In this document: one piece after another, positions 1-64,000 of the stretch
Layout of the letters: each line of letters begins with the position of its first letter
How positions within the stretch are numbered: position 1 is the first letter of the stretch
Assembly: GCA_005884685.1 (NCBI GenBank)
Contig: VBAH01000017.1
Span: 62,001-126,000 of the forward strand
From: Alphaproteobacteria bacterium
Lineage (GTDB): Bacteria; Pseudomonadota; Alphaproteobacteria; Rhizobiales; Xanthobacteraceae
DNA: 64,000 nucleotides
Direction: 5' to 3'
Program-made: the position numbers and the translations under genes
The notes under the pieces: generated by a model
What the model was told of the DNA's origin: nothing
The model's database searches: none
What the model saw: only the letters and a program-made list of their open reading frames with translations

Positions 1-2
1 TT

Positions 3-1001
3 CGCATCGAGCCCGTTCCTGCCGCGGCGCTGGGATCGCGCGATGTCGAGGTCCGTATCGAGGCCGGCGGCATCTGCGGCTCTGACCTGCATTATTACTT
101 CGAGGGCGGCTTCGGCACGGTGCGGCTCAGGGAGCCGATGATTCTCGGCCACGAGATCGCCGGCACGGTCACGCGCGTCGGCGGCGAGGTCGCGCGCGTC
201 AAGCCCGGCCAGCGCGTCGCCGTTAACCCGAGCCGCCCTTGCGGCATCTGCCGCTACTGCCAGGAGGGCAAGCAGAACCACTGCCTCGACATGCGCTTCT
301 ACGGCAGCGCGATGCGCTTTCCGCACGTACAGGGCGGCTTCCGCGAGGTGCTGGTGTGCGACGAGGCGCAAGCAGTCGTGGTGCCGCCCGCGATGTCGGC
401 CGCGCAGGCCGCGTTCGCCGAGCCGTTCGCGGTCGCCCTGCATGCGGTGAACCGCGCGGGCCCGCTGCTCGGCCGGCGCGTGCTGGTCACCGGCGCGGGG
501 CCGATCGGTGCGCTCACCGTGATCGTCGCGCGGCGCGCGGGCGCGCTGGAGGTCGTCGCAACCGACGTGGCGGATGCCCCGCTCGCCGCTGCCCGCAAGG
601 TTGGCGCGGATGCGACACTCAATGTCACGGAGAAGGACGCGCTCACGCGCTATGCCGCCGACAAGGGACATTTCGACGTGATGTTCGAGGCCTCAGGCAA
701 CGCGCAGGCGCTTGCAGGCGGACTTGCGGTGGTCCGGCCGACCGGCGTCGTGGTGCAGATCGGCATCGCGGGCGGCGAGATGAGCCTCCCGATGAACGTC
801 GCAGTCGCCAAGGAGATCGAGCTGCGCGGCACGTTTCGCTTTCACGAGGAATTCGCGCTGGCGGTCGCGCTGATCGGCGGCGGGCTGGTCGATGTGATGC
901 CGCTGCTGACCGCGACCGTGCCGTTGGCCTCCGCAAACGAGGCGTTCGCGCTCGCGGCGGATCGCTCGAAGGCGATGAAAGTGCAGCTCGCGTTCGGCTG
1001 A
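3..1001 (+). CDS. L-idonate 5-dehydrogenase-like zinc alcohol dehydrogenase (5' end outside window)
   Basis: Medium-chain zinc-dependent dehydrogenase, probably oxidising L-idonate or a related polyol or sugar acid with NAD(P) in the cytoplasm. The reading frame is open from the first bases, so the N-terminus lies upstream of the window. Visible landmarks are GGICGSDLHYY (catalytic-zinc Cys and His), the GHE motif, the four-Cys structural-zinc lobe CGICRYCQEGKQNHC, and the Rossmann segment VTGAGPIGAL. The segment GFGTVRLREPMILGHE is characteristic of the L-idonate 5-dehydrogenase subgroup. The gene converges on the altronate-dehydratase gene, with a palindromic repeat between them. The family is clear; the substrate is inferred. 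Confidence 0.88.
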   Translation, partial: RIEPVPAAALGSRDVEVRIEAGGICGSDLHYYFEGGFGTVRLREPMILGHEIAGTVTRVGGEVARVKPGQRVAVNPSRPCGICRYCQEGKQNHCLDMRFYGSAMRFPHVQGGFREVLVCDEAQAVVVPPAMSAAQAAFAEPFAVALHAVNRAGPLLGRRVLVTGAGPIGALTVIVARRAGALEVVATDVADAPLAAARKVGADATLNVTEKDALTRYAADKGHFDVMFEASGNAQALAGGLAVVRPTGVVVQIGIAGGEMSLPMNVAVAKEIELRGTFRFHEEFALAVALIGGGLVDVMPLLTATVPLASANEAFALAADRSKAMKVQLAFG

Positions 1002-1073
1002 TCGCTCAAATTGTCTCGGTCGCGGCAGGCGCCGCGAACGGGATATTCAAGCTTGCACATTCCATTCTCCGGG

Positions 1074-1180
1074 CCTCATCCTGAGGAGCGGCCAAAGGCC
1101 GCGTCTCGAAGGATGGCGGCAAGCTCCGGGTGTGCGGCCATCCTTCGAGACGGCCGCTGCGCGGCCTCCTCAGGATGAGG
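1074..1180. repeat. Intergenic palindrome, family A
   Basis: Two arms of about 43 bp form a long imperfect inverted repeat: the left arm starts CCTCATCCTGAGGAG and the right arm ends CTCCTCAGGATGAGG. Inner mini-hairpins (CGGCC-AAA-GGCCG) lie in the arms. It fills the gap between two convergent genes. Other copies are at 37198 and 50189. Confidence 0.9.
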
Positions 1181-1185
1181 GCTTG

Positions 1186-2703
1186 CTACATCACCGCGCC
1201 GATCTGCCACGGCACGAACTCGGCGTCGCCGTACCCCAGGTCTTCCGACTTGGTGTGCGTGCCCGAGGCGACTGACAGCACCTTCTTGAAAATCTCCTGG
1301 CCCTTGTCGGCGACGGAGACGCCGTCGAGGATCTCGCCGCAATTGATATCCATGTCGTCGATCATGCTGGCGTAGACCTGTGAGTTGGTCGCGAGCTTGA
1401 CCGAGGGCGTCGGCTTGCAGCCGAATGCCGAGCCGCGCCCGGTCGTGAAGCACATCACGTTGGCGCCGCCCGCGACCTGTCCGGTCGCGCCGACAGGATC
1501 GTAGCCCGGCGTGTCCATGAACACGAAGCCCTTCTCCTTCACGGGCTCGGCGTATTCGTAGACCGCGCGCATCGTCGTGGTGCCGCCCTTGGCGGCCGCG
1601 CCGAGCGACTTCTCCAGAATGGTCGTGAGCCCGCCCGCCTTGTTGCCGGGCGAGGGATTGTTGTTCATCTCGCCCCCGTTGCGCTCGCAGTAGGCTTCCC
1701 ACCACTTGATGCGCTCGACCAGCTTCTCGCCAACCGCGCGGTTGACGGCGCGACGGGTGAGCAGGTGCTCGGCGCCGTAGATCTCCGGCGTCTCGGAGAG
1801 GATCGCGGTGCCGCCGTGCCGGACCAGCTCGTCGACCGCAGCGCCGAGCGCCGGGTTCGCGGTGATGCCGGAGTAGCCGTCCGAGCCGCCGCATTGCAGC
1901 GCCAGCGTGATCTCGGAAGCCGGCCGGGTCTCGCGCTTCGCGCGCGCCGCGATCGGGATCATCGCCTTGATGCGCTCGACGCCCTCCGCAACGGTCTTCT
2001 TCGTGCCGCCGGTCGCCTGGATCGTCATGGTCTGGAAATGATCGCCCTCGACCAGCCCGTATTCCTCCTTCATGCGGTCGATCTGGAACACCTCGCAGCC
2101 GAGCCCGACCATCAGCGCGCCGCCGAGGTTGGCGTGCGTCGCATACCCCCATTGGGTCCGGCGCAGCACGTCGAAGCCTTCGCCATAGGCGGCAAGCCCG
2201 CAGCCGGTGCCGTGCACGAACGCCACGACGCCGTCGATCTCCGGGTGATCGGCCAGCACGCCGGAGCGCTCCACCTCGCGCGCGATGAAGCGCGCGGCGG
2301 ACGCCGAGCAGTTCACCGAGGTGAGGATGCCGATGTAGTTGCGCGTGCCGGTCTTGCCCCCCGGCCGCACGTAGCCCTCGAAGGTCTCGCGCAGTTCGGG
2401 CGGCAGCATTTCGTCGTTGCGGGCGCCTTCGGCGAAGCGATAGTCGCGCGCGAAGTCGTGCATCTCGACATTCTGCGTGTGCACCCATTCGCCCGGCGCG
2501 ATCGGCGCCGCGGCAAAACCGATGATCTGATCGTATTTGCGCACCGGCTCGCCCTTGGCGATCGGCGCGACGGCCATCTTGTGCCCGCGCATCACGCGCG
2601 CGCGCGCCGTCACGCCGGCCGCGCTCGCACCCTCGGGGATCGGATCGACCGCCACCACGACATTGTCGCTGGGCGAGAGACGGACAGTGCGCGGCGTGCT
2701 CAT
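1186..2703 (-). CDS. Altronate dehydratase (UxaA family, fused SAF domain)
   Basis: About 505 aa, the usual length of the fused form. An N-terminal SAF-like domain (about residues 10-85) is followed by the UxaA catalytic domain. The UxaA family dehydrates sugar acids such as D-altronate to 2-keto-3-deoxy acids; close relatives act on galactarate or sulfolactate, so the substrate is not fixed by sequence alone. I prefer the start at 2703 (MSTPRTVRL) because it gives the typical family N-terminus and has AGGG about 8 nt upstream; an in-frame ATG at 2727 is possible. It is the last gene of the sugar ABC transporter run and probably processes the imported compound. Confidence 0.85.
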   Translation of the reverse strand: MSTPRTVRLSPSDNVVVAVDPIPEGASAAGVTARARVMRGHKMAVAPIAKGEPVRKYDQIIGFAAAPIAPGEWVHTQNVEMHDFARDYRFAEGARNDEMLPPELRETFEGYVRPGGKTGTRNYIGILTSVNCSASAARFIAREVERSGVLADHPEIDGVVAFVHGTGCGLAAYGEGFDVLRRTQWGYATHANLGGALMVGLGCEVFQIDRMKEEYGLVEGDHFQTMTIQATGGTKKTVAEGVERIKAMIPIAARAKRETRPASEITLALQCGGSDGYSGITANPALGAAVDELVRHGGTAILSETPEIYGAEHLLTRRAVNRAVGEKLVERIKWWEAYCERNGGEMNNNPSPGNKAGGLTTILEKSLGAAAKGGTTTMRAVYEYAEPVKEKGFVFMDTPGYDPVGATGQVAGGANVMCFTTGRGSAFGCKPTPSVKLATNSQVYASMIDDMDINCGEILDGVSVADKGQEIFKKVLSVASGTHTKSEDLGYGDAEFVPWQIGAVM

Positions 2704-2747
2704 GACGGTGCCCTGGAATTGACTCATCGCAGTATAGACATCCTCCG

Positions 2748-2813
2748 CCCATTCCCGCGCAAGCGGGAATCCAGGGTCAAGAACTGGGTCCCCGCTTCCG
2801 CGGGGACGAGCGG
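2748..2813. repeat. Intergenic palindrome, family D (double hairpin)
   Basis: Two hairpins, ATTCCCGCGCAAGCGGGAAT and GTCCCCGCTTCCGCGGGGAC, are joined by a short spacer. A near-copy is at 24884. This is a type of element common in alphaproteobacterial genomes. Confidence 0.88.
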
Positions 2814-2821
2814 CCTACGGC

Positions 2822-3592
2822 TCAGGTTCGGCTCGGCCCGATGCCAGCGGCGTGCGCATAGCCACGGTTCCAGGTCGGCGAGATGATGACCTCGTTGACG
2901 CAAATCGTCGCCGGCTGTTTGGCAACATACACGATCAGGTTCGCCATATCCTGCGGCTGGATCATCTGCGCGCGTTCCTCGGCCGTCACCGGCTTGGGGC
3001 GCTGGTTGAGAATTGGCGTGGCGACCTCGGCCGGGCAAAGCACCGTCGAGCGGATGCCGTTCTGAAACTCCTCCATGTTGATGGAGTAGCTCATCGCGAC
3101 CACGCCGTGCTTGGCCGCCGAATAGCTCGAACCGGAGACGAGACCGACGAAACGGCCCGCCCAGGACGCCGTGTGGATCAGCAGGCCGTCCTTCTGCGGA
3201 CGCATGACATTGAGCGCCGCAACCGCGCAATAGAACGCGCCGTTGAGGTTCATGTCGATCATGTATTTGATGCGTTCGGGCGTGAGCCTAGCCCACTGCC
3301 GCGCGGTGATGTTGCCGCCCGCATTGTTGACGAGAATGTCGAGCCGGCCGAACTCCTTGACGACTGCCGCCGCGATGCGGCCGGCCGTCTCCTGCGCAGC
3401 CAGATCGCCGTCCGCGACAAGCGCCTGTCCGCCCGCCTTGCTGATTTCAGCGGCGACCGTCTCAAGCGGCTCGCGGCGGCGCCCGGTCAGTGCTACGACG
3501 CAGCCTTCGCGCGCGAGCGCCAGCGCAGCGGCCGCGCCGATACCGCTCCCCGCGCCGGTCACCCAAACTACTTTGCCAGCAAGATCAGTCAC
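2822..3592 (-). CDS. SDR family NAD(P)-dependent oxidoreductase
   Basis: 256 aa, standard length for a classical short-chain dehydrogenase. The cofactor motif TGAGSGIG lies near residues 13-20, the NNAGG segment near 90, the catalytic Ser in HTASW near 140, and YSAAK (Tyr and Lys) near 155-159. It begins one base after the stop of the ABC ATPase gene, so it is co-transcribed with the sugar transporter and probably reduces or oxidises the transported sugar or sugar acid. The substrate cannot be read from the sequence. Confidence 0.9.
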   Translation of the reverse strand: MTDLAGKVVWVTGAGSGIGAAAALALAREGCVVALTGRRREPLETVAAEISKAGGQALVADGDLAAQETAGRIAAAVVKEFGRLDILVNNAGGNITARQWARLTPERIKYMIDMNLNGAFYCAVAALNVMRPQKDGLLIHTASWAGRFVGLVSGSSYSAAKHGVVAMSYSINMEEFQNGIRSTVLCPAEVATPILNQRPKPVTAEERAQMIQPQDMANLIVYVAKQPATICVNEVIISPTWNRGYAHAAGIGPSRT

Positions 3593-4690
3593 TTACAGGA
3601 CGCGACCGGACGCGTTGTCGATCAGGTGCATGTGGTCGAGATGCGCCGCCATCTTCATCGAGGCGCCGACGCGCGCGCCCGCGTTGGGATCGATGCGCCC
3701 GCACACTTCGGTGCCGGAGATGGAGAAGAACACCATGGTTTCGTTGCCCATCGGCTCGACCACTTCGATGCCGGCATCGAAGGTCGCCAGATTCTTCGAG
3801 CCGTTGGTCTTCGCTTCCGTCAGGTGCTCCGGCCGGATGCCGAATGTCAATTCCTTGCCGGCGGCGGGCCGATAGCGCTGCACGCGCTCGGCCGGCACGG
3901 CAAACGCGATCGAATCGGACAGCCGCACGTTCAGCCCGTCGCCCGCCTGCTCCAGCCGGCAGGGCAGGAAATTCATCGCCGGCGAGCCGATGAACCCGGC
4001 GACGAACCGCGTCGCCGGCGAGTGGTAGAGGAAGTTCGGCGCCCCGATCTGCTCGATCCTGCCGCGGTTCATCACGACGACGCGGTCGGCCAGCGTCATC
4101 GCCTCGACCTGATCGTGCGTGACGTAAACGGTGGTGGTGCGCACCTTCTGGTGCACGCGCTTGATCTCGGTGCGCATCTGCACGCGCAACTTGGCGTCGA
4201 GGTTCGACAACGGCTCGTCGAACAGGAACACTTTCGGGTTGCGCACGATCGCGCGCCCCATCGCGACGCGCTGACGCTGGCCACCGGAAAGCTGGCGCGG
4301 CTTGCGGTCGAGCAGATCCGTGATGTCGAGGATGCGCGCGGCTTCCTGCACGCGCTTCTCGATCTCTTCCTTGGGGAAATGCTTCAGCCGCAGCCCGAAC
4401 GACATGTTCTGATAGACGGTCATGTGCGGGTAGAGCGCGTAATTCTGGAACACCATCGCCATGTCGCGGTCTTTCGGCGGCACGTCGTTGACGATTTCGC
4501 CGTCGACCGCGATTTCGCCGCCGGTGATGTCTTCGAGGCCCGCGATCATGCGCAGGGTCGTCGACTTGCCGCAGCCCGAGGGGCCGACCAGCACGACGAA
4601 TTCCTTGTCGGCGATGTCGAGATCGATCGCGCTGACCGCCTCGACCTCGTCGTATTTCTTGACGACCTTACGCAGTGTGACTTGCGCCAT
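3593..4690 (-). CDS. Sugar ABC transporter ATP-binding protein (MalK/UgpC type)
   Basis: 365 aa. Walker A GPSGCGKST is near residue 37, the Q-loop is in VFQNYALYPHMTV, the signature is LSGGQRQR, and Walker B with D-loop is VFLFDEPLSNLDAKLR. A C-terminal TOBE-type domain (from about residue 240) marks the CUT1 carbohydrate class. It energises the two permeases just upstream at the inner membrane. The 77-bp gap to the permease stop contains a family E palindrome. Confidence 0.95.
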   Translation of the reverse strand: MAQVTLRKVVKKYDEVEAVSAIDLDIADKEFVVLVGPSGCGKSTTLRMIAGLEDITGGEIAVDGEIVNDVPPKDRDMAMVFQNYALYPHMTVYQNMSFGLRLKHFPKEEIEKRVQEAARILDITDLLDRKPRQLSGGQRQRVAMGRAIVRNPKVFLFDEPLSNLDAKLRVQMRTEIKRVHQKVRTTTVYVTHDQVEAMTLADRVVVMNRGRIEQIGAPNFLYHSPATRFVAGFIGSPAMNFLPCRLEQAGDGLNVRLSDSIAFAVPAERVQRYRPAAGKELTFGIRPEHLTEAKTNGSKNLATFDAGIEVVEPMGNETMVFFSISGTEVCGRIDPNAGARVGASMKMAAHLDHMHLIDNASGRVL

Positions 4691-4722
4691 CCTTGAATCC
4701 CCTACTCAACTTTTTCATTGAC

Positions 4723-4766
4723 GCGTTTTCCTGACGCGAGCCGGTATCCGCTTCACTGGAAAACGC
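4723..4766. repeat. Intergenic palindrome, family E variant
   Basis: Terminal arms GCGTTTTCC and GGAAAACGC flank a core containing AGCCGGTATCCGC. It lies immediately 3' of the permease stop codon on the minus strand. It resembles the rhizobial AAAACGC/ACCGG class. Confidence 0.85.
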
Positions 4767-4767
4767 T

Positions 4768-5682
4768 TTAGCCCTTCGTCGCGCCGGCGGTCAGCCCGGC
4801 GATGTAATAGTCCATCAGGAACGCGTAGATGATCAGCGGCGGCGCAGCGCCGAGCAGCGCGCCGGTCATGATCTGTCCCCAGTTGAACACGTCGCCCTTG
4901 ATCAGCGTCGTGATGATGCCGACCGGGAGCACGAGCTGATCCGGGGATGTGGTGAATGCGAGCGGATAGAGGAATTGCGCCCAACTTACCGTGAAGGCGA
5001 AAATCGTCGCGGCGATCAGCCCCGGCAGCGCAACCGGGATGAAAATCTTGAACAGGATCTGCCGATAGTTCGCGCCGTCCATCAAGGCCGCTTCATCGAG
5101 CTCCTTCGGGATCGACGCGAAGTAGCCGATCATGATCCAGGTGCAGAACGGCACCGTGAGCGTCGGATAGACGATCAGCAGCACCCACCACTTGTTGATG
5201 AGCTGGATGTCAGTCCATTCGTTGAACACCGCGAACATCTTGAACAGCGGAATGAACAGCAGCGTGTCCGGAATGAGATAAGTGAGGAACACGCCGGTCG
5301 CCAGCACCGCCGAGCCCCAGAATTTCATGCGTGCAAGCGCGAACGCGGCGGGCACGCTGATGATCATCGTGATGCACACGACGAAGATCGAGACGATCGC
5401 CGAATTGCGGAAGAAGATGATGTAGGTGCTCGACGTGAGCAGTTCGATGTAGTTCGTCAGGCTCGGATGATAGACCCACCACGGATTGGTCGCCGCCGAT
5501 ATCTCGGCGCTCGTCTTGAGCGACGTGATGAACATGTAGAGCGGCGGCGTGAGAAAGAAGATCGCGAACAGCACGAGGAAGAAATACGACCAGCGCAGCG
5601 CCCAGCGCCGGTCGCGGCTCATGCTGCCGTAGCGCGGGCGCGTCGGCGCGCTCTTGTCCATAACGACGGTTGCGGCGGTCAT
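4768..5682 (-). CDS. Carbohydrate ABC transporter permease (MalG/UgpE type)
   Basis: 304 aa, with about six hydrophobic segments and the cytoplasmic EAA loop EAALMDGANYRQILFKIFIPVALPG, which docks the ATPase. It starts within the stop of the preceding permease gene (ATGA overlap), so translation is coupled. It is an inner-membrane component of the sugar importer. The hydrophilic N-terminal ~25 residues are cytoplasmic. Confidence 0.94.
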   Translation of the reverse strand: MTAATVVMDKSAPTRPRYGSMSRDRRWALRWSYFFLVLFAIFFLTPPLYMFITSLKTSAEISAATNPWWVYHPSLTNYIELLTSSTYIIFFRNSAIVSIFVVCITMIISVPAAFALARMKFWGSAVLATGVFLTYLIPDTLLFIPLFKMFAVFNEWTDIQLINKWWVLLIVYPTLTVPFCTWIMIGYFASIPKELDEAALMDGANYRQILFKIFIPVALPGLIAATIFAFTVSWAQFLYPLAFTTSPDQLVLPVGIITTLIKGDVFNWGQIMTGALLGAAPPLIIYAFLMDYYIAGLTAGATKG

Positions 5683-6614
5683 GACGCTTCATTCCCCCGG
5701 CGGCGGATGTCGCGCAGGATGAAGATCGCGCAGACCGCGAGGATCGGGAACATGAACAGCGACACGCTCGCGCCGAGCGGGATGTCGCCGCCCTGAATGC
5801 CGAGCCGGAACGCCCAGGTGGCGAACACATGCGTCTTGTCGATCGGGCCGCCGGCGGTCAGCACCTGCACGATGTCGAAATTGGCGAACGTCACGATGGT
5901 GGAGAACAGCACCGTGATGGCGATGATGTTGCGCATCATCGGCAAGGTCACGAACCAGATGCGCTGCCACCAGTTGGCGCCGTCGATTTGGGCGGCCTCA
6001 TACAGTTGGTCCGGCACCGACTTCAACGCGGCCAGATACATGATGAGGAAGAACGGCGCGCCGAACCACACGTTGATCAGGATCACCGAGAAGCGCGCCC
6101 AGTAGGCATCGCCCGTCCAGGCCACCGGCGAAAGTCCGAGGTGCACGAGGATCCAGTTGAATGCGCTGTAGGAGGGATCGAACAGCCACAGCCAGGCGAG
6201 TGTGCTCATCGCCGGCGGGATGACCCATGGGATCAGCAGGATGCCGCGCCAGCGGCGCTGCTTGTTGGCCGGCACGTTATGCACGAAATGCGCGACAACG
6301 AAGCCGATCAGCGCTTTGAAGATCACGGCGGTGAGCGCGAAGATGCAGGACTGCCGCACCACCATCCAGAACGTTTCGCGGTTGAACAGGAATGTAAAGT
6401 TGGACAGACCGACGAAGCGCTGCATCGACTTGTTCAACGTCGCGAGATGCACCGCGTAAAACGCCGGATAGAGCACAAGCAGGCCAATCAGCAGGATCAG
6501 CGGCAGCGTCATCAGGAACGCGATGGAGGATTTGCGCTGCAGCATTCGGCGCATGCCGGTTCGCTTGGCGGGCGTGCTGAGTTCGCGGACGTCACTGATT
6601 GCGGCGTCGACCAT
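5679..6614 (-). CDS. Carbohydrate ABC transporter permease (MalF/UgpA type)
   Basis: 311 aa, six predicted transmembrane segments, with the EAA loop EAAQIDGANWWQRIWFVTLP in the C-terminal half. The start has GAGGGA 6 nt upstream. It forms the heterodimeric channel with the following permease, whose gene overlaps by 4 bases. The proteins are CUT1-class; exact substrate unknown. Confidence 0.94.
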   Translation of the reverse strand: MVDAAISDVRELSTPAKRTGMRRMLQRKSSIAFLMTLPLILLIGLLVLYPAFYAVHLATLNKSMQRFVGLSNFTFLFNRETFWMVVRQSCIFALTAVIFKALIGFVVAHFVHNVPANKQRRWRGILLIPWVIPPAMSTLAWLWLFDPSYSAFNWILVHLGLSPVAWTGDAYWARFSVILINVWFGAPFFLIMYLAALKSVPDQLYEAAQIDGANWWQRIWFVTLPMMRNIIAITVLFSTIVTFANFDIVQVLTAGGPIDKTHVFATWAFRLGIQGGDIPLGASVSLFMFPILAVCAIFILRDIRRRGNEAS

Positions 6615-6684
6615 CTTGTCCCTCTCGCGCCTCGCTGAACTTTGTCAGCCTTCCGCCGCTTGATGCGGCTCTTTGCAATGTGGT

Positions 6685-6708
6685 GCGGGCGCGCGCCGGC
6701 GCGCCCGC
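6685..6708. other. Perfect 10-bp inverted repeat between binding-protein and permease genes
   Basis: GCGGGCGCGC and GCGCGCCCGC flank a 4-base loop. There is no T-run on the minus strand, so it is unlikely to be a full terminator. Its place just after a binding-protein gene suits an mRNA-stabilising or partial-termination hairpin that keeps binding protein in excess over permease. Confidence 0.7.
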
Positions 6709-6733
6709 TGCTCTTATCGCATCAGGCGGACAA

Positions 6734-8071
6734 TTACGTCCGCATGAAGCCTTCGATCTCGGACTCGGCCCAGGCGAGCGTCTTGTCCATCGACTCGCCT
6801 TGCAGATTGCGCACGATCATCTTGGTCATGATCGCCTGATCGTAGATCTGATGCGCGATCTTGGCGGGAGCCGGCGCCGCCGACACCGACAGGGTCTGGT
6901 GATTGTAGGGGTTCGGGTAGTGATAGAGCGAACCCTTCGGCGGCCCTTCCTCGGCCCAGGTCTTGAAGGTGGTGAAGTTCGCGAAGGACGGCAGGTCGTA
7001 GCCGCCGCTCGCCGCCACCATCTTCTCGGCCGAAGCCTGCTGCGACAGCTCGACCAGCAGGCTCTTGGCCGCCGGGATGTTCTTCGAGAAGTTCCAGATG
7101 CCCCAGAAGTAGGGAAGGAACGGCGCGAAGCGGCCCTTCGGACCGGCCGGGAAGCCGTGCGTCCAGCACTGCTCGGCGACCTGGGGTGCGTCGCGTTTGG
7201 CGACCGCCCAGGCGCTCGGCGGGTTCATGATCAGTGCACCGCGGCCCGACACCAGCCACTTGTTATTCGAGGCGTCGTCCCACGCCGGCGCGTCGGCCGG
7301 GAAGAACTTCGCCAGCTTGACGCTGTATTCGAGCGCCTGGCGCACCGCGTCGGACTTGACCGTGATGTCGCCCTTGGCGTTGACGAGTTGCGCGCCGAAG
7401 CCGTGGAACCAGGCGCCGGCGGTGTCGACCGAGTCGGTGGTGCCGCCGAGGCCGATGCCGAACGGGAAGCCAGCCTTGTGGCAGGCTTCCGCCGCCTTCA
7501 GGAACGTATCGAACGTCCAGCTGTCCGCCTTCGGCGCGGCGCCCGCAGGATAGAGCGCCTGCACGTCGATGCCGGCATGCTGCTTCATCAGGTCGATGCG
7601 CGAGCACGGGCCCTTGATCTGCGAGCCGATCGTCGCCGGCACCGCGAGCCACTTGCCGTCGGCCTTGCCGAGATAGGTCACGGTGTCGTTCACGGCGCCA
7701 TTCTGCTTGATCAGCGGCTCCATGATGTCGTTGACCGGCGCAAGATTGTCGGCGTTGGCGTGGCAATACCACGTCGGGAACGCGAAGATGTCGTGACCCG
7801 AGCGAGCCTGCGCTTCCGCCGCGATGGTGATGAGGTTCTTGTTGCCCTGCGAGGGAATGAAGTCCATCGAGACTTCGACTTTTTCCTTCGCGGCCCAGGC
7901 ATTGACGATTGCCTCGGTGGTCTTGTTGGCGCCCGGGACCCAGTGATCCCAGAAGCCGATCGAAATCTTGCCAGCGGCGTGCGCGCCGCGAACATAGGGT
8001 GCGGCGATGAGTGCCGTGGTGGCGAGAGCCGCGGATTTCAGCGCGGTTCGCCGTGTCATGCCTGAGCGCAT
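6734..8071 (-). CDS. Extracellular sugar-binding protein 1 (SBP_bac_1 type)
   Basis: 445 aa periplasmic binding protein. The N-terminus MRSGMTRRTALKS followed by a hydrophobic stretch and AHA is a Tat-type signal with cleavage near residue 33. The rest is a UgpB/MalE-like two-lobed protein. It lies directly upstream of its permease genes. A closely similar paralogue of equal length is encoded just upstream at 8332. GGGAG precedes the ATG. Confidence 0.93.
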   Translation of the reverse strand: MRSGMTRRTALKSAALATTALIAAPYVRGAHAAGKISIGFWDHWVPGANKTTEAIVNAWAAKEKVEVSMDFIPSQGNKNLITIAAEAQARSGHDIFAFPTWYCHANADNLAPVNDIMEPLIKQNGAVNDTVTYLGKADGKWLAVPATIGSQIKGPCSRIDLMKQHAGIDVQALYPAGAAPKADSWTFDTFLKAAEACHKAGFPFGIGLGGTTDSVDTAGAWFHGFGAQLVNAKGDITVKSDAVRQALEYSVKLAKFFPADAPAWDDASNNKWLVSGRGALIMNPPSAWAVAKRDAPQVAEQCWTHGFPAGPKGRFAPFLPYFWGIWNFSKNIPAAKSLLVELSQQASAEKMVAASGGYDLPSFANFTTFKTWAEEGPPKGSLYHYPNPYNHQTLSVSAAPAPAKIAHQIYDQAIMTKMIVRNLQGESMDKTLAWAESEIEGFMRT

Positions 8072-8266
8072 CGAGTTTTTCTCCCTTCGAATGGCCCGAT
8101 TGATACCGTCGCGGTTGTTGCTGTTTTCGACGATGAGAAACCTTACACCAACATGTTACGGCGGCCTAGCCGCCACCGCGCGCGACGGGGCCTCTTCCCA
8201 GCACGGATTTCTCAGCGGCGCCAGCGGGGGAGATGAGGACTAGACGAAGGTCGCAAGCGCCCGAGC

Positions 8267-8296
8267 GGTGCCTGCCATTTGGTCACGGCAGGCACC
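8267..8296. other. 10-bp inverted repeat between tandem binding-protein genes
   Basis: GGTGCCTGCC and GGCAGGCACC flank a 10-base loop. It lies just 3' of the upstream binding-protein gene on the minus strand. TTTT follows only on the plus strand, so a minus-strand terminator role is doubtful; a stabilising or attenuating hairpin is more likely. Confidence 0.6.
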
Positions 8297-8331
8297 CGTT
8301 TTGCTTGCTTCGGGGCCCCGTCCGGAGCCGA

Positions 8332-9669
8332 TCAGGTGCGCATGAACCCTTCGACTTCGGTCTCGCCCCAGGCGAGGACCTTTTCCATCGGCTCGCCCTG
8401 CATGTAGCGGACGATCATCTTGGTCTGCAGGCCCTCGGTGTAGATCTGGTATGCGATTTTCGGCGGCGCCGGAGCGGCCGAGATCGACAGAACCTGATGA
8501 TTGTGCGGGTTCGGGTAGTGATAAAGCGTCCCCTTCGGCGGCCCTTCCTCGGCCCAGGTCTTGAAGTTGGTGAAGCTCGCGAAAGACGGCAGGTCGTAGC
8601 CGCCGCTCGCCGCGACCATCTTCTCGGCCGCCGATCGCGTCGAGAGATGCACCAGCAGGCTCTTCGCCGCCGGGATGTTCTTGGAGAAGCTCCAGATGCC
8701 CCAGAAGTAGGGCAGGAACGGCGCGAAGCGGCCCTTCGGACCGACCGGGAATCCGTGTGTCCACAATTGCTCGGCAACCTGCGGCGCATCGCGCTTGGCG
8801 ACCGCCCAAGCGCTCGGCGGATTCATGATGTGCGCGCCGCGGCCGGACACGAGCCATTTGTTGTTCGAGGCGTCGTCCCATGCCGGAATGTCCGACGGCA
8901 TGAACGAGGCGAGCTTCTTGTAGAACTCGAGTGCCTGGCGAACCGCGTCGGTCTTCACCGTGATGTTGCCCTTGGCGTCGACCAGCGTCGCGCCATACGC
9001 ATGGAAGAACGCGCCCGCGCTGTCGACCGAGTCCGCCGTGGTGCCGAGGCCGATGCCGAACGGGAACCCGGCCTTGTGGCAAGCTTCGGCAGCTTTCAGG
9101 AAAGTGTCGAGCGTCCAGCTATCCGCTTTCGGCGCAGCGCCGGCCGGATAAATCTCCTGCAGGTCGATGCCGGCGTGCTTTTTGAACAGATCGATGCGCG
9201 AGCACGGTCCCTTGATCTGCGAACCGACCGTTGCCGGCACCGCGAGCCATTTGTCGCCGAGCTTGCCGAGATACGTGACCGTGTCGTTCACCGCGCCGTT
9301 CTGCTTGATCAACTCGTCCATGATGTCGTTGACCGGCGCGAGGTTGTCAGCGTGCCCGTGCGGCTGCCATGACGGGAACGCGAAGATGTCGTGACCAGAG
9401 CGGGCCTGCGATTCCGCCGCGATGGTGATCAGGTTCTTCATGCCTTGCGAGGGAATATAGTCGATCGTGACGTCGACCTTTTCCTTCGCGGCCCATTCCT
9501 CGACCAGCGTCTTGGTGGCGTTGTTGGCGCCGGGGACCCAGTGATCCCAGAATCCGATCGCGAGCTTTCCGGCGGCATGAGCGCCGCGAATATATGGTGC
9601 GGCGATGAGAGCGGTGGTGGCGAGGGCAGCGGTTTTGATCGCGGCTCGCCGTGTCATTGCGGAGCGCAT
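8332..9669 (-). CDS. Extracellular sugar-binding protein 2 (tandem paralogue)
   Basis: 445 aa from the ATG at 9669, which has a strong GGGAGG site; a longer in-frame reading to 9756 would add a Lys-rich leader and spoil the signal peptide. The Tat-type signal reads MRSAMTRRAAIKT. It matches the downstream paralogue along its whole length and is mostly identical by eye. It is first in the sugar transport run and probably shares the same permease with an altered ligand range, or is a dosage copy. Confidence 0.93.
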   Translation of the reverse strand: MRSAMTRRAAIKTAALATTALIAAPYIRGAHAAGKLAIGFWDHWVPGANNATKTLVEEWAAKEKVDVTIDYIPSQGMKNLITIAAESQARSGHDIFAFPSWQPHGHADNLAPVNDIMDELIKQNGAVNDTVTYLGKLGDKWLAVPATVGSQIKGPCSRIDLFKKHAGIDLQEIYPAGAAPKADSWTLDTFLKAAEACHKAGFPFGIGLGTTADSVDSAGAFFHAYGATLVDAKGNITVKTDAVRQALEFYKKLASFMPSDIPAWDDASNNKWLVSGRGAHIMNPPSAWAVAKRDAPQVAEQLWTHGFPVGPKGRFAPFLPYFWGIWSFSKNIPAAKSLLVHLSTRSAAEKMVAASGGYDLPSFASFTNFKTWAEEGPPKGTLYHYPNPHNHQVLSISAAPAPPKIAYQIYTEGLQTKMIVRYMQGEPMEKVLAWGETEVEGFMRT

Positions 9670-9774
9670 CGAATCCTCCCTGGTGGCCGTCCGTCGGATC
9701 GTCTTCTTTTTCTTTTTGACGATGCGAAAGGATACACCAGCAAATTGAAGCGGCATAGCCGCTGCGACCGCGTA

Positions 9775-11055
9775 TTATTTGATCAACCCGACCATCCGCG
9801 GCAGCCAGAGCGTGAGTTCCGGGATCAGCGTGATCGCGATCAGCGACATCAGCAGCGGGATCAGCCAAGGCAGGATCGCCATGGTGGTGCGCTCGAGCGA
9901 GAGCTTGGCGATGCGCGCCAAGACGAACAGCACCATGCCGAGCGGCGGGTGCAACAGCCCGATCATCAGGTTGAGCGTCATCATCACGCCGAAATGCACC
10001 GGGTCGATGCCGACTTTCAGGATCACCGGCATCAGCACCGGCACCAGGATGCTGATCGAGGCGACCGGCTCGAGGAAGCAGCCGACCACCAGCAGCACGA
10101 CGTTCGCGAGCAGGAGGATGACGTAGCGGTTATCCGTTACCGACAGCAGCGCGTCGGTCGCGTATTCGGTCACGCGCGTGGTCGTGAGCACCCAGCCGAA
10201 CAGCGAGGCCGCCGCCACGATCAGCAGCACGCCCGCCGTGGTCTCGATCGTATCCATCGTGACCTTGTAGAACTGCTTCAGCGACAGCGTGCGATAGAGG
10301 AAGATGCCGAGCATGATCGCCCAGGCGCAGGCCGCGATCGCGGCCTCGGTCGGCGTAAACCAGCCGAACGTCATGCCGCCGATGATGATCGCCGGCGTCA
10401 ATAAGGCTGGAAACGCCGCAACGAAGGTAACGCCGAGCGTGCGCCAGCGGAAGGCCTGATCGCGGCCCATCCCGTATTTGCGCGCGCAGTAGTAGACGTA
10501 GGCCATCATGAAGACGGTCATCACCGCGCCCGGGATGACGCCGCCGAGAAACAGCGCGCCGATCGAGACGTTGCCCATCATCCCGTAGATGACGAACGGC
10601 AACGACGGCGGAATGATCGGCCCCAGCGTCGAGGAGGCGGCCGTGACGCCGACCGAGAACTCGGTCGAGTAACCGTGATCCTGCATCGCCTTGATCTCGA
10701 TCGTGCCGAGGCCGGCCGCGTCCGCGATCGCGGTGCCCGACATGCCGGCGAAGATGACCGAGCCGATGATGTTGACATGCGCGAGCCCGCCGCGGGTCCA
10801 GCCGGCGAGCGCCACGGCGAAATCGTAGATGCGGTTGGTGATGCCGGCCGAATTCATCAGGTTGCCGGCAAGGATGAAGAACGGCACGGCGAGCAGCGGG
10901 AAGGAATCGATGCCGCCCGCCATGCGATGCAGGATGACGAAATCCGGCAGCCCGGCAATGAAGTGCGTATAGATGAACGACGCGCCTGCGAGCGCGATGA
11001 ACACCGGCACGCCGGCAAGCAGCACCACGATGAAGACGAACGCCATCACGACCAT
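9775..11055 (-). CDS. TRAP transporter large permease (DctM type)
   Basis: About 426 aa from the ATG at 11055, which has GAGGGA 8 nt upstream and gives the usual DctM N-terminus MVVMAFVFIVVLLAG; the frame stays open further upstream but only as non-hydrophobic translation of a repeat. The protein has 10-12 hydrophobic segments and the GTAIADAAGLGTIEIKAM region typical of DctM. It couples sodium or proton flux to uptake of carboxylates or similar compounds, together with DctQ and DctP upstream. Confidence 0.94.
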   Translation of the reverse strand: MVVMAFVFIVVLLAGVPVFIALAGASFIYTHFIAGLPDFVILHRMAGGIDSFPLLAVPFFILAGNLMNSAGITNRIYDFAVALAGWTRGGLAHVNIIGSVIFAGMSGTAIADAAGLGTIEIKAMQDHGYSTEFSVGVTAASSTLGPIIPPSLPFVIYGMMGNVSIGALFLGGVIPGAVMTVFMMAYVYYCARKYGMGRDQAFRWRTLGVTFVAAFPALLTPAIIIGGMTFGWFTPTEAAIAACAWAIMLGIFLYRTLSLKQFYKVTMDTIETTAGVLLIVAAASLFGWVLTTTRVTEYATDALLSVTDNRYVILLLANVVLLVVGCFLEPVASISILVPVLMPVILKVGIDPVHFGVMMTLNLMIGLLHPPLGMVLFVLARIAKLSLERTTMAILPWLIPLLMSLIAITLIPELTLWLPRMVGLIK

Positions 11056-11071
11056 GGCGACATTCCCTCGC

Positions 11072-11142
11072 GCATGATCTTTTCCGAACACCGGCGTCCA
11101 TCCCCGATCGGGACCGAGGACATGCTTTTGGGGATCATGCGC
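11072..11142. repeat. Intergenic palindrome, family E
   Basis: Terminal arms GCATGATCTTTTCCG and GGGGATCATGCGC flank an inner CCGATCGG hairpin. It lies between the DctQ and DctM genes, and the DctQ stop codon TAG is directly joined to the repeat end (TAGCGCATG on the minus strand). Confidence 0.88.
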
Positions 11143-11702
11143 TAATCCGCCGCGATCTGGTGCGTGACGTCGTCGGGGCGGCTCCAGCCGATCCGCGCGT
11201 TGCGCCAGAGGTTGATCGCCTGGCGCACGAACATCCCGATGCAGCCGAGCGCGACGCCGCCGTAGACGTAGCTCATCGGCAGGTCGAACACGGTCATGCG
11301 CTGCAGGCCCATGCGCTCGGTGATGGTCCAGGAAAGCCACGCGAGCAGGCCGAGGAACCCAAGCTTGATCAGGTCGACGAAGGCGAGCAGCGTGGCGCGG
11401 GCAAGCCCCGGCTTCATGACGTTGGAGAGAAGCTCAACCGCGATGTGGGTGTTGCGCCGCGTCACCATGATGCCGCCGATGAACACGATCCACATCAGCC
11501 CATAGCGGGCAATTTCCTCGGTCCAGGACAGGCTGTCGTTGAGAACGTAGCGGGTGAAGAACTGCAGGAAAACGATGAAGGCGAGCGACCAGAAGATCGC
11601 GAACGCAAGCCAGTCCTCCGGGTGGTGCTCGATGACGACCTCTTCGTCCTGCGCGACGATGAGGTGGACGTTGTCGTCGGGTAGCTTGCTGTCGACACTC
11701 AT
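11142..11702 (-). CDS. TRAP transporter small permease (DctQ type)
   Basis: About 186 aa from the ATG at 11702 (MSVDSKLPDDNVHL). There are four hydrophobic segments after a charged ~45-residue N-terminal tail; the first segment starts near LAFAIFWSLAFIVFLQFF, followed by YGLMWIVFIGGIMVTRR. It is the inner-membrane subunit that bridges DctM and the periplasmic DctP protein. The longer in-frame reading upstream is derived from a palindromic repeat. Confidence 0.92.
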   Translation of the reverse strand: MSVDSKLPDDNVHLIVAQDEEVVIEHHPEDWLAFAIFWSLAFIVFLQFFTRYVLNDSLSWTEEIARYGLMWIVFIGGIMVTRRNTHIAVELLSNVMKPGLARATLLAFVDLIKLGFLGLLAWLSWTITERMGLQRMTVFDLPMSYVYGGVALGCIGMFVRQAINLWRNARIGWSRPDDVTHQIAAD

Positions 11703-11720
11703 GGTGTGCTCGCGCTGGCT

Positions 11721-11839
11721 GTCATCCCGGACGGCGCGCAGCGCCGATCCGGGACCCATTCCGCCTCATATTCAGACCGACCGGGGATGGATGGATCCCG
11801 GGTCTCCCCCGGCTCAAGGCCGGGGTCGCCCGGGATGAC
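11721..11839. repeat. Intergenic palindrome, family B-like
   Basis: Starts GTCATCCCGGACGG and ends CGCCCGGGATGAC, with inner hairpins (GATCCGGGACC, CCCCCGGCTCAAGGCCGGGG). It separates the DctP and DctQ genes within one probable transcript. Confidence 0.85.
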
Positions 11840-11847
11840 GCTTCGCG

Positions 11848-12828
11848 TCATTTCAACGCCTGCAGCGCGTCGTACTCGGCCTTCGACCAGCCGCCGCTGC
11901 CGTCGTTGTGCAGCGGCAGGGCGGCGGCGCGGAACGCGGCGCGATCCGGCTCGATCACGGTCTTGCCGAGTTTCCTGAACTCGTCGGCGAGCTTCTGCTC
12001 CGACTCGCGGATCTGTTTGGTCGCCTTCGTGGCGGCCTCGCTCAACACCTCCTCGAATACCTTCTTGTCGGCGTCGGAAAGCTTCGGCCACACATGGCTG
12101 CCGACGATGGTGAGCAGCGACTCGGTGATGTGCCCGGTCAGGATGATGTGCGACTGCACCTCATAGAATTTCTTCGCCATGATGGTCGGCAGCGGATTTT
12201 CCTGCCCGTCGACGGTGCCTTGCTGCAAGGCCAGATAGACTTCCGCGAACGCAATCGGCGTCGCGTTCGCACCGACCGACTTGGTGAACATCAGGAACAG
12301 CGGCGCCGGCGGCACGCGCAGCTTCATGCCCTTCATGTCTTCCGGCTTGTTGATCGCCTTGTTCGCCGTCACCATGCGCTGGCCGTAATAGGTCAGCGTG
12401 ATGACCTTGTGCCTGGTCTTGTCCTCGTAACCCTTGGCAATGTCGCGGAACAGCGGGCTCGCGCGATAGGCCATGAAATGATCGAAGTCGCGCAGCACGA
12501 ACGGCGCGTTGGTGATCCCGACCGGCTTGTGGATCGAAGCCGCGAACGCGACGCCGGTGTAGATCATGTCGACGGTGCCGAGCCCGAGGCCCTCGTTGAT
12601 CTGGTTCTCGTTGCCGAGCTGCGAGGCCGGAAACACCGCAATCTCATAACGCCCGCCGGTGCGCTTCTTGATTTCCTCGGCAGCCCACAGCGCCTCGGTG
12701 TGGTAGGGCTCGGCGACCTCGTATACGTGCGCCCATTTGAGCTTGGTCTGGGCCGAGACCGGCCCGGCCATCACGGCCGCGGCGAGACCAACACTTGCGC
12801 CGAGCAGCAGGCGCCTCGAATGCGACAT
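11848..12828 (-). CDS. TRAP transporter solute-binding protein (DctP family)
   Basis: About 326 aa from the ATG at 12828, which has GGGAGGA 7 nt upstream. The signal peptide MSHSRRLLLGASVGLAAAVMA ends at VSAQ (cleavage near residue 27). The mature part shows the DctP pattern: KWAHVYEVAEPYHTEALWAAEE, then LRVPPAPLFLMFTKSVGANATPIAFAEVYLALQQGTVDGQENP. It captures a small organic acid in the periplasm for the DctQM pair downstream. It is probably controlled by the divergent GntR-type gene. Confidence 0.95.
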   Translation of the reverse strand: MSHSRRLLLGASVGLAAAVMAGPVSAQTKLKWAHVYEVAEPYHTEALWAAEEIKKRTGGRYEIAVFPASQLGNENQINEGLGLGTVDMIYTGVAFAASIHKPVGITNAPFVLRDFDHFMAYRASPLFRDIAKGYEDKTRHKVITLTYYGQRMVTANKAINKPEDMKGMKLRVPPAPLFLMFTKSVGANATPIAFAEVYLALQQGTVDGQENPLPTIMAKKFYEVQSHIILTGHITESLLTIVGSHVWPKLSDADKKVFEEVLSEAATKATKQIRESEQKLADEFRKLGKTVIEPDRAAFRAAALPLHNDGSGGWSKAEYDALQALK

Positions 12829-12906
12829 GACGTTCCTCCCGATTGCGGACGCAGGCCTTCTTGCAGAGCCCGCGGTCCCATGCTTGATGATAATGCGTCG
12901 CCGAAC

Positions 12907-12916
12907 TAACATGTTA
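12907..12916. promoter_or_regulatory. Palindrome TAACATGTTA in the TRAP/gntR divergent region
   Basis: A perfect 10-bp palindrome lies between the divergent starts of dctP (12828) and the GntR gene (12919). It is a candidate operator for the adjacent regulator; nothing in the sequence proves binding. Confidence 0.35.
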
Positions 12917-12918
12917 CT

Positions 12919-13656
12919 ATGCCGGCCATGACACGCAAGAGTCCATACGCCTTTCTCCCCACCCTCGCGCGCCAGGGCCGCGGCGGCACGGTGCAGCGGG
13001 TGCAGGACGTGATCCGCGACGCCGTCGTGCGGCTCGAATTGCCGCCCGGCGCCATCATCGACAAAGCCGCACTGTGTGCGCGCCTTGGCGTGTCGCGCTT
13101 CCCGGTATCGGAGGCGCTCGGCCGGCTCGCCGCGGAGGGCTTCGTCGAGGTTCTGCCGCAGCGCGGCACGCGCGTCGCGCGGATCGACCTTGCCGATTGC
13201 CGGCAGGCGATGTTCATCCGCCGCGCGCTCGAGACGGAGGCCGCACGCGCAATCGCGCCGCGCGCAGACGCTGCGCTGCTCAGCGCGCTGGAGAAGAACC
13301 TGGGCGCGCAGGAGCGCGCGCTCGGCACCGATTACAGCACCCGCTTTCACCAGCTCGATATGGAAATGCACGAGCTTTTGCTCGGCTTCCTCGGTTACGA
13401 GCGCGTCCGGCATGCCGTCGAGGCGGCGCGCGGCAGCCTCGACCGGGCGCGCCTGTTCATGTGCACGCCGCAGCGCCAGCTCTCGACCTTCGGCGAGCAC
13501 AAGGCGATCGTTGCGGCATTGAAGAAGCGCGATGCGGAGGCCGCCGGCGACGCGATGGCCGGCCACCTCGACGCCGTGATGACCGAACTGGTGGGTTTCG
13601 CCGAGCGCAATCCCGATGCGGTGACATTGCCGGCGCGCGACACTGCGGCCGCCTGA
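12919..13656 (+). CDS. GntR family transcriptional regulator (FCD domain)
   Basis: 245 aa. The winged helix is near residues 30-90, with the recognition pattern LCARLGVSRFPVSEALGRLAAEGFVEVLPQRGTRVARID. It is followed by an all-helical FCD ligand domain. It is divergent from the TRAP operon, so it most likely controls transport of the compound that also binds its FCD domain. The start could also be the ATG at 12928; neither has a clear Shine-Dalgarno sequence. Confidence 0.92.
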   Translation: MPAMTRKSPYAFLPTLARQGRGGTVQRVQDVIRDAVVRLELPPGAIIDKAALCARLGVSRFPVSEALGRLAAEGFVEVLPQRGTRVARIDLADCRQAMFIRRALETEAARAIAPRADAALLSALEKNLGAQERALGTDYSTRFHQLDMEMHELLLGFLGYERVRHAVEAARGSLDRARLFMCTPQRQLSTFGEHKAIVAALKKRDAEAAGDAMAGHLDAVMTELVGFAERNPDAVTLPARDTAAA

Positions 13657-13779
13657 AGCGCCACAACTATACTTTGCTCCAATAGCTGGAACCAAGCGCG
13701 ACCGTCATGGTTTACGAGTCGTTAACGGCCTTCTTGCAGGATGGCCGTGCGGGCCGGGGCCAGGATTCGGGAGCTTTCA

Positions 13780-14013
13780 ATGACGCTGCATCCGCTGTCT
13801 CTGCCCGAGGCTCCGCCGCTCGGCGACATGCCGCTTGCCCCCTTCGCCATGACCAAGCGAACCGAGGCCGATCTCGCGCAGGCGATGGCCGACCATCTGC
13901 AGACGGCGGCGCCCTCCTCCGGCTCGGAAGCGCTGGGCGCGCTGCGCCGGGCCTTTCCCGAAAGCCCGCTGAGCGCCCGCGTGAGCGCGTTCGCCTCGCT
14001 GATGCGGCGCTAA
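13780..14013 (+). CDS. Small hypothetical protein (77 aa)
   Basis: Starts MTLHPLSLPEAPPLGDM, with GGGAGC 6 nt upstream of the ATG at 13780 (an ATG at 13741 is in frame but lacks a good site). No signal peptide or membrane segment. The C-terminal half is a predicted amphipathic helix ending in RVSAFASLMRR. It stops exactly one base before the convergent livF-like gene ends. I do not recognise the family. The ribosome site and codon bias support it being real. Confidence 0.55.
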   Translation: MTLHPLSLPEAPPLGDMPLAPFAMTKRTEADLAQAMADHLQTAAPSSGSEALGALRRAFPESPLSARVSAFASLMRR

Positions 14014-14718
14014 TCACATTCCGAGATAAGCCTGCCGCACGCGGTCGTCGGCCAAGAGGTCGGCGCCCGATCCTGACAGCGTGATGCGGCCGTTCTCCAG
14101 CACATAGGCCCGGCTTGCGAGCTTGAGCGAGACCGCGACGTTCTGCTCCACCAGCACGCAGGTCAGCCCTTCGGCGTTGAGATCGCGGATCGCCTTGAGC
14201 ACGTCCTGCACGATGGTGGGCGCGAGGCCGAGCGAGGGCTCGTCGAACATCACCAGCTCCGGCGCGCCCATCAGGCAGCGGCCGATGGCGAGCATCTGCT
14301 GCTCGCCGCCGGAGAGCGTGCCCGCGGCCTGGCGCAGCCGCTCCTTCAGCTTGGGAAACAGCGCGAACACCCGCTCGCGGTTCTGCTCGCGTCGGGAGCG
14401 GGCGCGCGGCAGCATCGCGCCCATGTCGAGGTTTTCCGCAACCGTCAGCGTGGGAAACACCTGGCGGCCTTCCGCCACCTGCCCGATGCCGAGATCGCAC
14501 ACGCGATGGCTCGGCGAGCCCGCGATGTCGTTGCCGCGATAGCGGATCGCGCCGCGCGCCGGCCGCAGCATGCCCGCGACGGTGCGGATGAGCGAGGTCT
14601 TGCCGGCGCCATTGGCACCGACGATCGCGACGATCGCGCCCTCCTCCACCTCGAGCGTGACCCCGTCGAGCGCCTGCGCGTCGCCGTAGAACACGTCGAT
14701 GTTCTCGATCGCGAGCAT
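14014..14718 (-). CDS. Branched-chain-amino-acid-type ABC ATPase (LivF)
   Basis: About 234 aa. Walker A GANGAGKTS is near residue 35, the signature is LSGGEQQM, and Walker B is LVMFDEPSLGLAP. I chose the ATG at 14718 (MLAIENIDVFYGD), the family N-terminus; the ATG at 14730 and the longer frame lie in a palindromic repeat. It is the last gene of the Liv-type transporter. The substrate may be an amide or amino acid, given the amidase upstream. Confidence 0.9.
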   Translation of the reverse strand: MLAIENIDVFYGDAQALDGVTLEVEEGAIVAIVGANGAGKTSLIRTVAGMLRPARGAIRYRGNDIAGSPSHRVCDLGIGQVAEGRQVFPTLTVAENLDMGAMLPRARSRREQNRERVFALFPKLKERLRQAAGTLSGGEQQMLAIGRCLMGAPELVMFDEPSLGLAPTIVQDVLKAIRDLNAEGLTCVLVEQNVAVSLKLASRAYVLENGRITLSGSGADLLADDRVRQAYLGM

Positions 14719-14724
14719 GCTTTG

Positions 14725-14773
14725 GCGCATGTCCTTATCGGAAAACCGGTCTCCGCTTTTCCGGGACATGCGC
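14725..14773. repeat. Intergenic palindrome, family E
   Basis: GCGCATGTCC and GGACATGCGC arms flank a core with GGAAAACCGG. It spans the livG/livF junction, and the livG stop codon TAG is fused to the repeat end. The repeat also supplies the ATG at 14730. Confidence 0.88.
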
Positions 14774-15495
14774 TAGATCGCCTCCGCGCCGAGGTACGAG
14801 GAAATCACCGCCGGTTCGCGCACGACATCCGCCGGGCTCCCGAGCGCGATCGGCGCGCCGTGATGCAGCACGAGGACACGATTGGCGAGCGCCATCACGG
14901 CGCGCATCACGTGCTCGATCAGCAGGATGGTGAGGCCTCGCGCGTTGAGCTCGCGCAGGATCGCGACGATCCGGTCGGTCTCGGTCGGACGCAGGCCGGC
15001 CATCACCTCGTCGAGCAGCAGGAGTTGCGGCGCGGTCGCGAGCGCGCGCGCGACCTCCAGCCGCTTGCGGTCGGGCAGGGTCAGCGATTTCGCGACCTGC
15101 GCGCGTTTGTCGAACAGGTCGAGCTGGCGCAGCACGTCATGTGCCGTCGCGCGCGCCTGCGCCGTGTCGGAGGTCCGCAGGAGCGCGCCGATGATCACAT
15201 TGTCTTCCACCGTGAGCGCCGGGAACGGCCGCACGATCTGGAACGTGCGCGCGATGCCGCGGCGGCAGATGTCGTCCGGACGCAGCCCATCGATGCGCTC
15301 GCCCTGGAACGCGATCTCGCCCTCGTCCGGCTTGAGCGCACCGGCGACCGTGCTGAACAGCGTGGTCTTGCCCGCGCCATTCGGCCCGATCACGGCGAAA
15401 ATCTCGCCGCGCACGACCTCGAAGCTCGCGCGATCGACGGCGACCAGCCCGCGGAAGCGCTTCGATACGCGGGCGACGGACAGAAGGGCGCTCAT
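14773..15495 (-). CDS. Branched-chain-amino-acid-type ABC ATPase (LivG)
   Basis: About 240 aa from the ATG at 15495 (MSALLSVARVSKRFRG). Walker A GPNGAGKTT, signature LTLPDRKRLEVARAL (the LivG-type variant rather than LSGGQ), Walker B LLLLDEVMAGL. It overlaps the livM-like stop by 4 bases (ATGA). It works with the neighbouring LivF ATPase on the inner face of the membrane. Confidence 0.92.
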   Translation of the reverse strand: MSALLSVARVSKRFRGLVAVDRASFEVVRGEIFAVIGPNGAGKTTLFSTVAGALKPDEGEIAFQGERIDGLRPDDICRRGIARTFQIVRPFPALTVEDNVIIGALLRTSDTAQARATAHDVLRQLDLFDKRAQVAKSLTLPDRKRLEVARALATAPQLLLLDEVMAGLRPTETDRIVAILRELNARGLTILLIEHVMRAVMALANRVLVLHHGAPIALGSPADVVREPAVISSYLGAEAI

Positions 15496-16490
15496 GCGCG
15501 GCGCTCCAGTCCGAGCCGCCGTGCGAGCCACGGCCAGATGCCGTCGGGCAGCGCCATCACCACGACCAGCAGGCAGATGCCGTAGAACACCTGCTTGGCG
15601 CCGGGCACGTCGATGCCGAGCGCATGCAACAGCTCGGTCATGCCTTCCGACAGGCCGGTGAGCACGAACGCGCCGAGCACCGGGCCGAACAGCGTGCCGA
15701 TCCCGCCGATGATCGGCGCCAGGATGATCTCGATCGAGCGCGAGATGTGGAAGACCTGCTCGGGAAACAGGTTGTTGTAGAAGAACGCGAAGAATACCCC
15801 GGCGACCGCCGTCATGCCGGCCGAGATCGTCACCGCCGCCATCTTGTAGCGGAACGTGTCGATGCCGAGCGCGCGCGCGGCCTCCTCGTCTTCGCGGATC
15901 GCCAGCCAGAAGTAGCCCATGCGGCTGCGCAGCAGGAGGTGACAGAGCAGGAACACCGCGACGGTGAGCGCGAGGATCACGTAATAGAACATCGCCGGCC
16001 TGCCGCGCAGATTCCACAGGTCGTTGTGGGTGTACTGCGCGACCGGCAGGAACAATCCGGCCGAGCCGCCGGTGTAGCCGATGTGGTCGAACCCGATGCG
16101 GGCGAACTCGGCGAACGCAATGGTGAGGATCGCGAAATAGACGCCGGCGACGCCGAAGCGGAAGGCGAGAAAGCCGATGATCGCGCCGCATGCCATCGCG
16201 ACCGGGATCGCGACAAGCAGCCCGATCCACGGAGCGATGCCGAAGTGCAGATAGAGCGCGGCCGACGTGTAGGCGCCGAGCCCGACATAGATCGCGTGGC
16301 CGAGCGAGAGCTGGCCGGCAAAGCCCATCATGATGTTCCAGGCCTGACCCACGTAAGCGAAGTAGAGGATGAGGATCAGGATCGTGAGCAGGTAGTCGTT
16401 GGCGAACAACGGCGCGACGAGAAGAGCGAGGAGCAAGGCGAAGACGAGCACACCGGCGCGCTTCGGCACCCCTTCGAGCAACCGGCTCAT
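15492..16490 (-). CDS. Branched-chain-amino-acid-type ABC permease (LivM)
   Basis: 332 aa, eight to ten hydrophobic segments, with LivM landmarks GQLSLGHAIYVGLGAYTSA and the EAA-like stretch AIREDEEAARALGIDTFRYKM. It starts inside the livH-like stop (4-base overlap) and overlaps livG by 4 bases, so the three genes are translationally coupled. Confidence 0.94.
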   Translation of the reverse strand: MSRLLEGVPKRAGVLVFALLLALLVAPLFANDYLLTILILILYFAYVGQAWNIMMGFAGQLSLGHAIYVGLGAYTSAALYLHFGIAPWIGLLVAIPVAMACGAIIGFLAFRFGVAGVYFAILTIAFAEFARIGFDHIGYTGGSAGLFLPVAQYTHNDLWNLRGRPAMFYYVILALTVAVFLLCHLLLRSRMGYFWLAIREDEEAARALGIDTFRYKMAAVTISAGMTAVAGVFFAFFYNNLFPEQVFHISRSIEIILAPIIGGIGTLFGPVLGAFVLTGLSEGMTELLHALGIDVPGAKQVFYGICLLVVVMALPDGIWPWLARRLGLERRA

Positions 16491-17359
16491 GACGCGCGCT
16501 TGCCGAGAATGCCCTGCGGGCGGAACAGCAGCACCAGCACGAGGATCGCGAACGCGAACATGCTTTTCGCCGACGGCGTGAACAGGAGGCCTGCCAGCGC
16601 CTCGGTCATGCCGATCAGCACGCCGCCGATAAGCGCGCCCGGCATCGAGCCGAGCCCGCCGGTGATCACGATGACGAAGGCGAGCAGCGTGTATTGCGGG
16701 CCGAGCGGTGGCGTCACGTCGATGATCAGCACCAGCATGGATCCGGCGGCGCCGACGCAGGCCGCGCCCAAACCGAATGTGAGCGCGTAGAGGCGCTTCA
16801 CGTTCAGGCCGACCACGAGCGCGCCGGTGTAATTGTCGGCGCAGGCGCGGATCGCCTTGCCGAGATCGCTGAAGCGGAAGAATGCAAACAACGCGGCGGC
16901 CACCACGATGGCGGCAAGGCCTGCGTAAACCTTCGTCGCGTCCACGATGATCCGGCCGAACGCAAAGCTGTCGAACGCGTACGACGTCTGCACGCTGCGC
17001 GCATCGGGCCCGAAGATCAGCAGCAGCGCGTTGACCATGATGATCGCGACCGCGACGAGGAGCATGAACTGCGAATGCTCGGGCCGGTCGACGAAGGGAT
17101 TGATCAGCCCGGCCTGCATCACATAGCCGAGCGCGAACAGCGCGCCCGCGATCGGCACCATCATCACCAGCGGATCGAGCCGGAAGGCCTGGAACAGCAC
17201 GATCGCGATGTACATGGCGATCGTCATCATCTCGCCATGCGCGAAATTGACCACGCGCACGACGCCGAAGATGACCGACAGGCCGAGCGCCATCAGGCCG
17301 TAGACGAGGCCGGTCAAGAGCCCGCTGACCGCCACGTTGAGGTAGATGTCGAGGGGCAC
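16487..17359 (-). CDS. Branched-chain-amino-acid-type ABC permease (LivH)
   Basis: 290 aa polytopic membrane protein with the LivH signature LSVIFGVVRVVNFAHGEMMTIAMY near the N-terminus, and the RACADNYTGALVVGLNVKRLYALTFGLG cytoplasmic loop. It is separated from the upstream binding-protein gene by 149 bp holding a family B palindrome. Confidence 0.94.
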   Translation of the reverse strand: MPLDIYLNVAVSGLLTGLVYGLMALGLSVIFGVVRVVNFAHGEMMTIAMYIAIVLFQAFRLDPLVMMVPIAGALFALGYVMQAGLINPFVDRPEHSQFMLLVAVAIIMVNALLLIFGPDARSVQTSYAFDSFAFGRIIVDATKVYAGLAAIVVAAALFAFFRFSDLGKAIRACADNYTGALVVGLNVKRLYALTFGLGAACVGAAGSMLVLIIDVTPPLGPQYTLLAFVIVITGGLGSMPGALIGGVLIGMTEALAGLLFTPSAKSMFAFAILVLVLLFRPQGILGKRAS

Positions 17360-17372
17360 GGTTCAGACTCTC

Positions 17373-17501
17373 GTCATTCCGAGGCGCCGCGCAGCGGCGA
17401 GCCCGGAATCCATAGCCACGAAACGTGCGATCTTGCTCAACTCGTGAGGCCTGTGGTTATGGATTCCGGGCTCGCGGACTGCGTCCGCGCCCCGGAATGA
17501 C
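17373..17501. repeat. Intergenic palindrome, family B
   Basis: Starts GTCATTCCGAGGCGCCG and ends GCGCCCCGGAATGAC. Internal arms carry CCGGAATCCATA and TATGGATTCCGGGCTCGCG. It sits between the binding-protein and LivH genes. Confidence 0.9.
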
Positions 17502-17508
17502 AAGAGAG

Positions 17509-18717
17509 TCACCCCCGCTTGTCATACGGCGCCATCGGCCACTCGGCCTTGGCGTTCGTCGCACCCTTCGGCGCGACCGTCACCAGCTTGCCGCCGCGGT
17601 TCTGGATGCCGGAATTCTTCAGCTTGTCGTTCTGGCCCTTCGCGTTGAACGCGATGCCCGGCCCCGGCGACACGTTGTCGGTGATGTTGGTCGCGCGGAT
17701 CGCGTCGGCGAGCGCCTTCGGATCGGTGGAGCCCGCGCGCTTGTAGGCGTCGGCCGCGATCTGCAGCGCCTCGAACGTGTAGATGTGGTTCGTGTTCATG
17801 TCGAGGTTCGGGTATTTCTTCTCGAGCGCGCCCGCCAGCGCCTTCGCGACCTTCTTGTTCGGGTCGTACCACGGCACGAAGCTCAATGGGCCGTCGCTCA
17901 GCTTGCCGAGCGTCTTGAGATACTGGTCCTCGTACCATCCCGGTCCCATCGAGAGCACGCCCTGCGGGGTCCAGCGCTGCTTCACCAATTCACGCGTGAG
18001 CAGGATCGCATCGTTGATGCGGCTGACGACAAGCAGCGCTTCCGCGCCGGTCGCCTTGGCCTTGGCAATCTCGACCGAGAGGTCCCGCGCGGCCGGATCG
18101 TAAGCGATGGTCTCCTTGATTTCGTACGGCATGTTGAACTTCGGCATCACCGCGCCGATGCCTTTCTGCATGGCGGTGCCGAACGTGTCGTTGACGTGCA
18201 TGAACACGACCGACGTCGGCGCCTTGCCCACTTCGGCGAAAATCTCCTTCTGGTTGGCGAAGGCATCGCCCAGGATCATCGGTGCGGTCGGGAAGTTGCG
18301 GAACACGAACTTGTAGCCCTGCTCGGTGATGTCCGGCGCGGCCGCGATGTTGATGACGTAGGGAATGCCCTTCTGCTCGGCGACCTGCGCGATCGCGCTG
18401 CTCTGGCCGGAATCGAAGGCGCCGATCAGGAGCTGCGCGCCGTCCGCGATCAGCTTCTCGGCGCGCGAGCGCGCAACGTCGACATTGGTCTCGGTGTCGG
18501 CGTTCATGATCTGCAGGTCGGGTAGCCCGAGATCCTTCAGGATCGGGGCAGCGAGCTCGACGCCGCGGAAGCAGTCCTGCCCGATGCTTGCCTGATAGCC
18601 CGAGCGCGGCAGCAGCACGCCGACTTTCAGCGCGCCGCCCTGCGCGCGCACGACGGCGGGCGCCGCGAGCAGCGCGGCGCTGCCGGCGAGCAGGTGACGG
18701 CGGGTGAGATGTTTCAT
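17509..18717 (-). CDS. Branched-chain-amino-acid-type substrate-binding protein (LivK family)
   Basis: 402 aa. The signal MKHLTRRHLLAGSAALLAAPAVVRAQ has an RR motif compatible with Tat export. The mature part is a Peripla_BP_6 protein (VGVLLPRSGYQASIGQDCFRGVELA). It is the ligand-recognition subunit for the LivHMGF genes downstream. The amidase and DUF2848 genes upstream on the same strand suggest an amide-like or ureide-like ligand, which is inference. Confidence 0.93.
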   Translation of the reverse strand: MKHLTRRHLLAGSAALLAAPAVVRAQGGALKVGVLLPRSGYQASIGQDCFRGVELAAPILKDLGLPDLQIMNADTETNVDVARSRAEKLIADGAQLLIGAFDSGQSSAIAQVAEQKGIPYVINIAAAPDITEQGYKFVFRNFPTAPMILGDAFANQKEIFAEVGKAPTSVVFMHVNDTFGTAMQKGIGAVMPKFNMPYEIKETIAYDPAARDLSVEIAKAKATGAEALLVVSRINDAILLTRELVKQRWTPQGVLSMGPGWYEDQYLKTLGKLSDGPLSFVPWYDPNKKVAKALAGALEKKYPNLDMNTNHIYTFEALQIAADAYKRAGSTDPKALADAIRATNITDNVSPGPGIAFNAKGQNDKLKNSGIQNRGGKLVTVAPKGATNAKAEWPMAPYDKRG

Positions 18718-18782
18718 GAATTCCTCCCTGGCGCTTTGGTGCGAACTTAGAGGCTTTGCCCGAACGGAGGCAAGCGGAGATT

Positions 18783-18797
18783 GTTATGGATTATAAC
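18783..18797. promoter_or_regulatory. AT-rich inverted repeat GTTAT-N5-ATAAC upstream of livK-like gene
   Basis: A 5-5-5 inverted repeat lies in a strikingly AT-rich 20-bp island (TATAATGTTATAAT on the minus strand) between the amidase and binding-protein genes. It could be an operator and -10 region giving the transporter its own promoter. No regulator gene is adjacent. Confidence 0.4.
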
Positions 18798-18815
18798 ATT
18801 ATACCGAGCCGCCGC

Positions 18816-20102
18816 TCACGCGGCAAACAGCCGCTCGATGCCGGCCGCGAGGTCGAACAGCCGGCGATCATGGCCGTTGCGCGCGACCAGCATCAGCCCG
18901 ACCGGCAGTCCCGCGCCCGGAATGGGGATCGAGATCGCGCACATGTCGAAGAAATTCCACGCCGAGGTATTGCGCAGCAGCAGCATGTTGTTGGCATTGA
19001 AGGTGTGGGTGTCTTCCATCTCGGCAATGGTCGGCGCGGTGATCGGCGTGGTCGGCAGGGCCAGCGCGTCGAGGCCCGCGAGCTGTGCATCCATCGCACG
19101 CACGAGCCGGGCGCGCTCGCGCGCCATTTCGACATAGTCCGCGGCGGACAGTTTTGCGCCGCGCTCGATGCGCGCGCGTACGTTCGGATCGAACTCGTTG
19201 GCGCGGCGCGCGAGGTTGTCGCGATGGATCGAATACGCTTCGGCCGGCGCGAAGCCGCCTTTCGCGTTGACGGCGAGCATCGCGTCGAACAGCGGCATCG
19301 GCTGATCGGTGAGCCGCACGCCCGCATCGGTCAGCGTCTTCTTCGCGGCGCCGAAGCGCGTGCCGACGGTATTATCGAAGTCCTTGAGCAGCATGCCCTG
19401 CGGAATGCCGAGCCGCAGGCCCGCGACCGGCGCAGGTTCGAGCGCCGCGAAGTCCTCGCCCGCCATCACGGCGTCGGCGTTCGCGCAATCCGCGACGCTG
19501 CGCGCGAGCGGTCCGATGGAGTCGAGCATGTAGGAGAGCGGGAACGCGCCCTCGGTCGGCACGCGCCACTGGCTCGGCTTGAAGCCGACGATTCCGCACA
19601 GTGCGGCCGGAATGCGCGTCGAGCCGCCGGTGTCGGTGCCGATCGCGATCTCGCACATCCGGTCGGCGGCGGCGACCGCCGCGCCCGACGACGAGCCGCC
19701 GGGCACGCGCGCGCGCTCGGCCGGATTGCCGGGCGTGCCGTAATGCGGGTTCATGCCGACGCCGGAAAACGCAAACTCCGTCATGTTGGTCTTGGCGACG
19801 ATCACCGCGCCGGCGGCGCGCAGCCGCCGCACGACCGGCGCATCGGCACTCGCCGACGGCGCGTCGGCCATGATGCGCGAGCCGGCCCGGGTCGGCTCGC
19901 CCGCAACGTCGAACAGGTCCTTGACGGTGACGATCGCGCCGTCGAGACACCCAAGCGAAATGCCGCTCTTCGCGCGGGCATCGGCGGCATCGGCGGCGGC
20001 GCGCGCCGCGTCGGCATAGACCGTGAGGCAGGCGCGCGCCCCCTCGCCTTTCGGATCGGCAATGCGCGCGAGCGCTTGATCGAGCCGGTCGCGGACGCTC
20101 AT
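18816..20102 (-). CDS. Amidase (amidase signature family)
   Basis: 428 aa. Amidase-signature landmarks are the catalytic Lys in TVKDLFDVAGEPT, the Gly/Ser-rich motif PGGSSSGAAVAAA carrying the cis-Ser, and GTDTGGSTRIPAALCGIVGFKPS carrying the nucleophilic Ser. It hydrolyses an amide to acid plus ammonia in the cytoplasm. It overlaps the DUF2848 gene by 4 bases, so the two are translated together. Position between urease genes and a Liv-type importer suggests nitrogen scavenging from an imported amide. Confidence 0.92.
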   Translation of the reverse strand: MSVRDRLDQALARIADPKGEGARACLTVYADAARAAADAADARAKSGISLGCLDGAIVTVKDLFDVAGEPTRAGSRIMADAPSASADAPVVRRLRAAGAVIVAKTNMTEFAFSGVGMNPHYGTPGNPAERARVPGGSSSGAAVAAADRMCEIAIGTDTGGSTRIPAALCGIVGFKPSQWRVPTEGAFPLSYMLDSIGPLARSVADCANADAVMAGEDFAALEPAPVAGLRLGIPQGMLLKDFDNTVGTRFGAAKKTLTDAGVRLTDQPMPLFDAMLAVNAKGGFAPAEAYSIHRDNLARRANEFDPNVRARIERGAKLSAADYVEMARERARLVRAMDAQLAGLDALALPTTPITAPTIAEMEDTHTFNANNMLLLRNTSAWNFFDMCAISIPIPGAGLPVGLMLVARNGHDRRLFDLAAGIERLFAA

Positions 20103-20773
20103 GAGACCACCGGCAGGCTGATCACGTCATAGGCATGCGTCATGCGGCGCCCGAGCACCGGGTCTTCCAGCTCCATATCGAAGCGCGCGGCCGGGCGGAT
20201 GCCGCCTTTGGCGCCGATCGTGCCGCACATGACGACGGTGTCGGCGACGAACGCCCGGCCATAGCGGGTCATCAGATCGACCGGGTCGCGCATCAGGGCG
20301 AGCGGGCCTTCCTGGTAGAGCGTCCGCGCGCCATCGATCGTGGCGTATGAGCGGATGACGAGTTGGTCCCAGTGCGGCGCGATGTCCTCGAACCTCCACA
20401 GCGCCGCTCCCAGCACCTTGCCGCACAGCTGCTTCGACAGCGCGATGCCCATCGTCTCCGCCTTGCGGTCGGTGTGGTCCGAGCCGAGGCCGATCCAGAG
20501 GCCATCGTCGAGCGCGACGATGACCGGCTCGACCTCGCCCGACGTGTCCGGCCCGAGCACTTCGAGCCTGTCGGTCTGCACCACGTTGGTCACGGCATTG
20601 CGATAGAATACCGGCACGGCGGAGGGCCGCGGCACGCCGATCGCCGCCAGTTCCTCGATGTGATGGTTCAGCGCCGCCTCGTCGCGCCCGGTCCACCCGG
20701 CGACGATCAGCGCCGCGGGCGTCATGCTGACCTGATCGGTCCTGTCCCGGAAGAAGCGCGTGAACGTGAGCAT
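20099..20773 (-). CDS. DUF2848 family protein
   Basis: 224 aa soluble protein. The pattern VALDDGLWIGLGSDHTDRKAETMGIALSKQ and the C-terminal GTIGAKGGIRPAARFDMELEDPVLGR identify it as DUF2848, whose reaction I cannot name. It starts directly after ureG and overlaps the amidase start by 4 bases, which ties it to amide or urea nitrogen metabolism. The Asp/His-rich GSDHTD segment could be a metal or catalytic site. Confidence 0.85.
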   Translation of the reverse strand: MLTFTRFFRDRTDQVSMTPAALIVAGWTGRDEAALNHHIEELAAIGVPRPSAVPVFYRNAVTNVVQTDRLEVLGPDTSGEVEPVIVALDDGLWIGLGSDHTDRKAETMGIALSKQLCGKVLGAALWRFEDIAPHWDQLVIRSYATIDGARTLYQEGPLALMRDPVDLMTRYGRAFVADTVVMCGTIGAKGGIRPAARFDMELEDPVLGRRMTHAYDVISLPVVS

Positions 20774-21403
20774 TCAGACCCCGAGGCCCCCCTTGTCGGT
20801 GATGAACCGGACCACCGTATCGACACCGCTGCCGGTCTTCAAATTGGTGAACACGAACGGGCGCGCCCCGCGCATCTTCTTCGCGTCGCGCTCCATCACC
20901 TCGAGCGAGGCGCCGACGTGCGGCGCGAGATCGACCTTGTTGATCACCAGCAGGTCCGAGCGCGTGATGCCCGGTCCGCCCTTCGAGGGAATTTTGTCGC
21001 CCGCCGCGACGTCGATGACGTAGACCGTGAGGTCGGCCAGTTCCGGCGAGAACGTTGCGGCGAGATTGTCGCCGCCGGATTCGATCAGCACCAGATCGAG
21101 CGCGGGAAATTTCTGCCGCATCTCGGCGACCGCCGCGAGGTTGATCGATGCGTCCTCGCGGATCGCCGTATGCGGGCAGCCGCCGGTCTCCACGCCCGCG
21201 ATGCGCTCGGGCGCGAGCGCGCCGGAGCGCACCAGATATTCGGCATCCCACTTGGTGTAGATGTCGTTGGTGATGGCCGCGATCTCGTAACGCCCGCGCA
21301 GCCGCTTGCACAGCGCGTCCATCAGCGCGGTCTTGCCGGAGCCGACCGGCCCGCCGATGCCGACGCGGAGCGGGCCGTTGGGATTCTTTGCGTTCACGGT
21401 CAT
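20774..21403 (-). CDS. ureG: Urease accessory GTPase UreG
   Basis: 209 aa from the ATG at 21403 ([19 protein letters not shown]), the family length; the open frame continues upstream through a repeat and is not coding. P-loop [23 protein letters not shown] with the conserved CPH nickel site, [17 protein letters not shown], and [11 protein letters not shown] as G4. UreG hydrolyses GTP to drive nickel insertion into urease with UreD, UreF and UreE. Confidence 0.97.
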
Positions 21404-21428
21404 CAAGTCTTTCCCGTCCCCTATCGGG

Positions 21429-21451
21429 ATCGCCGGGTCAAGCCCGGCGAT
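21429..21451. repeat. Short palindrome in ureF-ureG gap
   Basis: ATCGCCGGG and CCCGGCGAT flank TCAAG: a 9-bp stem of the widespread alphaproteobacterial type that encodes GLDPAI when read through. It lies between ureF and ureG. Confidence 0.75.
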
Positions 21452-21464
21452 GACGAGAGGTGAA

Positions 21465-22151
21465 TCATGACCGGAACAGCCGGGTATACTGCGTTTCATG
21501 CCGCATGCTGGCGATGTCGGCGCGGAACGCGGCGCCCCCAATCCGATCGAGCGGCGTCGTCAGGGCGCGCGCGGCAGTCGTGGCGACGATCGGCTCGGAC
21601 GCGGCGAGCAGGCGCTGCCCGTCGGTCTGGCCGAGCGGGATGAGCCGCACGCCGGCCGAGATCAGGTTCGCCGTCACGGCGTGCAGGTAAGCGCCGAGCG
21701 CGGGCTCAACCGCGATGCCATGGCCTGCAGCTGCCACAGCGACCGCGACCGGGTAGGCGATTGGCCCATCCCAGGTCGCGGCGAGCCGGTCGAGCGCGGC
21801 GCAAGGCCATGCGGCGCGGGTTGCCTCAATGAAGGCGCGGCCCTGCGCGGTCGTTTCGAGATGACGCTCCTTCGAGGGCGCGAAGGCGGCGGCAAGCTCG
21901 GCGAGTTCACGCAGCGCGCCGTCGGCGTTCGCGTCAATCGCGCGATGCGCATGCACGAAGAACACCGCATCGCAAAGGCCTCCACCCTGCGCAAGGATAA
22001 CCGCGAGCCAGCGACCCAGCGTTGGGGCATCGCCGATGTCGCCGCTTTCCACTGCCCACTCGATGCCGCTCGAATACGAGAACGCGCCGACCGGATAGGC
22101 GGGCGAGAGCCACGCCATCAGACGGTAGAGCGCGCTGGCCTCGTCACGCAT
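21465..22151 (-). CDS. ureF: Urease accessory protein UreF
   Basis: 228 aa from the ATG at 22151 ([35 protein letters not shown]), the UreF hallmark. All-helical, cytoplasmic. It bridges UreD and UreG and acts as fidelity factor in nickel loading. The start lies inside the 3' end of ureE (8-base overlap), so the two are coupled. Confidence 0.95.
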
Positions 22152-22584
22152 GAGGATGACTGTGCGGCGCGGCCGGCTCCGGATCGAACGACGCCTCGAT
22201 CGCCTTGATGACGCCGCCAAGCCCTCGCACCATTTCCTCCAGCACATGATCGTGCCGGATGCGGAAAGCCTGCGCGACGAACTGGATGTCGGTGTGCCGG
22301 TTGCCGATGTGCCAGGCCAGCCGCACCAAATCGAGCGGCGTCTTCGCGCTCACTTCGATCAGCGGCTCCGCGCGCCCGGCCACCGCAATGAGCGAGCCAT
22401 CGTCCAGCACCAGCGCGTCGCCGTCATGCAGCGTGACGGGAGAAGGAAAGTCGAGCAGCAGCTTCGTGCCCTCGTCGCTCGTCAGCACGATGCGGCGCCG
22501 CTGCCGGTCATCCGCATCGAGCACGACGCGATCGACAACCGGGCCCGACGCGCCGGCGCGCCTGATCTCGCTCACGCGCTTCAT
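22144..22584 (-). CDS. ureE: Urease accessory nickel chaperone UreE
   Basis: 146 aa. N-terminal peptide-binding domain, then the metal-binding domain with WHIGNRHTDIQF and AFRIRHDHVLEEMVRGLG. The C-terminus has only a short His tail (HSHPHA), not the long His-rich tail of some UreE proteins. It delivers Ni2+ to UreG. A 282-bp gap separates it from the GFA gene upstream, where ureC would normally lie. Confidence 0.95.
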   Translation of the reverse strand: MKRVSEIRRAGASGPVVDRVVLDADDRQRRRIVLTSDEGTKLLLDFPSPVTLHDGDALVLDDGSLIAVAGRAEPLIEVSAKTPLDLVRLAWHIGNRHTDIQFVAQAFRIRHDHVLEEMVRGLGGVIKAIEASFDPEPAAPHSHPHA

Positions 22585-22866
22585 GCGCCGCGCCTCGATT
22601 CGTCCCCGGTCTTATCCACCGGCCCTGTGGACTTTGCGGTTTCGATTGCAAGCCAATCCGCGTGCGCTATCCTCACTGCCAGATGCTCGCGTTCGGTTCG
22701 CCGGATGTGGGGATCGCCAAGACCAGATTGGTCTGGGTGGTGGCGCCGCTACCGGTGCCGCGCCAAGTGACCGGTTTGATCTCGGTTCCCAGCGGCGGGT
22801 AGCCGCGCTGAGAGCGTGACGGGTGGGCGCAAGTCCGCCCGTCATCGCTTTTGGGGGTCCGCATCG

Positions 22867-23226
22867 TCAGAACGCCCGGCCGTTCACGTGCTTGACCTTG
22901 AGCTTCTCCGGCTCGACGCCGTCGAGGCAGCGAGCGTTGACCGCCACGACATCAGCGCCGTCGCTTGGCCGCTTGCCGCGCGCAAACGACTGAATGCCGC
23001 AGGTCGAACAGAACAGATGATGGATGACGTGCTTGTTGAATTGGTATTCGGTCAGGGCACCCTCGCCTGAAATCAGCTTGAACTGCTGCGCCGGCGCGAA
23101 CGCGAGCAGCGAACCGAGCCGCCCGCAACGCGAGCAATTGCAGGCGATGACTTCACCCAGTTCGAGCGAGACTTCGTAGCGGACTGCGCCGCACTGGCAG
23201 CCGCCGGTGTAGGTTTGCGCGCTCAC
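22867..23226 (-). CDS. GFA family (CENP-V/glutathione-dependent formaldehyde-activating-like) protein
   Basis: 119 aa. Cys pairs [20 protein letters not shown] and [12 protein letters not shown] give the zinc-binding GFA beta-tent fold. It starts with GTG overlapping the ureB stop (GTGA), so it is translated from the urease message. GFA proteins are mostly of unknown function; a formaldehyde-glutathione role holds only for a few. It occupies the slot of the missing catalytic ureC gene, which is unusual. Confidence 0.9.
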
Positions 23227-23528
23227 AGCTTCCCCATCACCTGTTGCCGGAAGCCGTAGACCGTCCGCTTGCCCGCGAGCGCGACCAGCGTCACGTCGCG
23301 GGTCTGGCCCGGCTCGAAGCGCACCGCCGTGCCGGCCGCGATATTGAGCCGCATGCCGCGCGCTTTCTTTCGGTCGAATTTCAGCGCGGGATTGGTCTCG
23401 AAGAAATGGTAGTGCGAGCCGACCTGGATCGGCCGGTCGCCGGTATTGGTGACCGACAGCGTCACGGTCTTGCGGCCGGCGTTGAGTTCGATCTCGCCGT
23501 CCTTGATGAACATTTCGCCGGGGATCAT
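23223..23528 (-). CDS. ureB: Urease subunit beta
   Basis: 101 aa from the ATG at 23528 ([18 protein letters not shown]), the standard UreB N-terminus, with GAGG 8 nt upstream. Contains [17 protein letters not shown] and [10 protein letters not shown]. It is a structural subunit of the (UreABC)3 nickel enzyme. The frame stays open upstream only across a palindromic repeat. Confidence 0.96.
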
Positions 23529-23546
23529 TGCTTCCACCTCTCCGCC

Positions 23547-23718
23547 GTCATTCCGGGGCGCCGCCAACGGGTCCGCGCGAAGCGCGGCCCGATGACAAGC
23601 TCCGCGGCGAGCCCGGAATCCATAACCGCCATCATTCGTATGACGCGCTGACCTTCGCAATCGCATCCATGGTGTCTATGGATTCCGGGCTCCTCGCTTC
23701 GCTCGGCCCCGGAATGAC
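23547..23718. repeat. Intergenic palindrome, family B with inserted module
   Basis: Outer arms GTCATTCCGGGGC and GCCCCGGAATGAC. The left arm carries an extra ~49-bp module at 23560-23608 that the right arm lacks. It lies between ureA and ureB. Confidence 0.88.
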
Positions 23719-23726
23719 CAACTCCA

Positions 23727-24029
23727 TCACCGTATCGGCTCGTGCACCGTCACCAGCTTCGTCCCGTCCGGGAACGTGGCCTCGACCTGCACGTCGTGAA
23801 TCATTTCCGGGATGCCATCCATCACCTGCGCGCGCGTGAGCACTTGCGCGCCGGCCTGCATCAGGTCGGCGACAGTACGGCCGTCGCGCGCGCCCTCGAG
23901 GATGAAATCGGAGATCAGCGCGACCGCTTCCGGATGGTTGAGCTTCACGCCGCGTTCGAGCCGCCGCCGCGCCACCATGGCGGCGACCGAGATCAAGAGC
24001 TTGTCCTTCTCGCGCGGCGTCAGGTTCAT
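23727..24029 (-). CDS. ureA: Urease subunit gamma
   Basis: 100 aa, the full UreA length: [39 protein letters not shown] and [19 protein letters not shown] are diagnostic. Structural subunit of urease. It starts 10 bp after ureD; the 198-bp gap to ureB is filled by a family B repeat. Confidence 0.97.
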
Positions 24030-24039
24030 CGTCGTCCCG

Positions 24040-24870
24040 TCAGTTCGTCCAGATCCGCGGCAGGCCCCCGCGCAGCGCTGTCATAACATGCACCAGATCG
24101 CGCCGTAACGCCGCCCCGTCGGCCGCACACAGCCGGACGACGGCGATGCCGTTCCAGGCCGATGCGCCGACCTCGCCGGCGAGATCATCCTGCAGCGCGC
24201 GCACGTTTGCCACGAGGGCATCGTCGCCCGGCGCGATCAGCACCGTGGCGATCGCGATGCCGCCGTTGGCAACCGGCGGCGCGGCGAGCCGCGCCGCAAT
24301 CTCCCCCTCGAGCCGCACGGTTTCGGCATAGATCAGCCTGCCGTCGCGCCGCACGCGCCAGCGGTCGGCGAGTGCGCCCTCCTCGACCGCCTCGCCCATG
24401 CCGGTGCGGCCGAACACGATCGCTTCGGCAAGGAACAGGCGCGCATCCGCCGCGAGATCGACCTCGATCGTGCGAGCAAGCCGCGCGCGGTCGAACAGGA
24501 TCGTTTCCTGCGGCAGCCACGCGAGGGACGCGCCGGCGGCAACATCCAGCCTCACATCGATCAGCGAGTCGGGTCCGAGCGACCGGTAGATCTTCTCGGC
24601 CGCCGCCGTGGTGACGAGGAGGCGCGTGCCCCGCCCGGCCGCAATGTCGAGAGCGAAGCGGTCGCCGCCCGCGATGCCGCCCGCGGTGTTGATCAGCACC
24701 GCCTCGAGCTCGGCGGCCGGCGCACCGGGGCAGCGCACGCGCAGCGAACCCGCCTCGTGCACCGCCGCCCGCCGCGTCTTGCCGCCGGCGGATTTCACGG
24801 CAAACGCGACCGAGCCGAACGCACGATTGGCGGCGAAGATGGTTTCGCTCTTCGCCGCCACCGTGGTCAC
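24040..24870 (-). CDS. ureD: Urease accessory protein UreD
   Basis: 276 aa. Shows the UreD segments [34 protein letters not shown] and [24 protein letters not shown]. It is the scaffold that binds apo-urease and recruits UreF and UreG. It is first of the ure genes, 116 bp downstream of urtE with a family D palindrome in the gap. Confidence 0.96.
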
Positions 24871-24883
24871 TGTCGCATACTCC

Positions 24884-24959
24884 GCTCATTCCCGCGCAAG
24901 CGGGAATCCAGGGCCAGGAAAAGAAAGAACTGGGTCCCCGCTTGCGCGGGGACGAGCGG
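24884..24959. repeat. Intergenic palindrome, family D (double hairpin)
   Basis: ATTCCCGCGCAAGCGGGAAT and GTCCCCGCTTGCGCGGGGAC hairpins, like the copy at 2748. It lies in the urtE-ureD gap. Confidence 0.88.
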
Positions 24960-24986
24960 ATATGAACGATTCAATCTCATTGGAAG

Positions 24987-25682
24987 CTAGATCGCCATCG
25001 CGCGCTTGAGCGCAGCCTCGTCGAGTTCGGCGCGCCCCGCCGCATAGATCACCTGCCCGCGATCCATGACGAGGAAATTGTCGCCCAGCTCCTGCGCAAA
25101 ATCGAGATACTGCTCGACCAGAATGATCGCGATCTTGCCGAGATTGCGCAGATACTGGATCGCGCGGCCGATGTCCTTGATGATCGACGGCTGGATGCCT
25201 TCGGTCGGCTCGTCGAGCAGCAGGAGGCGCGGCCGCATCACCAGCGCGCGGCCGATCGCGAGTTGCTGCTGCTGTCCGCCGGAGAGATCGCCGCCGCGCC
25301 GCCGCAGCATGCTGTTGAGTACGGGGAAGAGCGCGAACACGTCGTCCGGGATCGAGCGTTCTTCCCGATTGAGCGGCGCAAACCCGGTTTCGAGGTTTTC
25401 CTCAACGGTGAGCAGCGGAAAAATCTCGCGCCCCTGCGGCACGTAGGCGATGCCGCGGCGCGCGCGGTCGGCAGGCCTCAGCGCGGTGATGTCGCTCCCC
25501 TCCCACACGATCGAGCCGCCCGACACCGGGTGCTGGCCCATCAGGGCATCGAGCAGGCTGGTCTTGCCGACGCCGTTGCGCCCGAGCACGCAGGTCACCT
25601 TCCCGGGCTCGGCCTTCATGGTGATGCCGCGCAGCGCCTGCGCGGCGCCGTAGTGGAGATTGATGGCGTTCACCTCAAGCAT
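24987..25682 (-). CDS. urtE: Urea ABC transporter ATP-binding subunit UrtE
   Basis: 231 aa. Walker A GRNGVGKTS, signature LSGGQQQQLAIGRAL, Walker B LLLLDEPTEGIQPSIIKDI; the EGIQPSII run is typical of UrtE. The inner-face ATPase pairs with UrtD. It lies directly upstream of the urease genes, linking urea import to hydrolysis. Confidence 0.95.
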   Translation of the reverse strand: MLEVNAINLHYGAAQALRGITMKAEPGKVTCVLGRNGVGKTSLLDALMGQHPVSGGSIVWEGSDITALRPADRARRGIAYVPQGREIFPLLTVEENLETGFAPLNREERSIPDDVFALFPVLNSMLRRRGGDLSGGQQQQLAIGRALVMRPRLLLLDEPTEGIQPSIIKDIGRAIQYLRNLGKIAIILVEQYLDFAQELGDNFLVMDRGQVIYAAGRAELDEAALKRAMAI

Positions 25683-25696
25683 CTTCGTCTCTCACC

Positions 25697-25769
25697 AGGC
25701 GAATGGCGAATAGCGAGTAGCGAGTAGCCAACTTGCTTCCATTCGCAATTCGCCACTCGCCATTCGCCT
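25697..25769. repeat. Palindrome in urtD-urtE gap
   Basis: Arms AGGCGAATGGCGA and TCGCCATTCGCCT flank tandem GCGAGTAGCGAGTAG copies. The urtD stop codon lies inside the right arm. This is a family distinct from A, B, D and E. Confidence 0.85.
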
Positions 25770-26520
25770 ATCTCCCCAAATACACTTCGACGACCCGCTC
25801 GTTCGCCGACACCTGATCGATGGTGCCCTCGGCCAGCACCGAGCCCTCGTGCAGGCAGGTGACCTTGACGCCGAGCTCGCGCACGAACGTCATGTCGTGC
25901 TCGACCACCACCACGGTCTTCACCCGCGCGATCTCTCTGAGCAGCTCCGCGGTCTGATGCGTCTCCACGTCGGTCAGGCCGGCGACCGGCTCGTCGACCA
26001 GCAGCAATTTCGGGTCCTGCGCCAGCAGCATGCCGATCTCGAGCCACTGCTTCTGCCCGTGCGAGAGGCTGCCGGCGACACGCCTGCGCACCGGGCCAAG
26101 CCGGATCACGCCAAGAATTTCGCCGATGCGCGCCTGTTCGGCGGCGGTCTCGCGCCAGGCAAGCGTCGCGCGCGCGGTGCGGTCGTCCTTGAGCGCGAGC
26201 CGCAGGTTGTCTTCGACCGTGTGCATCTCGAACACGGTCGGCTTCTGGAATTTTCGGCCGATGCCGAGCTCGGCGATCTGCGTCTCGTCGAGCGAAGTCA
26301 GGTCATGCGACCCGTCGAAATAGACGTCACCCTTGTCGGGGCGGGTCTTGCCGGTGATCACGTCCATCATGGTCGTCTTGCCGGCGCCGTTGGGGCCGAT
26401 GATGGCGCGCATCTCGCCCGCCTCGACCGTGAGCGAGAGATCGTTCAGCGCCTTGAAGCCGTCGAACGAGACCGACACGGCGTCGAGGTAGAGCAATGCG
26501 GATGTGGTGCGGGCGTCCAT
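25768..26520 (-). CDS. urtD: Urea ABC transporter ATP-binding subunit UrtD
   Basis: 250 aa. Walker A GPNGAGKTT, signature LSHGQKQWLEIGMLLAQDPKLLLVDEPVAGLTD; the SHGQKQWLEIGMLL form is the UrtD hallmark. It begins 3 bp after urtC. Confidence 0.95.
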   Translation of the reverse strand: MDARTTSALLYLDAVSVSFDGFKALNDLSLTVEAGEMRAIIGPNGAGKTTMMDVITGKTRPDKGDVYFDGSHDLTSLDETQIAELGIGRKFQKPTVFEMHTVEDNLRLALKDDRTARATLAWRETAAEQARIGEILGVIRLGPVRRRVAGSLSHGQKQWLEIGMLLAQDPKLLLVDEPVAGLTDVETHQTAELLREIARVKTVVVVEHDMTFVRELGVKVTCLHEGSVLAEGTIDQVSANERVVEVYLGR

Positions 26521-26523
26521 GGG

Positions 26524-27678
26524 CTACTCCGCGGGCTTCGGCGCGGCTTGCGCCCCGCGCCCATGCGCCGCATTACGGCGCTCGCGCCACGCGCCCCGAT
26601 AATGCCGCACGGTGCCGACGATGCCGCGCGGCAGCAGCAGCGTGACCAGCACGAACAGGCTGCCGAGCACGAACAGCCAGTAGGGCGCGAGCAGGCCCGA
26701 GGTGAACGTGGTCTTGCCGTAGTTCACCACCGCGGCGCCGAGCACCGCGCCGATCAGCGTGCCGCGCCCGCCGACCGCGACCCAGATGACGGCCTCGATC
26801 GAGTTGCCGGGCGCAAACTCGCTCGGATTGATGATGCCGACCTGCGGCACGTAGAGCGCGCCGGCGACGCCCGCCATGCAGGCCGAGAGCGTGAACACGA
26901 ACAGCTTGTAGTTCTCGACCCGGTAGCCGAGGAAGCGCGTGCGCGATTCCGCGTCGCGGATCGAGATCAGCACCATGCCGAGCTTCGAGGCCACGATGGT
27001 GCGGCAGATCAGGAAGCCGAGGATCAGCGCCGCAACCGAGATCGCGAACAGCGCGGCGCGCGTCGGTTGCGCCTGCACGTTGAAGCCGAGAATGTCCTTG
27101 AAGTCGGTCAGACCGTTGTTGCCGCCGAAGCCGAAATTGTTGCGGAAGAAGCCGAGCATCAGCGCGTAGGTGAGCGCCTGCGTGATGATCGAGAGATAGA
27201 CCCCGGTGACGCGCGAGCGGAAGGCGAACCAGCCGAACACGAACGCGAGCAGGCCCGGCACCAGCAGCACCATCAGCGCCGCATAGGCGAAATGCTGGAA
27301 GCCGTACCAGTAGACCGGCAGCTCCGGCCAGTTGAGGAACACCATGAAGTCGGGCCGGATCGGATCCGCGTAGACGCCGCGCGTGCCGATCTGGCGCATC
27401 AGGTACATGCCCATCGCGTAGCCGCCGAGCGCGAAGAACGCGCCATGGCCGAGCGAGAGAATGCCGCAATATCCCCAGATCAGGTCGATCGAGAGCGCGA
27501 GCAGGGCGTAGCAGACATATTTGCCCCACAGCGCCACCAGATAGGTCGGCACGTGCCACGGCGAGGACGGCGGCAGAGCCAGGTTGAGCAGCGGCACGAT
27601 CACGCCGATCGCGACCAGCACGAGGATGAACGTGACGGCGCTGCGGTCGAGCGCGCGGATGAGCGGCGAGGACGTCAT
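26524..27678 (-). CDS. urtC: Urea ABC transporter permease UrtC
   Basis: 384 aa from the ATG at 27678 (MTSSPLIRALDRSAVTFILVL), overlapping urtB by 4 bases; the frame is open further upstream but that is a shadow of urtB. Many hydrophobic segments, with WGYCGILSLGHGAFFALGGYAMGMYL and the long insertion before NNGLTDFKDILGF seen in UrtC. Inner-membrane half of the urea channel. Confidence 0.95.
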   Translation of the reverse strand: MTSSPLIRALDRSAVTFILVLVAIGVIVPLLNLALPPSSPWHVPTYLVALWGKYVCYALLALSIDLIWGYCGILSLGHGAFFALGGYAMGMYLMRQIGTRGVYADPIRPDFMVFLNWPELPVYWYGFQHFAYAALMVLLVPGLLAFVFGWFAFRSRVTGVYLSIITQALTYALMLGFFRNNFGFGGNNGLTDFKDILGFNVQAQPTRAALFAISVAALILGFLICRTIVASKLGMVLISIRDAESRTRFLGYRVENYKLFVFTLSACMAGVAGALYVPQVGIINPSEFAPGNSIEAVIWVAVGGRGTLIGAVLGAAVVNYGKTTFTSGLLAPYWLFVLGSLFVLVTLLLPRGIVGTVRHYRGAWRERRNAAHGRGAQAAPKPAE

Positions 27679-29273
27679 GCCTCCACCGCCCGGCCCTTGA
27701 GCGCGAACAGGCCGCGCGGGCGCTTTTGGATGAACAGGATGATGAACACCAGGATCGCGATCTTGCCGAGCACCGCGCCGGCGAACGGCTCGAGGAACTT
27801 GTTGGCGACGCCGAGCGTCAGCGCGGCGACCAGCGTGCCCCACAGATTGCCGACGCCGCCGAACACCACGACGAGGAAACTGTCGATGATGTAGCCCTGC
27901 CCGAGGTTGGGGCTGACGTTGTCGATCTGCGACAGCGCAACGCCGGCGATGCCCGCGATGCCCGAGCCGAGCCCGAAAGTGAGCGCATCGATGCGCGCGG
28001 TGCGGATTCCCATCGAGGCCGCCATCTGGCGGTTTTGCGTCACGGCGCGCATTTCCAGGCCCAGCCGCGTGTAGCGTAAGAGCCCGAGCAGCGCGGCGAA
28101 CACCGCGAGCGTGAACACGATGATCCACATGCGGTTATAGGTGACGGTGATGCCGCCGAGCTCGAACGCACCGCTCATCCAGGAGGGGTTGCCGACTTCC
28201 TTGTTGGTCGGCCCGAAGATCGTGCGCACCGCCTGCTGCAGGATCAGCGAAATGCCCCAGGTGGCGAGCAGTGTTTCCAGCGGCCGGCCATAGAGGAAGC
28301 GGATGACGCTGCGCTCGATCAGGATGCCGACGCTGCCAGCGAACAGGAACGCGAGCGGCACCGCGATGAACAGCGAATAGTCGAACAGCGCGGGATTGCG
28401 CGCGCGGATGATCTCCTGCACCACGAAGGTCACGTAGGCGCCGAGCATCACCATCTCGCCATGCGCCATGTTGATGACGCCCATGACGCCGAACGTGATG
28501 GCAAGGCCGATCGCGGCGAGCAGCAGCACCGAGCCGAGCGAGAGCCCGTACCAGGCGTTCTGCACCATGTTCCAGAGCGCGAGGCGGTTGTCGATCGAGG
28601 CGATCGCGTCGGCGGCGGCCTTTTGTACCGTGGCGCTCTGCCCGCCGGGCAGGCCGGCGAGCAGGCCGCGCGCGTCCTGGTCGGCGCGCTCCTTGATGCT
28701 GCCGATGGCGGCAATCTTGTCGTTCTCCGCGGCGCCCGGCTGATAAAGGATGACGGCCGCGCGCGCCTCGCTCAATGCGCGCTTCACGCGCGTATCCGTC
28801 TCCCTGGCGAGTGCGGCGTCGAGCGTCGCCAGCGCATTGGCGTCGCGCGACTTGAACACCGCCTGGGCGGCTTCGTAGCGCCGCGCCGGATCGTTCGACA
28901 TCAGGGTGAGGCCGCCGAGCGCGGCTTCGACCGAGCGGCGCAGGCGATTGTTCAGGCGCACGTTGGCCGCGTCCGCGGGCGCCGCCGCCGGCTTGCCGGT
29001 CGCGGCATCGAGCGTCGCGCCGGCCTTGTCCTTGATGAAAACCTTGTCGCCGGAAAACAGCAGCCGCCCATCCTGCAGCGCCTGGATCACATCGAGCGCG
29101 AGCGGGTTGCCGCTCGCCGCGACCGCGCCGATCGCGCTGTCGGTATCGTTGTAGCTGTCCTTGGTGAAGCCCGCGAGCGCCGCGTCGAAGTTCTGCGCGC
29201 TTGCGCTGAGCGCCCCGGCGATGAGCAAACCGAGGGCGAATACGAGCGCGATGATGCGTTCGCACGACAACAT
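27675..29273 (-). CDS. urtB: Urea ABC transporter permease UrtB
   Basis: 532 aa. Residues 1-26 form a signal-like segment ending ALSASA, followed by a ~210-residue soluble helical domain and then the LivH-like permease core (GVINMAHGEMVMLGAYVTFVVQEI). This long N-terminal extension is normal for UrtB. It follows urtA with an 86-bp gap that contains a hairpin. Confidence 0.95.
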   Translation of the reverse strand: MLSCERIIALVFALGLLIAGALSASAQNFDAALAGFTKDSYNDTDSAIGAVAASGNPLALDVIQALQDGRLLFSGDKVFIKDKAGATLDAATGKPAAAPADAANVRLNNRLRRSVEAALGGLTLMSNDPARRYEAAQAVFKSRDANALATLDAALARETDTRVKRALSEARAAVILYQPGAAENDKIAAIGSIKERADQDARGLLAGLPGGQSATVQKAAADAIASIDNRLALWNMVQNAWYGLSLGSVLLLAAIGLAITFGVMGVINMAHGEMVMLGAYVTFVVQEIIRARNPALFDYSLFIAVPLAFLFAGSVGILIERSVIRFLYGRPLETLLATWGISLILQQAVRTIFGPTNKEVGNPSWMSGAFELGGITVTYNRMWIIVFTLAVFAALLGLLRYTRLGLEMRAVTQNRQMAASMGIRTARIDALTFGLGSGIAGIAGVALSQIDNVSPNLGQGYIIDSFLVVVFGGVGNLWGTLVAALTLGVANKFLEPFAGAVLGKIAILVFIILFIQKRPRGLFALKGRAVEA

Positions 29274-29304
29274 TTCAGATTATTCCCAATCCCGGCATTG
29301 AGAG

Positions 29305-29333
29305 CGGAGGCGGCAGGATCCCCGCCGCCTCCG
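29305..29333. other. 10-bp inverted repeat between urtA and urtB
   Basis: CGGAGGCGGC and GCCGCCTCCG flank a 9-base loop with no T-run. It is placed after the binding-protein gene, as expected of a hairpin that stabilises or partly terminates the message so that UrtA exceeds the membrane parts. Confidence 0.65.
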
Positions 29334-29359
29334 AAGCTTAGCAGTCCGTCAGTGCGACG

Positions 29360-30649
29360 TCAGCTTCCGCACTTGTTGGTCTTGGTGTTCCAGTTGCCGC
29401 ACTTGTGGGTAACCCAGTCGCCGACCAGGTCCTTGGAGCCGTCGAGCTCCTTCGACCACGCATCGCCGGGGACGAGCCCTTCGGTCTTCCACACCACGTC
29501 GAACTGCCCGTCACCGCGCACTTCGCCGATGAACACCGGCTTGGTGATGTGGTGGTTCGGGAGCATCTTGGAGATGCCGCCGGTCAGATTCGGCGCCTCG
29601 ATGCCGGGCAGCGCGTCGATCACCTTGTCCGGGTCGGTCGACTTCACCTTCTCGACCGCCTTGACCCACATGGCGAAGCCGATCACGTGGGCTTCCATCG
29701 GATCGTTGGTGACGCGCTTCGGATTCTTGGTGAACGCCTTCCACTTCGCGATGAACTCGGCGTTGGCCGGGGTCTTGATCGACTCGAAGTAGTTCCAGGC
29801 GGCGAGATGGCCGAGCAGCGGCTTGGTGTCGATGCCGGCGAGCTCTTCTTCACCGACCGAGAACGCCACCACCGGAATGTCCTTCGCCGAGATGCCCTGG
29901 TTGCCGAGTTCCTTGTAGAACGGCACGTTGGCGTCGCCGTTGATGGTGGACACCACCGCCGTCTTCTTGCCCGCCGAGCCGAACTTCTTGATGTCGGCGA
30001 CGATCGTCTGCCAGTCGGAATGTCCGAACGGCGTGTAGTTGATCATGATGTCTTCCTGCTTGACGCCTTTCGACTTCAAGTAGGCTTCGAGGATCTTGTT
30101 GGTCGTGCGCGGATAGACGTAGTCGGTGCCGGCGAGCACCCAGCGCTGCACTTTCTCTTCCTTGGCGAGATAGTCGACCGCCGGGATCGCCTGCTGGTTC
30201 GGCGCGGCGCCGGTGTAGAACACGTTGCGCTCGCTCTCCTCGCCTTCGTACTGCACCGGGTAGAACAGGATGTTGTTGAGCTCCTTGAACACCGGGAGCA
30301 CGGACTTGCGCGACACCGAGGTCCAGCAGCCGAACACCGCGGCTACCTTCTCCTTGGTGATCAGTTCGCGCGCCTTCTCGGCGAACAGCGGCCAGTTCGA
30401 GGCCGGATCGACCACGACCGCCTCGAGCTTCTTGCCGAGCAGGCCGCCCTTCTTGTTCTGCTCCTCGATCAGCATCAGCATCACGTCCTTCAGCGTCGTT
30501 TCGCTGATCGCCATGGTGCCGGAGAGCGAGTGGAGAATGCCGACCTTGATCGTATCCTGGGCTCGGGCGGGCAATACCGCGGCAAGTCCCATCGCCAGCC
30601 CGGCCGCCGCCATCAGGCAGCGGCGGGATATTGAGGTGGAATAGCGCAT
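29360..30649 (-). CDS. urtA: Urea ABC transporter substrate-binding protein UrtA
   Basis: 429 aa from the ATG at 30649 (MRYSTSISRRCLMAAAGLAMG...), which begins a Tat-like signal ending in ARAQ (near residue 31); AGGGA lies 6 nt upstream. The mature protein shows VGILHSLSGTMAISETTLKDVMLMLIEEQN and the C-terminal Cys-containing tail (HKCGNWNTKTNKCGS) typical of UrtA. It binds urea in the periplasm. It is preceded by a sigma-54 promoter, so transcription is probably NtrC-dependent under nitrogen limitation. Confidence 0.97.
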   Translation of the reverse strand: MRYSTSISRRCLMAAAGLAMGLAAVLPARAQDTIKVGILHSLSGTMAISETTLKDVMLMLIEEQNKKGGLLGKKLEAVVVDPASNWPLFAEKARELITKEKVAAVFGCWTSVSRKSVLPVFKELNNILFYPVQYEGEESERNVFYTGAAPNQQAIPAVDYLAKEEKVQRWVLAGTDYVYPRTTNKILEAYLKSKGVKQEDIMINYTPFGHSDWQTIVADIKKFGSAGKKTAVVSTINGDANVPFYKELGNQGISAKDIPVVAFSVGEEELAGIDTKPLLGHLAAWNYFESIKTPANAEFIAKWKAFTKNPKRVTNDPMEAHVIGFAMWVKAVEKVKSTDPDKVIDALPGIEAPNLTGGISKMLPNHHITKPVFIGEVRGDGQFDVVWKTEGLVPGDAWSKELDGSKDLVGDWVTHKCGNWNTKTNKCGS

Positions 30650-30714
30650 TGAGGGTCCCTCTGCGTTGACGCGCGCGTTTCGTGACCCGGCAGGGCCAAC
30701 GCGCGAGGAACTGA

Positions 30715-30731
30715 TCGCAAGGGACGTGCCA
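30715..30731 (-). promoter_or_regulatory. Sigma-54 promoter for the urt-ure operon
   Basis: The minus strand reads TGGCACGTCCCTTGCGA: GG of the -24 box and GC of the -12 box are separated by exactly 10 nt, a full match to the RpoN consensus TGGCAC-N5-TTGC. Expected transcription start is about 30705, giving a ~56-nt leader before urtA at 30649. Confidence 0.85.
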
Positions 30732-30933
30732 AGCCATTGGAGAAGCGCCAATTTATTGAATCGGCGGGAGAATCGGACGCTGTTCCCTGCCTGCGCTTTG
30801 GGCAGAAAGGCGCCTAAGGCTATTTGCGGTGCAGCATGCACAATTTTTCGGCATACCGGAAACGGCCGACTCAATTTTAGGCGCAGGGGCTCGATTCACC
30901 CTCATGGTAGGCTCACGCGCGGACGGAAAACCG

Positions 30934-31338
30934 ATGAACGACCTGAGCGGATTGAAAGAAGGGCTGAGCGGCAGCGCCGATATCATTGTCGGCGAGGAAC
31001 ATACCGCGCCGAGCATCGGCAGCGGACGCGTGCACGTGCTGGCGACTCCCGTGATGATCAATCTGATGGAGGCGGCTGCGCTCGATGCCATCGAGCGGCT
31101 GTTGCCGCCCGGGCATCAGAGTCTCGGCACGCACCTCAACGTCGGGCATTATGCGGCGACGCCGGTCGGCATGGGCCTGCGCGCCAATGCGGCCGTGACA
31201 AAAGTCGAAGGGCGCACGGTCGAATTCCGCGTCGAGGCGTTCGACGACAAAGAACGTGTCGGCGACGGGACGCACACGCGGGTGGTCGTGAACGTCGCGC
31301 GCTTCGATCAACGGGTCCAACGCAAGCTGGCGACATGA
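30934..31338 (+). CDS. FlK-like thioesterase family protein
   Basis: 134 aa hot-dog-fold protein from the ATG at 30934 (MNDLSGLKEGLSG); the open frame continues upstream but without hot-dog similarity. LATPVMINLMEAAAL carries the conserved Thr and Glu, and HLNVGHYAATPVGM the His, of the fluoroacetyl-CoA thioesterase triad. It probably hydrolyses a short or damaged acyl-CoA. It overlaps the following dehydrogenase-like gene by 4 bases (ATGA). Confidence 0.88.
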   Translation: MNDLSGLKEGLSGSADIIVGEEHTAPSIGSGRVHVLATPVMINLMEAAALDAIERLLPPGHQSLGTHLNVGHYAATPVGMGLRANAAVTKVEGRTVEFRVEAFDDKERVGDGTHTRVVVNVARFDQRVQRKLAT

Positions 31339-32229
31339 GCAACAAGCCACGGCTCTGTTTCATCGGATTCGGCGAAGCCGGCCAGGCGATCGCCGCGGGC
31401 CTGCGCGAGGCCGGCGTCGAGCAGATCACCGCCTGGGACATCCTGTTTCCCGACGATCGTGGCGCCGCGCTGAAGCAGGCCGGCAAGACAATCGGCGCGC
31501 GGCTCGCATCCTCCGCGGCCGATGCCGTCGCCCACTCCGACATCATCGTGTCGGCAGTGACCGCCGGCTCCAGCATCGACGCTGCACAATCGGTCGCACC
31601 GCATCTCTCCGGCGATCCATACTTCCTCGATGTCAACTCGGTGTCGCCCGGACGAAAGTGCGAGGCCGCCAGGGTGCTCGAAGGCGCAGCCCGCTATGTC
31701 GATGTCGCGATCCTCGCGCCGATTTATCCGAAGCGGCACCAGACCCCGCTGTTGCTCGCCGGTCCGCACGCCGCCGCCGTGCTGCCGCTGCTGATCGACG
31801 AGCTCGACATGCGCGGCGCGATCGCGTCCGACCGGGTCGGCGCCGCGGCCGCGCTGAAGATGATCCGCAGCGTGATGATCAAGGGCATCGGAGGCGCTCA
31901 CCGCGGAGTGTTTCCTTGCCGCGCAACGCGCGGGGATCGCGCAGGACGTCGCGGCTTCGCTGCACAATAATTATCCGACCCTCGATTGGAGCAAGGTGAT
32001 CTCCTACAACCTCGAACGCATGGCGAGCCACGGCATCCGCCGCGCGGAGGAAATGGAGCAGGTCGCGGCCACGCTGAGCGAACTCGGCATCGCACCGCTG
32101 ATGGCGCAGGCGACCGTTGCGCGCCAGCGCGAGATGGGCGAGTTGGGGAAACAGGAGAGCGTACGCGCGGTGAAAGCCGCGGGCGGCCCAGCGATGCTCG
32201 ATGCGGTCGAGAAAGCTGCAAAGCGATAG
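31335..32229 (+). pseudogene. 6PGDH-like NAD(P)-dependent oxidoreductase, single-base frameshift
   Basis: The N-terminal Rossmann part (CFIGFGEAGQAIAAGLREAG) reads in one frame to MIRSVMIKGI. It then needs a -1 step near 31890-31891, where GGCATCGGAGGCG has one G too many. From there the other frame continues EALTAECFLAAQRAGIAQDVAASLHNNY... to AKR and stop. Removing one G gives a 297-aa protein with the C-terminal helical domain (DUF1932-like), the expected length. It is either a recent inactivating mutation or a sequencing error. It is coupled to the thioesterase gene. Confidence 0.85.
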
Positions 32230-32231
32230 CC

Positions 32232-32347
32232 GTCATTCCGGAAGCCGCGAAGTGGCTGTCCGGAATCCATAACCACGATCCTGTCAGAATCGCTCCGTCC
32301 GCGTTTATGGATTCCGGGCTCGGCGCTACGCGCCGCCCCGGAATGAC
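32232..32347. repeat. Intergenic palindrome, family B
   Basis: Starts GTCATTCCGGAAGCC and ends GCCCCGGAATGAC, with TCCGGAATCCATAA and TTATGGATTCCGGG inner arms. It lies between two convergent genes. Confidence 0.9.
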
Positions 32348-32356
32348 GGGCAACGA

Positions 32357-33310
32357 CTACTGCGGCGGTATCTGCAGAAACTCCGCCAATTGCTCCTTGG
32401 AGAGCGGCGCCTCGAGGAATTTCAGCTTCACGGCATCCGCGTTCGCCCCGTCGAGATCCGCCATCTTCTCGGTTTGCATCGCGGACTTCGGATGAAACTC
32501 CTTGAGCGACTCGCGCAAGAGGTCGACCGGCATATTGACCTTGGCTGAATACATCTCCAGCGCCTTGGGATCGGCATACATCCAGTCGACCGCCTCGCGG
32601 TAGCCTTTCGCGAAACGCATGATGGCGTCGTGCTTCTCCTTGAGCGCGTTCGCATTGACGATGATGGCGCGCACGGTCTGCCCGTGCAGCGAGGGGACGT
32701 CGCTGCCGCGCCCGACGATGCGAATCTTGCCTTCCTTGATCTCCTTCACGCCGAACGGCGGGGCGGCCCAGCCGATGTCGATCTGCCCGGTCATCACCTG
32801 CGTGAGCGTGCCGGGCGGGCTGCCGGTCGCGGTCGGCTTCGCCTTGACGCCAAGCTCCTGCCCGAACGCCACCACGATATTGTTCGAGCTCGACCCGCTG
32901 GTCGAATAGGCGATCGTGTTCTGTGCGGTCGTGTCCTTGAGCGACTTGATCGGCGAGTCCGCCCGCACGTACCAATAGAGATCGCCCGTGCCGGTGAACG
33001 CCGGCAGCAGGATGCGCACCGGCGCACCCTTCGAGAACGCCCGCATCACACCGGCGACGCCGACGCCGGCGCCGAGATCGGCCGAGCCGGAGATGACGGC
33101 CTGGATGGTTTCGCCCGCGCCCTGCGTGCCGAACGCTTCGATTTTCAGATTGTGCTTCTTGAAGATGCCGGCGTCCTCGCCGAGCGTCGGCGCCTGGTTC
33201 TCCCAATTGTTGATTTGGCCGATGGCGATCTTGAGCGTGTCCTGCGCCGGCGCTTGCGTACCGCCGAGCGCAAGTGCGGCCAGCGCGCAGCCTAACCTGA
33301 GTGCCTTCAT
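32357..33310 (-). CDS. ABC transporter substrate-binding protein (NMT1/SsuA-like), orphan
   Basis: 317 aa. Sec-type signal MKALRLGCALAALALGGTQAPAQ with cleavage near residue 23. The mature part DTLKIAIGQINNWENQAPTLGEDAGIFKKHNLKIE and SGSADLGAG are typical of nitrate/sulfonate/taurine-type binding proteins. No permease or ATPase genes are beside it. It overlaps the stop of the class II aldolase gene by one base (TAATG), so both act on related chemistry or are at least co-expressed. Confidence 0.88.
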   Translation of the reverse strand: MKALRLGCALAALALGGTQAPAQDTLKIAIGQINNWENQAPTLGEDAGIFKKHNLKIEAFGTQGAGETIQAVISGSADLGAGVGVAGVMRAFSKGAPVRILLPAFTGTGDLYWYVRADSPIKSLKDTTAQNTIAYSTSGSSSNNIVVAFGQELGVKAKPTATGSPPGTLTQVMTGQIDIGWAAPPFGVKEIKEGKIRIVGRGSDVPSLHGQTVRAIIVNANALKEKHDAIMRFAKGYREAVDWMYADPKALEMYSAKVNMPVDLLRESLKEFHPKSAMQTEKMADLDGANADAVKLKFLEAPLSKEQLAEFLQIPPQ

Positions 33311-34149
33311 TATCGTCTCCCTCTGCTTTTCTTCTTCGCCCCCGCCTTTTTCTTTGCAGTCGCTTTGCCGGCCGGCACCGGCAGCCGCGCCGCGGCTTCC
33401 GCCGCGCGCAGCATCGGATCGTTCTTGGAGCGTCCTTCCCGCTCGGCGAGCCGCCGCACCCAGTATTCATAGGCGCGCGCGAGCGGGCCGGGCGCGAGGT
33501 TGAGCTGCCCGGCCATGTCGGCTTCGCCGTCGGTGAGCGGCGAGACGTGGCCCAGCATGTGCGCGGCAAGCTGGTGCTCGGCGTTCTTGGCCGAATAAAT
33601 CGTGCGGAACACGAGCTCGCGCAACGCCCCGCCGACCACCGTCGCGCCGTGGCGCCGCATCACGACGATCGCATGCCGGCCGAGCGCACGCGCGAGCGAC
33701 GCGCCCTCCTCGGGCTTGACCACCAGGAGATTGGTGTCGCCGAACTCGTCGCGGCTGTCCCACACCGGCGCGGCTCGCCCCATCGCGGCGCCGAGGTGAA
33801 ACACCGGGACCAGCGGCACGCCCGAGATCGCGAACGGCATGATCGAGGGCGCGTGATGATGACACACCGCGTTCACATCGGGCCGCGCCTTGAAGATCTC
33901 GCCGTGGATCACGCGCTCCGAATAGGGCCGCGTTACCGGCGGCACGATCGGGTTGGAGTCAAGATCGTATTCGAGGATGTCCTCCGGCTGCACCAGTCCC
34001 GGCGCGCGCGAGCGCGACAGGAAATAGCGGTTCGGATTTCCCGGATGGCGCACGCTGATGTGGCCGAAGGCGTCGAGGATGCCTTCGTTGGCGACGATCC
34101 GGTAGGCGGTGGCAAGGTCGCGGCGCAGGTCGGCGAGTGAGTCCGGCAA
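33310..34149 (-). CDS. Class II aldolase/adducin family protein
   Basis: 279 aa from a TTG start with AGGA about 9 nt upstream. Zinc ligands are visible in CHHHAPS and RHGATVVGG, and the N-terminal LATAYRIVANEGILDAFGHISVRHP fits the family. The family contains aldolases, epimerases and decarboxylases of hydroxyacids or sugar phosphates; the substrate is unknown. Residues 260-279 form a Lys/Arg-rich tail (KKKAGAKKKSRGRR). It is co-transcribed with the downstream orphan binding protein. Confidence 0.88.
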   Translation of the reverse strand: MPDSLADLRRDLATAYRIVANEGILDAFGHISVRHPGNPNRYFLSRSRAPGLVQPEDILEYDLDSNPIVPPVTRPYSERVIHGEIFKARPDVNAVCHHHAPSIMPFAISGVPLVPVFHLGAAMGRAAPVWDSRDEFGDTNLLVVKPEEGASLARALGRHAIVVMRRHGATVVGGALRELVFRTIYSAKNAEHQLAAHMLGHVSPLTDGEADMAGQLNLAPGPLARAYEYWVRRLAEREGRSKNDPMLRAAEAAARLPVPAGKATAKKKAGAKKKSRGRR

Positions 34150-34175
34150 GGGGGCGGTTCCTCATTTGTGATGTT

Positions 34176-34260
34176 GTAGCCCGGATCGAGCGCAGCGAAA
34201 TCCGGGAGCTTTCGCGCAAGAGCAAGACCATCCCGGGTTTCGCTGACGCTCACCCGGGCG
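34176..34260. repeat. Intergenic palindrome, family F
   Basis: GTAGCCCGGATCGAGCGCAG paired loosely with GCTGACGCTCACCCGGGC, with inner TCCGGGAG/TCCCGGGT segments. It lies in the ~200-bp divergent gap between the aldolase and hydroxyacid dehydrogenase genes. Relatives are at 38791 and 42297. Confidence 0.75.
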
Positions 34261-34349
34261 AGGTGGCTGCGCAGCAAAGCCGAACGGCCTGCGATATTCA
34301 AGAAGACATGCTAGGTTCCTGTCCTCCCGCTCCCGACAGGTGAAACTCC

Positions 34350-35441
34350 GTGCCCGCCCAGATTGCGATTCTCGACGACGACCATGTCATTCGTCTCACG
34401 CGCTATGCCATCTCCGGGCCCGGCGAGATCACCACCGATTGGGCACGCGAATTCTTCATGCCCGAGGACGTCGACCCGACGCGCGTGCTCGCCTTGGGCG
34501 ACGGCCTGCATGCGGGCGACGGCGTCTCGCTGATTCCGATGGCGGCCAAGGTCGACCTGCGCAAGGGCAGCGACGCGGCGGTCCTGATCTTCCGGCGCGG
34601 CAGCATCGATGCCGCGCTGATGGAGGCGAGCCCCAAGCTCAAGCTGATCCAGCGCATCGGCGCCCGCGCCGACGCGATCGATCTCGCGGCCGCGGCGAAG
34701 CGCAACATCGCGGTCTCGTGCGTGCCGCGCGCGACGCTGCAGCTCACCGCCGAGCACGCGATCCTGCTGATGCTGGCGCTCGGCAAGAGGCTGCTGCAGG
34801 CCGACGACGCCGTGCGCAAGGACCGCTGGGACCGCGCGCGCGTGCGCCCCGACCACAACGTCGCCTACAACTGGGCCGGCGTCGCGGACATGCGCGGGCT
34901 GTTCGGCACGACGGTCGGCATCATCGGGCTGGGCGAGGTCGGCGCGCTCGCGGCGGGGATGGCCCGCGCCTTCGGCACGCGCGTGCTCTATTGCAACCGC
35001 AACCGGCTGCCGCGCGCGCAGGAGGCAAAGCTCGGCGTCGAATATGCGCCGATCGACCGGCTCCTGGCCGAATCCGATTTCGTCTCGCTGCACGCGACCA
35101 ACATTCCGGAGAACCGCGGACTGATCGGCGCGGAGACCTTCGCGAAGATGAAATCCACCGCCTACTTCATCAACACGGCGCGTGGCCCGATCGTCGACGA
35201 GGACGCGCTGTACGATGCGCTCACCACGGGCACGATCGCGGGCGCCGGCCTCGACGTGCACACGATCGAACCGCGCCCGCAGCCGGACAGGCTCGCCACC
35301 CTGCGCAACGTGATCCTCACCCCGCACATCGCGGGCGGCTCGCGCCAGGGCGTGCTCGATGAGATCGCGGTGATCCTGGGCAACGCGCGCGCGGTGCTTG
35401 CCGGCCGGCCGATCCGGTATCAAGTTACGGCATCCGTCTAG
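34350..35441 (+). CDS. D-2-hydroxyacid dehydrogenase family protein
   Basis: 363 aa from a GTG start with AGGTG 7 nt upstream. The Rossmann motif GIIGLGEVG is near residue 190; catalytic residues are in NTARGPIVDEDAL (Arg), LDVHTIEP (Glu) and TPHIAGGS (His). It interconverts a 2-ketoacid and a D-2-hydroxyacid with NAD(P)H. The extended N-terminal ~60 residues are not typical of glyoxylate reductases. It is followed 11 bp later by the flavin monooxygenase gene. Confidence 0.9.
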   Translation: MPAQIAILDDDHVIRLTRYAISGPGEITTDWAREFFMPEDVDPTRVLALGDGLHAGDGVSLIPMAAKVDLRKGSDAAVLIFRRGSIDAALMEASPKLKLIQRIGARADAIDLAAAAKRNIAVSCVPRATLQLTAEHAILLMLALGKRLLQADDAVRKDRWDRARVRPDHNVAYNWAGVADMRGLFGTTVGIIGLGEVGALAAGMARAFGTRVLYCNRNRLPRAQEAKLGVEYAPIDRLLAESDFVSLHATNIPENRGLIGAETFAKMKSTAYFINTARGPIVDEDALYDALTTGTIAGAGLDVHTIEPRPQPDRLATLRNVILTPHIAGGSRQGVLDEIAVILGNARAVLAGRPIRYQVTASV

Positions 35442-35452
35442 GGGAGCGGCCG

Positions 35453-37207
35453 ATGCTGGATCGAACCGAAGACCTCGCGGCAGTCGTGGAGGACTGGCTC
35501 GCGCAGTTCGAACGCGCGCTGGCGCAGCCGCGCGCGCCGCTGGAAGACCTGTTTCATGCCGCGGGGTACTGGCGCGACGTGCTGGCGCTCACGTGGGACA
35601 TCCGGACCATCAAGGGCGCGGAGGCGATTGCTGCCGGGATGCGCGCAGGCAGCGCGGCCGGCGCGGCGAATTTCAAGCTCGACCGCGAGCGCACGGCGCC
35701 CCGGCGCGTCGCCCGCGCCGGCACGTCCGCGATCGAAGCGTTCTTCCGCTTCGAGACCGCGCAAGGGCGCGGCAGCGGCGTCGTGCGGCTTATGCCTGAT
35801 CCGGGCGACAGATGCCCCAAGGCATGGACGCTGCTCACCGCGCTCGACGAGATCAGGGGACACGCGGAAAGGACCGGCAAGGCGCGGCCGAAGGGCGAGT
35901 CCTACTCGCGCGATTTCCGCGGACCGAACTGGCTCGACCTGCGCAAATCAGCCGCCGCCTACGCGGACCGCGACCCGGCCGTGCTGGTGGTCGGCGGCGG
36001 GCAGGCCGGGCTGTCGATCGCGGCGCGCCTCACACAGCTCGGCATCGACACGCTGATCGTCGACCGCGAGGCGCGCGTCGGCGACAACTGGCGCAAGCGC
36101 TACCACGCGCTCACTCTGCACAACCAGGTGCACGTCAATCACCTGCCCTACATGCCGTTCCCGCCGAACTGGCCGACCTACATTCCGAAGGACAAGCTCG
36201 CCGCCTGGTTCGAGGCCTATGTGGAGGCGATGGAGCTCAACTACTGGACCGGCACCGAATTCGAGCACGGCGCGTATGACGCGAACGACGGCCGCTGGTC
36301 CGTCACCCTGAAGCGCAACGGCACGACGCGCACGTTGCACCCGCGCCACGTCGTGATGGCGACCGGCGTCAGCGGCATCCCGAGCATTCCCGATATTGCG
36401 GGCCTGCGCAATTTCGCCGGCACGGTGCTGCATTCGAGCCAATACGACGACGGCGAGGCGTGGAAGGGCAGGCGCGCGCTGGTCATCGGCACCGGCAACA
36501 GCGGCCACGACATCGCGCAGGACCTGCACGCGAGCGGCGCGCACGTCACGCTGGTGCAGCGCAGCCCCACGCTGGTCACCAACATCGAGCCGAGCGCACA
36601 GCTCGCCTACGCGCTCTACGACGAAGCGCCGCTCGACGACTGCGACCTGATCGCGACCTCGATGCCATTCCCGCTGGTGCGAACGAGTCACATCCAGCTC
36701 ACCGAGCGGAGCAAGCAGCTCGACAAGGCGATTCTCGACGGCCTCACCCGCGTCGGCTTCAAGCTCGACTACGGCGAGGACGGCTCGGGCTGGCAGTTCA
36801 AGTATCTCACCCGCGGCGGCGGCTATTACTTCAATGTCGGCTGTTCCGATCTGGTGGCGCAAGGCGAGATCGGCCTCGCGCAGTTCGCCGACATCGCGGA
36901 GTTCGTTCCTGACGGCGCGCACCTGCGCTCGGGCGACGTGCTCGCCGCCGACCTGGTCGTGCTGGCGACCGGCTACAAGGGCCAGGAGCATCTGGTGCGC
37001 AAGCTGTTCGGCGACGAGGTCGCGGCGCGCGTCGGGCCGATCTGGGGCTTCGGCGACGGCGACGAGCTGCGCAACATGTACGTGCGCACCGCGCAGCACG
37101 GCCTCTGGTTCATCGCCGGCAGCCTCGCGCAGTGCCGCATCTATTCGAAGTATCTCGGCCTGCAGATCAAGGCCTGCGAGATCGGAATGCTGCCAGCCTC
37201 ATCCTGA
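35453..37207 (+). CDS. Flavin-containing monooxygenase-like NAD(P)/FAD oxidoreductase with N-terminal NTF2-like domain
   Basis: 584 aa. Residues ~1-140 look like an NTF2/SnoaL-type domain. The FAD motif GGGQAG is near 181-186, the FMO/BVMO-type fingerprint FAGTVLHSSQY near 321-331, and the NADP motif GTGNSG near 346-351. It oxygenates a small substrate with O2 and NADPH. GGGGAG precedes the ATG. The stop codon lies inside the left arm of a family A palindrome, so the last two or three residues are repeat-encoded. Confidence 0.9.
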   Translation: MLDRTEDLAAVVEDWLAQFERALAQPRAPLEDLFHAAGYWRDVLALTWDIRTIKGAEAIAAGMRAGSAAGAANFKLDRERTAPRRVARAGTSAIEAFFRFETAQGRGSGVVRLMPDPGDRCPKAWTLLTALDEIRGHAERTGKARPKGESYSRDFRGPNWLDLRKSAAAYADRDPAVLVVGGGQAGLSIAARLTQLGIDTLIVDREARVGDNWRKRYHALTLHNQVHVNHLPYMPFPPNWPTYIPKDKLAAWFEAYVEAMELNYWTGTEFEHGAYDANDGRWSVTLKRNGTTRTLHPRHVVMATGVSGIPSIPDIAGLRNFAGTVLHSSQYDDGEAWKGRRALVIGTGNSGHDIAQDLHASGAHVTLVQRSPTLVTNIEPSAQLAYALYDEAPLDDCDLIATSMPFPLVRTSHIQLTERSKQLDKAILDGLTRVGFKLDYGEDGSGWQFKYLTRGGGYYFNVGCSDLVAQGEIGLAQFADIAEFVPDGAHLRSGDVLAADLVVLATGYKGQEHLVRKLFGDEVAARVGPIWGFGDGDELRNMYVRTAQHGLWFIAGSLAQCRIYSKYLGLQIKACEIGMLPASS

Positions 37208-37342
37208 GGGAGGCCGCCAACGGGCCCGCGCAAGCGCGGCCCGATGACAGGCTCCGCGGCCGTCTCGAAGGATGGCCATAGATACCGAGCTTGCGGCCAT
37301 GGTTCGAGACGCGTCGCTAACGCGACGCTCCTCACCATGAGG
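37198..37342. repeat. Intergenic palindrome, family A with inserted module
   Basis: Outer arms CCTCATCCTGAGG and CCTCACCATGAGG, and inner GTCTCGAAGGATGG opposite CCATGGTTCGAGAC. A 48-bp module at 37213-37260 is present in the left arm only. It sits between convergent genes and abuts both stop codons. Confidence 0.88.
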
Positions 37343-38761
37343 TCAACTCCGCGGCTGTACCGGCGGCTGCGCGTCCGCGGGCAGCGGGCAGGCGTACGGT
37401 ACCGCCTCGGTGCGCGCCTTGTGATCGGCCTTGGCGCGCGCGATCAGCGCCGGATCGCCGAGCGCATCGACCGCCAGCCCCGCCATCACCTTGGCGGCGT
37501 TGACCATGCCCTTCTTGGCTTGCCCCGATTTGCCCTGCGCGGTGATCTGCCACGAATGGCCGGGCGTGCCGATCGCCACCGTCGCGCAGCGCGCCTGCAC
37601 CGTCGGCACCACCCAGCTCACGTCGCCGACGTCGGTCGAGCCGATCATCGGCGCGCCCCTGGTGCCGTACGGCACCACGAAGTCGCACAACGGCGTGTCC
37701 TTCTTCACCGGCATCGCGACCCGTGCGAACGACGAGGCGATGTCCTCCGCCGACAGCGTTGCCTGAATCTCGGCGGCGTATTTGCGGTCCGCCGCATCGA
37801 ACGGCGGCGGCCCGAGCCGTTCGAGCTGGCTCTGCATGGCTTTCTCCAGCGGCGTGTTGGCGAGCAGGTTCGAGACCGCGCTCCAGACCTTCACCTCCAC
37901 CCTGGTCTCGGTCATCAGCGCAGCGCCGTCCGCGACCTTGCGCACGCGCTCGACCAGCGCATTCATGCCCTGAACGTCGCGCGCGCGGATCGAGTAGCGC
38001 ACTTTCGCGAAGGCCTGCACGACGTTCGGCGCGACACCGCCCGCATCGAGCACCGCATAATGAATGCGCGCGTCCGACGGCATGTGCTCGCGCATGTAGT
38101 TGACGCCGACGCTCATCAGTTCGACCGCGTCGAGCGCGCTGCGCCCGAGATGCGGCGAAGCGGCCGCATGCGAGGCGCGGCCGCGGAACGAATAATCGAT
38201 GCGCGCGCCCGCCAGGCTCATCGCGTCGTCGACCCGGTTCATCGCGCCCGGATGCCAGGTAATCGCGATGTCGACGTCGTCGAAGCAGCCGGCGCGCACC
38301 ATGAAGGTCTTCGCGGCGCCGCCTTCCTCGGCCGGGCAGCCGTAATAGCGCACGCGGCCCTTCACGCCGGCCTCGGAGAGGTAATTCTTGACCGCGGTCG
38401 CGGCGAGCAGCGCCGCCGAGCCGAGCAGGTTGTGCCCGCAGCCGTGCCCGTTCCCGCCGCGCTCGACTTCTTTCGGCTCCGCGATGCCGGCGACCTGGGA
38501 GAGTCCCGGCAGCGCATCGTATTCTCCCAAGATGGCGATCACCGGCCCGCCATCGCCCGCCTCGCCCATCACCGCGGTCGGAATACCGGCGACATTCTCG
38601 GTGATGCGGAAGCCTTCTTGCTCCAGCATGCGCTTGTGCTCGGCCACCGAGCGGAATTCTCCGTAGCAAAGCTCGGGCATGCCCCACACGCGATCCGACA
38701 GCGCCTCGTAATCCTCCTTGCGGGCGTCGACGAGCTGCCAGATCTTTTCCGAGTTTTGCAC
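37343..38761 (-). CDS. M20 family amidohydrolase, AbgB-like
   Basis: About 472 aa from a GTG at 38761 with AAGGGGA 7 nt upstream; the longer open frame runs through a repeat. Metal-site motifs are GEYDALPG and NGHGCGHNLLG, CPAEEGG (Glu-Glu), and TWHPGAMN. Similarity to the p-aminobenzoyl-glutamate hydrolase B subunit runs end to end, including GSTDVGDVSW and the C-terminal EAVPYACPLP. It cleaves an aminoacyl or aryl amide in the cytoplasm. No AbgA or AbgT homologue is nearby, so the substrate is open. Confidence 0.9.
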   Translation of the reverse strand: MQNSEKIWQLVDARKEDYEALSDRVWGMPELCYGEFRSVAEHKRMLEQEGFRITENVAGIPTAVMGEAGDGGPVIAILGEYDALPGLSQVAGIAEPKEVERGGNGHGCGHNLLGSAALLAATAVKNYLSEAGVKGRVRYYGCPAEEGGAAKTFMVRAGCFDDVDIAITWHPGAMNRVDDAMSLAGARIDYSFRGRASHAAASPHLGRSALDAVELMSVGVNYMREHMPSDARIHYAVLDAGGVAPNVVQAFAKVRYSIRARDVQGMNALVERVRKVADGAALMTETRVEVKVWSAVSNLLANTPLEKAMQSQLERLGPPPFDAADRKYAAEIQATLSAEDIASSFARVAMPVKKDTPLCDFVVPYGTRGAPMIGSTDVGDVSWVVPTVQARCATVAIGTPGHSWQITAQGKSGQAKKGMVNAAKVMAGLAVDALGDPALIARAKADHKARTEAVPYACPLPADAQPPVQPRS

Positions 38762-38790
38762 GTGCCGTCCCCTTCTCGTGGAAACCTCTC

Positions 38791-38822
38791 GTAGCCCGGC
38801 TTGAGCGGCAGCGAAAGCCGGC
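38791..38822. repeat. Short palindrome, family F
   Basis: GTAGCCCGGCTTGAGCGG facing GCGAAAGCCGGC, just upstream of the amidohydrolase start. It is why the open frame extends past the true GTG start. Confidence 0.7.
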
Positions 38823-38911
38823 ATGCGCGCCGGGCACCGTCGCGGATTCGCCGCGCTCAATGTTTCCCTGGAGTTTTTTTCCGGCGTGACGGAGCTGTCA
38901 ACGAAGGCGGC

Positions 38912-39088
38912 CTAGGCTTTATCCTCGAGCAGCTTGCCGGACGCCGGATTGACCAGATGGACGCCGCCACAGCCCGCGCAATCGAATGCTTCGTAAGTCG
39001 AGCCGCTGTGTTTGAAGGGCCTGTCGGGGAGCCCTGCCCGAACCTGCGCGCCGGTAACGGGGCAGCGGAAAAGCACGAACTCGGCCAT
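38912..39088 (-). CDS. Small Cys-motif (zinc-ribbon-like) protein, 58 aa
   Basis: Starts MAEFVLFRCPVTGAQV, continues to YEAFDCAGCGGVHLVNP and ends GKLLEDKA. The arrangement of one CP-T-G knuckle and one C-x-x-C knuckle suggests a treble-clef or zinc-ribbon fold. GAGGG lies close upstream of the ATG. No signal or membrane segment. Function unknown; similar tiny proteins occur in Bradyrhizobium-like genomes as far as I recall. Confidence 0.65.
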   Translation of the reverse strand: MAEFVLFRCPVTGAQVRAGLPDRPFKHSGSTYEAFDCAGCGGVHLVNPASGKLLEDKA

Positions 39089-39249
39089 ATCCCTCGCTAA
39101 CGTGATCGGAGCCGGCCCGCATCCGTAAAATTACGCGAACATGACAGTCATCGGCTGATCACATGGCTGCCGGAGATGCGCCGGCCGTGCAACGGCGGCG
39201 GGCGCGCGCGCCTTGCGCGTTTCGGTGCGCCACCAAGGCGTCGAGCAAG

Positions 39250-39333
39250 TCAAACGAACAACAGTGAAATCAGCGCCATGGCCGCCAGCGCAATCGACAA
39301 CGCCCACACGGAAAAAAATGTCCAGTTCAACAT
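39250..39333 (-). CDS. Tiny membrane protein, 27 aa
   Basis: Starts MLNWTFFSVWALSI and ends ALISLLFV, i.e. one transmembrane helix covering nearly the whole peptide. GGAGGGG stands 8 nt upstream of the ATG, an ideal ribosome site. It is divergent from the histidine kinase gene. No function known. Confidence 0.55.
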   Translation of the reverse strand: MLNWTFFSVWALSIALAAMALISLLFV

Positions 39334-39646
39334 GGCAAGACCCCTCCGACGATCTTTGTTCAATTTCCGGTGCGAGGAAGCGTTCCGGTCGCGGCGACAA
39401 AACACCGAGTCGGCGCTTCCTGTCATCCGCCCAAAGTCCTAGCACCGACGGATAGGTGACCGACACGAAGGTATAGCTCGACGCGGATGACGCCGCATTG
39501 GCCCGCGGAATTCTCCGTCGCGGCGCCGCAATCTTTCTCGGGTCAATTATACGCTCGGATACCTGCACCTGCGTCAAACGGCGCTAATCTGATGCTCCCG
39601 CGATTGCTGGCTGCTCGCGCTGACCTACGTGAGCCGCCACTCGACT
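39334..39646. other. Non-coding divergent gap (313 bp)
   Basis: Lies between the 27-aa peptide gene (minus) and the kinase gene (plus). It presumably holds both promoters. No convincing ORF, repeat or hairpin was seen. Confidence 0.5.
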
Positions 39647-41644
39647 ATGGCCAGCTTGATGAGAGGGCTCCGCGCCTCGCTGACGATCCATATCGCAGTG
39701 GCGATTGCGATCGGCGGTGTCTTGCAGGTCTCGCCCGCGAGATCGCAAGCGGCGATGGAGGCTCCACGCCGGGTGCTGCTCTTTCATTCGTTCGGGCAAA
39801 ATTTTTCACCTTGGAATGCGATCGCCGCGGGATTTCGCCATGCGCTCATCAAGCAATCGCCTTACCGGATCGAGTTTCATGATGCTTCACTGGCGATGGG
39901 GCGGTTTCAACCGCCTGAAGACCAGCGCCCGTTCGTCGACTATCTGCGCGCTCTGTTTGCCGGGCGCGATCTCGACCTCGTTGTCGCAATGGGCGCGCCC
40001 GCTGCCCGCTTCTTCCTCCTGGACACCCGGTCAGAACTTTTTCCTGCGATACCGCTCCTGATTGCGGGCGCGAGCGAGGGGGCCCTCCGCGACAGCCCGT
40101 CCGGCATAAACGACACGATCGTGGGGGCAGACTTCGATCAGGCGTTGCCGCTGGACGCCATTCTGCAGGTGCTGCCGGACACCGCCACGATCGCGGTGGT
40201 GCATGGCAGTTCGCGGGTGGAGAAGTTCTGGGTGCAGAACTACCGCGCGGCCGTTCAGCGGCTCACCGGCCGCGTGACGTTCGAGTGGCTCAATGCGTTG
40301 ACACTGGAGGATCTGCTGGAGCGCGTTGCGCGGTTGCCGCCGCACTCTGCGATCTATTTCACGACATTCCACGTCGATGAAGACGGCGTTCCGCAGGACA
40401 GCGATCGCGTATTCGATCAGCTTCATAAAATCGCCAAGGCGCCCATCTTCAGCTTCAACGACACCATGTTCGGGCATGGTATCGTCGGCGGGCCCATGCT
40501 TTCGGCACAGGAGCTTGCGAACCGCACAGCGGCGGTCGCCGTTCGGCTCCTCAATGGCGAGACCGCCGGCAGCATCAAGACTCCGGCAGTCGGGCTGAGC
40601 TCGCCGATTTACGACTGGGGCGAACTGCAGCGCTGGGGGATCAGCGAGAGCAACCTGCCGCCGGGCAGCACCGTGGAGTTTCGTCAGCCGTCGGCGTGGG
40701 AGCGTTTTCGCCGGGAAATCCTGGCAATGACCGCTGCCCTGGCACTGCTGACGATTCTTCTTGTCTGGTCCCTCGATGAACATCGACGGCGCGGGATTGC
40801 CGAAGCCGAGTCGCGCAAGCGGGCCAATGAGCTGGCGCGGATCAACCGCTTTGCGACCGCCGGCGAATTGACTGCTTCCATCGCTCACGAGATCCGCCAA
40901 CCGCTGGCAGCAATTGCTGCTTTCGGTAGCGCAGGTCTCAATTGGATCAAGGGAGACAAGCCCAATCTCAACGAAGCACGCATGGCGATGGAGAAAGTCG
41001 TCGAAGAGAGCCATCGCGCCGGTGACTTCATCAAGAGCGTTCGGGCGATGTTCAGCAACGAGGAAGAGGTTCAGACGCAGATCGACCTCAACGAACTGGT
41101 AGAACATGTCCTCGGCATCATGGCTGGATCGATAAAACTGAGCGGAGTCGCGCTCGACCTGAAACTGAGCAAAAGTGCCCCACTCGTGATCATGGGCAAT
41201 CCGACTCAGTTGCAGCAGGTCATTTTGAATCTGGTTGTGAACGCCATGGAAGCGATGCGCGGCTCCGCGAGCGGGATCGGCCTGTTGCGCATTGAGACGG
41301 AAGTTCGCTCTCCCGTCGCCGCCATCATAAGGGTTAGCGACTCTGGTCCGACCGTCGACCGGAAGGTTGCCGACAACATGTTCGAGCCGTTCTTCACGAC
41401 CAAGCCAGGCGGAATGGGGATGGGGCTTTCGATTTGCCGAACGATTGTCGAGGCGCACCGCGGCTCGCTTACGGCGACCCCGAGCAAGCCACACGGAATG
41501 GAATTCCTGATCGCGCTGCCCCTTCACCTCGGAGCATCACGGATCGAAAGCGGCACCCCGCGGCGGCGAAGCACCGTGCCCAGGAGCGCCGCCACTCAGA
41601 GCCATCTATCTTCTGTTGCGCATCAGATACACGATCGCACCTAG
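39647..41644 (+). CDS. Sensor histidine kinase with periplasmic ABC-binding-protein-like sensor region
   Basis: About 665 aa. N-terminal signal-anchor (SLTIHIAVAIAIGGVLQV), then a ~310-residue periplasmic domain resembling ABC sugar/amino-acid binding folds (RRVLLFHSFGQNFSPWNAI ... PIFSFNDTMFGHGIVGGPM). A transmembrane helix follows near residues 355-378 (ILAMTAALALLTILLVWSL). H-box HEIRQPLAAIAAFG with the phospho-His near 414, N-box NLVVNAMEAM near 528, and G-box GGMGMGLSIC. It probably senses a ligand outside and phosphorylates a response regulator not present here. Start is uncertain: GTG 39629 or ATG 39659 are alternatives, none with a clear ribosome site. Confidence 0.88.
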   Translation: MASLMRGLRASLTIHIAVAIAIGGVLQVSPARSQAAMEAPRRVLLFHSFGQNFSPWNAIAAGFRHALIKQSPYRIEFHDASLAMGRFQPPEDQRPFVDYLRALFAGRDLDLVVAMGAPAARFFLLDTRSELFPAIPLLIAGASEGALRDSPSGINDTIVGADFDQALPLDAILQVLPDTATIAVVHGSSRVEKFWVQNYRAAVQRLTGRVTFEWLNALTLEDLLERVARLPPHSAIYFTTFHVDEDGVPQDSDRVFDQLHKIAKAPIFSFNDTMFGHGIVGGPMLSAQELANRTAAVAVRLLNGETAGSIKTPAVGLSSPIYDWGELQRWGISESNLPPGSTVEFRQPSAWERFRREILAMTAALALLTILLVWSLDEHRRRGIAEAESRKRANELARINRFATAGELTASIAHEIRQPLAAIAAFGSAGLNWIKGDKPNLNEARMAMEKVVEESHRAGDFIKSVRAMFSNEEEVQTQIDLNELVEHVLGIMAGSIKLSGVALDLKLSKSAPLVIMGNPTQLQQVILNLVVNAMEAMRGSASGIGLLRIETEVRSPVAAIIRVSDSGPTVDRKVADNMFEPFFTTKPGGMGMGLSICRTIVEAHRGSLTATPSKPHGMEFLIALPLHLGASRIESGTPRRRSTVPRSAATQSHLSSVAHQIHDRT

Positions 41645-41692
41645 CGAGATCGCGATCGTCACGACCCAGAACGCGGCCGTCCCCCAGTCCAT
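41606..41692 (-). CDS. Tiny membrane protein, 28 aa
   Basis: Starts MDWGTAAFWVVTIAISL and ends YLMRNRR: one transmembrane helix and a positively charged C-terminus, so the tail is probably cytoplasmic. The purine-rich GGGGGAAGAG site is directly upstream of the ATG. Its 3' end overlaps the end of the kinase gene on the other strand. Function unknown. Confidence 0.55.
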   Translation of the reverse strand: MDWGTAAFWVVTIAISLGAIVYLMRNRR

Positions 41693-41868
41693 CTCTTCCC
41701 CCGCCCCGCGACGTTGCCCATTCGGGTCATTTGGAACTTGGTTACGTCAGCCGGGCGGGCGTGTCACTGCCGCGTCACGATTTGTCCTAGCGTCGTTTTC
41801 GGGTGCACCGCCAAAAGGGTGCTGTCACCCGCGCATTGTGAGAAATATTAAGTTGCGCTCAATTGGAG

Positions 41869-42282
41869 CTACAATTCCTGGTTTGTCGGCGCGTCCGCAA
41901 TGCGCTCCCAGTGCAGCTCGCGGTGCTGCATCACGCCCTGCCACAGCCGCGGCTTCTGCGTCAGCACCATGTGTTCGCCGGTGAAGCGAACGAAACGCTT
42001 CTGATCGCCGCCGACGCGGTCCTTGCTGGCGGACGCATCGACATGGGTCACCAGGTTCTCGCCGTCGTATTCGTAGTTGCCGCAATAAGAATTGTATTCG
42101 CGCACGGTCTCGCCCGGCGGCAATTCGCTGCGCCCGTCGCACAGCACCGACATCATGCGGCCATCCGGATAGAACACCACCAGGCCGCGCGGCTTCGGTC
42201 CATACGGCGGGTGCATCGGCTCGCCCGCATCGTTGCGGGCAAGCGTTTTGACCAGCCGCCAGGTCCCGACGATGTCCTTCAT
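41869..42282 (-). CDS. Lipocalin-like domain protein
   Basis: 137 aa from the ATG at 42282, with AGAGG 5 nt upstream. The sequence IVGTWRLVKT, GLVVFYPDGRMMSVLCDG, and YDGENLVTHVDASASKDRVGGDQKRFVRFTGEHMVLT shows the lipocalin-like beta-barrel family. No signal peptide, so probably cytoplasmic. Ligand unknown. The frame extends upstream only through a family F repeat. Confidence 0.82.
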   Translation of the reverse strand: MKDIVGTWRLVKTLARNDAGEPMHPPYGPKPRGLVVFYPDGRMMSVLCDGRSELPPGETVREYNSYCGNYEYDGENLVTHVDASASKDRVGGDQKRFVRFTGEHMVLTQKPRLWQGVMQHRELHWERIADAPTNQEL

Positions 42283-42296
42283 CACACCTCTTCCGT

Positions 42297-42380
42297 GTAG
42301 CCCGGCTTGAGCGAAGCGTATGCCGGGAGGTCTGCCGAGGATCGGGGCCCCGGGTTTCACTGATACTCAACCCGCGCTAC
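42297..42380. repeat. Intergenic palindrome, family F
   Basis: GTAGCCCGGCTTGAGCGAAG pairs with the distal TGATACTCAACCCGCGCTAC, and inner GGGGCCCCGG. It separates the lipocalin-like and Bug-type genes. Confidence 0.75.
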
Positions 42381-42384
42381 AGCC

Positions 42385-43338
42385 TCAGTTAATCACGAGC
42401 CCGAGCGTCTTGATCAGGCCCGCCCATTTCGCCTCGTCGCGCTCGATCATTGCTGCGTATTCGTCTGGCGTGCTCGGCGCTGGGTCGCCGCCGTCCGACA
42501 CGATGCGCTTGGTGACCTCATCCGACGTGATGATCGCGCGCATTTCCTTGTTGATTCGCTCGATGATTGGACGCGGCGTGCCGGCCGGCGCAGCGATCGC
42601 GTAATAGAGTACGGCTTCGAAACCCGGCAGCCCCGCCTCCGCGGCGGTCGGCACATCGGGCAGCGCCGCCGAGCGCTTCGGCGACGCAACCGCGATCGCG
42701 CGGATCTTGCCCCCCTGGATATTGCCGAGCGCTGGCGCGATGGTGTTGAAGGCGAGGGTGACGTGACCCCCGACCAGATCGTTGGTGAGCGGACCGGTCC
42801 CTTTGTAGGTCACGGTCGTGATATCGATGCCGGCCATCGCCTTCATCAACTCGATCGCGAAATAGTTCAGCGTCGGAGGCGGCGGCGATCCGGCACTGAG
42901 CTTGCCGGGGTCTTTTTTAGCCATCGCGATCACGTCGGAGAGTGAGTTTGCCGGCAGCGAGGGATGCGACATGATCGCGATCGGGGTCGACGAGATGGTG
43001 CCGATCGGCGCGAAGTCGCGGGTCTCGTACCCGGTATTGGCCGGAAGTGTGAAGCCCGTGGTCAACATCACCAGCGTGTAGCCATCGGCCGGCGCCTTGG
43101 CGGCGGCGCGCGTGCCGATCACCGAACCGGCGCCGGGCCGGTTCTCGATGACGATCTGCTGACCGAGCGCAACGGAAAGCTTCGCCGCCATCACCCGCGC
43201 GATGGTGTCGACGCCGCCGCCGGGCGGAAACGGCACGATCAGCGTGACCGGGCGGGACGGATAGTCTTCGGCGCGGGCGGCGGGAAGCAGCAGCAGCAAC
43301 GCAGCCACGATGGCGGGGATAACGCGCGCGGCTCGCAT
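42385..43338 (-). CDS. Tripartite tricarboxylate transporter binding protein (Bug/TctC family), orphan
   Basis: 317 aa. Signal peptide MRAARVIPAIVAALLLLLPAARA (cleavage ~23). Bug hallmarks follow: YPSRPVTLIVPFPPGGGVDTIARVMA, VIENRPGAGSVIGT, and PDVPTAAEAGLPGF. It binds a carboxylate in the periplasm. No TctA or TctB genes are nearby, which is common for this expanded family. Confidence 0.93.
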   Translation of the reverse strand: MRAARVIPAIVAALLLLLPAARAEDYPSRPVTLIVPFPPGGGVDTIARVMAAKLSVALGQQIVIENRPGAGSVIGTRAAAKAPADGYTLVMLTTGFTLPANTGYETRDFAPIGTISSTPIAIMSHPSLPANSLSDVIAMAKKDPGKLSAGSPPPPTLNYFAIELMKAMAGIDITTVTYKGTGPLTNDLVGGHVTLAFNTIAPALGNIQGGKIRAIAVASPKRSAALPDVPTAAEAGLPGFEAVLYYAIAAPAGTPRPIIERINKEMRAIITSDEVTKRIVSDGGDPAPSTPDEYAAMIERDEAKWAGLIKTLGLVIN

Positions 43339-43443
43339 CGGCTCCTCCTGATGGCGCGGCGCAGTCTAGTCCGGCGCCGCAGCGCGCGCCAAGGGACGCG
43401 GCGGCAGGACGCTGCGGCAGGACGCGGCGGCGGCGCCCTGCAT

Positions 43444-43989
43444 TCAGGCCTCTGCGCGCGGCACCTTGTGCGCGACGATGCGGCCGTCCGGACCGGGTTC
43501 GAGCCGCACCGATTCGTCCGGGCCGACATGGCCGAGGTCGATCTCCCGGTCGGGCAGCACGACGATCACTTTGGTGCCGATGCGGATCGTGATCACGCGC
43601 TCGGCCGCGAGTTTCCGGAATGCTGCGTAATAGGGCGCGCCGCGCCAGGCGGCGGGATATCCCGGATCGACGAATGCGGTGAGGTGGCCGCCCTCGCCCA
43701 TCACCAGCGCGAACTTGGCGCGCTCCGGCTTCCATTCCGGGCCGAGGCCTTTTTCCAGCATCCACTCGCAGTAGAAGATGCGGCAGTCGGACGGCCGCTT
43801 CGCGTAGATGCCGCAGCCTTTGCCGCGGATGCAATGCGGACACCACACGCCGGGCGGCTTTTCGAACTCCGCCACCGCGACGACCTTGCAGCACAGCGTG
43901 CAGGCGCCGCAGCTCCGTCCCCCCACCACCCGCGATTCCGCAAGTGCGGCGGCTTCGGCCAGCGCCGAGTTGCTGTCGGGTGCGCTCAT
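43444..43989 (-). CDS. Cysteine-cluster (YkgJ/CxxCxxCC-type) protein
   Basis: 181 aa cytoplasmic protein. CGACTLCCKVV is the CxxCxxCC signature. A second group, CPHCIRGKGCGIYAKRPSDCRIFYCEW, completes a probable zinc/iron-chelating site. The C-terminal half (about residues 95-175) is a beta-rich extension. Molecular role unknown. Confidence 0.85.
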   Translation of the reverse strand: MSAPDSNSALAEAAALAESRVVGGRSCGACTLCCKVVAVAEFEKPPGVWCPHCIRGKGCGIYAKRPSDCRIFYCEWMLEKGLGPEWKPERAKFALVMGEGGHLTAFVDPGYPAAWRGAPYYAAFRKLAAERVITIRIGTKVIVVLPDREIDLGHVGPDESVRLEPGPDGRIVAHKVPRAEA

Positions 43990-44020
43990 AGAATGAAACG
44001 TTTAGCACATCACCGAATCG

Positions 44021-44049
44021 AAAAACGGCCTCCCAAACTCGGGAGGCCG
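44021..44049 (-). terminator. Rho-independent terminator
   Basis: 9-bp stem CGGCCTCCC/GGGAGGCCG with a 6-base loop, followed on the minus strand by TTTTT. It lies 28 bp after the stop of the exported protein gene at 44077. Confidence 0.9.
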
Positions 44050-44076
44050 CTTAATCGCTACGCAACAATACTCGAC

Positions 44077-44472
44077 TTAGAAGGCGCCGCCCATCGCGCG
44101 CAGGACATTGCGGCCGCTCTCGCGCTGCCGCTCGTCGAGGCTGGCGATCAGCGGGCCCGCCGCCGACATCGCGCGCTGCAATGCCATCGCGCTACCGGCA
44201 TAGCCGCTGACACGCTCACGCACCTGGTGCACCCAACCATTGCTCTCGCCGCGCTGCTCGCGGATCGCGGCGCGCAGCGCCGCCTCGACCGGACGCCAAT
44301 GCGGCAACTGTTCGGCGGTCAAACGCAGCGCACTGCGCAGACGCGCGATCTTGCCCTCGGTCACGATTACTTCCTGGGCGGACGCCGACACCGGCCCAAT
44401 GCCCTTTTCGGAAACGAACAGCGGTCCCATCATCGCGAGCGCAACGGCCCCCGCGAACACTGCCTTTCTCAT
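44077..44472 (-). CDS. Small exported helical protein with LTxxQ motif (Spy/CpxP-like)
   Basis: 131 aa from the ATG at 44472 with GGAG 9 nt upstream. N-terminal signal MRKAVFAGAVALAMMGPLF, cleavage near the SASAQ at ~33. The mature part is helical with LRLTAEQLPHWRPVEAALRAAIREQ, the LTxxQ motif of periplasmic Spy-like chaperones, and a second helix LIASLDERQRESGRNVLRAM. Probably a small periplasmic protein with a stress or chaperone role. It is a monocistronic gene closed by the terminator at 44021. Confidence 0.72.
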   Translation of the reverse strand: MRKAVFAGAVALAMMGPLFVSEKGIGPVSASAQEVIVTEGKIARLRSALRLTAEQLPHWRPVEAALRAAIREQRGESNGWVHQVRERVSGYAGSAMALQRAMSAAGPLIASLDERQRESGRNVLRAMGGAF

Positions 44473-44800
44473 GCAGTCTTTCTCCAGTTTCGCGTTTGTG
44501 GTTGATGCGCGCGGAGTAGGCAGAAATCGCGTCGGCAGCAAGGGCAAAATGCGCGCAAAGTGTGACTCACTCTACGTGTTTTCACGAGGAGTTTCAGAGA
44601 GTTCCAACAGAGGTTCGAATGCGAAACGCGGAACCTCGATTTAAGTTCCATGCGTTCGTAAAATAGCACTTTCGCGAAATAATCTGGCGCGAAACGCGCG
44701 GTCACGAATTAAGGCAACCGGCAACAATCAGGGTCACATGCACCGCCAACGAAATGGCCGGAGCGAATCGCGGCCATCGCGTTGTCTCACCTGAGCAACC
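44473..44800. other. Non-coding gap (328 bp)
   Basis: Lies between the leuA 3' end and the start of the exported-protein gene, both on the minus strand, so it holds the latter's promoter. It is more AT-rich than its surroundings. Apart from a weak ATGGCC/GGCCAT stem at about 44753-44776, near the leuA end, nothing was seen. Confidence 0.5.
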
Positions 44801-46390
44801 TCAGCCGACCTCGGTCGAATGGATTCGCCGCTGTCCGACCACCAGCGTCTCGCCGTTGCCCCGGTGGCGCTTGATCAGGAGCTTGTTGAGCGCACCGAGA
44901 TAAGCCTTCGCGGAAGCGACGAGCGTGTCGGGATCGGAGCCCTTGGAGGTGACCGCCCGACCGTTCTCCGAAAGGCGCACCGAAACCTCCGCCTGTGCGT
45001 CCGTCCCCGCGGTGACGGCGTGCACCTGATAGAGCTCGAGCACGGCATCGTGCGGAACCATTGCCTTGACGCAATTAAACACCGCGTCGACCGGGCCGTT
45101 GCCCTCGCATTCCTCGATCATCTGCTTGCCGTCGATGTCGAGTTTCATGGTCGCACGCTGCGGCCCGCGCGTGCCCGCGATCACCGAGAGCGAGACCAGT
45201 TTGATCCGGTCCTGCGCATGCGCGATCTCCTCATCGACCAGCGCTTCGATGTCCTCGTCGTAGATATGCTTCTTGCGGTCGGCGAGCGCCTTGAAGCGCA
45301 CGAAGGCGTCCTCGAGCTGGTTGCTCTGCAAATGGTAGCCCATCTCTTCGAGCTTGTGCACGAAGGCGTGGCGCCCGGAGTGCTTGCCCATCACCAGCGA
45401 GGTCTGCTTCACGCCAACGGTCTCGGGCGTCATGATCTCGTAGGTTTGCGCATTCTTCAGCATGCCGTCCTGATGGATGCCGCTTTCGTGCGCGAACGCG
45501 TTGCGCCCGACGATCGCCTTGTTGTACTGCACCGGGAACGAAGTCGCCGCCGCGACCAGCTTCGAGGCGCGCGTCAGCATCGTGGCATCGACGCCGGTCC
45601 AGAACGGCAGCACGTCGTTGCGCACCTTCATCGCCATGACGACCTCTTCGAGCGCCGCATTGCCCGCGCGCTCGCCGATGCCGTTGATGGTGCATTCGAT
45701 CTGGCGGCAGCCTGCCTTCACGCCGGCGAGCGAATTGGCAACTGCCATGCCGAGATCGTTATGGCAATGCACCGAGAAGCGCGCTTTGTCGGAGTTGGGC
45801 ACATTCTCGCGCACGCGCTTGAACATGTCGAAATATTCCTCCGGCACGGTGTAGCCGACGGTATCCGGGATGTTGATCGTCGTCGCGCCGGCCTTGATCG
45901 CGGCTTCGATACAGCGGCAGAGGAAGTCGAACTCGGTGCGCGTGCCGTCTTCGGCGCTCCATTCGACATCGTCGACATGATTGCGCGCACGGGTGACCTG
46001 CGCGATCACCATGTCGAGCACCTCGTGCGGCTCCTTCTGCAGCTTCCACTTCATGTGTACCGGCGAAGTGGAGAGGAAGGTGTGGATGCGCTTGCGCTCG
46101 GCCGGCTTGATCGCCTCGGCGCAGCGATCGATATCGTTGAACGCTGCGCGCGAGAGGCCGCACACGACCGCGTTCCTGGTGCGCTTGGCGATTTCATGGA
46201 CGGCGGCGAAGTCGCCCTCTGAGGCGATCGGGAAACCGGCCTCGATGATGTCGACGCCCATCTGGTCGAGCAGCTCGGCAACTTCGAGCTTCTCCTCGTG
46301 CGTCATCGTGGCGCCGGGACATTGCTCGCCGTCGCGCAAGGTCGTGTCGAAGATGACGACGCGATCCTTCTCGGATTGGCTGGTGGTCAT
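44801..46390 (-). CDS. leuA: 2-isopropylmalate synthase
   Basis: 529 aa. Condenses acetyl-CoA and 2-oxoisovalerate in the first committed step of leucine synthesis. FDTTLRDGEQCPGATM gives the catalytic Arg-Asp, HCHNDLGMAVANSLAGVKAG the metal His pair. The C-terminal ~140 residues form the leucine-binding regulatory domain, so feedback inhibition is expected. Transcription is probably controlled by the leucine leader peptide and attenuator just upstream. Confidence 0.97.
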   Translation of the reverse strand: MTTSQSEKDRVVIFDTTLRDGEQCPGATMTHEEKLEVAELLDQMGVDIIEAGFPIASEGDFAAVHEIAKRTRNAVVCGLSRAAFNDIDRCAEAIKPAERKRIHTFLSTSPVHMKWKLQKEPHEVLDMVIAQVTRARNHVDDVEWSAEDGTRTEFDFLCRCIEAAIKAGATTINIPDTVGYTVPEEYFDMFKRVRENVPNSDKARFSVHCHNDLGMAVANSLAGVKAGCRQIECTINGIGERAGNAALEEVVMAMKVRNDVLPFWTGVDATMLTRASKLVAAATSFPVQYNKAIVGRNAFAHESGIHQDGMLKNAQTYEIMTPETVGVKQTSLVMGKHSGRHAFVHKLEEMGYHLQSNQLEDAFVRFKALADRKKHIYDEDIEALVDEEIAHAQDRIKLVSLSVIAGTRGPQRATMKLDIDGKQMIEECEGNGPVDAVFNCVKAMVPHDAVLELYQVHAVTAGTDAQAEVSVRLSENGRAVTSKGSDPDTLVASAKAYLGALNKLLIKRHRGNGETLVVGQRRIHSTEVG

Positions 46391-46439
46391 GCACTTGATC
46401 CTTCTAGGCTGCGCTCTCTAGCGCTTGATCTGAACGAAT

Positions 46440-46542
46440 GCGCCCTCACGGGCGCCCGGGGTTTCGAAGAACCCCTGAGTGCCCAGGCGCATGCGCCCAA
46501 CCGGCCCTCAGGGGCTGATAAGAAGGAGGTTCAGAATGAGGG
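46440..46542 (-). promoter_or_regulatory. Leucine attenuator (mutually exclusive hairpins) before leuA
   Basis: In transcription order the segments are CCCTCA (46542-46537), CTGAGGG region (46514-46505), CTCAGGGG (46479-46472) and AACCCC region. Possible stems: 1:2 = 46537-46542 with 46505-46510; 2:3 = 46507-46514 with 46472-46479 (8 bp perfect); 3:4 = 46470-46475 with 46458-46463. Stem 2:3 excludes both others. A last GCGCCC/GGGCGC hairpin (46440-46445, 46450-46455) follows. The Leu codons of the leader peptide lie over segment 1. No strong U-run follows, so the terminator step is not fully clear. Confidence 0.75.
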
Positions 46543-46606
46543 CAGCAGCCGGCCGGCCCTGACCGGCCCCCGGAGCGATCGCGCGGTCATCGCGGCGGAT
46601 CGACAT
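46508..46606 (-). CDS. leuA leader peptide (32 aa)
   Basis: Begins MSIRRDDRAIAPGAG and ends ALILNLLLISP. It has five Leu and two Ile codons in the last ten positions (CTC ATT CTG AAC CTC CTT CTT ATC). GAGGG lies about 6 nt before the ATG. The stop codon falls within the attenuator stem that pairs either back to the Leu codons or forward, so ribosome stalling at Leu codons would switch the fold. Situated 117 bp upstream of leuA on the same strand. Confidence 0.82.
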   Translation of the reverse strand: MSIRRDDRAIAPGAGQGRPAAALILNLLLISP

Positions 46607-46749
46607 TTCTGCCCTCGTCGTCGGGTTCCCAAGGTCGCGGAGAATGGTGAACGGAACGTTAACCGCGGGAAGCCGATGCCCGGGTTTCTAACGGATGTGC
46701 GGGGTGCGGTGCAAGAGAAGGATTAGGTCAGCGAGGTTGTCCGAACTGC

Positions 46750-47652
46750 TCACGTCGCCTTCCGCCGTTTCGCTCCCTCGGCGGCCAGCGCGCGTTTCAC
46801 TTTCTCAAGCTCTTTGAGCGCGGCCCCCTCGACCTTGGGAAATTCAAGCTTCAGGCTCTCCATCGCCTCGACAATGACCTCGGAAATCACCAGCCTGGCG
46901 AATGGTTTGTTGTCGGCCGGCACAACGTACCAGGGCGCCTCCGGCCGGCTGGTGTGGCGGATCGCATCCTCATACGCGTCCATGTACTTGTTCCACAGCT
47001 TGCGTTCGGCCACATCACCCATTTCAAACTTCCAGCGCTTCCCGGGCTCCTCGAGCCGCGCGAGGAAACGCTTGCGCTGCTCTTCCTTCGAGACGTGCAG
47101 GAAAAACTTCAGAATGAGTACGCCGTTGCGTGCAAGGTGGCGCTCGAAATCGCGAATGCTTTGGAAGCGGTGCTTCCAGATGTCCTTGTCGACCAGCGAA
47201 GGCGGGATTTGCGCGTTCGTCACGAATTCCGGGTGCACGCGCGCCACCAGCACGTCTTCGTAGTGCGAGCGATTGAAAATCCCGATGCGCCCGCGTTCGG
47301 GCAGCGCTTTCGCAACGCGCCACAGGAAATCGTGATCGCGTTCCTCATGGCTCGGCTGCTTGAATGCATGCACCTGAACGCCCTGCGGATCGACGCCCGA
47401 CATCACGTGCTTGATCGCACCGTCCTTGCCGGCCGCATCCATCGCCTGGAAAACCACAAGAACGGCCCAGCGGTTCTGCGCGTAAAGCTTCTCCTGCAGC
47501 TCGGTGAGCCGCTCGACACCGCTAGCGAGCATTGCCTTGGCGTCGGCCTTCTCGATGTCGAGGCCGCAGGTATCTTGCGGGTCACAGTCGGACAGGCGGA
47601 ACTTGTCGGGCTTGTCGATGCGGAACTTCTTGATGATCTTGGTGAGCTTCAT
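46750..47652 (-). CDS. ppk2: PPK2 family polyphosphate:nucleotide phosphotransferase
   Basis: 300 aa, single PPK2 domain. Walker A-like AMDAAGKDGAIKHVMSGVDPQG, the lid-type RSHYEDVLVARVHPEF, and FFLHVSKEEQRKRFLARLEEP. It transfers phosphate from polyphosphate to AMP or ADP (or the reverse); one-domain short members are often AMP- or broad-specificity, so the exact nucleotide is unsettled. Cytoplasmic. Last gene of a tight four-gene minus-strand run. Confidence 0.93.
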   Translation of the reverse strand: MKLTKIIKKFRIDKPDKFRLSDCDPQDTCGLDIEKADAKAMLASGVERLTELQEKLYAQNRWAVLVVFQAMDAAGKDGAIKHVMSGVDPQGVQVHAFKQPSHEERDHDFLWRVAKALPERGRIGIFNRSHYEDVLVARVHPEFVTNAQIPPSLVDKDIWKHRFQSIRDFERHLARNGVLILKFFLHVSKEEQRKRFLARLEEPGKRWKFEMGDVAERKLWNKYMDAYEDAIRHTSRPEAPWYVVPADNKPFARLVISEVIVEAMESLKLEFPKVEGAALKELEKVKRALAAEGAKRRKAT

Positions 47653-47693
47653 GGTGGCAGTTCACGCTGCGCCGGCTGGCTTGGCAAGCCGCC

Positions 47694-48392
47694 TCAGCGC
47701 AGGCGGCTCCTGAGAAACCTCGTGACATAAGGCGGCATGGCCGGGCGCAGGTCGGCCAGGCCGCGCACGATGTGAATGCCCGATAGCTCCGGCCGCCGTT
47801 GACCGGCAAGAAAGGCGCGGATGCGCTCATGCAGCGCGACCGCGGTCTCCCGCGCCTGGACGATCTTCATCAGCGCGATGCGCTGCCCGAGCGGCGTGGC
47901 GGTCCAGCCCGTTTCCGGCATGGCATCGGCGAGGCCAAGGCCCGTCTCCTCGGTGAGCTCGCGCATCACGCCGCCCTCAAGGTCGACCGTTTCGCCGACG
48001 ATATCGTTCGGATCGGGCGTGCCGGCGGCGAAATAGATCTGTCCCGCGGTCGCCGTATGCGCACCCATCACGCCGAGCAGGAACGCGCCGTCGGAGGAAC
48101 GCAGCGCCGCCATCGGGAAGCAGTTGCGGATCGTCTTGTCCGGAAAGTCCCAGTCACGCCACGAGATGAAGCTTGCGAAGTCGGTTTCCAGGTACGCGCC
48201 GCTGAGCACGCCGTCCGCGATCTCGCCGCGCCGCAACAGCAGCACCCGGCCATTGAACATTTCCGGCTTCTCAACACGCAGCCTGGCGAAATGCGCATCG
48301 ATCTCGGCGCGGCGCTCGCTCGCGAACGCCCAGTGCGCGGGCTCGAAGCGCAGATCGAGCCGCGCCACCGGGATGATCGGAATGTCCGTCAT
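47694..48392 (-). CDS. NUDIX hydrolase family protein
   Basis: 232 aa from the ATG at 48392 (MTDIPIIPVARLDLRF). The Nudix region reads GETVDLEGGVMRELTEETGL; the RELxEExGL half is intact but the spacing of the first Gly-Glu half is shorter than the canonical box. The N-terminal ~100 residues (LRRGEIADGVLSGAYLETDFASFISWRDW) are specific to a larger Nudix subgroup. Hydrolyses a nucleoside diphosphate derivative, identity unknown. 33 bp after the PhzF gene. Confidence 0.82.
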   Translation of the reverse strand: MTDIPIIPVARLDLRFEPAHWAFASERRAEIDAHFARLRVEKPEMFNGRVLLLRRGEIADGVLSGAYLETDFASFISWRDWDFPDKTIRNCFPMAALRSSDGAFLLGVMGAHTATAGQIYFAAGTPDPNDIVGETVDLEGGVMRELTEETGLGLADAMPETGWTATPLGQRIALMKIVQARETAVALHERIRAFLAGQRRPELSGIHIVRGLADLRPAMPPYVTRFLRSRLR

Positions 48393-48425
48393 GCGCGCGC
48401 GTCGTCGCAGGCGCACTCGCGCTGG

Positions 48426-49325
48426 TCAAGCCTCGATCGTGCCCTCGGTCACGATGACGGCGCTGCCGCCGATCGATGCGCTCACCAGTTTGCCCGCGCC
48501 GATATTCAGCGTGAGGTCGATCAGGCTCGGCCGTCCCATCTCAAATCCCTGCTCGATGCGCACGAGATGTTCGCCGTCCTGGTAGTCCCCATGGACGGAG
48601 AGGTAGCCGGCGAATGCAGCAGCCGCCGATCCGGTCGCGGGATCTTCCGGCACGCCCTGATGCGGCGCGAACATGCGTGTGTGAAAGGCATATCCCGGTG
48701 TCATGGTTTCGCGACAGAACATGTAGGCCGCCGCGTGAGCATCGAAGCCGAATGCCTTGTCCCAGAGGGCCGGATTGACACGGCAACGCCGGATCGCATC
48801 CAGGCCGCGCATTGGCACCAGCGAGTACGGCGCTCCCGCAGACCACCGCGCCGGGCGCAGGTCGGCGGAACCGATATCGCCAACCTCAAGTCCCAGTGCC
48901 GCCGCGAGCGTCGCATTGTCGGCGGGCGCGCCAATCTCCGCGGGCAGTCGTGGCAGATCGAATACCGCGCGGCCGCCGTCCGCTCCGTTCGGGGTTGTCT
49001 TGCAAGCGACGAGCCCGATGTTGAGTTCGAGCACGAAATCGCGTGCGTTTGCTTCGCCTTCCAGCTGCCCGAGCAGCACAGCCGTCCCAACCGTCGGGTG
49101 ACCGGCAAAAGGCAGTTCGGAAACCGGCGTGAAGATTCGAATTTTCGCGCGATTGCCTTTATCGAGCGAGGGAAACACAAACACCGTCTCGGACAGATTG
49201 AATTCGCGCGCGATGGCCTGCATCGCAGCGGAGTCGAGGCCGTCCGGTTCCAGCACGACCGCCAGCGGGTTGCCGGCGAAGCGCTTGTCGGTGAACACGT
49301 CGAGCGTGACGAAACGGCGGCGCAT
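48426..49325 (-). CDS. PhzF family isomerase-like protein
   Basis: 299 aa. PhzF fold landmarks: VTLDVFTDKRFAGNPLAVV, the catalytic Glu in NLSETVFVFP near 45, SELPFAGHPTVGTA, and GVPEDPATGSAAAAF. No other phenazine genes are present, so it is a general-metabolism PhzF-type isomerase or epimerase. It starts 8 bp after the pyridoxal kinase stop. Confidence 0.93.
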   Translation of the reverse strand: MRRRFVTLDVFTDKRFAGNPLAVVLEPDGLDSAAMQAIAREFNLSETVFVFPSLDKGNRAKIRIFTPVSELPFAGHPTVGTAVLLGQLEGEANARDFVLELNIGLVACKTTPNGADGGRAVFDLPRLPAEIGAPADNATLAAALGLEVGDIGSADLRPARWSAGAPYSLVPMRGLDAIRRCRVNPALWDKAFGFDAHAAAYMFCRETMTPGYAFHTRMFAPHQGVPEDPATGSAAAAFAGYLSVHGDYQDGEHLVRIEQGFEMGRPSLIDLTLNIGAGKLVSASIGGSAVIVTEGTIEA

Positions 49326-49333
49326 GAAGCCTC

Positions 49334-50182
49334 CTAGATCTCTTCCGGCTCGAACATTCGGGTCGGGGTGACGAATTCGTCCTGCGCTCCGATCAGCAGG
49401 ATTTCGCGCGAATTTGCCTCGGCGGTGAGCCTGAGCACGCCGAAGATGGACGACGCGGCGCGCGACAACGCTTCGCCTGCCGAACCGGTGCGCAGACAGT
49501 GCGCAAAGAACAGCGCCGCGATGGCATCGCCCGCGCCATTGACCGAAATCGGCAGCTTCGGGGTGCGCACACGAAAGCGGCCTGAGGCGTCGGAGGCGAC
49601 GAGATCGATCGCATCGGGCGGGGTTTCATCCGTATGCAGCGAGGTCACCATGACGACCTTGGGCCCGAGCGCGTGCAGCGCATCGATGGCGGCCAGAGCC
49701 TCGCCACGCGCCGCACTCGTTCGACGGGTCAGGTGATCGAGCTCGAACTGGTTCGGTGTGACGATGTCGGCGGCAGGCACGGCGTAATCGCGCATGAATT
49801 CTGGAATGCCGGGCCGCACGAACACATCGCGCCCGACATCGCCGATCACAGGATCGCAGCAGTAACGCGCGGCGGGATTCGCGGCCTTCACCTGCGCGAC
49901 CGCATCGAGGATCGCCGCGCCGGTCTCGGCCGAGCCCATATAACCGGACAGCACGCCGTCGCATTGGCCGAGCGCACCGCGCTCCGCGATCCCGCGCACC
50001 AGCTCGGTGATCAGGCTCGCATCGAATACGCGGCCGGTCCACGCGCCATAGCCGGTGTGATTGGAGAACTGCACCGTGTGGACCGGCCACACTTCGACGC
50101 CAATGCGCTGCAGCGGAAATATCGCGGCGGCGTTGCCGACATGGCCGTAGGCGACGTGCGACTGGATCGAGAGGATGTTCAC
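49334..50182 (-). CDS. pdxY: Pyridoxal kinase
   Basis: 282 aa ribokinase-fold enzyme. MNILSIQSHVAYGHVGNAAAIFPLQRIGVEVWPVHTVQFSNHTGYG, VLSGYMGS, YCCDPVIGD, TPNQFELDHLTRR and the anion hole/catalytic NGAGDAIAALFF match PdxY/PdxK. It phosphorylates pyridoxal to PLP in the vitamin B6 salvage path. Head of the pdxY-phzF-nudix-ppk2 run, with a family A palindrome just upstream. Confidence 0.95.
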   Translation of the reverse strand: MNILSIQSHVAYGHVGNAAAIFPLQRIGVEVWPVHTVQFSNHTGYGAWTGRVFDASLITELVRGIAERGALGQCDGVLSGYMGSAETGAAILDAVAQVKAANPAARYCCDPVIGDVGRDVFVRPGIPEFMRDYAVPAADIVTPNQFELDHLTRRTSAARGEALAAIDALHALGPKVVMVTSLHTDETPPDAIDLVASDASGRFRVRTPKLPISVNGAGDAIAALFFAHCLRTGSAGEALSRAASSIFGVLRLTAEANSREILLIGAQDEFVTPTRMFEPEEI

Positions 50183-50188
50183 ACTCAG

Positions 50189-50279
50189 TCCTCATCCTGA
50201 GGGGGTCGCGCAAGCGGCCGTCTCGAAGGATGGCCTCATGCTTCGAGACGCGCGCTTCGCGCGCTCCTCAGCATAAGGA
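50189..50279. repeat. Intergenic palindrome, family A
   Basis: TCCTCATCCTGAGGG and CTCCTCAGCATAAGGA outer arms, with GTCTCGAAGGATGG against CTTCGAGACGCG. It lacks the inserted module seen at 37213. Confidence 0.88.
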
Positions 50280-50280
50280 C

Positions 50281-50304
50281 GCGGCGGGAGCATGGTCCCG
50301 CCGC
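50281..50304. other. 9-bp hairpin after orphan binding-protein gene
   Basis: GCGGCGGGA and TCCCGCCGC flank GCATGG, 60 bp 3' of the binding-protein stop on the minus strand. No T-run; a weak terminator or RNA-stabilising stem. Confidence 0.6.
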
Positions 50305-50363
50305 GCCGCAATATCCAACCGTTTTTCGTGATCGCGGCGATCAGCCGCCGTGATCGCTCGCGC

Positions 50364-51383
50364 TCACATGCCCTTGTTCGCCGCCTCGACGAATTTGTTG
50401 GTGTAGGTCTTCGACAGGTCGATATTCGCCTTGGCGATCTCGGGCACCGACTGGCTGAACACGGCGAGCACCGCCTGGGCTCCCTTCGGGTCCATCAGGC
50501 CGGTCTGCGAATACATCGGGATGGTATTCTTCAGCGCCGCGAGATACAGCGCCTTGTCGGGACCGACGAGATCCTCCGGCATCTTGGCCATGATCTCTTC
50601 CGGCGTATGCGCGTGGATCCACTTCAAGGTGGCGACGATCGCATTGGTCAGTTTCTGCACAGTCGCCTCGTTCTTCGCGATCCAGTCGGCGCGGGTGTAG
50701 AGCGCGCCGCCCGGATATTCGCCCGCGAACACCTCGAGCGTGTCCTTGGCGGTGCGCGTGTCGGCCAGAATCCTGAAGTCCTTGAACTTGTTCTGCAGCA
50801 GCGTCGCCGCCGGATCGAGCATCACGGCAGCGTTCACCTTGCCGTGCTCCATGGCGGCAACGGCGGTCGCGTCGAGGCCGATCCCGACGACGCTGGCCGA
50901 AGCCGGATCGAGGCCGTTCTTGGCGAGCAGGTATTTCAGGAAAAAGTCCGTGGAGGAGCCGGGCGCACTGACGCCCACGGCCTTGCCGGAAAGATCCTTG
51001 ATCGACTTGATGTCCTTGCCGGATTCGGGCGACACCGCAAGTACCATGCCGGGATAGCGATCGTAGACCACGAAGGCCTGCAGGGCCTGGCCTTTGGCGG
51101 CGAGATTGACGCAGTGGTCGTAGTAACCCGACACCACGTCGGCCGATCCGCCGATCACGGCCTGCAGCGCTTGGCTGCCGCCCTTGAAATTGATCAGTTC
51201 GACCTCGACGCCGGCCTTGTCGTATTCGCCAAGCTGTTTTGCCAGCACCGTCGGCAGGTAGCACAGGCAGCCCGCGCCGCCGACCGCGACCGACACCTTC
51301 GTCTTGCTCTGCGCCGCCGCAACGCCGCTCGCCAACACCAGCGCGCCGAGCGCCGCCACCACCCTTCGGGTGAGCCTTGTCAT
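50364..51383 (-). CDS. ABC transporter substrate-binding protein (NMT1/TauA-like), orphan
   Basis: 339 aa. Signal MTRLTRRVVAALGALVLASGVAAAQ (cleavage ~25). The mature part includes YLPTVLAKQLGEYDKAGVEVELINFKGGSQALQAVIGGSADVVSG and a PGSSTDFFLKYLL loop, as in taurine/nitrate/thiamine-precursor binding proteins. An unusual CLCY pair lies near the start of the mature chain. No permease or ATPase gene adjoins; partners must be elsewhere. Confidence 0.9.
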   Translation of the reverse strand: MTRLTRRVVAALGALVLASGVAAAQSKTKVSVAVGGAGCLCYLPTVLAKQLGEYDKAGVEVELINFKGGSQALQAVIGGSADVVSGYYDHCVNLAAKGQALQAFVVYDRYPGMVLAVSPESGKDIKSIKDLSGKAVGVSAPGSSTDFFLKYLLAKNGLDPASASVVGIGLDATAVAAMEHGKVNAAVMLDPAATLLQNKFKDFRILADTRTAKDTLEVFAGEYPGGALYTRADWIAKNEATVQKLTNAIVATLKWIHAHTPEEIMAKMPEDLVGPDKALYLAALKNTIPMYSQTGLMDPKGAQAVLAVFSQSVPEIAKANIDLSKTYTNKFVEAANKGM

Positions 51384-51535
51384 GGGATTTCCTCCGCAAT
51401 TCTGTCAGTGGGCCGCGCCGCCCCGCGAACTGGCGCGGACCATAGAGCAGCGTGTTTGCTTGTGCAAAGGCCGTTCTGGACACCCATGTTGGGCTTTGCT
51501 ACAGCACGCCCCGCTTGTGCGGATGCTCGGCATCC

Positions 51536-51611
<76 letters not shown>

Positions 51612-51674
51612 CAAGCCCTTCCAATACCGCCGCGGCGACGACATCATGGGGACATGGCTTCATGAGGTTTCCGC

Positions 51675-53141
51675 ATGCGCATCTTCGCGGCGTCGCTCGC
51701 GACCGAAACGAACTCGTTCTCGCCGATCCCGACCAGCCGCGAGAGCTACGAGAACACGCTTTACTTCCCGCCCGGCAAACACCCGGACCGCGGCACGCTG
51801 TGTACCGGCCCGCTCTGGGTGGCGCGGCGGCGCGCCAAGCAGGAAGGTTTCGAGCTGATCGAGGGTTCGTGTTTCTGGGCCGAGCCCTCGGCGCCGACCC
51901 AGCAGGCGAGCTACGAGAGCATGCGTGACGAAATCCTCGCGCAGCTGCGCGCCGCAATGCCGGTCGACGGCGTGCTGCTCGGCCTCCATGGCGCCATGGT
52001 CGCGCATGGCTACGACGATTGCGAGGGCGACCTGATCGCGCGCGTGCGCGCGATCGTCGGCCCGAAGGCGATCATCGGCGCCGAGTACGATCCGCACTGC
52101 CATCTCACCGAGAAGCGCGTGCGCGGCGCCGACATCAGCATCCTGTTCAAGGAATACCCGCACACCGATTTCGCCGAGCGCGCCGAGGAGCTGGTCACGC
52201 TGGTGGTGAAAGCGATCCGCCGCGATATCACTCCGGTTACATCGCTCTACGACTGCGGCATGATCGATGTTTACCCGACCTCGCGCGAACCCGGCCGCGG
52301 CTTTGTCGAAAAGATGAAGAGGCTCGAAGGGCGCGACGGCGTGCTGTCGGTCTCGCTCGGTCACGGCTTTACGCAGGGCGACGTCCCCGAGCAGGGCACG
52401 CGCGTGCTGGTCGTCACCGACAACGCGAAGGCGCGCGGCGATGCGCTGGCGCAGGAGCTTGGCGCGGAAATCCGCGCAAAGCGCGGCACATGGTATCCCG
52501 AATATCTCTCATACGACGAGGCGATCACGGCCGCTTACGCAGAGCCGAAAGGCCCTGTCGTGGTCGCCGACCCGTCCGATAATGCCGGCGGCGGCGCAGC
52601 CTCCGACAACACCAACATCATCCGCCGCCTGCTCGAGCGCGGCCTGACCGATGCCGCGGTGGGACCGGTGTGGGATCCGGTCGCGGTGCAGTTCTGTCAC
52701 GCGGTCGGCGTCGGCGCGACCATTCCGCTGCGCTTCGGTGGCAAGACCGCGCCCACATCCGGCATGCCGATCGATGCCGAGGCGACCGTGATCGGCTTGG
52801 CTCGCGATGGAATGCAGTCGTTCGGCAGCGCCAAGGTGAAATTCGGCGACGGCGCCGGCGTCCGCGTCGGCGGCGTCGAAATCTCATTGATTTCGCACCG
52901 CACCCAGGCGCTCGGCACGGAGATCTTCAGCGCCCTCGGCATCGACCTTGCGAGCAAGCGCTATATCGGCGTGAAATCCACCAACCATTTCCATGCCGCC
53001 TATGCGCCCATCGCCGCGAAAGTGCTCTATTGCGACGGCGAGGGCCCCTCACCGCTCGATGCGCGCAAGTATCCGTTCGCGAAGGCCCGCCGCACTATCT
53101 GGCCGCACGCCGAGCTGCCGGAGGGGCGGATGATCCTGTGA
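51675..53141 (+). CDS. M81 family metallopeptidase (MlrC-like), copy 1
   Basis: 488 aa. EYDPHCHLTEKR provides the metal-binding Asp and two His of the MlrC/M81 family, FKEYPHTDFAERAEE follows, and VVADPSDNAGGGAASDN marks the second domain. MlrC acts on linear peptide products of microcystin breakdown; most homologues are of unknown substrate. GAGG lies 7 nt before the ATG. It is paired with the binding-protein gene at 53208. No signal peptide, so cytoplasmic. Confidence 0.93.
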   Translation: MRIFAASLATETNSFSPIPTSRESYENTLYFPPGKHPDRGTLCTGPLWVARRRAKQEGFELIEGSCFWAEPSAPTQQASYESMRDEILAQLRAAMPVDGVLLGLHGAMVAHGYDDCEGDLIARVRAIVGPKAIIGAEYDPHCHLTEKRVRGADISILFKEYPHTDFAERAEELVTLVVKAIRRDITPVTSLYDCGMIDVYPTSREPGRGFVEKMKRLEGRDGVLSVSLGHGFTQGDVPEQGTRVLVVTDNAKARGDALAQELGAEIRAKRGTWYPEYLSYDEAITAAYAEPKGPVVVADPSDNAGGGAASDNTNIIRRLLERGLTDAAVGPVWDPVAVQFCHAVGVGATIPLRFGGKTAPTSGMPIDAEATVIGLARDGMQSFGSAKVKFGDGAGVRVGGVEISLISHRTQALGTEIFSALGIDLASKRYIGVKSTNHFHAAYAPIAAKVLYCDGEGPSPLDARKYPFAKARRTIWPHAELPEGRMIL

Positions 53142-53207
53142 AGCGGCCCTTGTCCCGCTTGGGCCTTCCGTGAGTAAATCGGCCCAACCAGAACGAGGGA
53201 GGACTCC

Positions 53208-54806
53208 ATGCGCACGACTCGCCGGCGATTTGTCCAGGGCACGCTCGCCACGACCGCGCTGTCCGGGATACCAAGTATCGGCCGCGCGCAGCCCTCGCGC
53301 GCACGCACGATCCGCGCCGTGATGCAGGGCGACTTGCGCTCGCTCGACCCGATCTGGACCACGGCGAACATCACCGCCTATCACGGCGCGATGATCTACG
53401 ACACGCTGTTCGCGCTCGACGGCGATCAGAAGACGCAGCCGCAGATGGTCGGCAAGTTCGGCGTCTCGGACGACAAGCTCACTCATACGTTCGAACTGCG
53501 CGATGGGTTGAAATTCCACGACGGCGCGCCGGTGACCGCCGACGATGTGGTCGCCTCGATTCGCCGCTGGGCGGCGCGCGACGGCGGCGGCCAGCACATG
53601 ATGCTACGGGTGAAGGACATTTCGAAGAAAGACGACAAGACCTTCGTGATCGCGCTGAAGGAGCCCTACGGCCTCGTCGCCGACCTGATGGCGAAGACCG
53701 CAACGCCGCTGCTTTACATCATGCCGAAGAAGATCGCCGAAACCGATCCGAACCAGCAGATCACCGAATACACCGGGTCCGGCCCGTTCATCTACAACAA
53801 GAACGAAACGCAGATGGGCCAGCGCTACGTTTACGACCGTAATCCGAACTATGTCTCGCGCTCCGAGCCCTCGAGCGGCATGGCCGGCGCAAAGACCGTC
53901 AAGGTCGATCGCGTCATCTACGAGAACATGCCGGACTCGCAGACCGCGCTGCAGGCGCTGAAGGCAGGCGAGATCGACTTCTTCGAGATTCCGCCGATCG
54001 ATCTGCTCGATACGCTGGAGGGCGATCCCGAGATCAAGGTCGACGTGCTGAACAAGACCGGTAATTTCGGCATCATGCGGATCAACCACCTCTATCCGCC
54101 CTTCAACAACGTCGATGCGCGCAAGGCGCTGCTCTACCTGATCAATCAGGAAGAGTTCATGAAGGCCTCGTTCGGCAATCCGAAATACTACAAGAAGTGC
54201 GGCTCGAACTTCGCCTGCGGCACGCCGATGGAGAACGACGAGAACACAGCCTGGTTCAAGGAAGCGCCCAATCTTGCCAAGGCGAAGGAGCTGTTCCAGA
54301 AATCAGGCTATGACGGCCGCCCGGTCGTGCTGCTGCACGCGACCAACATCGACTTCATGAACAACTCCGCGCAAATCATGGCGCAGCGCCTGCGCGAGGC
54401 CGGCGTCAATGCGCAACTCGCGACATCCGATTGGGGCGGCGTCATCACGCGGCGCGCCGTCAAGGCGCCACCGGATCAAGGCGGCTGGAATCTGTTCATC
54501 ACCTGGTCGGGCTCAGCCTCGGTCGGCAATGCCATCGCATGGGTCGGTCACCAGGCGACCGGCGAGAAGGGATGGTTCGGTTGGCCGACCGACGACGTGC
54601 ACGAGAAGCTGCGCGACAAATGGGCCGCAGCCGCGAACATCGACGAGCAGAAAGCAGTCGCGCGCGAGATGCAGAAGCACGACTGGGATTTCGTGCCGCA
54701 TGTCTGGCTCGGCCAATGGCAGTCGCCGGTCGCGTATCGCAAGAACCTCAAGGGCGTGCTGGCGCTTCCGGAGATCGTTCCGTTCTGGAATATCGAGAAG
54801 GTGTAG
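53208..54806 (+). CDS. Peptide-type ABC substrate-binding protein (family 5), copy 1
   Basis: 532 aa. The signal MRTTRRRFVQGTLATTALSG carries an RR motif (Tat-like). The SBP_bac_5 core has RDGLKFHDGAPVTADDVVASIRRWAAR and YTGSGPFIYNKNE. It binds a peptide or other ligand in the periplasm. GGGAGGA precedes the ATG. It is followed by a family B repeat, then a second M81/SBP pair with the permeases, so both binding proteins likely feed the same Dpp-type channel. Confidence 0.94.
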   Translation: MRTTRRRFVQGTLATTALSGIPSIGRAQPSRARTIRAVMQGDLRSLDPIWTTANITAYHGAMIYDTLFALDGDQKTQPQMVGKFGVSDDKLTHTFELRDGLKFHDGAPVTADDVVASIRRWAARDGGGQHMMLRVKDISKKDDKTFVIALKEPYGLVADLMAKTATPLLYIMPKKIAETDPNQQITEYTGSGPFIYNKNETQMGQRYVYDRNPNYVSRSEPSSGMAGAKTVKVDRVIYENMPDSQTALQALKAGEIDFFEIPPIDLLDTLEGDPEIKVDVLNKTGNFGIMRINHLYPPFNNVDARKALLYLINQEEFMKASFGNPKYYKKCGSNFACGTPMENDENTAWFKEAPNLAKAKELFQKSGYDGRPVVLLHATNIDFMNNSAQIMAQRLREAGVNAQLATSDWGGVITRRAVKAPPDQGGWNLFITWSGSASVGNAIAWVGHQATGEKGWFGWPTDDVHEKLRDKWAAAANIDEQKAVAREMQKHDWDFVPHVWLGQWQSPVAYRKNLKGVLALPEIVPFWNIEKV

Positions 54807-55015
54807 GTCATTCCGGGGCGCCGCCAACGGGTCCGCGCGAAGCGCGGCCCGATGACAGGCTCCGCGGCGAGCCCGGAATCCATAACCACGATCCTGTCGA
54901 TTGAAACGCAGACCTCAGCCGGAATAGGTTGAGCTGTGGTTATGGATTCCGGGCTCGCGCCCATAGCGCGTCGCAGACGCGCGTGAACGCGCTTTTCGGT
55001 GCGCCCCGGAATGAC
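54807..55015. repeat. Intergenic palindrome, family B with inserted module
   Basis: Starts GTCATTCCGGGGC and ends GCCCCGGAATGAC. The left arm carries the ~49-bp module (54820-54868); the right arm has a different GC-rich insert. It starts right after the stop codon of the preceding gene and ends 11 bp before the next start. Confidence 0.88.
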
Positions 55016-55026
55016 GGAGTATCTGA

Positions 55027-56493
55027 ATGCGCCTGTTCTACGCCGCGCTTGCCCTCGAGGCGAACACGTTTCTGCCCGTCCCGACCTCGTATCAGGCCTT
55101 CCTCGACAAGCTTTACTATCCGCCCGGCAGGCATCCGGAAGAGGCCGGCCACCAGACCGGCGCGATTGCGGCGGCGCGCGCGACCGCCAAACGGAGCGGC
55201 TTCGAGCTGATCGAGGGCTCCTGCTACGCGGCGCAGCCGGGCGGTGCGGCCTCGCGCGCGGCCTACGAGCGCATGCGCGATGAAATCCTCGGGCAGCTGA
55301 AAGCCGCGCTGCCGGTCGACGGCGCCGTGTTCAACCTGCACGGCGCCATGGTCGCCGACGGCTACGATGACTGCGAAGGCGATTTCCTCGAACGCGTGCG
55401 CGCCCTGGTTGGACCGAAGGCAGTGATCGGCGTCGAGCTTGACCCGCACTGCCATTTGACGATCAAGCGCTGCAACGCCGCCGACGTCATCGTGCTATTC
55501 AAGGAGTATCCGCACACGGATTTCGCCGAGCGCGGGGAGGAGATGATCGATCTCACGCTTCGCACCATCCGCCACCAGATCAAACCAGTGAAGTCGGTGT
55601 TCGACTGCCGCGTGATCCAGAGCTTCCCGACCTCGATCCAGCCGATGCGCGGCCTGGTCGACAAGATCATGGCGCTCGAAGGCAAGAACCGCGTGCTGTC
55701 GGTTTCGATCGCGCATTGCTTCTACTACGGCGATGCACCCGAATGCGGCGCGCGTATCCTTGTGCTGACCGACGACGCCAAGCCGCATGGCGACAAGCTC
55801 GCCGAGGAGATCGGCCGCGAGTTGATCGCGCTGCGCGAGCAGGCCGCTCCGCCGGAATATTCCGTCGACGGCGCGCTCGATTTCGCGCTCGCGCATCCTG
55901 GGGGCCCGATCGTGATCGCGGACACCACCGACAATGCCGGCGGCGGCGCGCCGTCCGACAACACTACAGTCGTTCATCGCCTGCTCGCGCGCGGGATCAA
56001 GAGCGCGGCGGTCGCGCCGATCTGGGATCCGATCGCCGTGCGGATGGCGTTCGATGCCGGGGAAGGCGCGAAGCTGCCGTTCCGCTTCGGCGGCAAGATT
56101 GCCAAATCGTCCGGACCGCCGGTCGATGCCGACGTCGAGGTCATCCGCTGCGTACCGAATGCGTTTCAGTCCTTCTCGGGCGCGACCGTCGGCATCGGCG
56201 ATGCCGCATCGATCCGCATGAATGGCGTCGAGGCGGTGCTGATCTCCACCCGCGCGCAGGGCATGGGCACCGACCTGTTCTCCAATCTCGGCATCGACCC
56301 GAAGCAGCGCAAAATCCTGGTGGTGAAATCCAACCAGCATTTCTATGCGTCGTTTTCGCAGATCGCGGCGCAAATCATCTATGCCGAGGGCGACGGTCCG
56401 CTGCCGCGCGACTACAAGAGGTTGCCTTGGCGCAAGGTGCAGCGCCCGATCTGGCCGCTCGATACGGTGACGGAACCGCGGCTGATCATTTGA
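55027..56493 (+). CDS. M81 family metallopeptidase (MlrC-like), copy 2
   Basis: 488 aa, same length as copy 1 and roughly half identical by eye, so an old duplication. ELDPHCHLTIKR holds the metal ligands, FKEYPHTDFAERGEE is conserved, and VIADTTDNAGGGAPSDN marks the second domain. The Shine-Dalgarno GGAG at the end of the upstream palindrome lies 7 nt before the ATG. It is first in the run leading to the permeases. Confidence 0.93.
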   Translation: MRLFYAALALEANTFLPVPTSYQAFLDKLYYPPGRHPEEAGHQTGAIAAARATAKRSGFELIEGSCYAAQPGGAASRAAYERMRDEILGQLKAALPVDGAVFNLHGAMVADGYDDCEGDFLERVRALVGPKAVIGVELDPHCHLTIKRCNAADVIVLFKEYPHTDFAERGEEMIDLTLRTIRHQIKPVKSVFDCRVIQSFPTSIQPMRGLVDKIMALEGKNRVLSVSIAHCFYYGDAPECGARILVLTDDAKPHGDKLAEEIGRELIALREQAAPPEYSVDGALDFALAHPGGPIVIADTTDNAGGGAPSDNTTVVHRLLARGIKSAAVAPIWDPIAVRMAFDAGEGAKLPFRFGGKIAKSSGPPVDADVEVIRCVPNAFQSFSGATVGIGDAASIRMNGVEAVLISTRAQGMGTDLFSNLGIDPKQRKILVVKSNQHFYASFSQIAAQIIYAEGDGPLPRDYKRLPWRKVQRPIWPLDTVTEPRLII

Positions 56494-56554
56494 CGCGCTC
56501 CACATTGGCGTGGCCTAATTCGTGCATGGCCCGAAGCGTATCGGAGGCGTCAAC

Positions 56555-58168
56555 ATGACAACACGAAGAAGCATTCTGAAAGGCGGTCTCGCCGCCGCTG
56601 CGCTGACCAGCGCCCCTAGCATCATCAAGACGCAGGCGCAGCCGTCGCGCGCCCGCACCGTCAGGGCCGTGATGCACGCGGATCTGCGGGTGCTCGACCC
56701 GATCTGGACCACCGCCAATATCACCGCCTACCACGGCGCGATGATCTACGACACGCTGTTCGGCCTCGATGCGAACTTCGCGCCGCAGCCGCAGATGGTC
56801 AGCAAGTGGGGCCTGTCGGACGACAAGCTCACCTACACATTCGAGCTGCGCGACGGATTGAAATTCTCCGACGGTCAGGCGGTAACGGCGGCCGACTGCG
56901 TCGCTTCGGTGCGCCGCTGGGCGGCGCGCTCGGGCTCCGGACAGTCGATGATGGCGCGCGTGAAGGATACGCCGGTCGTCGACGACAGGACATTCCGCAT
57001 CGTGCTGAGCGAGCCGTATGGGCTGGTGATCGACAGCCTTTCCACCATTTCGACGTCGCTCTGCTACATGATGCGCCGACGAGACGCCGAGACCGACCCG
57101 AACCAGCAGGTGCGGGAAACGATCGGCTCCGGTCCGTTCCTCTACAATCGCGACGAGACCCGGCCGGGTAACCGCCACGTCTATGACCGCAATCCGAACT
57201 ACGTGCCGCGCGCGGAGCCGCCCTCCGGCATGTCTGGCGGCAAGGTGGTCAAGCTCGACCGCGTCACCTTCGAGAACATCGCGGACGAGCAGACCGCGCT
57301 CAGTGCGCTACAGGCGGGCGAGATCGATTTCTACGAGGTGCCGCCGCAGGATCTGGTCGATGAGTTGAAGAAGGACAAGGGCCTCACCTTGGAGGTGCTC
57401 AACAAGACCGGCCACATCGCCTTCATGCGGCTCAATCACCTGCATCCGCCGTTCAACAATCCGGATGCGCGCCGCGCCATGCTGCATCTGGCGAAGCAGG
57501 ACGACGTGATGGGCGCGATCTTCGGCGCACAGTCGAAGTCGTGGCAGGCGTGCGGCTCCTTCTTCGGCTGCGGCACGCCGATGACGAACGACGAGAACAC
57601 CGAGTGGTTCAAGAAGGGCCAGGACATCGCCAAGGCGAAGGAGCTGTTCCAGAAATCCGGCTATGACGGCCGCCCCGTGGTCGTGCTGCAGGCGACCGAC
57701 CATTACCTCGCCAATCCGGCCGGGCTGTTCGCCGCGCAATGGCTGCGCTCGGCCGGCGTCAACGTCGATCTCGCCGCGATGGACTGGGGCGCGCTCGTCT
57801 CGCGCCGCGCCGTGAAGAAGCCTCCGGCCGAAGGCGGCTGGAACATCTTCTCCACCACGGTCACCGGCATCACGTTCTCCGATCCGATCGCGTTCACCGG
57901 CCAGGCGGCGAACGGCGAGAAGTCCTGGTTCGGCTGGCCGAGCGATCCATTGCAGGAAAGGCTGCGCGACAAATGGGCGACCGCGCCGACGCTCGAAGCG
58001 CGCAAGGAGATCGCGAAGGAACTGCAGAGCAACGGCTGGAACTACATTCCGCACCTCATCCTCGGGCAGTTCTTCCGCAATTCCGCCTGGCGCAAGAACG
58101 TGACCGGCGTGCTCGGCATGCCGGAAGTGGTGCCGTTCTGGAACATGGAGAAGGCGGCAGCCATCTGA
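56555..58168 (+). CDS. Peptide-type ABC substrate-binding protein (family 5), copy 2
   Basis: 537 aa from the ATG at 56555 with GGAGG 8 nt upstream. Tat-like signal MTTRRSILKGGLAAAALTSAPS. Core motifs RDGLKFSDGQAVTAADCVASVRRWAAR and ETIGSGPFLYNRDE parallel copy 1. It overlaps the permease start by one base (TGATG). Confidence 0.94.
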   Translation: MTTRRSILKGGLAAAALTSAPSIIKTQAQPSRARTVRAVMHADLRVLDPIWTTANITAYHGAMIYDTLFGLDANFAPQPQMVSKWGLSDDKLTYTFELRDGLKFSDGQAVTAADCVASVRRWAARSGSGQSMMARVKDTPVVDDRTFRIVLSEPYGLVIDSLSTISTSLCYMMRRRDAETDPNQQVRETIGSGPFLYNRDETRPGNRHVYDRNPNYVPRAEPPSGMSGGKVVKLDRVTFENIADEQTALSALQAGEIDFYEVPPQDLVDELKKDKGLTLEVLNKTGHIAFMRLNHLHPPFNNPDARRAMLHLAKQDDVMGAIFGAQSKSWQACGSFFGCGTPMTNDENTEWFKKGQDIAKAKELFQKSGYDGRPVVVLQATDHYLANPAGLFAAQWLRSAGVNVDLAAMDWGALVSRRAVKKPPAEGGWNIFSTTVTGITFSDPIAFTGQAANGEKSWFGWPSDPLQERLRDKWATAPTLEARKEIAKELQSNGWNYIPHLILGQFFRNSAWRKNVTGVLGMPEVVPFWNMEKAAAI

Positions 58169-59109
58169 TGCTCGCCTACATTGCCCGCCGGCTCGCCTCG
58201 ACGGTGCTCGTGATGGGCATCGTCGCGGTGTTCGTGTTCCTGCTCTTGCATCTATCGCCGGGCGATCCGGCTGCCATCATCGCCGGCGACAACGCGACCG
58301 GCGAGCAGATCGCCGGAATCCGCAAGCAGCTCGGCCTCGACGACGCACTGCCGGTGCAGTTCTACCGCTGGCTCGCCGCGGTGCTGCACGGCGATCTCGG
58401 CATCTCGATCTTCTCCAACGAGCCGGTCGCCAAGCTGATCAGCCAACGCATCGAGCCGACGCTGTCGCTCGCGCTCATGACGCTGCTGATTGCGGTCACG
58501 CTCGCGGTCAGCTTCGGCGTGGTTGCGGCATGGAAGGTCGGCAGCTGGGTCGACCGCTCGCTGATGGTGGTTTCGGTGCTGGGCTTCTCGGTACCGGTGT
58601 TCGTGGTCGGCTACATGCTGATCTACGTGTTCTCGATCAGCCTGCGCTGGCTTCCCGTCCAGGGCTATTCACCGATCGATCAGGGCTTCGGTCCCTGGAT
58701 CGAGCGGCTGATCCTCCCTTCGATCGCGCTCGGCCTTGCCTACGTGGCGCTGATCGCGCGCATCACCCGCACCTCGATGCTCGAAGTGCTCGCCGAAGAC
58801 TACATCCGCACCGCCAACGCCAAGGGCGTCGCAACACGCTCGGTGCTGCTGAAGCATGCGCTGAAGAACGCCGGTGTGCCGATCATCACCGTGATCGGCA
58901 TCGGCGTCGCACTGCTGATCGGCGGCGTCGTCATCACCGAGACGGTGTTCAACATTCCCGGCGTCGGCCGTCTCGTGGTCGATGCGATCTCCAAGCGCGA
59001 CTATCCGATCATCCAGGGCGTGATCCTGATCTTCTCGGGCGTCTACGTGCTGGTGAACCTGCTCGTCGATCTCTCCTATACGCTGCTCGATCCGAGGATC
59101 CGCTATTGA
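58168..59109 (+). CDS. Dipeptide-type ABC transporter permease (DppB)
   Basis: 313 aa, six membrane segments. MLAYIARRLASTVLVMGIVAVFVFLLLHLSPGDPA is a typical DppB N-terminus; the EAA-like loop is EVLAEDYIRTANAKGVATRSVLLKHALKNA. Inner-membrane channel half. It overlaps dppC-like by 4 bases. Confidence 0.95.
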   Translation: MLAYIARRLASTVLVMGIVAVFVFLLLHLSPGDPAAIIAGDNATGEQIAGIRKQLGLDDALPVQFYRWLAAVLHGDLGISIFSNEPVAKLISQRIEPTLSLALMTLLIAVTLAVSFGVVAAWKVGSWVDRSLMVVSVLGFSVPVFVVGYMLIYVFSISLRWLPVQGYSPIDQGFGPWIERLILPSIALGLAYVALIARITRTSMLEVLAEDYIRTANAKGVATRSVLLKHALKNAGVPIITVIGIGVALLIGGVVITETVFNIPGVGRLVVDAISKRDYPIIQGVILIFSGVYVLVNLLVDLSYTLLDPRIRY

Positions 59110-59980
59110 GCGTTATCGCCGCCGAGCCCGCGTTGATTGCCGCGAAGCCGCGGAGCGCACAGCTGCGCCGCTTTGCGCGGCGCAATCCCACCATCGTGGC
59201 GGGCGGCACGATTCTGGCGATCATCGCGGCACTGGCGATTGCCGCGCCGCTGTTCGCCGGCGACGCCATCACCATGCAGCCGGCGCTGCGGCTGCGTCCG
59301 CCGTCGGAGGCGAACTGGTTTGGTACCGACCATCTCGGCCGCGACGTATTCGCCCGCACTGTCTATGGCGCACAGGTGTCGCTGTTCGTTGGAATTTCGG
59401 TTGCCGCGATGTCGATCACGGGCGGGCTCTTCATCGGGCTGATGTCGGGTTATTTTCGCCGCGTCGACGCCGTGGTGATGCGGCTGATGGACGGGCTGAT
59501 GGCGATCCCCGCCATCCTGCTGGCGATCGCGTTGGTCGCGCTGACACGCACGAGCGTCAGCACCGTGATCATGGCAATTACGATACCCGAGATTCCGCGG
59601 GTGGTGCGACTCGTGCGCGCCGTCGTGCTGAGCGTGCGCGAGGCCCCCTATGTGGAGGCCGCAATCGCTGGCGGCACGCCGACCTGGAAAATCCTGGCTC
59701 GCCACATTCTGCCCAACACGATCGCGCCGCTGATCGTGCAGGCGACTTACATCTGCGCCTCCGCGATCCTGATCGAGGCCGCGCTTTCGTTCCTCGGCGC
59801 CGGCACGCCGCCGGAGATCCCGACCTGGGGCAACATGATCGCGCAGAGCCGGCTGTTCCTGTCGCGCGCACCATGGACCATCTTCTGCCCCGGCATCGCG
59901 CTGGCCATGGTCGTGCTCGCGGTGAATCTGCTCGGCGACGGCCTGCGCGACCGGCTCGACCCGCGTCTTGCGAGGCGGAT

Positions 59981-59984
<4 letters not shown>
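59106..59984 (+). CDS. Dipeptide-type ABC transporter permease (DppC)
   Basis: 292 aa from a TTG start overlapping the DppB stop (TTGA). Features FGTDHLGRDVFARTVYGAQVSLFVGI and the EAA loop EAAIAGGTPTWKILARHILPNTIAPLIVQ. Six membrane segments. The C-terminus GDGLRDRLDPRLARRM is standard for DppC. Confidence 0.94.
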
Positions 59985-60975
<991 letters not shown>

Positions 60976-60979
<4 letters not shown>

Positions 60980-61941
60980 CGCCGGTCGTCGAAGTCGCCA
61001 ACCTGAAGAAACATTTCCCGCTCAACAGCAGCCTGTTCGCGCGCCACGCCGCGATGGTGAAGGCGGTCGACGGCGTGAGCTTCGCGATCAGCCCGGGGGA
61101 GACGCTGTGCCTCGTCGGCGAGTCCGGCTGCGGCAAGTCGACGGTCGGCAAGCTGCTGCTGCGGCTCATCGAACCGACCGAAGGCGCGATCCGCCTCCAC
61201 GGCGAGGACATCACGCATCTTAGCGTCGGCGACATGCGCCCGCACCGCAAGCGCATGCAGATGGTGTTCCAGGATCCTTACGCCTCGCTCAACCCGCGCC
61301 TCGCCGCAGGCCGAATCGTCAGCGAACCCCTGGAGAACTACTCCGATATCTCGCCGAAAGAGCGCGAGACACGCGTCGCCGAACTGTTCGAGAAAGTCGG
61401 ACTGCGCGCCGATGCGATGAAGCGCTATCCGTTCGAATTCTCCGGCGGGCAGCGCCAGCGGCTCGGCATTGCGCGTGCGCTCGCGCTCAATCCGGCGGTG
61501 ATCATCGCGGACGAGCCGGTCTCGGCGCTCGACGTGTCGGTGCAAGCGCAGGTGCTCAACCTGATGATGGACCTGCAGGAGGAACTCGGCCTCGCCTACC
61601 TGTTCGTGTCGCATGATCTCGCCGTGGTCGAGCACATCGGCCACCGCGTCGCCGTGATGTATCTCGGCAAGATCGTCGAGCTCGCCGCCAAGGAGGCGCT
61701 GTTCGAGACGCCGCTGCATCCCTACACGCAGGCGCTGATGGCGGCGGCGCCGATCCCCGATCCGCACATGACGCGCCAGCGCATCGTGCTGCAGGGCGAC
61801 GTGCCCTCGCCGATCAACCCGCCGCCGGGCTGCGCATTCCACACGCGCTGCCCGTTCGCCTTCGAGCGCTGCAGGATCGAGACGCCGGCGCTCAAGCCTG
61901 CCGCGGACGGCCGGCACGTGGCGTGTCACCTGGTGGATTAG
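60976..61941 (+). CDS. Dipeptide-type ABC transporter ATP-binding protein (DppF)
   Basis: 321 aa, overlapping DppD by 4 bases (ATGA). Walker [10 protein letters not shown], signature [15 protein letters not shown], Walker [17 protein letters not shown], and C-terminal Cys motif [20 protein letters not shown]. Its last 4 bases overlap the end of the convergent RidA gene. Confidence 0.95.
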
Positions 61942-62399
61942 TCGACCACCCGCATCACCGCTTCGATCTCGACCGGAATGTTCACCGGGAGCGAGCCCAT
62001 CCCCACCGCCGAACGCGCATGGCGGCCGCGCTCGCCGAGCACCGCGACGAACAGGTCGGAGCAGCCGTTGATCACCTTGGGCTGGTCGCCGAAGCCAGGC
62101 ACTGCGTTGACCATGCCGAGTACTTTGAGCACCTCGACCTTGTCGAGGCTGCCGCCCGCGGCGGCGTTCGCGGCCGCCAGCAGGTTGAGGCCGACCAGCT
62201 TGGCATATTCGTAAGCCTGCTCAACCGTCACGTCCTTGCCCACCGTGCCGGTGATGTGCTTGCCGTCCTTGTCGCGCGGCCCCTGCCCCGACAGGTAGAT
62301 CGTGTTGCCGTCGCGCTTCCACGGCACGTAATTCGCGACCGGCGTCGGAATGCTCGGCAGCGTCAGTCCGAGCTTTTTCAGATTGTCCTGCACGCTCAT
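61938..62399 (-). CDS. RidA family protein
   Basis: 153 aa YjgF/RidA-like protein, from the longer subgroup (about 150 aa rather than 130). [15 protein letters not shown] and [21 protein letters not shown] match the family, but the conserved substrate Arg of canonical RidA is replaced around [24 protein letters not shown] in a way I cannot fully judge. RidA enzymes deaminate reactive enamine/imine intermediates. It overlaps the upstream amidohydrolase by 4 bases. Confidence 0.9.
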
Positions 62400-63565
62400 G
62401 CGGCTTTCTCCAGTCTCTTGAATTTCGCGGAATCGTTCGGGTGCCACCAGCGGCCCTTGAGCACGACACCCTCCGACAGGATCCGCTTGTCCCCGGTCAT
62501 GTGCTCGCCGACCACGTCGACGTAATCGAACTGGCCGTCCTTGACGGTCAGGATCGTGGCATCGCCGGCACAGCCCGGCTTGAAGCTGCCGAGCTCCGGG
62601 CGCTGCAGCGCCATCGCGGCATTGACCGTTGACGCCGCGATGACGTCGCTGAGCGGCATGCCCATGCAGAGGAATTTCGACAGCGTGGTCACCTGGTCGA
62701 ACGCCGGGCCTTCGATGCACAGCGTGTGCACGTCGGACGAGATCGTGTCGGGATAGAAGCCGTTCGCCAGCATCGTACGCGCGGTCTTGAACGCGAACGA
62801 GCCCTTGCCGTGGCCGATGTCGAATTTCACGCCGCGCGCACGCGCTTCGCGCACCACATCCTTCACCTTGCCCTGATGATCGTAGGGCGCGTTCGGGAAG
62901 GGACGGAACGCATGCGTGAGCACGTCGCCCGGCCGCAGTTTCTGCACCACCTCCTCGTAGCTCGGCGGCGGGAAGTCGATGTGGCACATCAGCGGCATGC
63001 CGACTTCGTTGGCAGCCTGCAGCGCGATGTCGAGCGGCGCCGCGCCGTGAATGCCGCTCGAGCCGCGCCCGACCCGCACCTTGATGCCGATGATCACGTC
63101 GCGGTTCCTGTCGGCGACTTCGACCGCCTCGATCGGCGCCATCAGGCGCATTTCTTCGCTCTCGCCGACCATCACGGTCTTGGAGAACGCGTAGATGCCG
63201 GCGAACGAGATGTGCAGGTAGGCAAGAATGCGCACCTGGCTCGGGTCGATCACGTGCTTGCGGAAGCCCGCGAAGTTGCCCGGGCCCGCGCTGCCGGTGT
63301 CGATCGCCGTGGTCACGCCCGAGGTGCGGCAGAAATCCTCCGCGTCGATGCCGAGCGAGGTCCCGCCCCAGTACACGTGCGTGTGCAGGTCGATCAGGCC
63401 GGGCGTGACGATGTAGCCCTTGACGTCGCGAACTTCGCTCGCGGCGCCGAGGTTGTCGCCGACTTTGGCGACCTTGCCGCCCGCGAACGCCACGTCGGTG
63501 ACGCGGTCGATGTTCTGCGACGGATCGATGACGCGCCCGCCCTTCAGGATGAGATCGTAAGCCAT
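62396..63565 (-). CDS. Amidohydrolase/deacetylase family metallohydrolase
   Basis: 389 aa TIM-barrel amidohydrolase. PGLIDLHTHVYWGGTS gives the HxH metal pair, IKVRVG the Lys likely carboxylated, LMCHIDFPP and DIGHGKGSF the later His ligands, and SSDVHT the catalytic Asp. Proteins of this type remove acyl groups from N-acyl amino acids or act on related amides; the substrate is not determined. It is co-translated with RidA, which would suit handling of a deaminated or dehydro-amino acid product. Confidence 0.9.
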   Translation of the reverse strand: MAYDLILKGGRVIDPSQNIDRVTDVAFAGGKVAKVGDNLGAASEVRDVKGYIVTPGLIDLHTHVYWGGTSLGIDAEDFCRTSGVTTAIDTGSAGPGNFAGFRKHVIDPSQVRILAYLHISFAGIYAFSKTVMVGESEEMRLMAPIEAVEVADRNRDVIIGIKVRVGRGSSGIHGAAPLDIALQAANEVGMPLMCHIDFPPPSYEEVVQKLRPGDVLTHAFRPFPNAPYDHQGKVKDVVREARARGVKFDIGHGKGSFAFKTARTMLANGFYPDTISSDVHTLCIEGPAFDQVTTLSKFLCMGMPLSDVIAASTVNAAMALQRPELGSFKPGCAGDATILTVKDGQFDYVDVVGEHMTGDKRILSEGVVLKGRWWHPNDSAKFKRLEKAA

Positions 63566-63576
63566 TACCCCTCCCC

Positions 63577-63712
63577 GTCATTCCGGGGCCGACCGCAGGC
63601 CGGAGCCCGGAATCCATTGCCCCTGTTGTTCATTTGTCTCACTGATCTTCGTAACCGCTCGATTCGTGTTTATGGATTCCGGGCTCGCCGCTGCGTGGCG
63701 CCCCGGAATGAC
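63577..63712. repeat. Intergenic palindrome, family B
   Basis: GTCATTCCGGGGC and GCCCCGGAATGAC outer arms, with GCCCGGAATCCATT against TATGGATTCCGGGC. No inserted module. Confidence 0.9.
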
Positions 63713-63720
63713 GGAGAATG

Positions 63721-63999
63721 TCACCGCGCGCAATGCTCGATCAGCCGATCGATGAACCGGCCGCATTTTTCAAGCTCGGTGATCGCGATCCATTCGTCCG
63801 CCTTGTGCGCCTGATCGATCGAGCCGGGGCCGCACACGACCGTGGGTATGCCGGCCTGCGCAAACAGGCCGCCCTCGGTGCCGTAGGCAACCTTGCTGTG
63901 CCGGTTGCGACCGGAAAGGTGCTTGGCAAACAAGGTCACCTCGGCATCGGGCGCGGTGTCGAGGCCGGCGAACTCGGAGCGATCCTCGAACGTGAACCC
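63721..63999 (-). CDS. ArgE-like M20 deacetylase (N-terminal part outside window)
   Basis: The 3' end of a gene running beyond the window edge: 92 codons visible. SKVAYGTEGGLFAQAGIPTVVCGPGSIDQAHKADEWIAITELEKC is the hallmark C-terminus of acetylornithine deacetylase-type M20 enzymes, with the metal-site His in QAHKADE. It would deacylate an N-acyl amino acid in the cytoplasm. It follows upstream on the same strand as the amidohydrolase/RidA genes, with a family B repeat between. Confidence 0.85.
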   Translation of the reverse strand, partial: GFTFEDRSEFAGLDTAPDAEVTLFAKHLSGRNRHSKVAYGTEGGLFAQAGIPTVVCGPGSIDQAHKADEWIAITELEKCGRFIDRLIEHCAR

Positions 64000-64000
64000 G

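Follow-up and report, generated by a model that had tools for sequence, protein, structure and literature searches.

A Leucine-Rich Leader Upstream of leuA in α-Proteobacteria, Probably Working by Translational Attenuation

Ahead of leuA in the window, by which we mean the whole stretch of 64,000 nucleotides analyzed here, lies a short leader that has a conserved anatomy, three nested hairpins (P1, P2, and P3) whose pairs covary, and leucine codons that have co-evolved with the Shine-Dalgarno (SD) region of leuA. From these features we consider it likely that the leader is a cis-acting, leucine-responsive element working by translational attenuation. Control of leuA by a leucine leader is strongly supported by the sequence comparisons presented below, and leucine supply probably acts upon the translation of the gene.

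The Leader and Its Transcript

The leader, the gene that it presumably controls and the predicted promoter are arranged as follows:

46508-46606, minus strand: leader ORF of 32 codons, with ATG start and TGA stop, product MSIRRDDRAIAPGAGQGRPAAALILNLLLISP and then stop; leaders with the same tail stand before leuA in nearly all loci examined
46520-46528, minus strand: last Leu codons of the leader, CTC CTT CTT; the final codon is CTT in 142 of 142 relatives
44801-46390, minus strand: leuA, 2-isopropylmalate synthase, the presumed controlled gene; NCBIfam NF002087, 878 bits, and TIGR00973, 699 bits
46709-46714, minus strand: predicted promoter -35, TTGCAC, 17 nt from the -10; CTTGC-N17-TAGAA pattern in relatives
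46686-46691, minus strand: predicted promoter -10, TTAGAA, with the inferred transcription start near 46680; same pattern in relatives

An earlier, sequence-only reading of this DNA had proposed an ORF of 32 codons with a cluster of Leu and Ile codons in front of leuA. Such an ORF is indeed present at 46606-46508 on the minus strand, its stop codon lying 117 nt before the leuA ATG, and the identity given to the downstream gene is borne out by the NF002087 and TIGR00973 scores. Across the leuA loci that we sampled, which come from named genomes and from members of the host's taxonomic family, nearly all leader tails are built alike: Leu codons in a run are followed by two residues and then, with few exceptions, by Pro-stop. 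The spacing from this stop to the start of leuA is about 100-150 nt. Across the class, leaders keep their frame, a run that still encodes Leu, and a fixed distance from run to stop, and codon changes within the run are mostly to other Leu codons. Since the final Leu codon is always CTT, a codon making up 3.7% of the Leu codons within leuA genes, the choice of codon looks constrained as RNA. In relatives the Leu run, the stop distance, and the stem are all kept, far beyond what chance would give.

The promoter-like motif CTTGC-N17-TAGAA recurs in 28 of 70 family members, some 85-130 nt ahead of the start of the leader, against 0.15 expected from shuffles. Because this conserved motif precedes the leader, the leader and leuA very probably share one predicted transcript; a transcription start downstream of 46500, which the sequence-only reading had named as fatal to its proposal, is unlikely for the same reason. 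Upstream of the leader and on the same strand there is a gene for a PPK2-type polyphosphate kinase (TIGR03709; 46750-47652, minus strand).

Covariation of the Nested Hairpins

The structured part of the leader consists of P1, which encloses P2 and P3, and of a stem that competes with P1:

46507-46514, minus strand: P1 5' strand CCCCUGAG, holding the leader stop codon; covarying pairs
46472-46479, minus strand: P1 3' strand CUCAGGGG, forming 8 bp with the 5' strand; covarying pairs
Within 46481-46505, minus strand: P2, GCC 46505-46503 with GGC 46483-46481; covarying pairs
Within 46481-46505, minus strand: P3, GGGC 46498-46495 with GCCU 46488-46485; double changes at all four pairs
46458-46475, minus strand: alternative stem, GGGGUU 46475-46470 with AACCCC 46463-46458, which excludes P1; present in the minimum-energy fold

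The 15 consensus pairs of an alignment of 72 sequences from the host's family are those of P1, P2, and P3 together. In this alignment 95.8% of the cells are paired and 57 cells carry double changes, compared with 11.5 in shuffles that ignore relatedness (the comparison is not a probability), and the signal is gone once the partner strand is slid along the alignment. The stop codon itself covaries with its partner in P1, UGA being found with UCA, UAG with CUA or UUA, and UAA with UUA; at another position, locus L083 has CCUC in place of CCCC and GAGG on the opposite strand. In three loci (L122, L135, and L143) the leader stop is now UGG and the ORF is longer by a few codons, with P1 still kept. 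Taken alone, the segment 46440-46545 folds with a z of -2.5, and the longer segment 46380-46630 with an unremarkable z of -0.76. The stems listed by the sequence-only reading all exist, including 46507-46514 with 46472-46479 (CCCCUGAG/CUCAGGGG) and 46470-46475 with 46458-46463 (GGGGUU/AACCCC), but that account of the structure overlooked P2 and P3 inside the first hairpin and did not notice that the leuA SD is complementary to the Leu codons.

Distribution among α-Proteobacteria

A covariance model, R1, was built from the 72 relatives, among which is the window sequence itself, and its match in the window is the following:

46468-46537, minus strand: whole R1 match; 73.2 bits, E 2e-16, the sole strong match in the genome

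R1 finds matches in 169 of 199 genomes of the order, in 118 of 387 genomes of the class, and in 88 of 397 genomes of the phylum, all 88 lying within the host's class. There is almost always one match per genome, and leuA follows directly downstream in 29 of the 29 class loci checked. The listed matches include none from one taxonomic family, f3, which is probably the Rhizobiaceae because the leuA of S. meliloti is of the TIGR00970-like type; such a family without a match, carrying the other type of leuA, may be why model rhizobia never revealed the element. The S. meliloti gene (L240:169-294) has a possible leader of its own, which ends in SLLLLGLIRGCRVR and then stop, like the actinobacterial leaders. 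Eight other loci (L061, L064, L065, L070, L072, L075, L078, and L079) are without the element in the form described here. The last four, from Hyphomonas, Henriciella, and Caulobacter, have Leu-rich small ORFs upstream of leuA, for example MRKVLPLLSLLTGPWPGTDARV, and no CCCCUGA/UCAGGGG hairpin, possibly reflecting another leader design.

No family of Rfam matches the leader element. The best candidate in the region is sX7, a Xanthomonas sRNA with a weak full-length similarity to 46437-46521 on the minus strand that falls below its cut-off (19.3 bits against 55, E 0.11) and is probably due to chance; the only above-threshold Rfam match in the window is a tRNA gene at 51536-51608 on the plus strand. 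If our reading is true, then a common control of leucine synthesis would be shared by Bradyrhizobium, Afipia, Microvirga, Methylobacterium, Bosea, and others, thereby spanning a large part of the α-proteobacteria and yet being absent from the libraries of RNA families.

Leucine Codons Pair with the leuA Shine-Dalgarno

The two sides of the stem that forms the base of the structure lie in the leader and in front of leuA:

46521-46527, minus strand: UCCUUCU, part of the Leu codons, anti-SD strand and 5' side of the base stem; pairs with AGAAGGA in the minimum-energy fold
46399-46405, minus strand: SD region of leuA, AGAAGGA, 3' side of the base stem; 7 bp with UCCUUCU

Because CTC and CTT codons resemble an anti-SD sequence anyway, each leader was compared for its fit to its own SD and to the SD of other lineages. 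Over 121 sequences less than 70% identical, the energy of leader with own SD is -9.49 kcal/mol versus -8.11 kcal/mol after permutation (z -7.6), the z being -4.6 inside the host's family and -6.8 outside it; an earlier version of the test had also given -6.8. Eight controls, drawn from neighboring windows, the upstream leader, P2/P3, and the reversed leader, range from z -2.1 to +0.8. A second sample that was not deduplicated gave z -3.3 with one control at -3.9, near-identical sequences being the probable cause, and since this control is as strong as the signal our conclusion rests on the deduplicated test. Matching changes in leader and SD can be seen in Methylobacterium (CUUACCC/GGGUAAG), in a Methylocystis-like lineage (CCUGCUG/CAGCAGG), and in Kaistia (GGUCUUCUUC with AAGGAAGACC), while locus L206 has a CGA codon for Arg in the Leu run and GUCGAAGGA at the SD; in some relatives the pairing is weak.

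This weak pairing weighs against our reading, and so do the values for the window, where the base stem has only 7 bp and gains no more than 1.9 kcal/mol over the best fold in which the SD stays open, a fold containing P1 lies 4 kcal/mol above the alternative one with GGGGUU/AACCCC, and the SD pairs with the leader at a probability of 0.38. In favor of the reading, when the leader is masked in fold prediction, as it would be by a stalled ribosome, the mean accessibility of the SD rises from 0.33 to 0.54, with an increase in 113 of 134 sequences; the predicted value for the window goes from 0.50, with the leader free, to 0.78. That the conserved partner of the leader is the SD of leuA points to translational control, which the sequence-only reading had allowed for as the alternative to termination.

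How would such a leader work? From the above arrangement we infer that ribosomes stall in the leader, which way leuA responds, and that control is exerted on translation. The transcript would begin upstream of the leader and carry both leader and leuA, with the Leu codons CUC CUU CUU doubling as an anti-SD sequence, and either P1, which lies over the leader stop, or the alternative hairpin would compact the intervening RNA in such a way that the anti-SD meets the leuA SD. With plentiful leucyl-tRNA, ribosomes would clear the leader, the Leu codons would bind the SD and leuA would be translated poorly; with leucyl-tRNA in short supply, a ribosome would wait on the Leu codons and cover the anti-SD, leaving the SD of leuA free.

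Termination and Other Explanations

The sequence-only reading had considered leuA to be under a leucine attenuator of the classic terminator layout. Its leucine leader is upheld by conservation, but the layout is not, given the lack of a U-run and an enrichment of the alternative stem only within the family. A further hairpin of the linker bears on this question:

46440-46455, minus strand: linker hairpin GCGCCC/GGGCGC, with no U-run after it; GCGCC and GGCGC in 54 of 72 family linkers

In a classical transcription attenuator, P1 would be the antiterminator and either GGGGUU/AACCCC or the GCGCCC hairpin the terminator, be it a weak intrinsic one or one assisted by Rho. We regard this explanation as unlikely, even if the stems are mutually exclusive and overlap the leader stop, and even if an AACCC or ACCCC partner is enriched in the linkers of the family (48 of 72 versus 24% expected). 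Outside the family the partner is present in 8 of 45 linkers, with 15% expected, and the energy of the alternative stem is no better than that of shuffles; GGGGUU/AACCCC was consequently rejected as a conserved switch. The pair GCGCC and GGCGC would be expected in 10% of the family linkers and shows no enrichment outside the family. A scan for terminator-like sites found none and no U-run follows the final hairpin in the window, in agreement with the sequence-only reading, which had noted that a strong U-run was missing; among the relatives, five T in eight bases occur in 10 of 72 family linkers and in 12 of 45 others. With no U-run in the window and U-rich stretches uncommon in relatives, an intrinsic terminator was rejected as well; a contribution from Rho may nevertheless exist. 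Moreover, transcription attenuation leaves the co-evolution of Leu codons and SD unexplained, which translational attenuation would account for.

Alternatively, a regulatory protein or some other trans-acting factor could recognize the structured leader, whose leucine codons would then matter only as RNA. The hairpin is strongly conserved, also in sequence, and the authors describing the actinobacterial LEU element favored a protein, since mutations of leucine codons did not fit attenuation (PMC1262725); yet frame, Leu identity, and stop distance are retained class-wide and changed codons mostly stay Leu, which makes this explanation quite improbable for our element. It is more improbable still that the leader mainly couples translation, with ribosomes opening leuA, feeding it or reading on to it without any sensing of leucine: although leader and gene are on one predicted transcript, about 100-150 nt from stop to start exceeds what ordinary reinitiation would bridge, and a Leu-specific run before a leucine gene would then have no explanation. 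Chance, in the form of a random small ORF with GC-rich stems, could appeal to the ordinary z of the long fold and to the inherent SD-like complement of CTCCTT, but is refuted by conservation, covariation, and a lineage-specific fit of leader to SD that exceeds the anti-SD baseline.

Comparison with Known Leader Elements

We found no description of a leuA leader of α-proteobacteria in the open-access literature, while subscription papers, which are outside our scope, may hold one. Within that literature, the element resembles a device previously described only for Actinobacteria, the LEU element upstream of leuA (Seliverstov et al. 2005), which has a leader with a Leu run, a base stem of Leu codons with the SD, a folded middle, and an alternative hairpin, shows no obvious terminator and is defined by a pseudoknot (PMC1262725). 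Mutations in the leuA leader of S. coelicolor had effects inconsistent with classical attenuation (reported in PMC1262725), which weighs against our reading. LeuL1 of S. lividans, MRFGLLLLSCRGEGL, is also without a typical terminator (PMC8079986).

The α-proteobacterial element follows the same plan and may be called LEU-like, with homology and convergence both possible on the evidence of the sequences. Each has a Leu-run leader before leuA and a base stem between Leu codons and SD, neither has an obvious terminator, the leader end GLLLLSC is found in S. lividans (PMC8079986) as in many α-proteobacterial loci, and CTTCTTAGCTGCC is shared. Conversely, the two belong to different phyla and to different subfamilies of leuA, the α-proteobacterial one being of TIGR00973 type; the stop codon lies in the loop in Actinobacteria and inside P1 in our element, the middle of which is the nested P1-P2-P3. 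The defining pseudoknot is hinted at here: for the 5' half of the P1 loop paired with the linker, z is -4.8 over all sequences, -3.2 for those outside the family and -1.1 for those within it, at no consistent position.

In eight actinobacterial loci, taken from plasmid-collection records of which several are chromosome-sized, a GC-rich P1 comes after the Leu run and carries the stop codon in its loop; two of these loci contain CUUCUUAGCUGCC. R1 matches two of the eight weakly (E 1.6e-4 and 4.2e-4), largely via the stretch of Leu codons, and convergence is possible. A tentative and rather doubtful proposal is that the α-proteobacterial and actinobacterial elements represent one ancestral RNA, either ancient or horizontally moved, which came to lie on two leuA subfamilies while keeping CUUCUUAGCUGCC and the stem of Leu codons with the SD. 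If this were true, the ancestral form would be a translational attenuator whose sensor codons are the very bases that block the SD. The many natural variants of the α-proteobacterial element could be used to probe whether a Leu-stalled ribosome opens the SD, a question that stands for the actinobacterial LEU element too.

The enterobacterial attenuators of leucine and branched-chain synthesis (leuL and ilvL type) likewise combine a leader containing regulatory codons with mutually exclusive stems, whereas the α-proteobacterial element has no U-run terminator and its leader has the leuA SD as conserved partner. In translational attenuators of the ermC type, which control antibiotic-resistance genes, a ribosome held in the leader ORF frees a sequestered SD. 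A ribosome held in the leader would do the same in the α-proteobacterial element; in contrast to the ermC type, however, the strand that sequesters the SD would consist of the regulatory codons, and uncharged leucyl-tRNA, not a drug, would serve as the signal.
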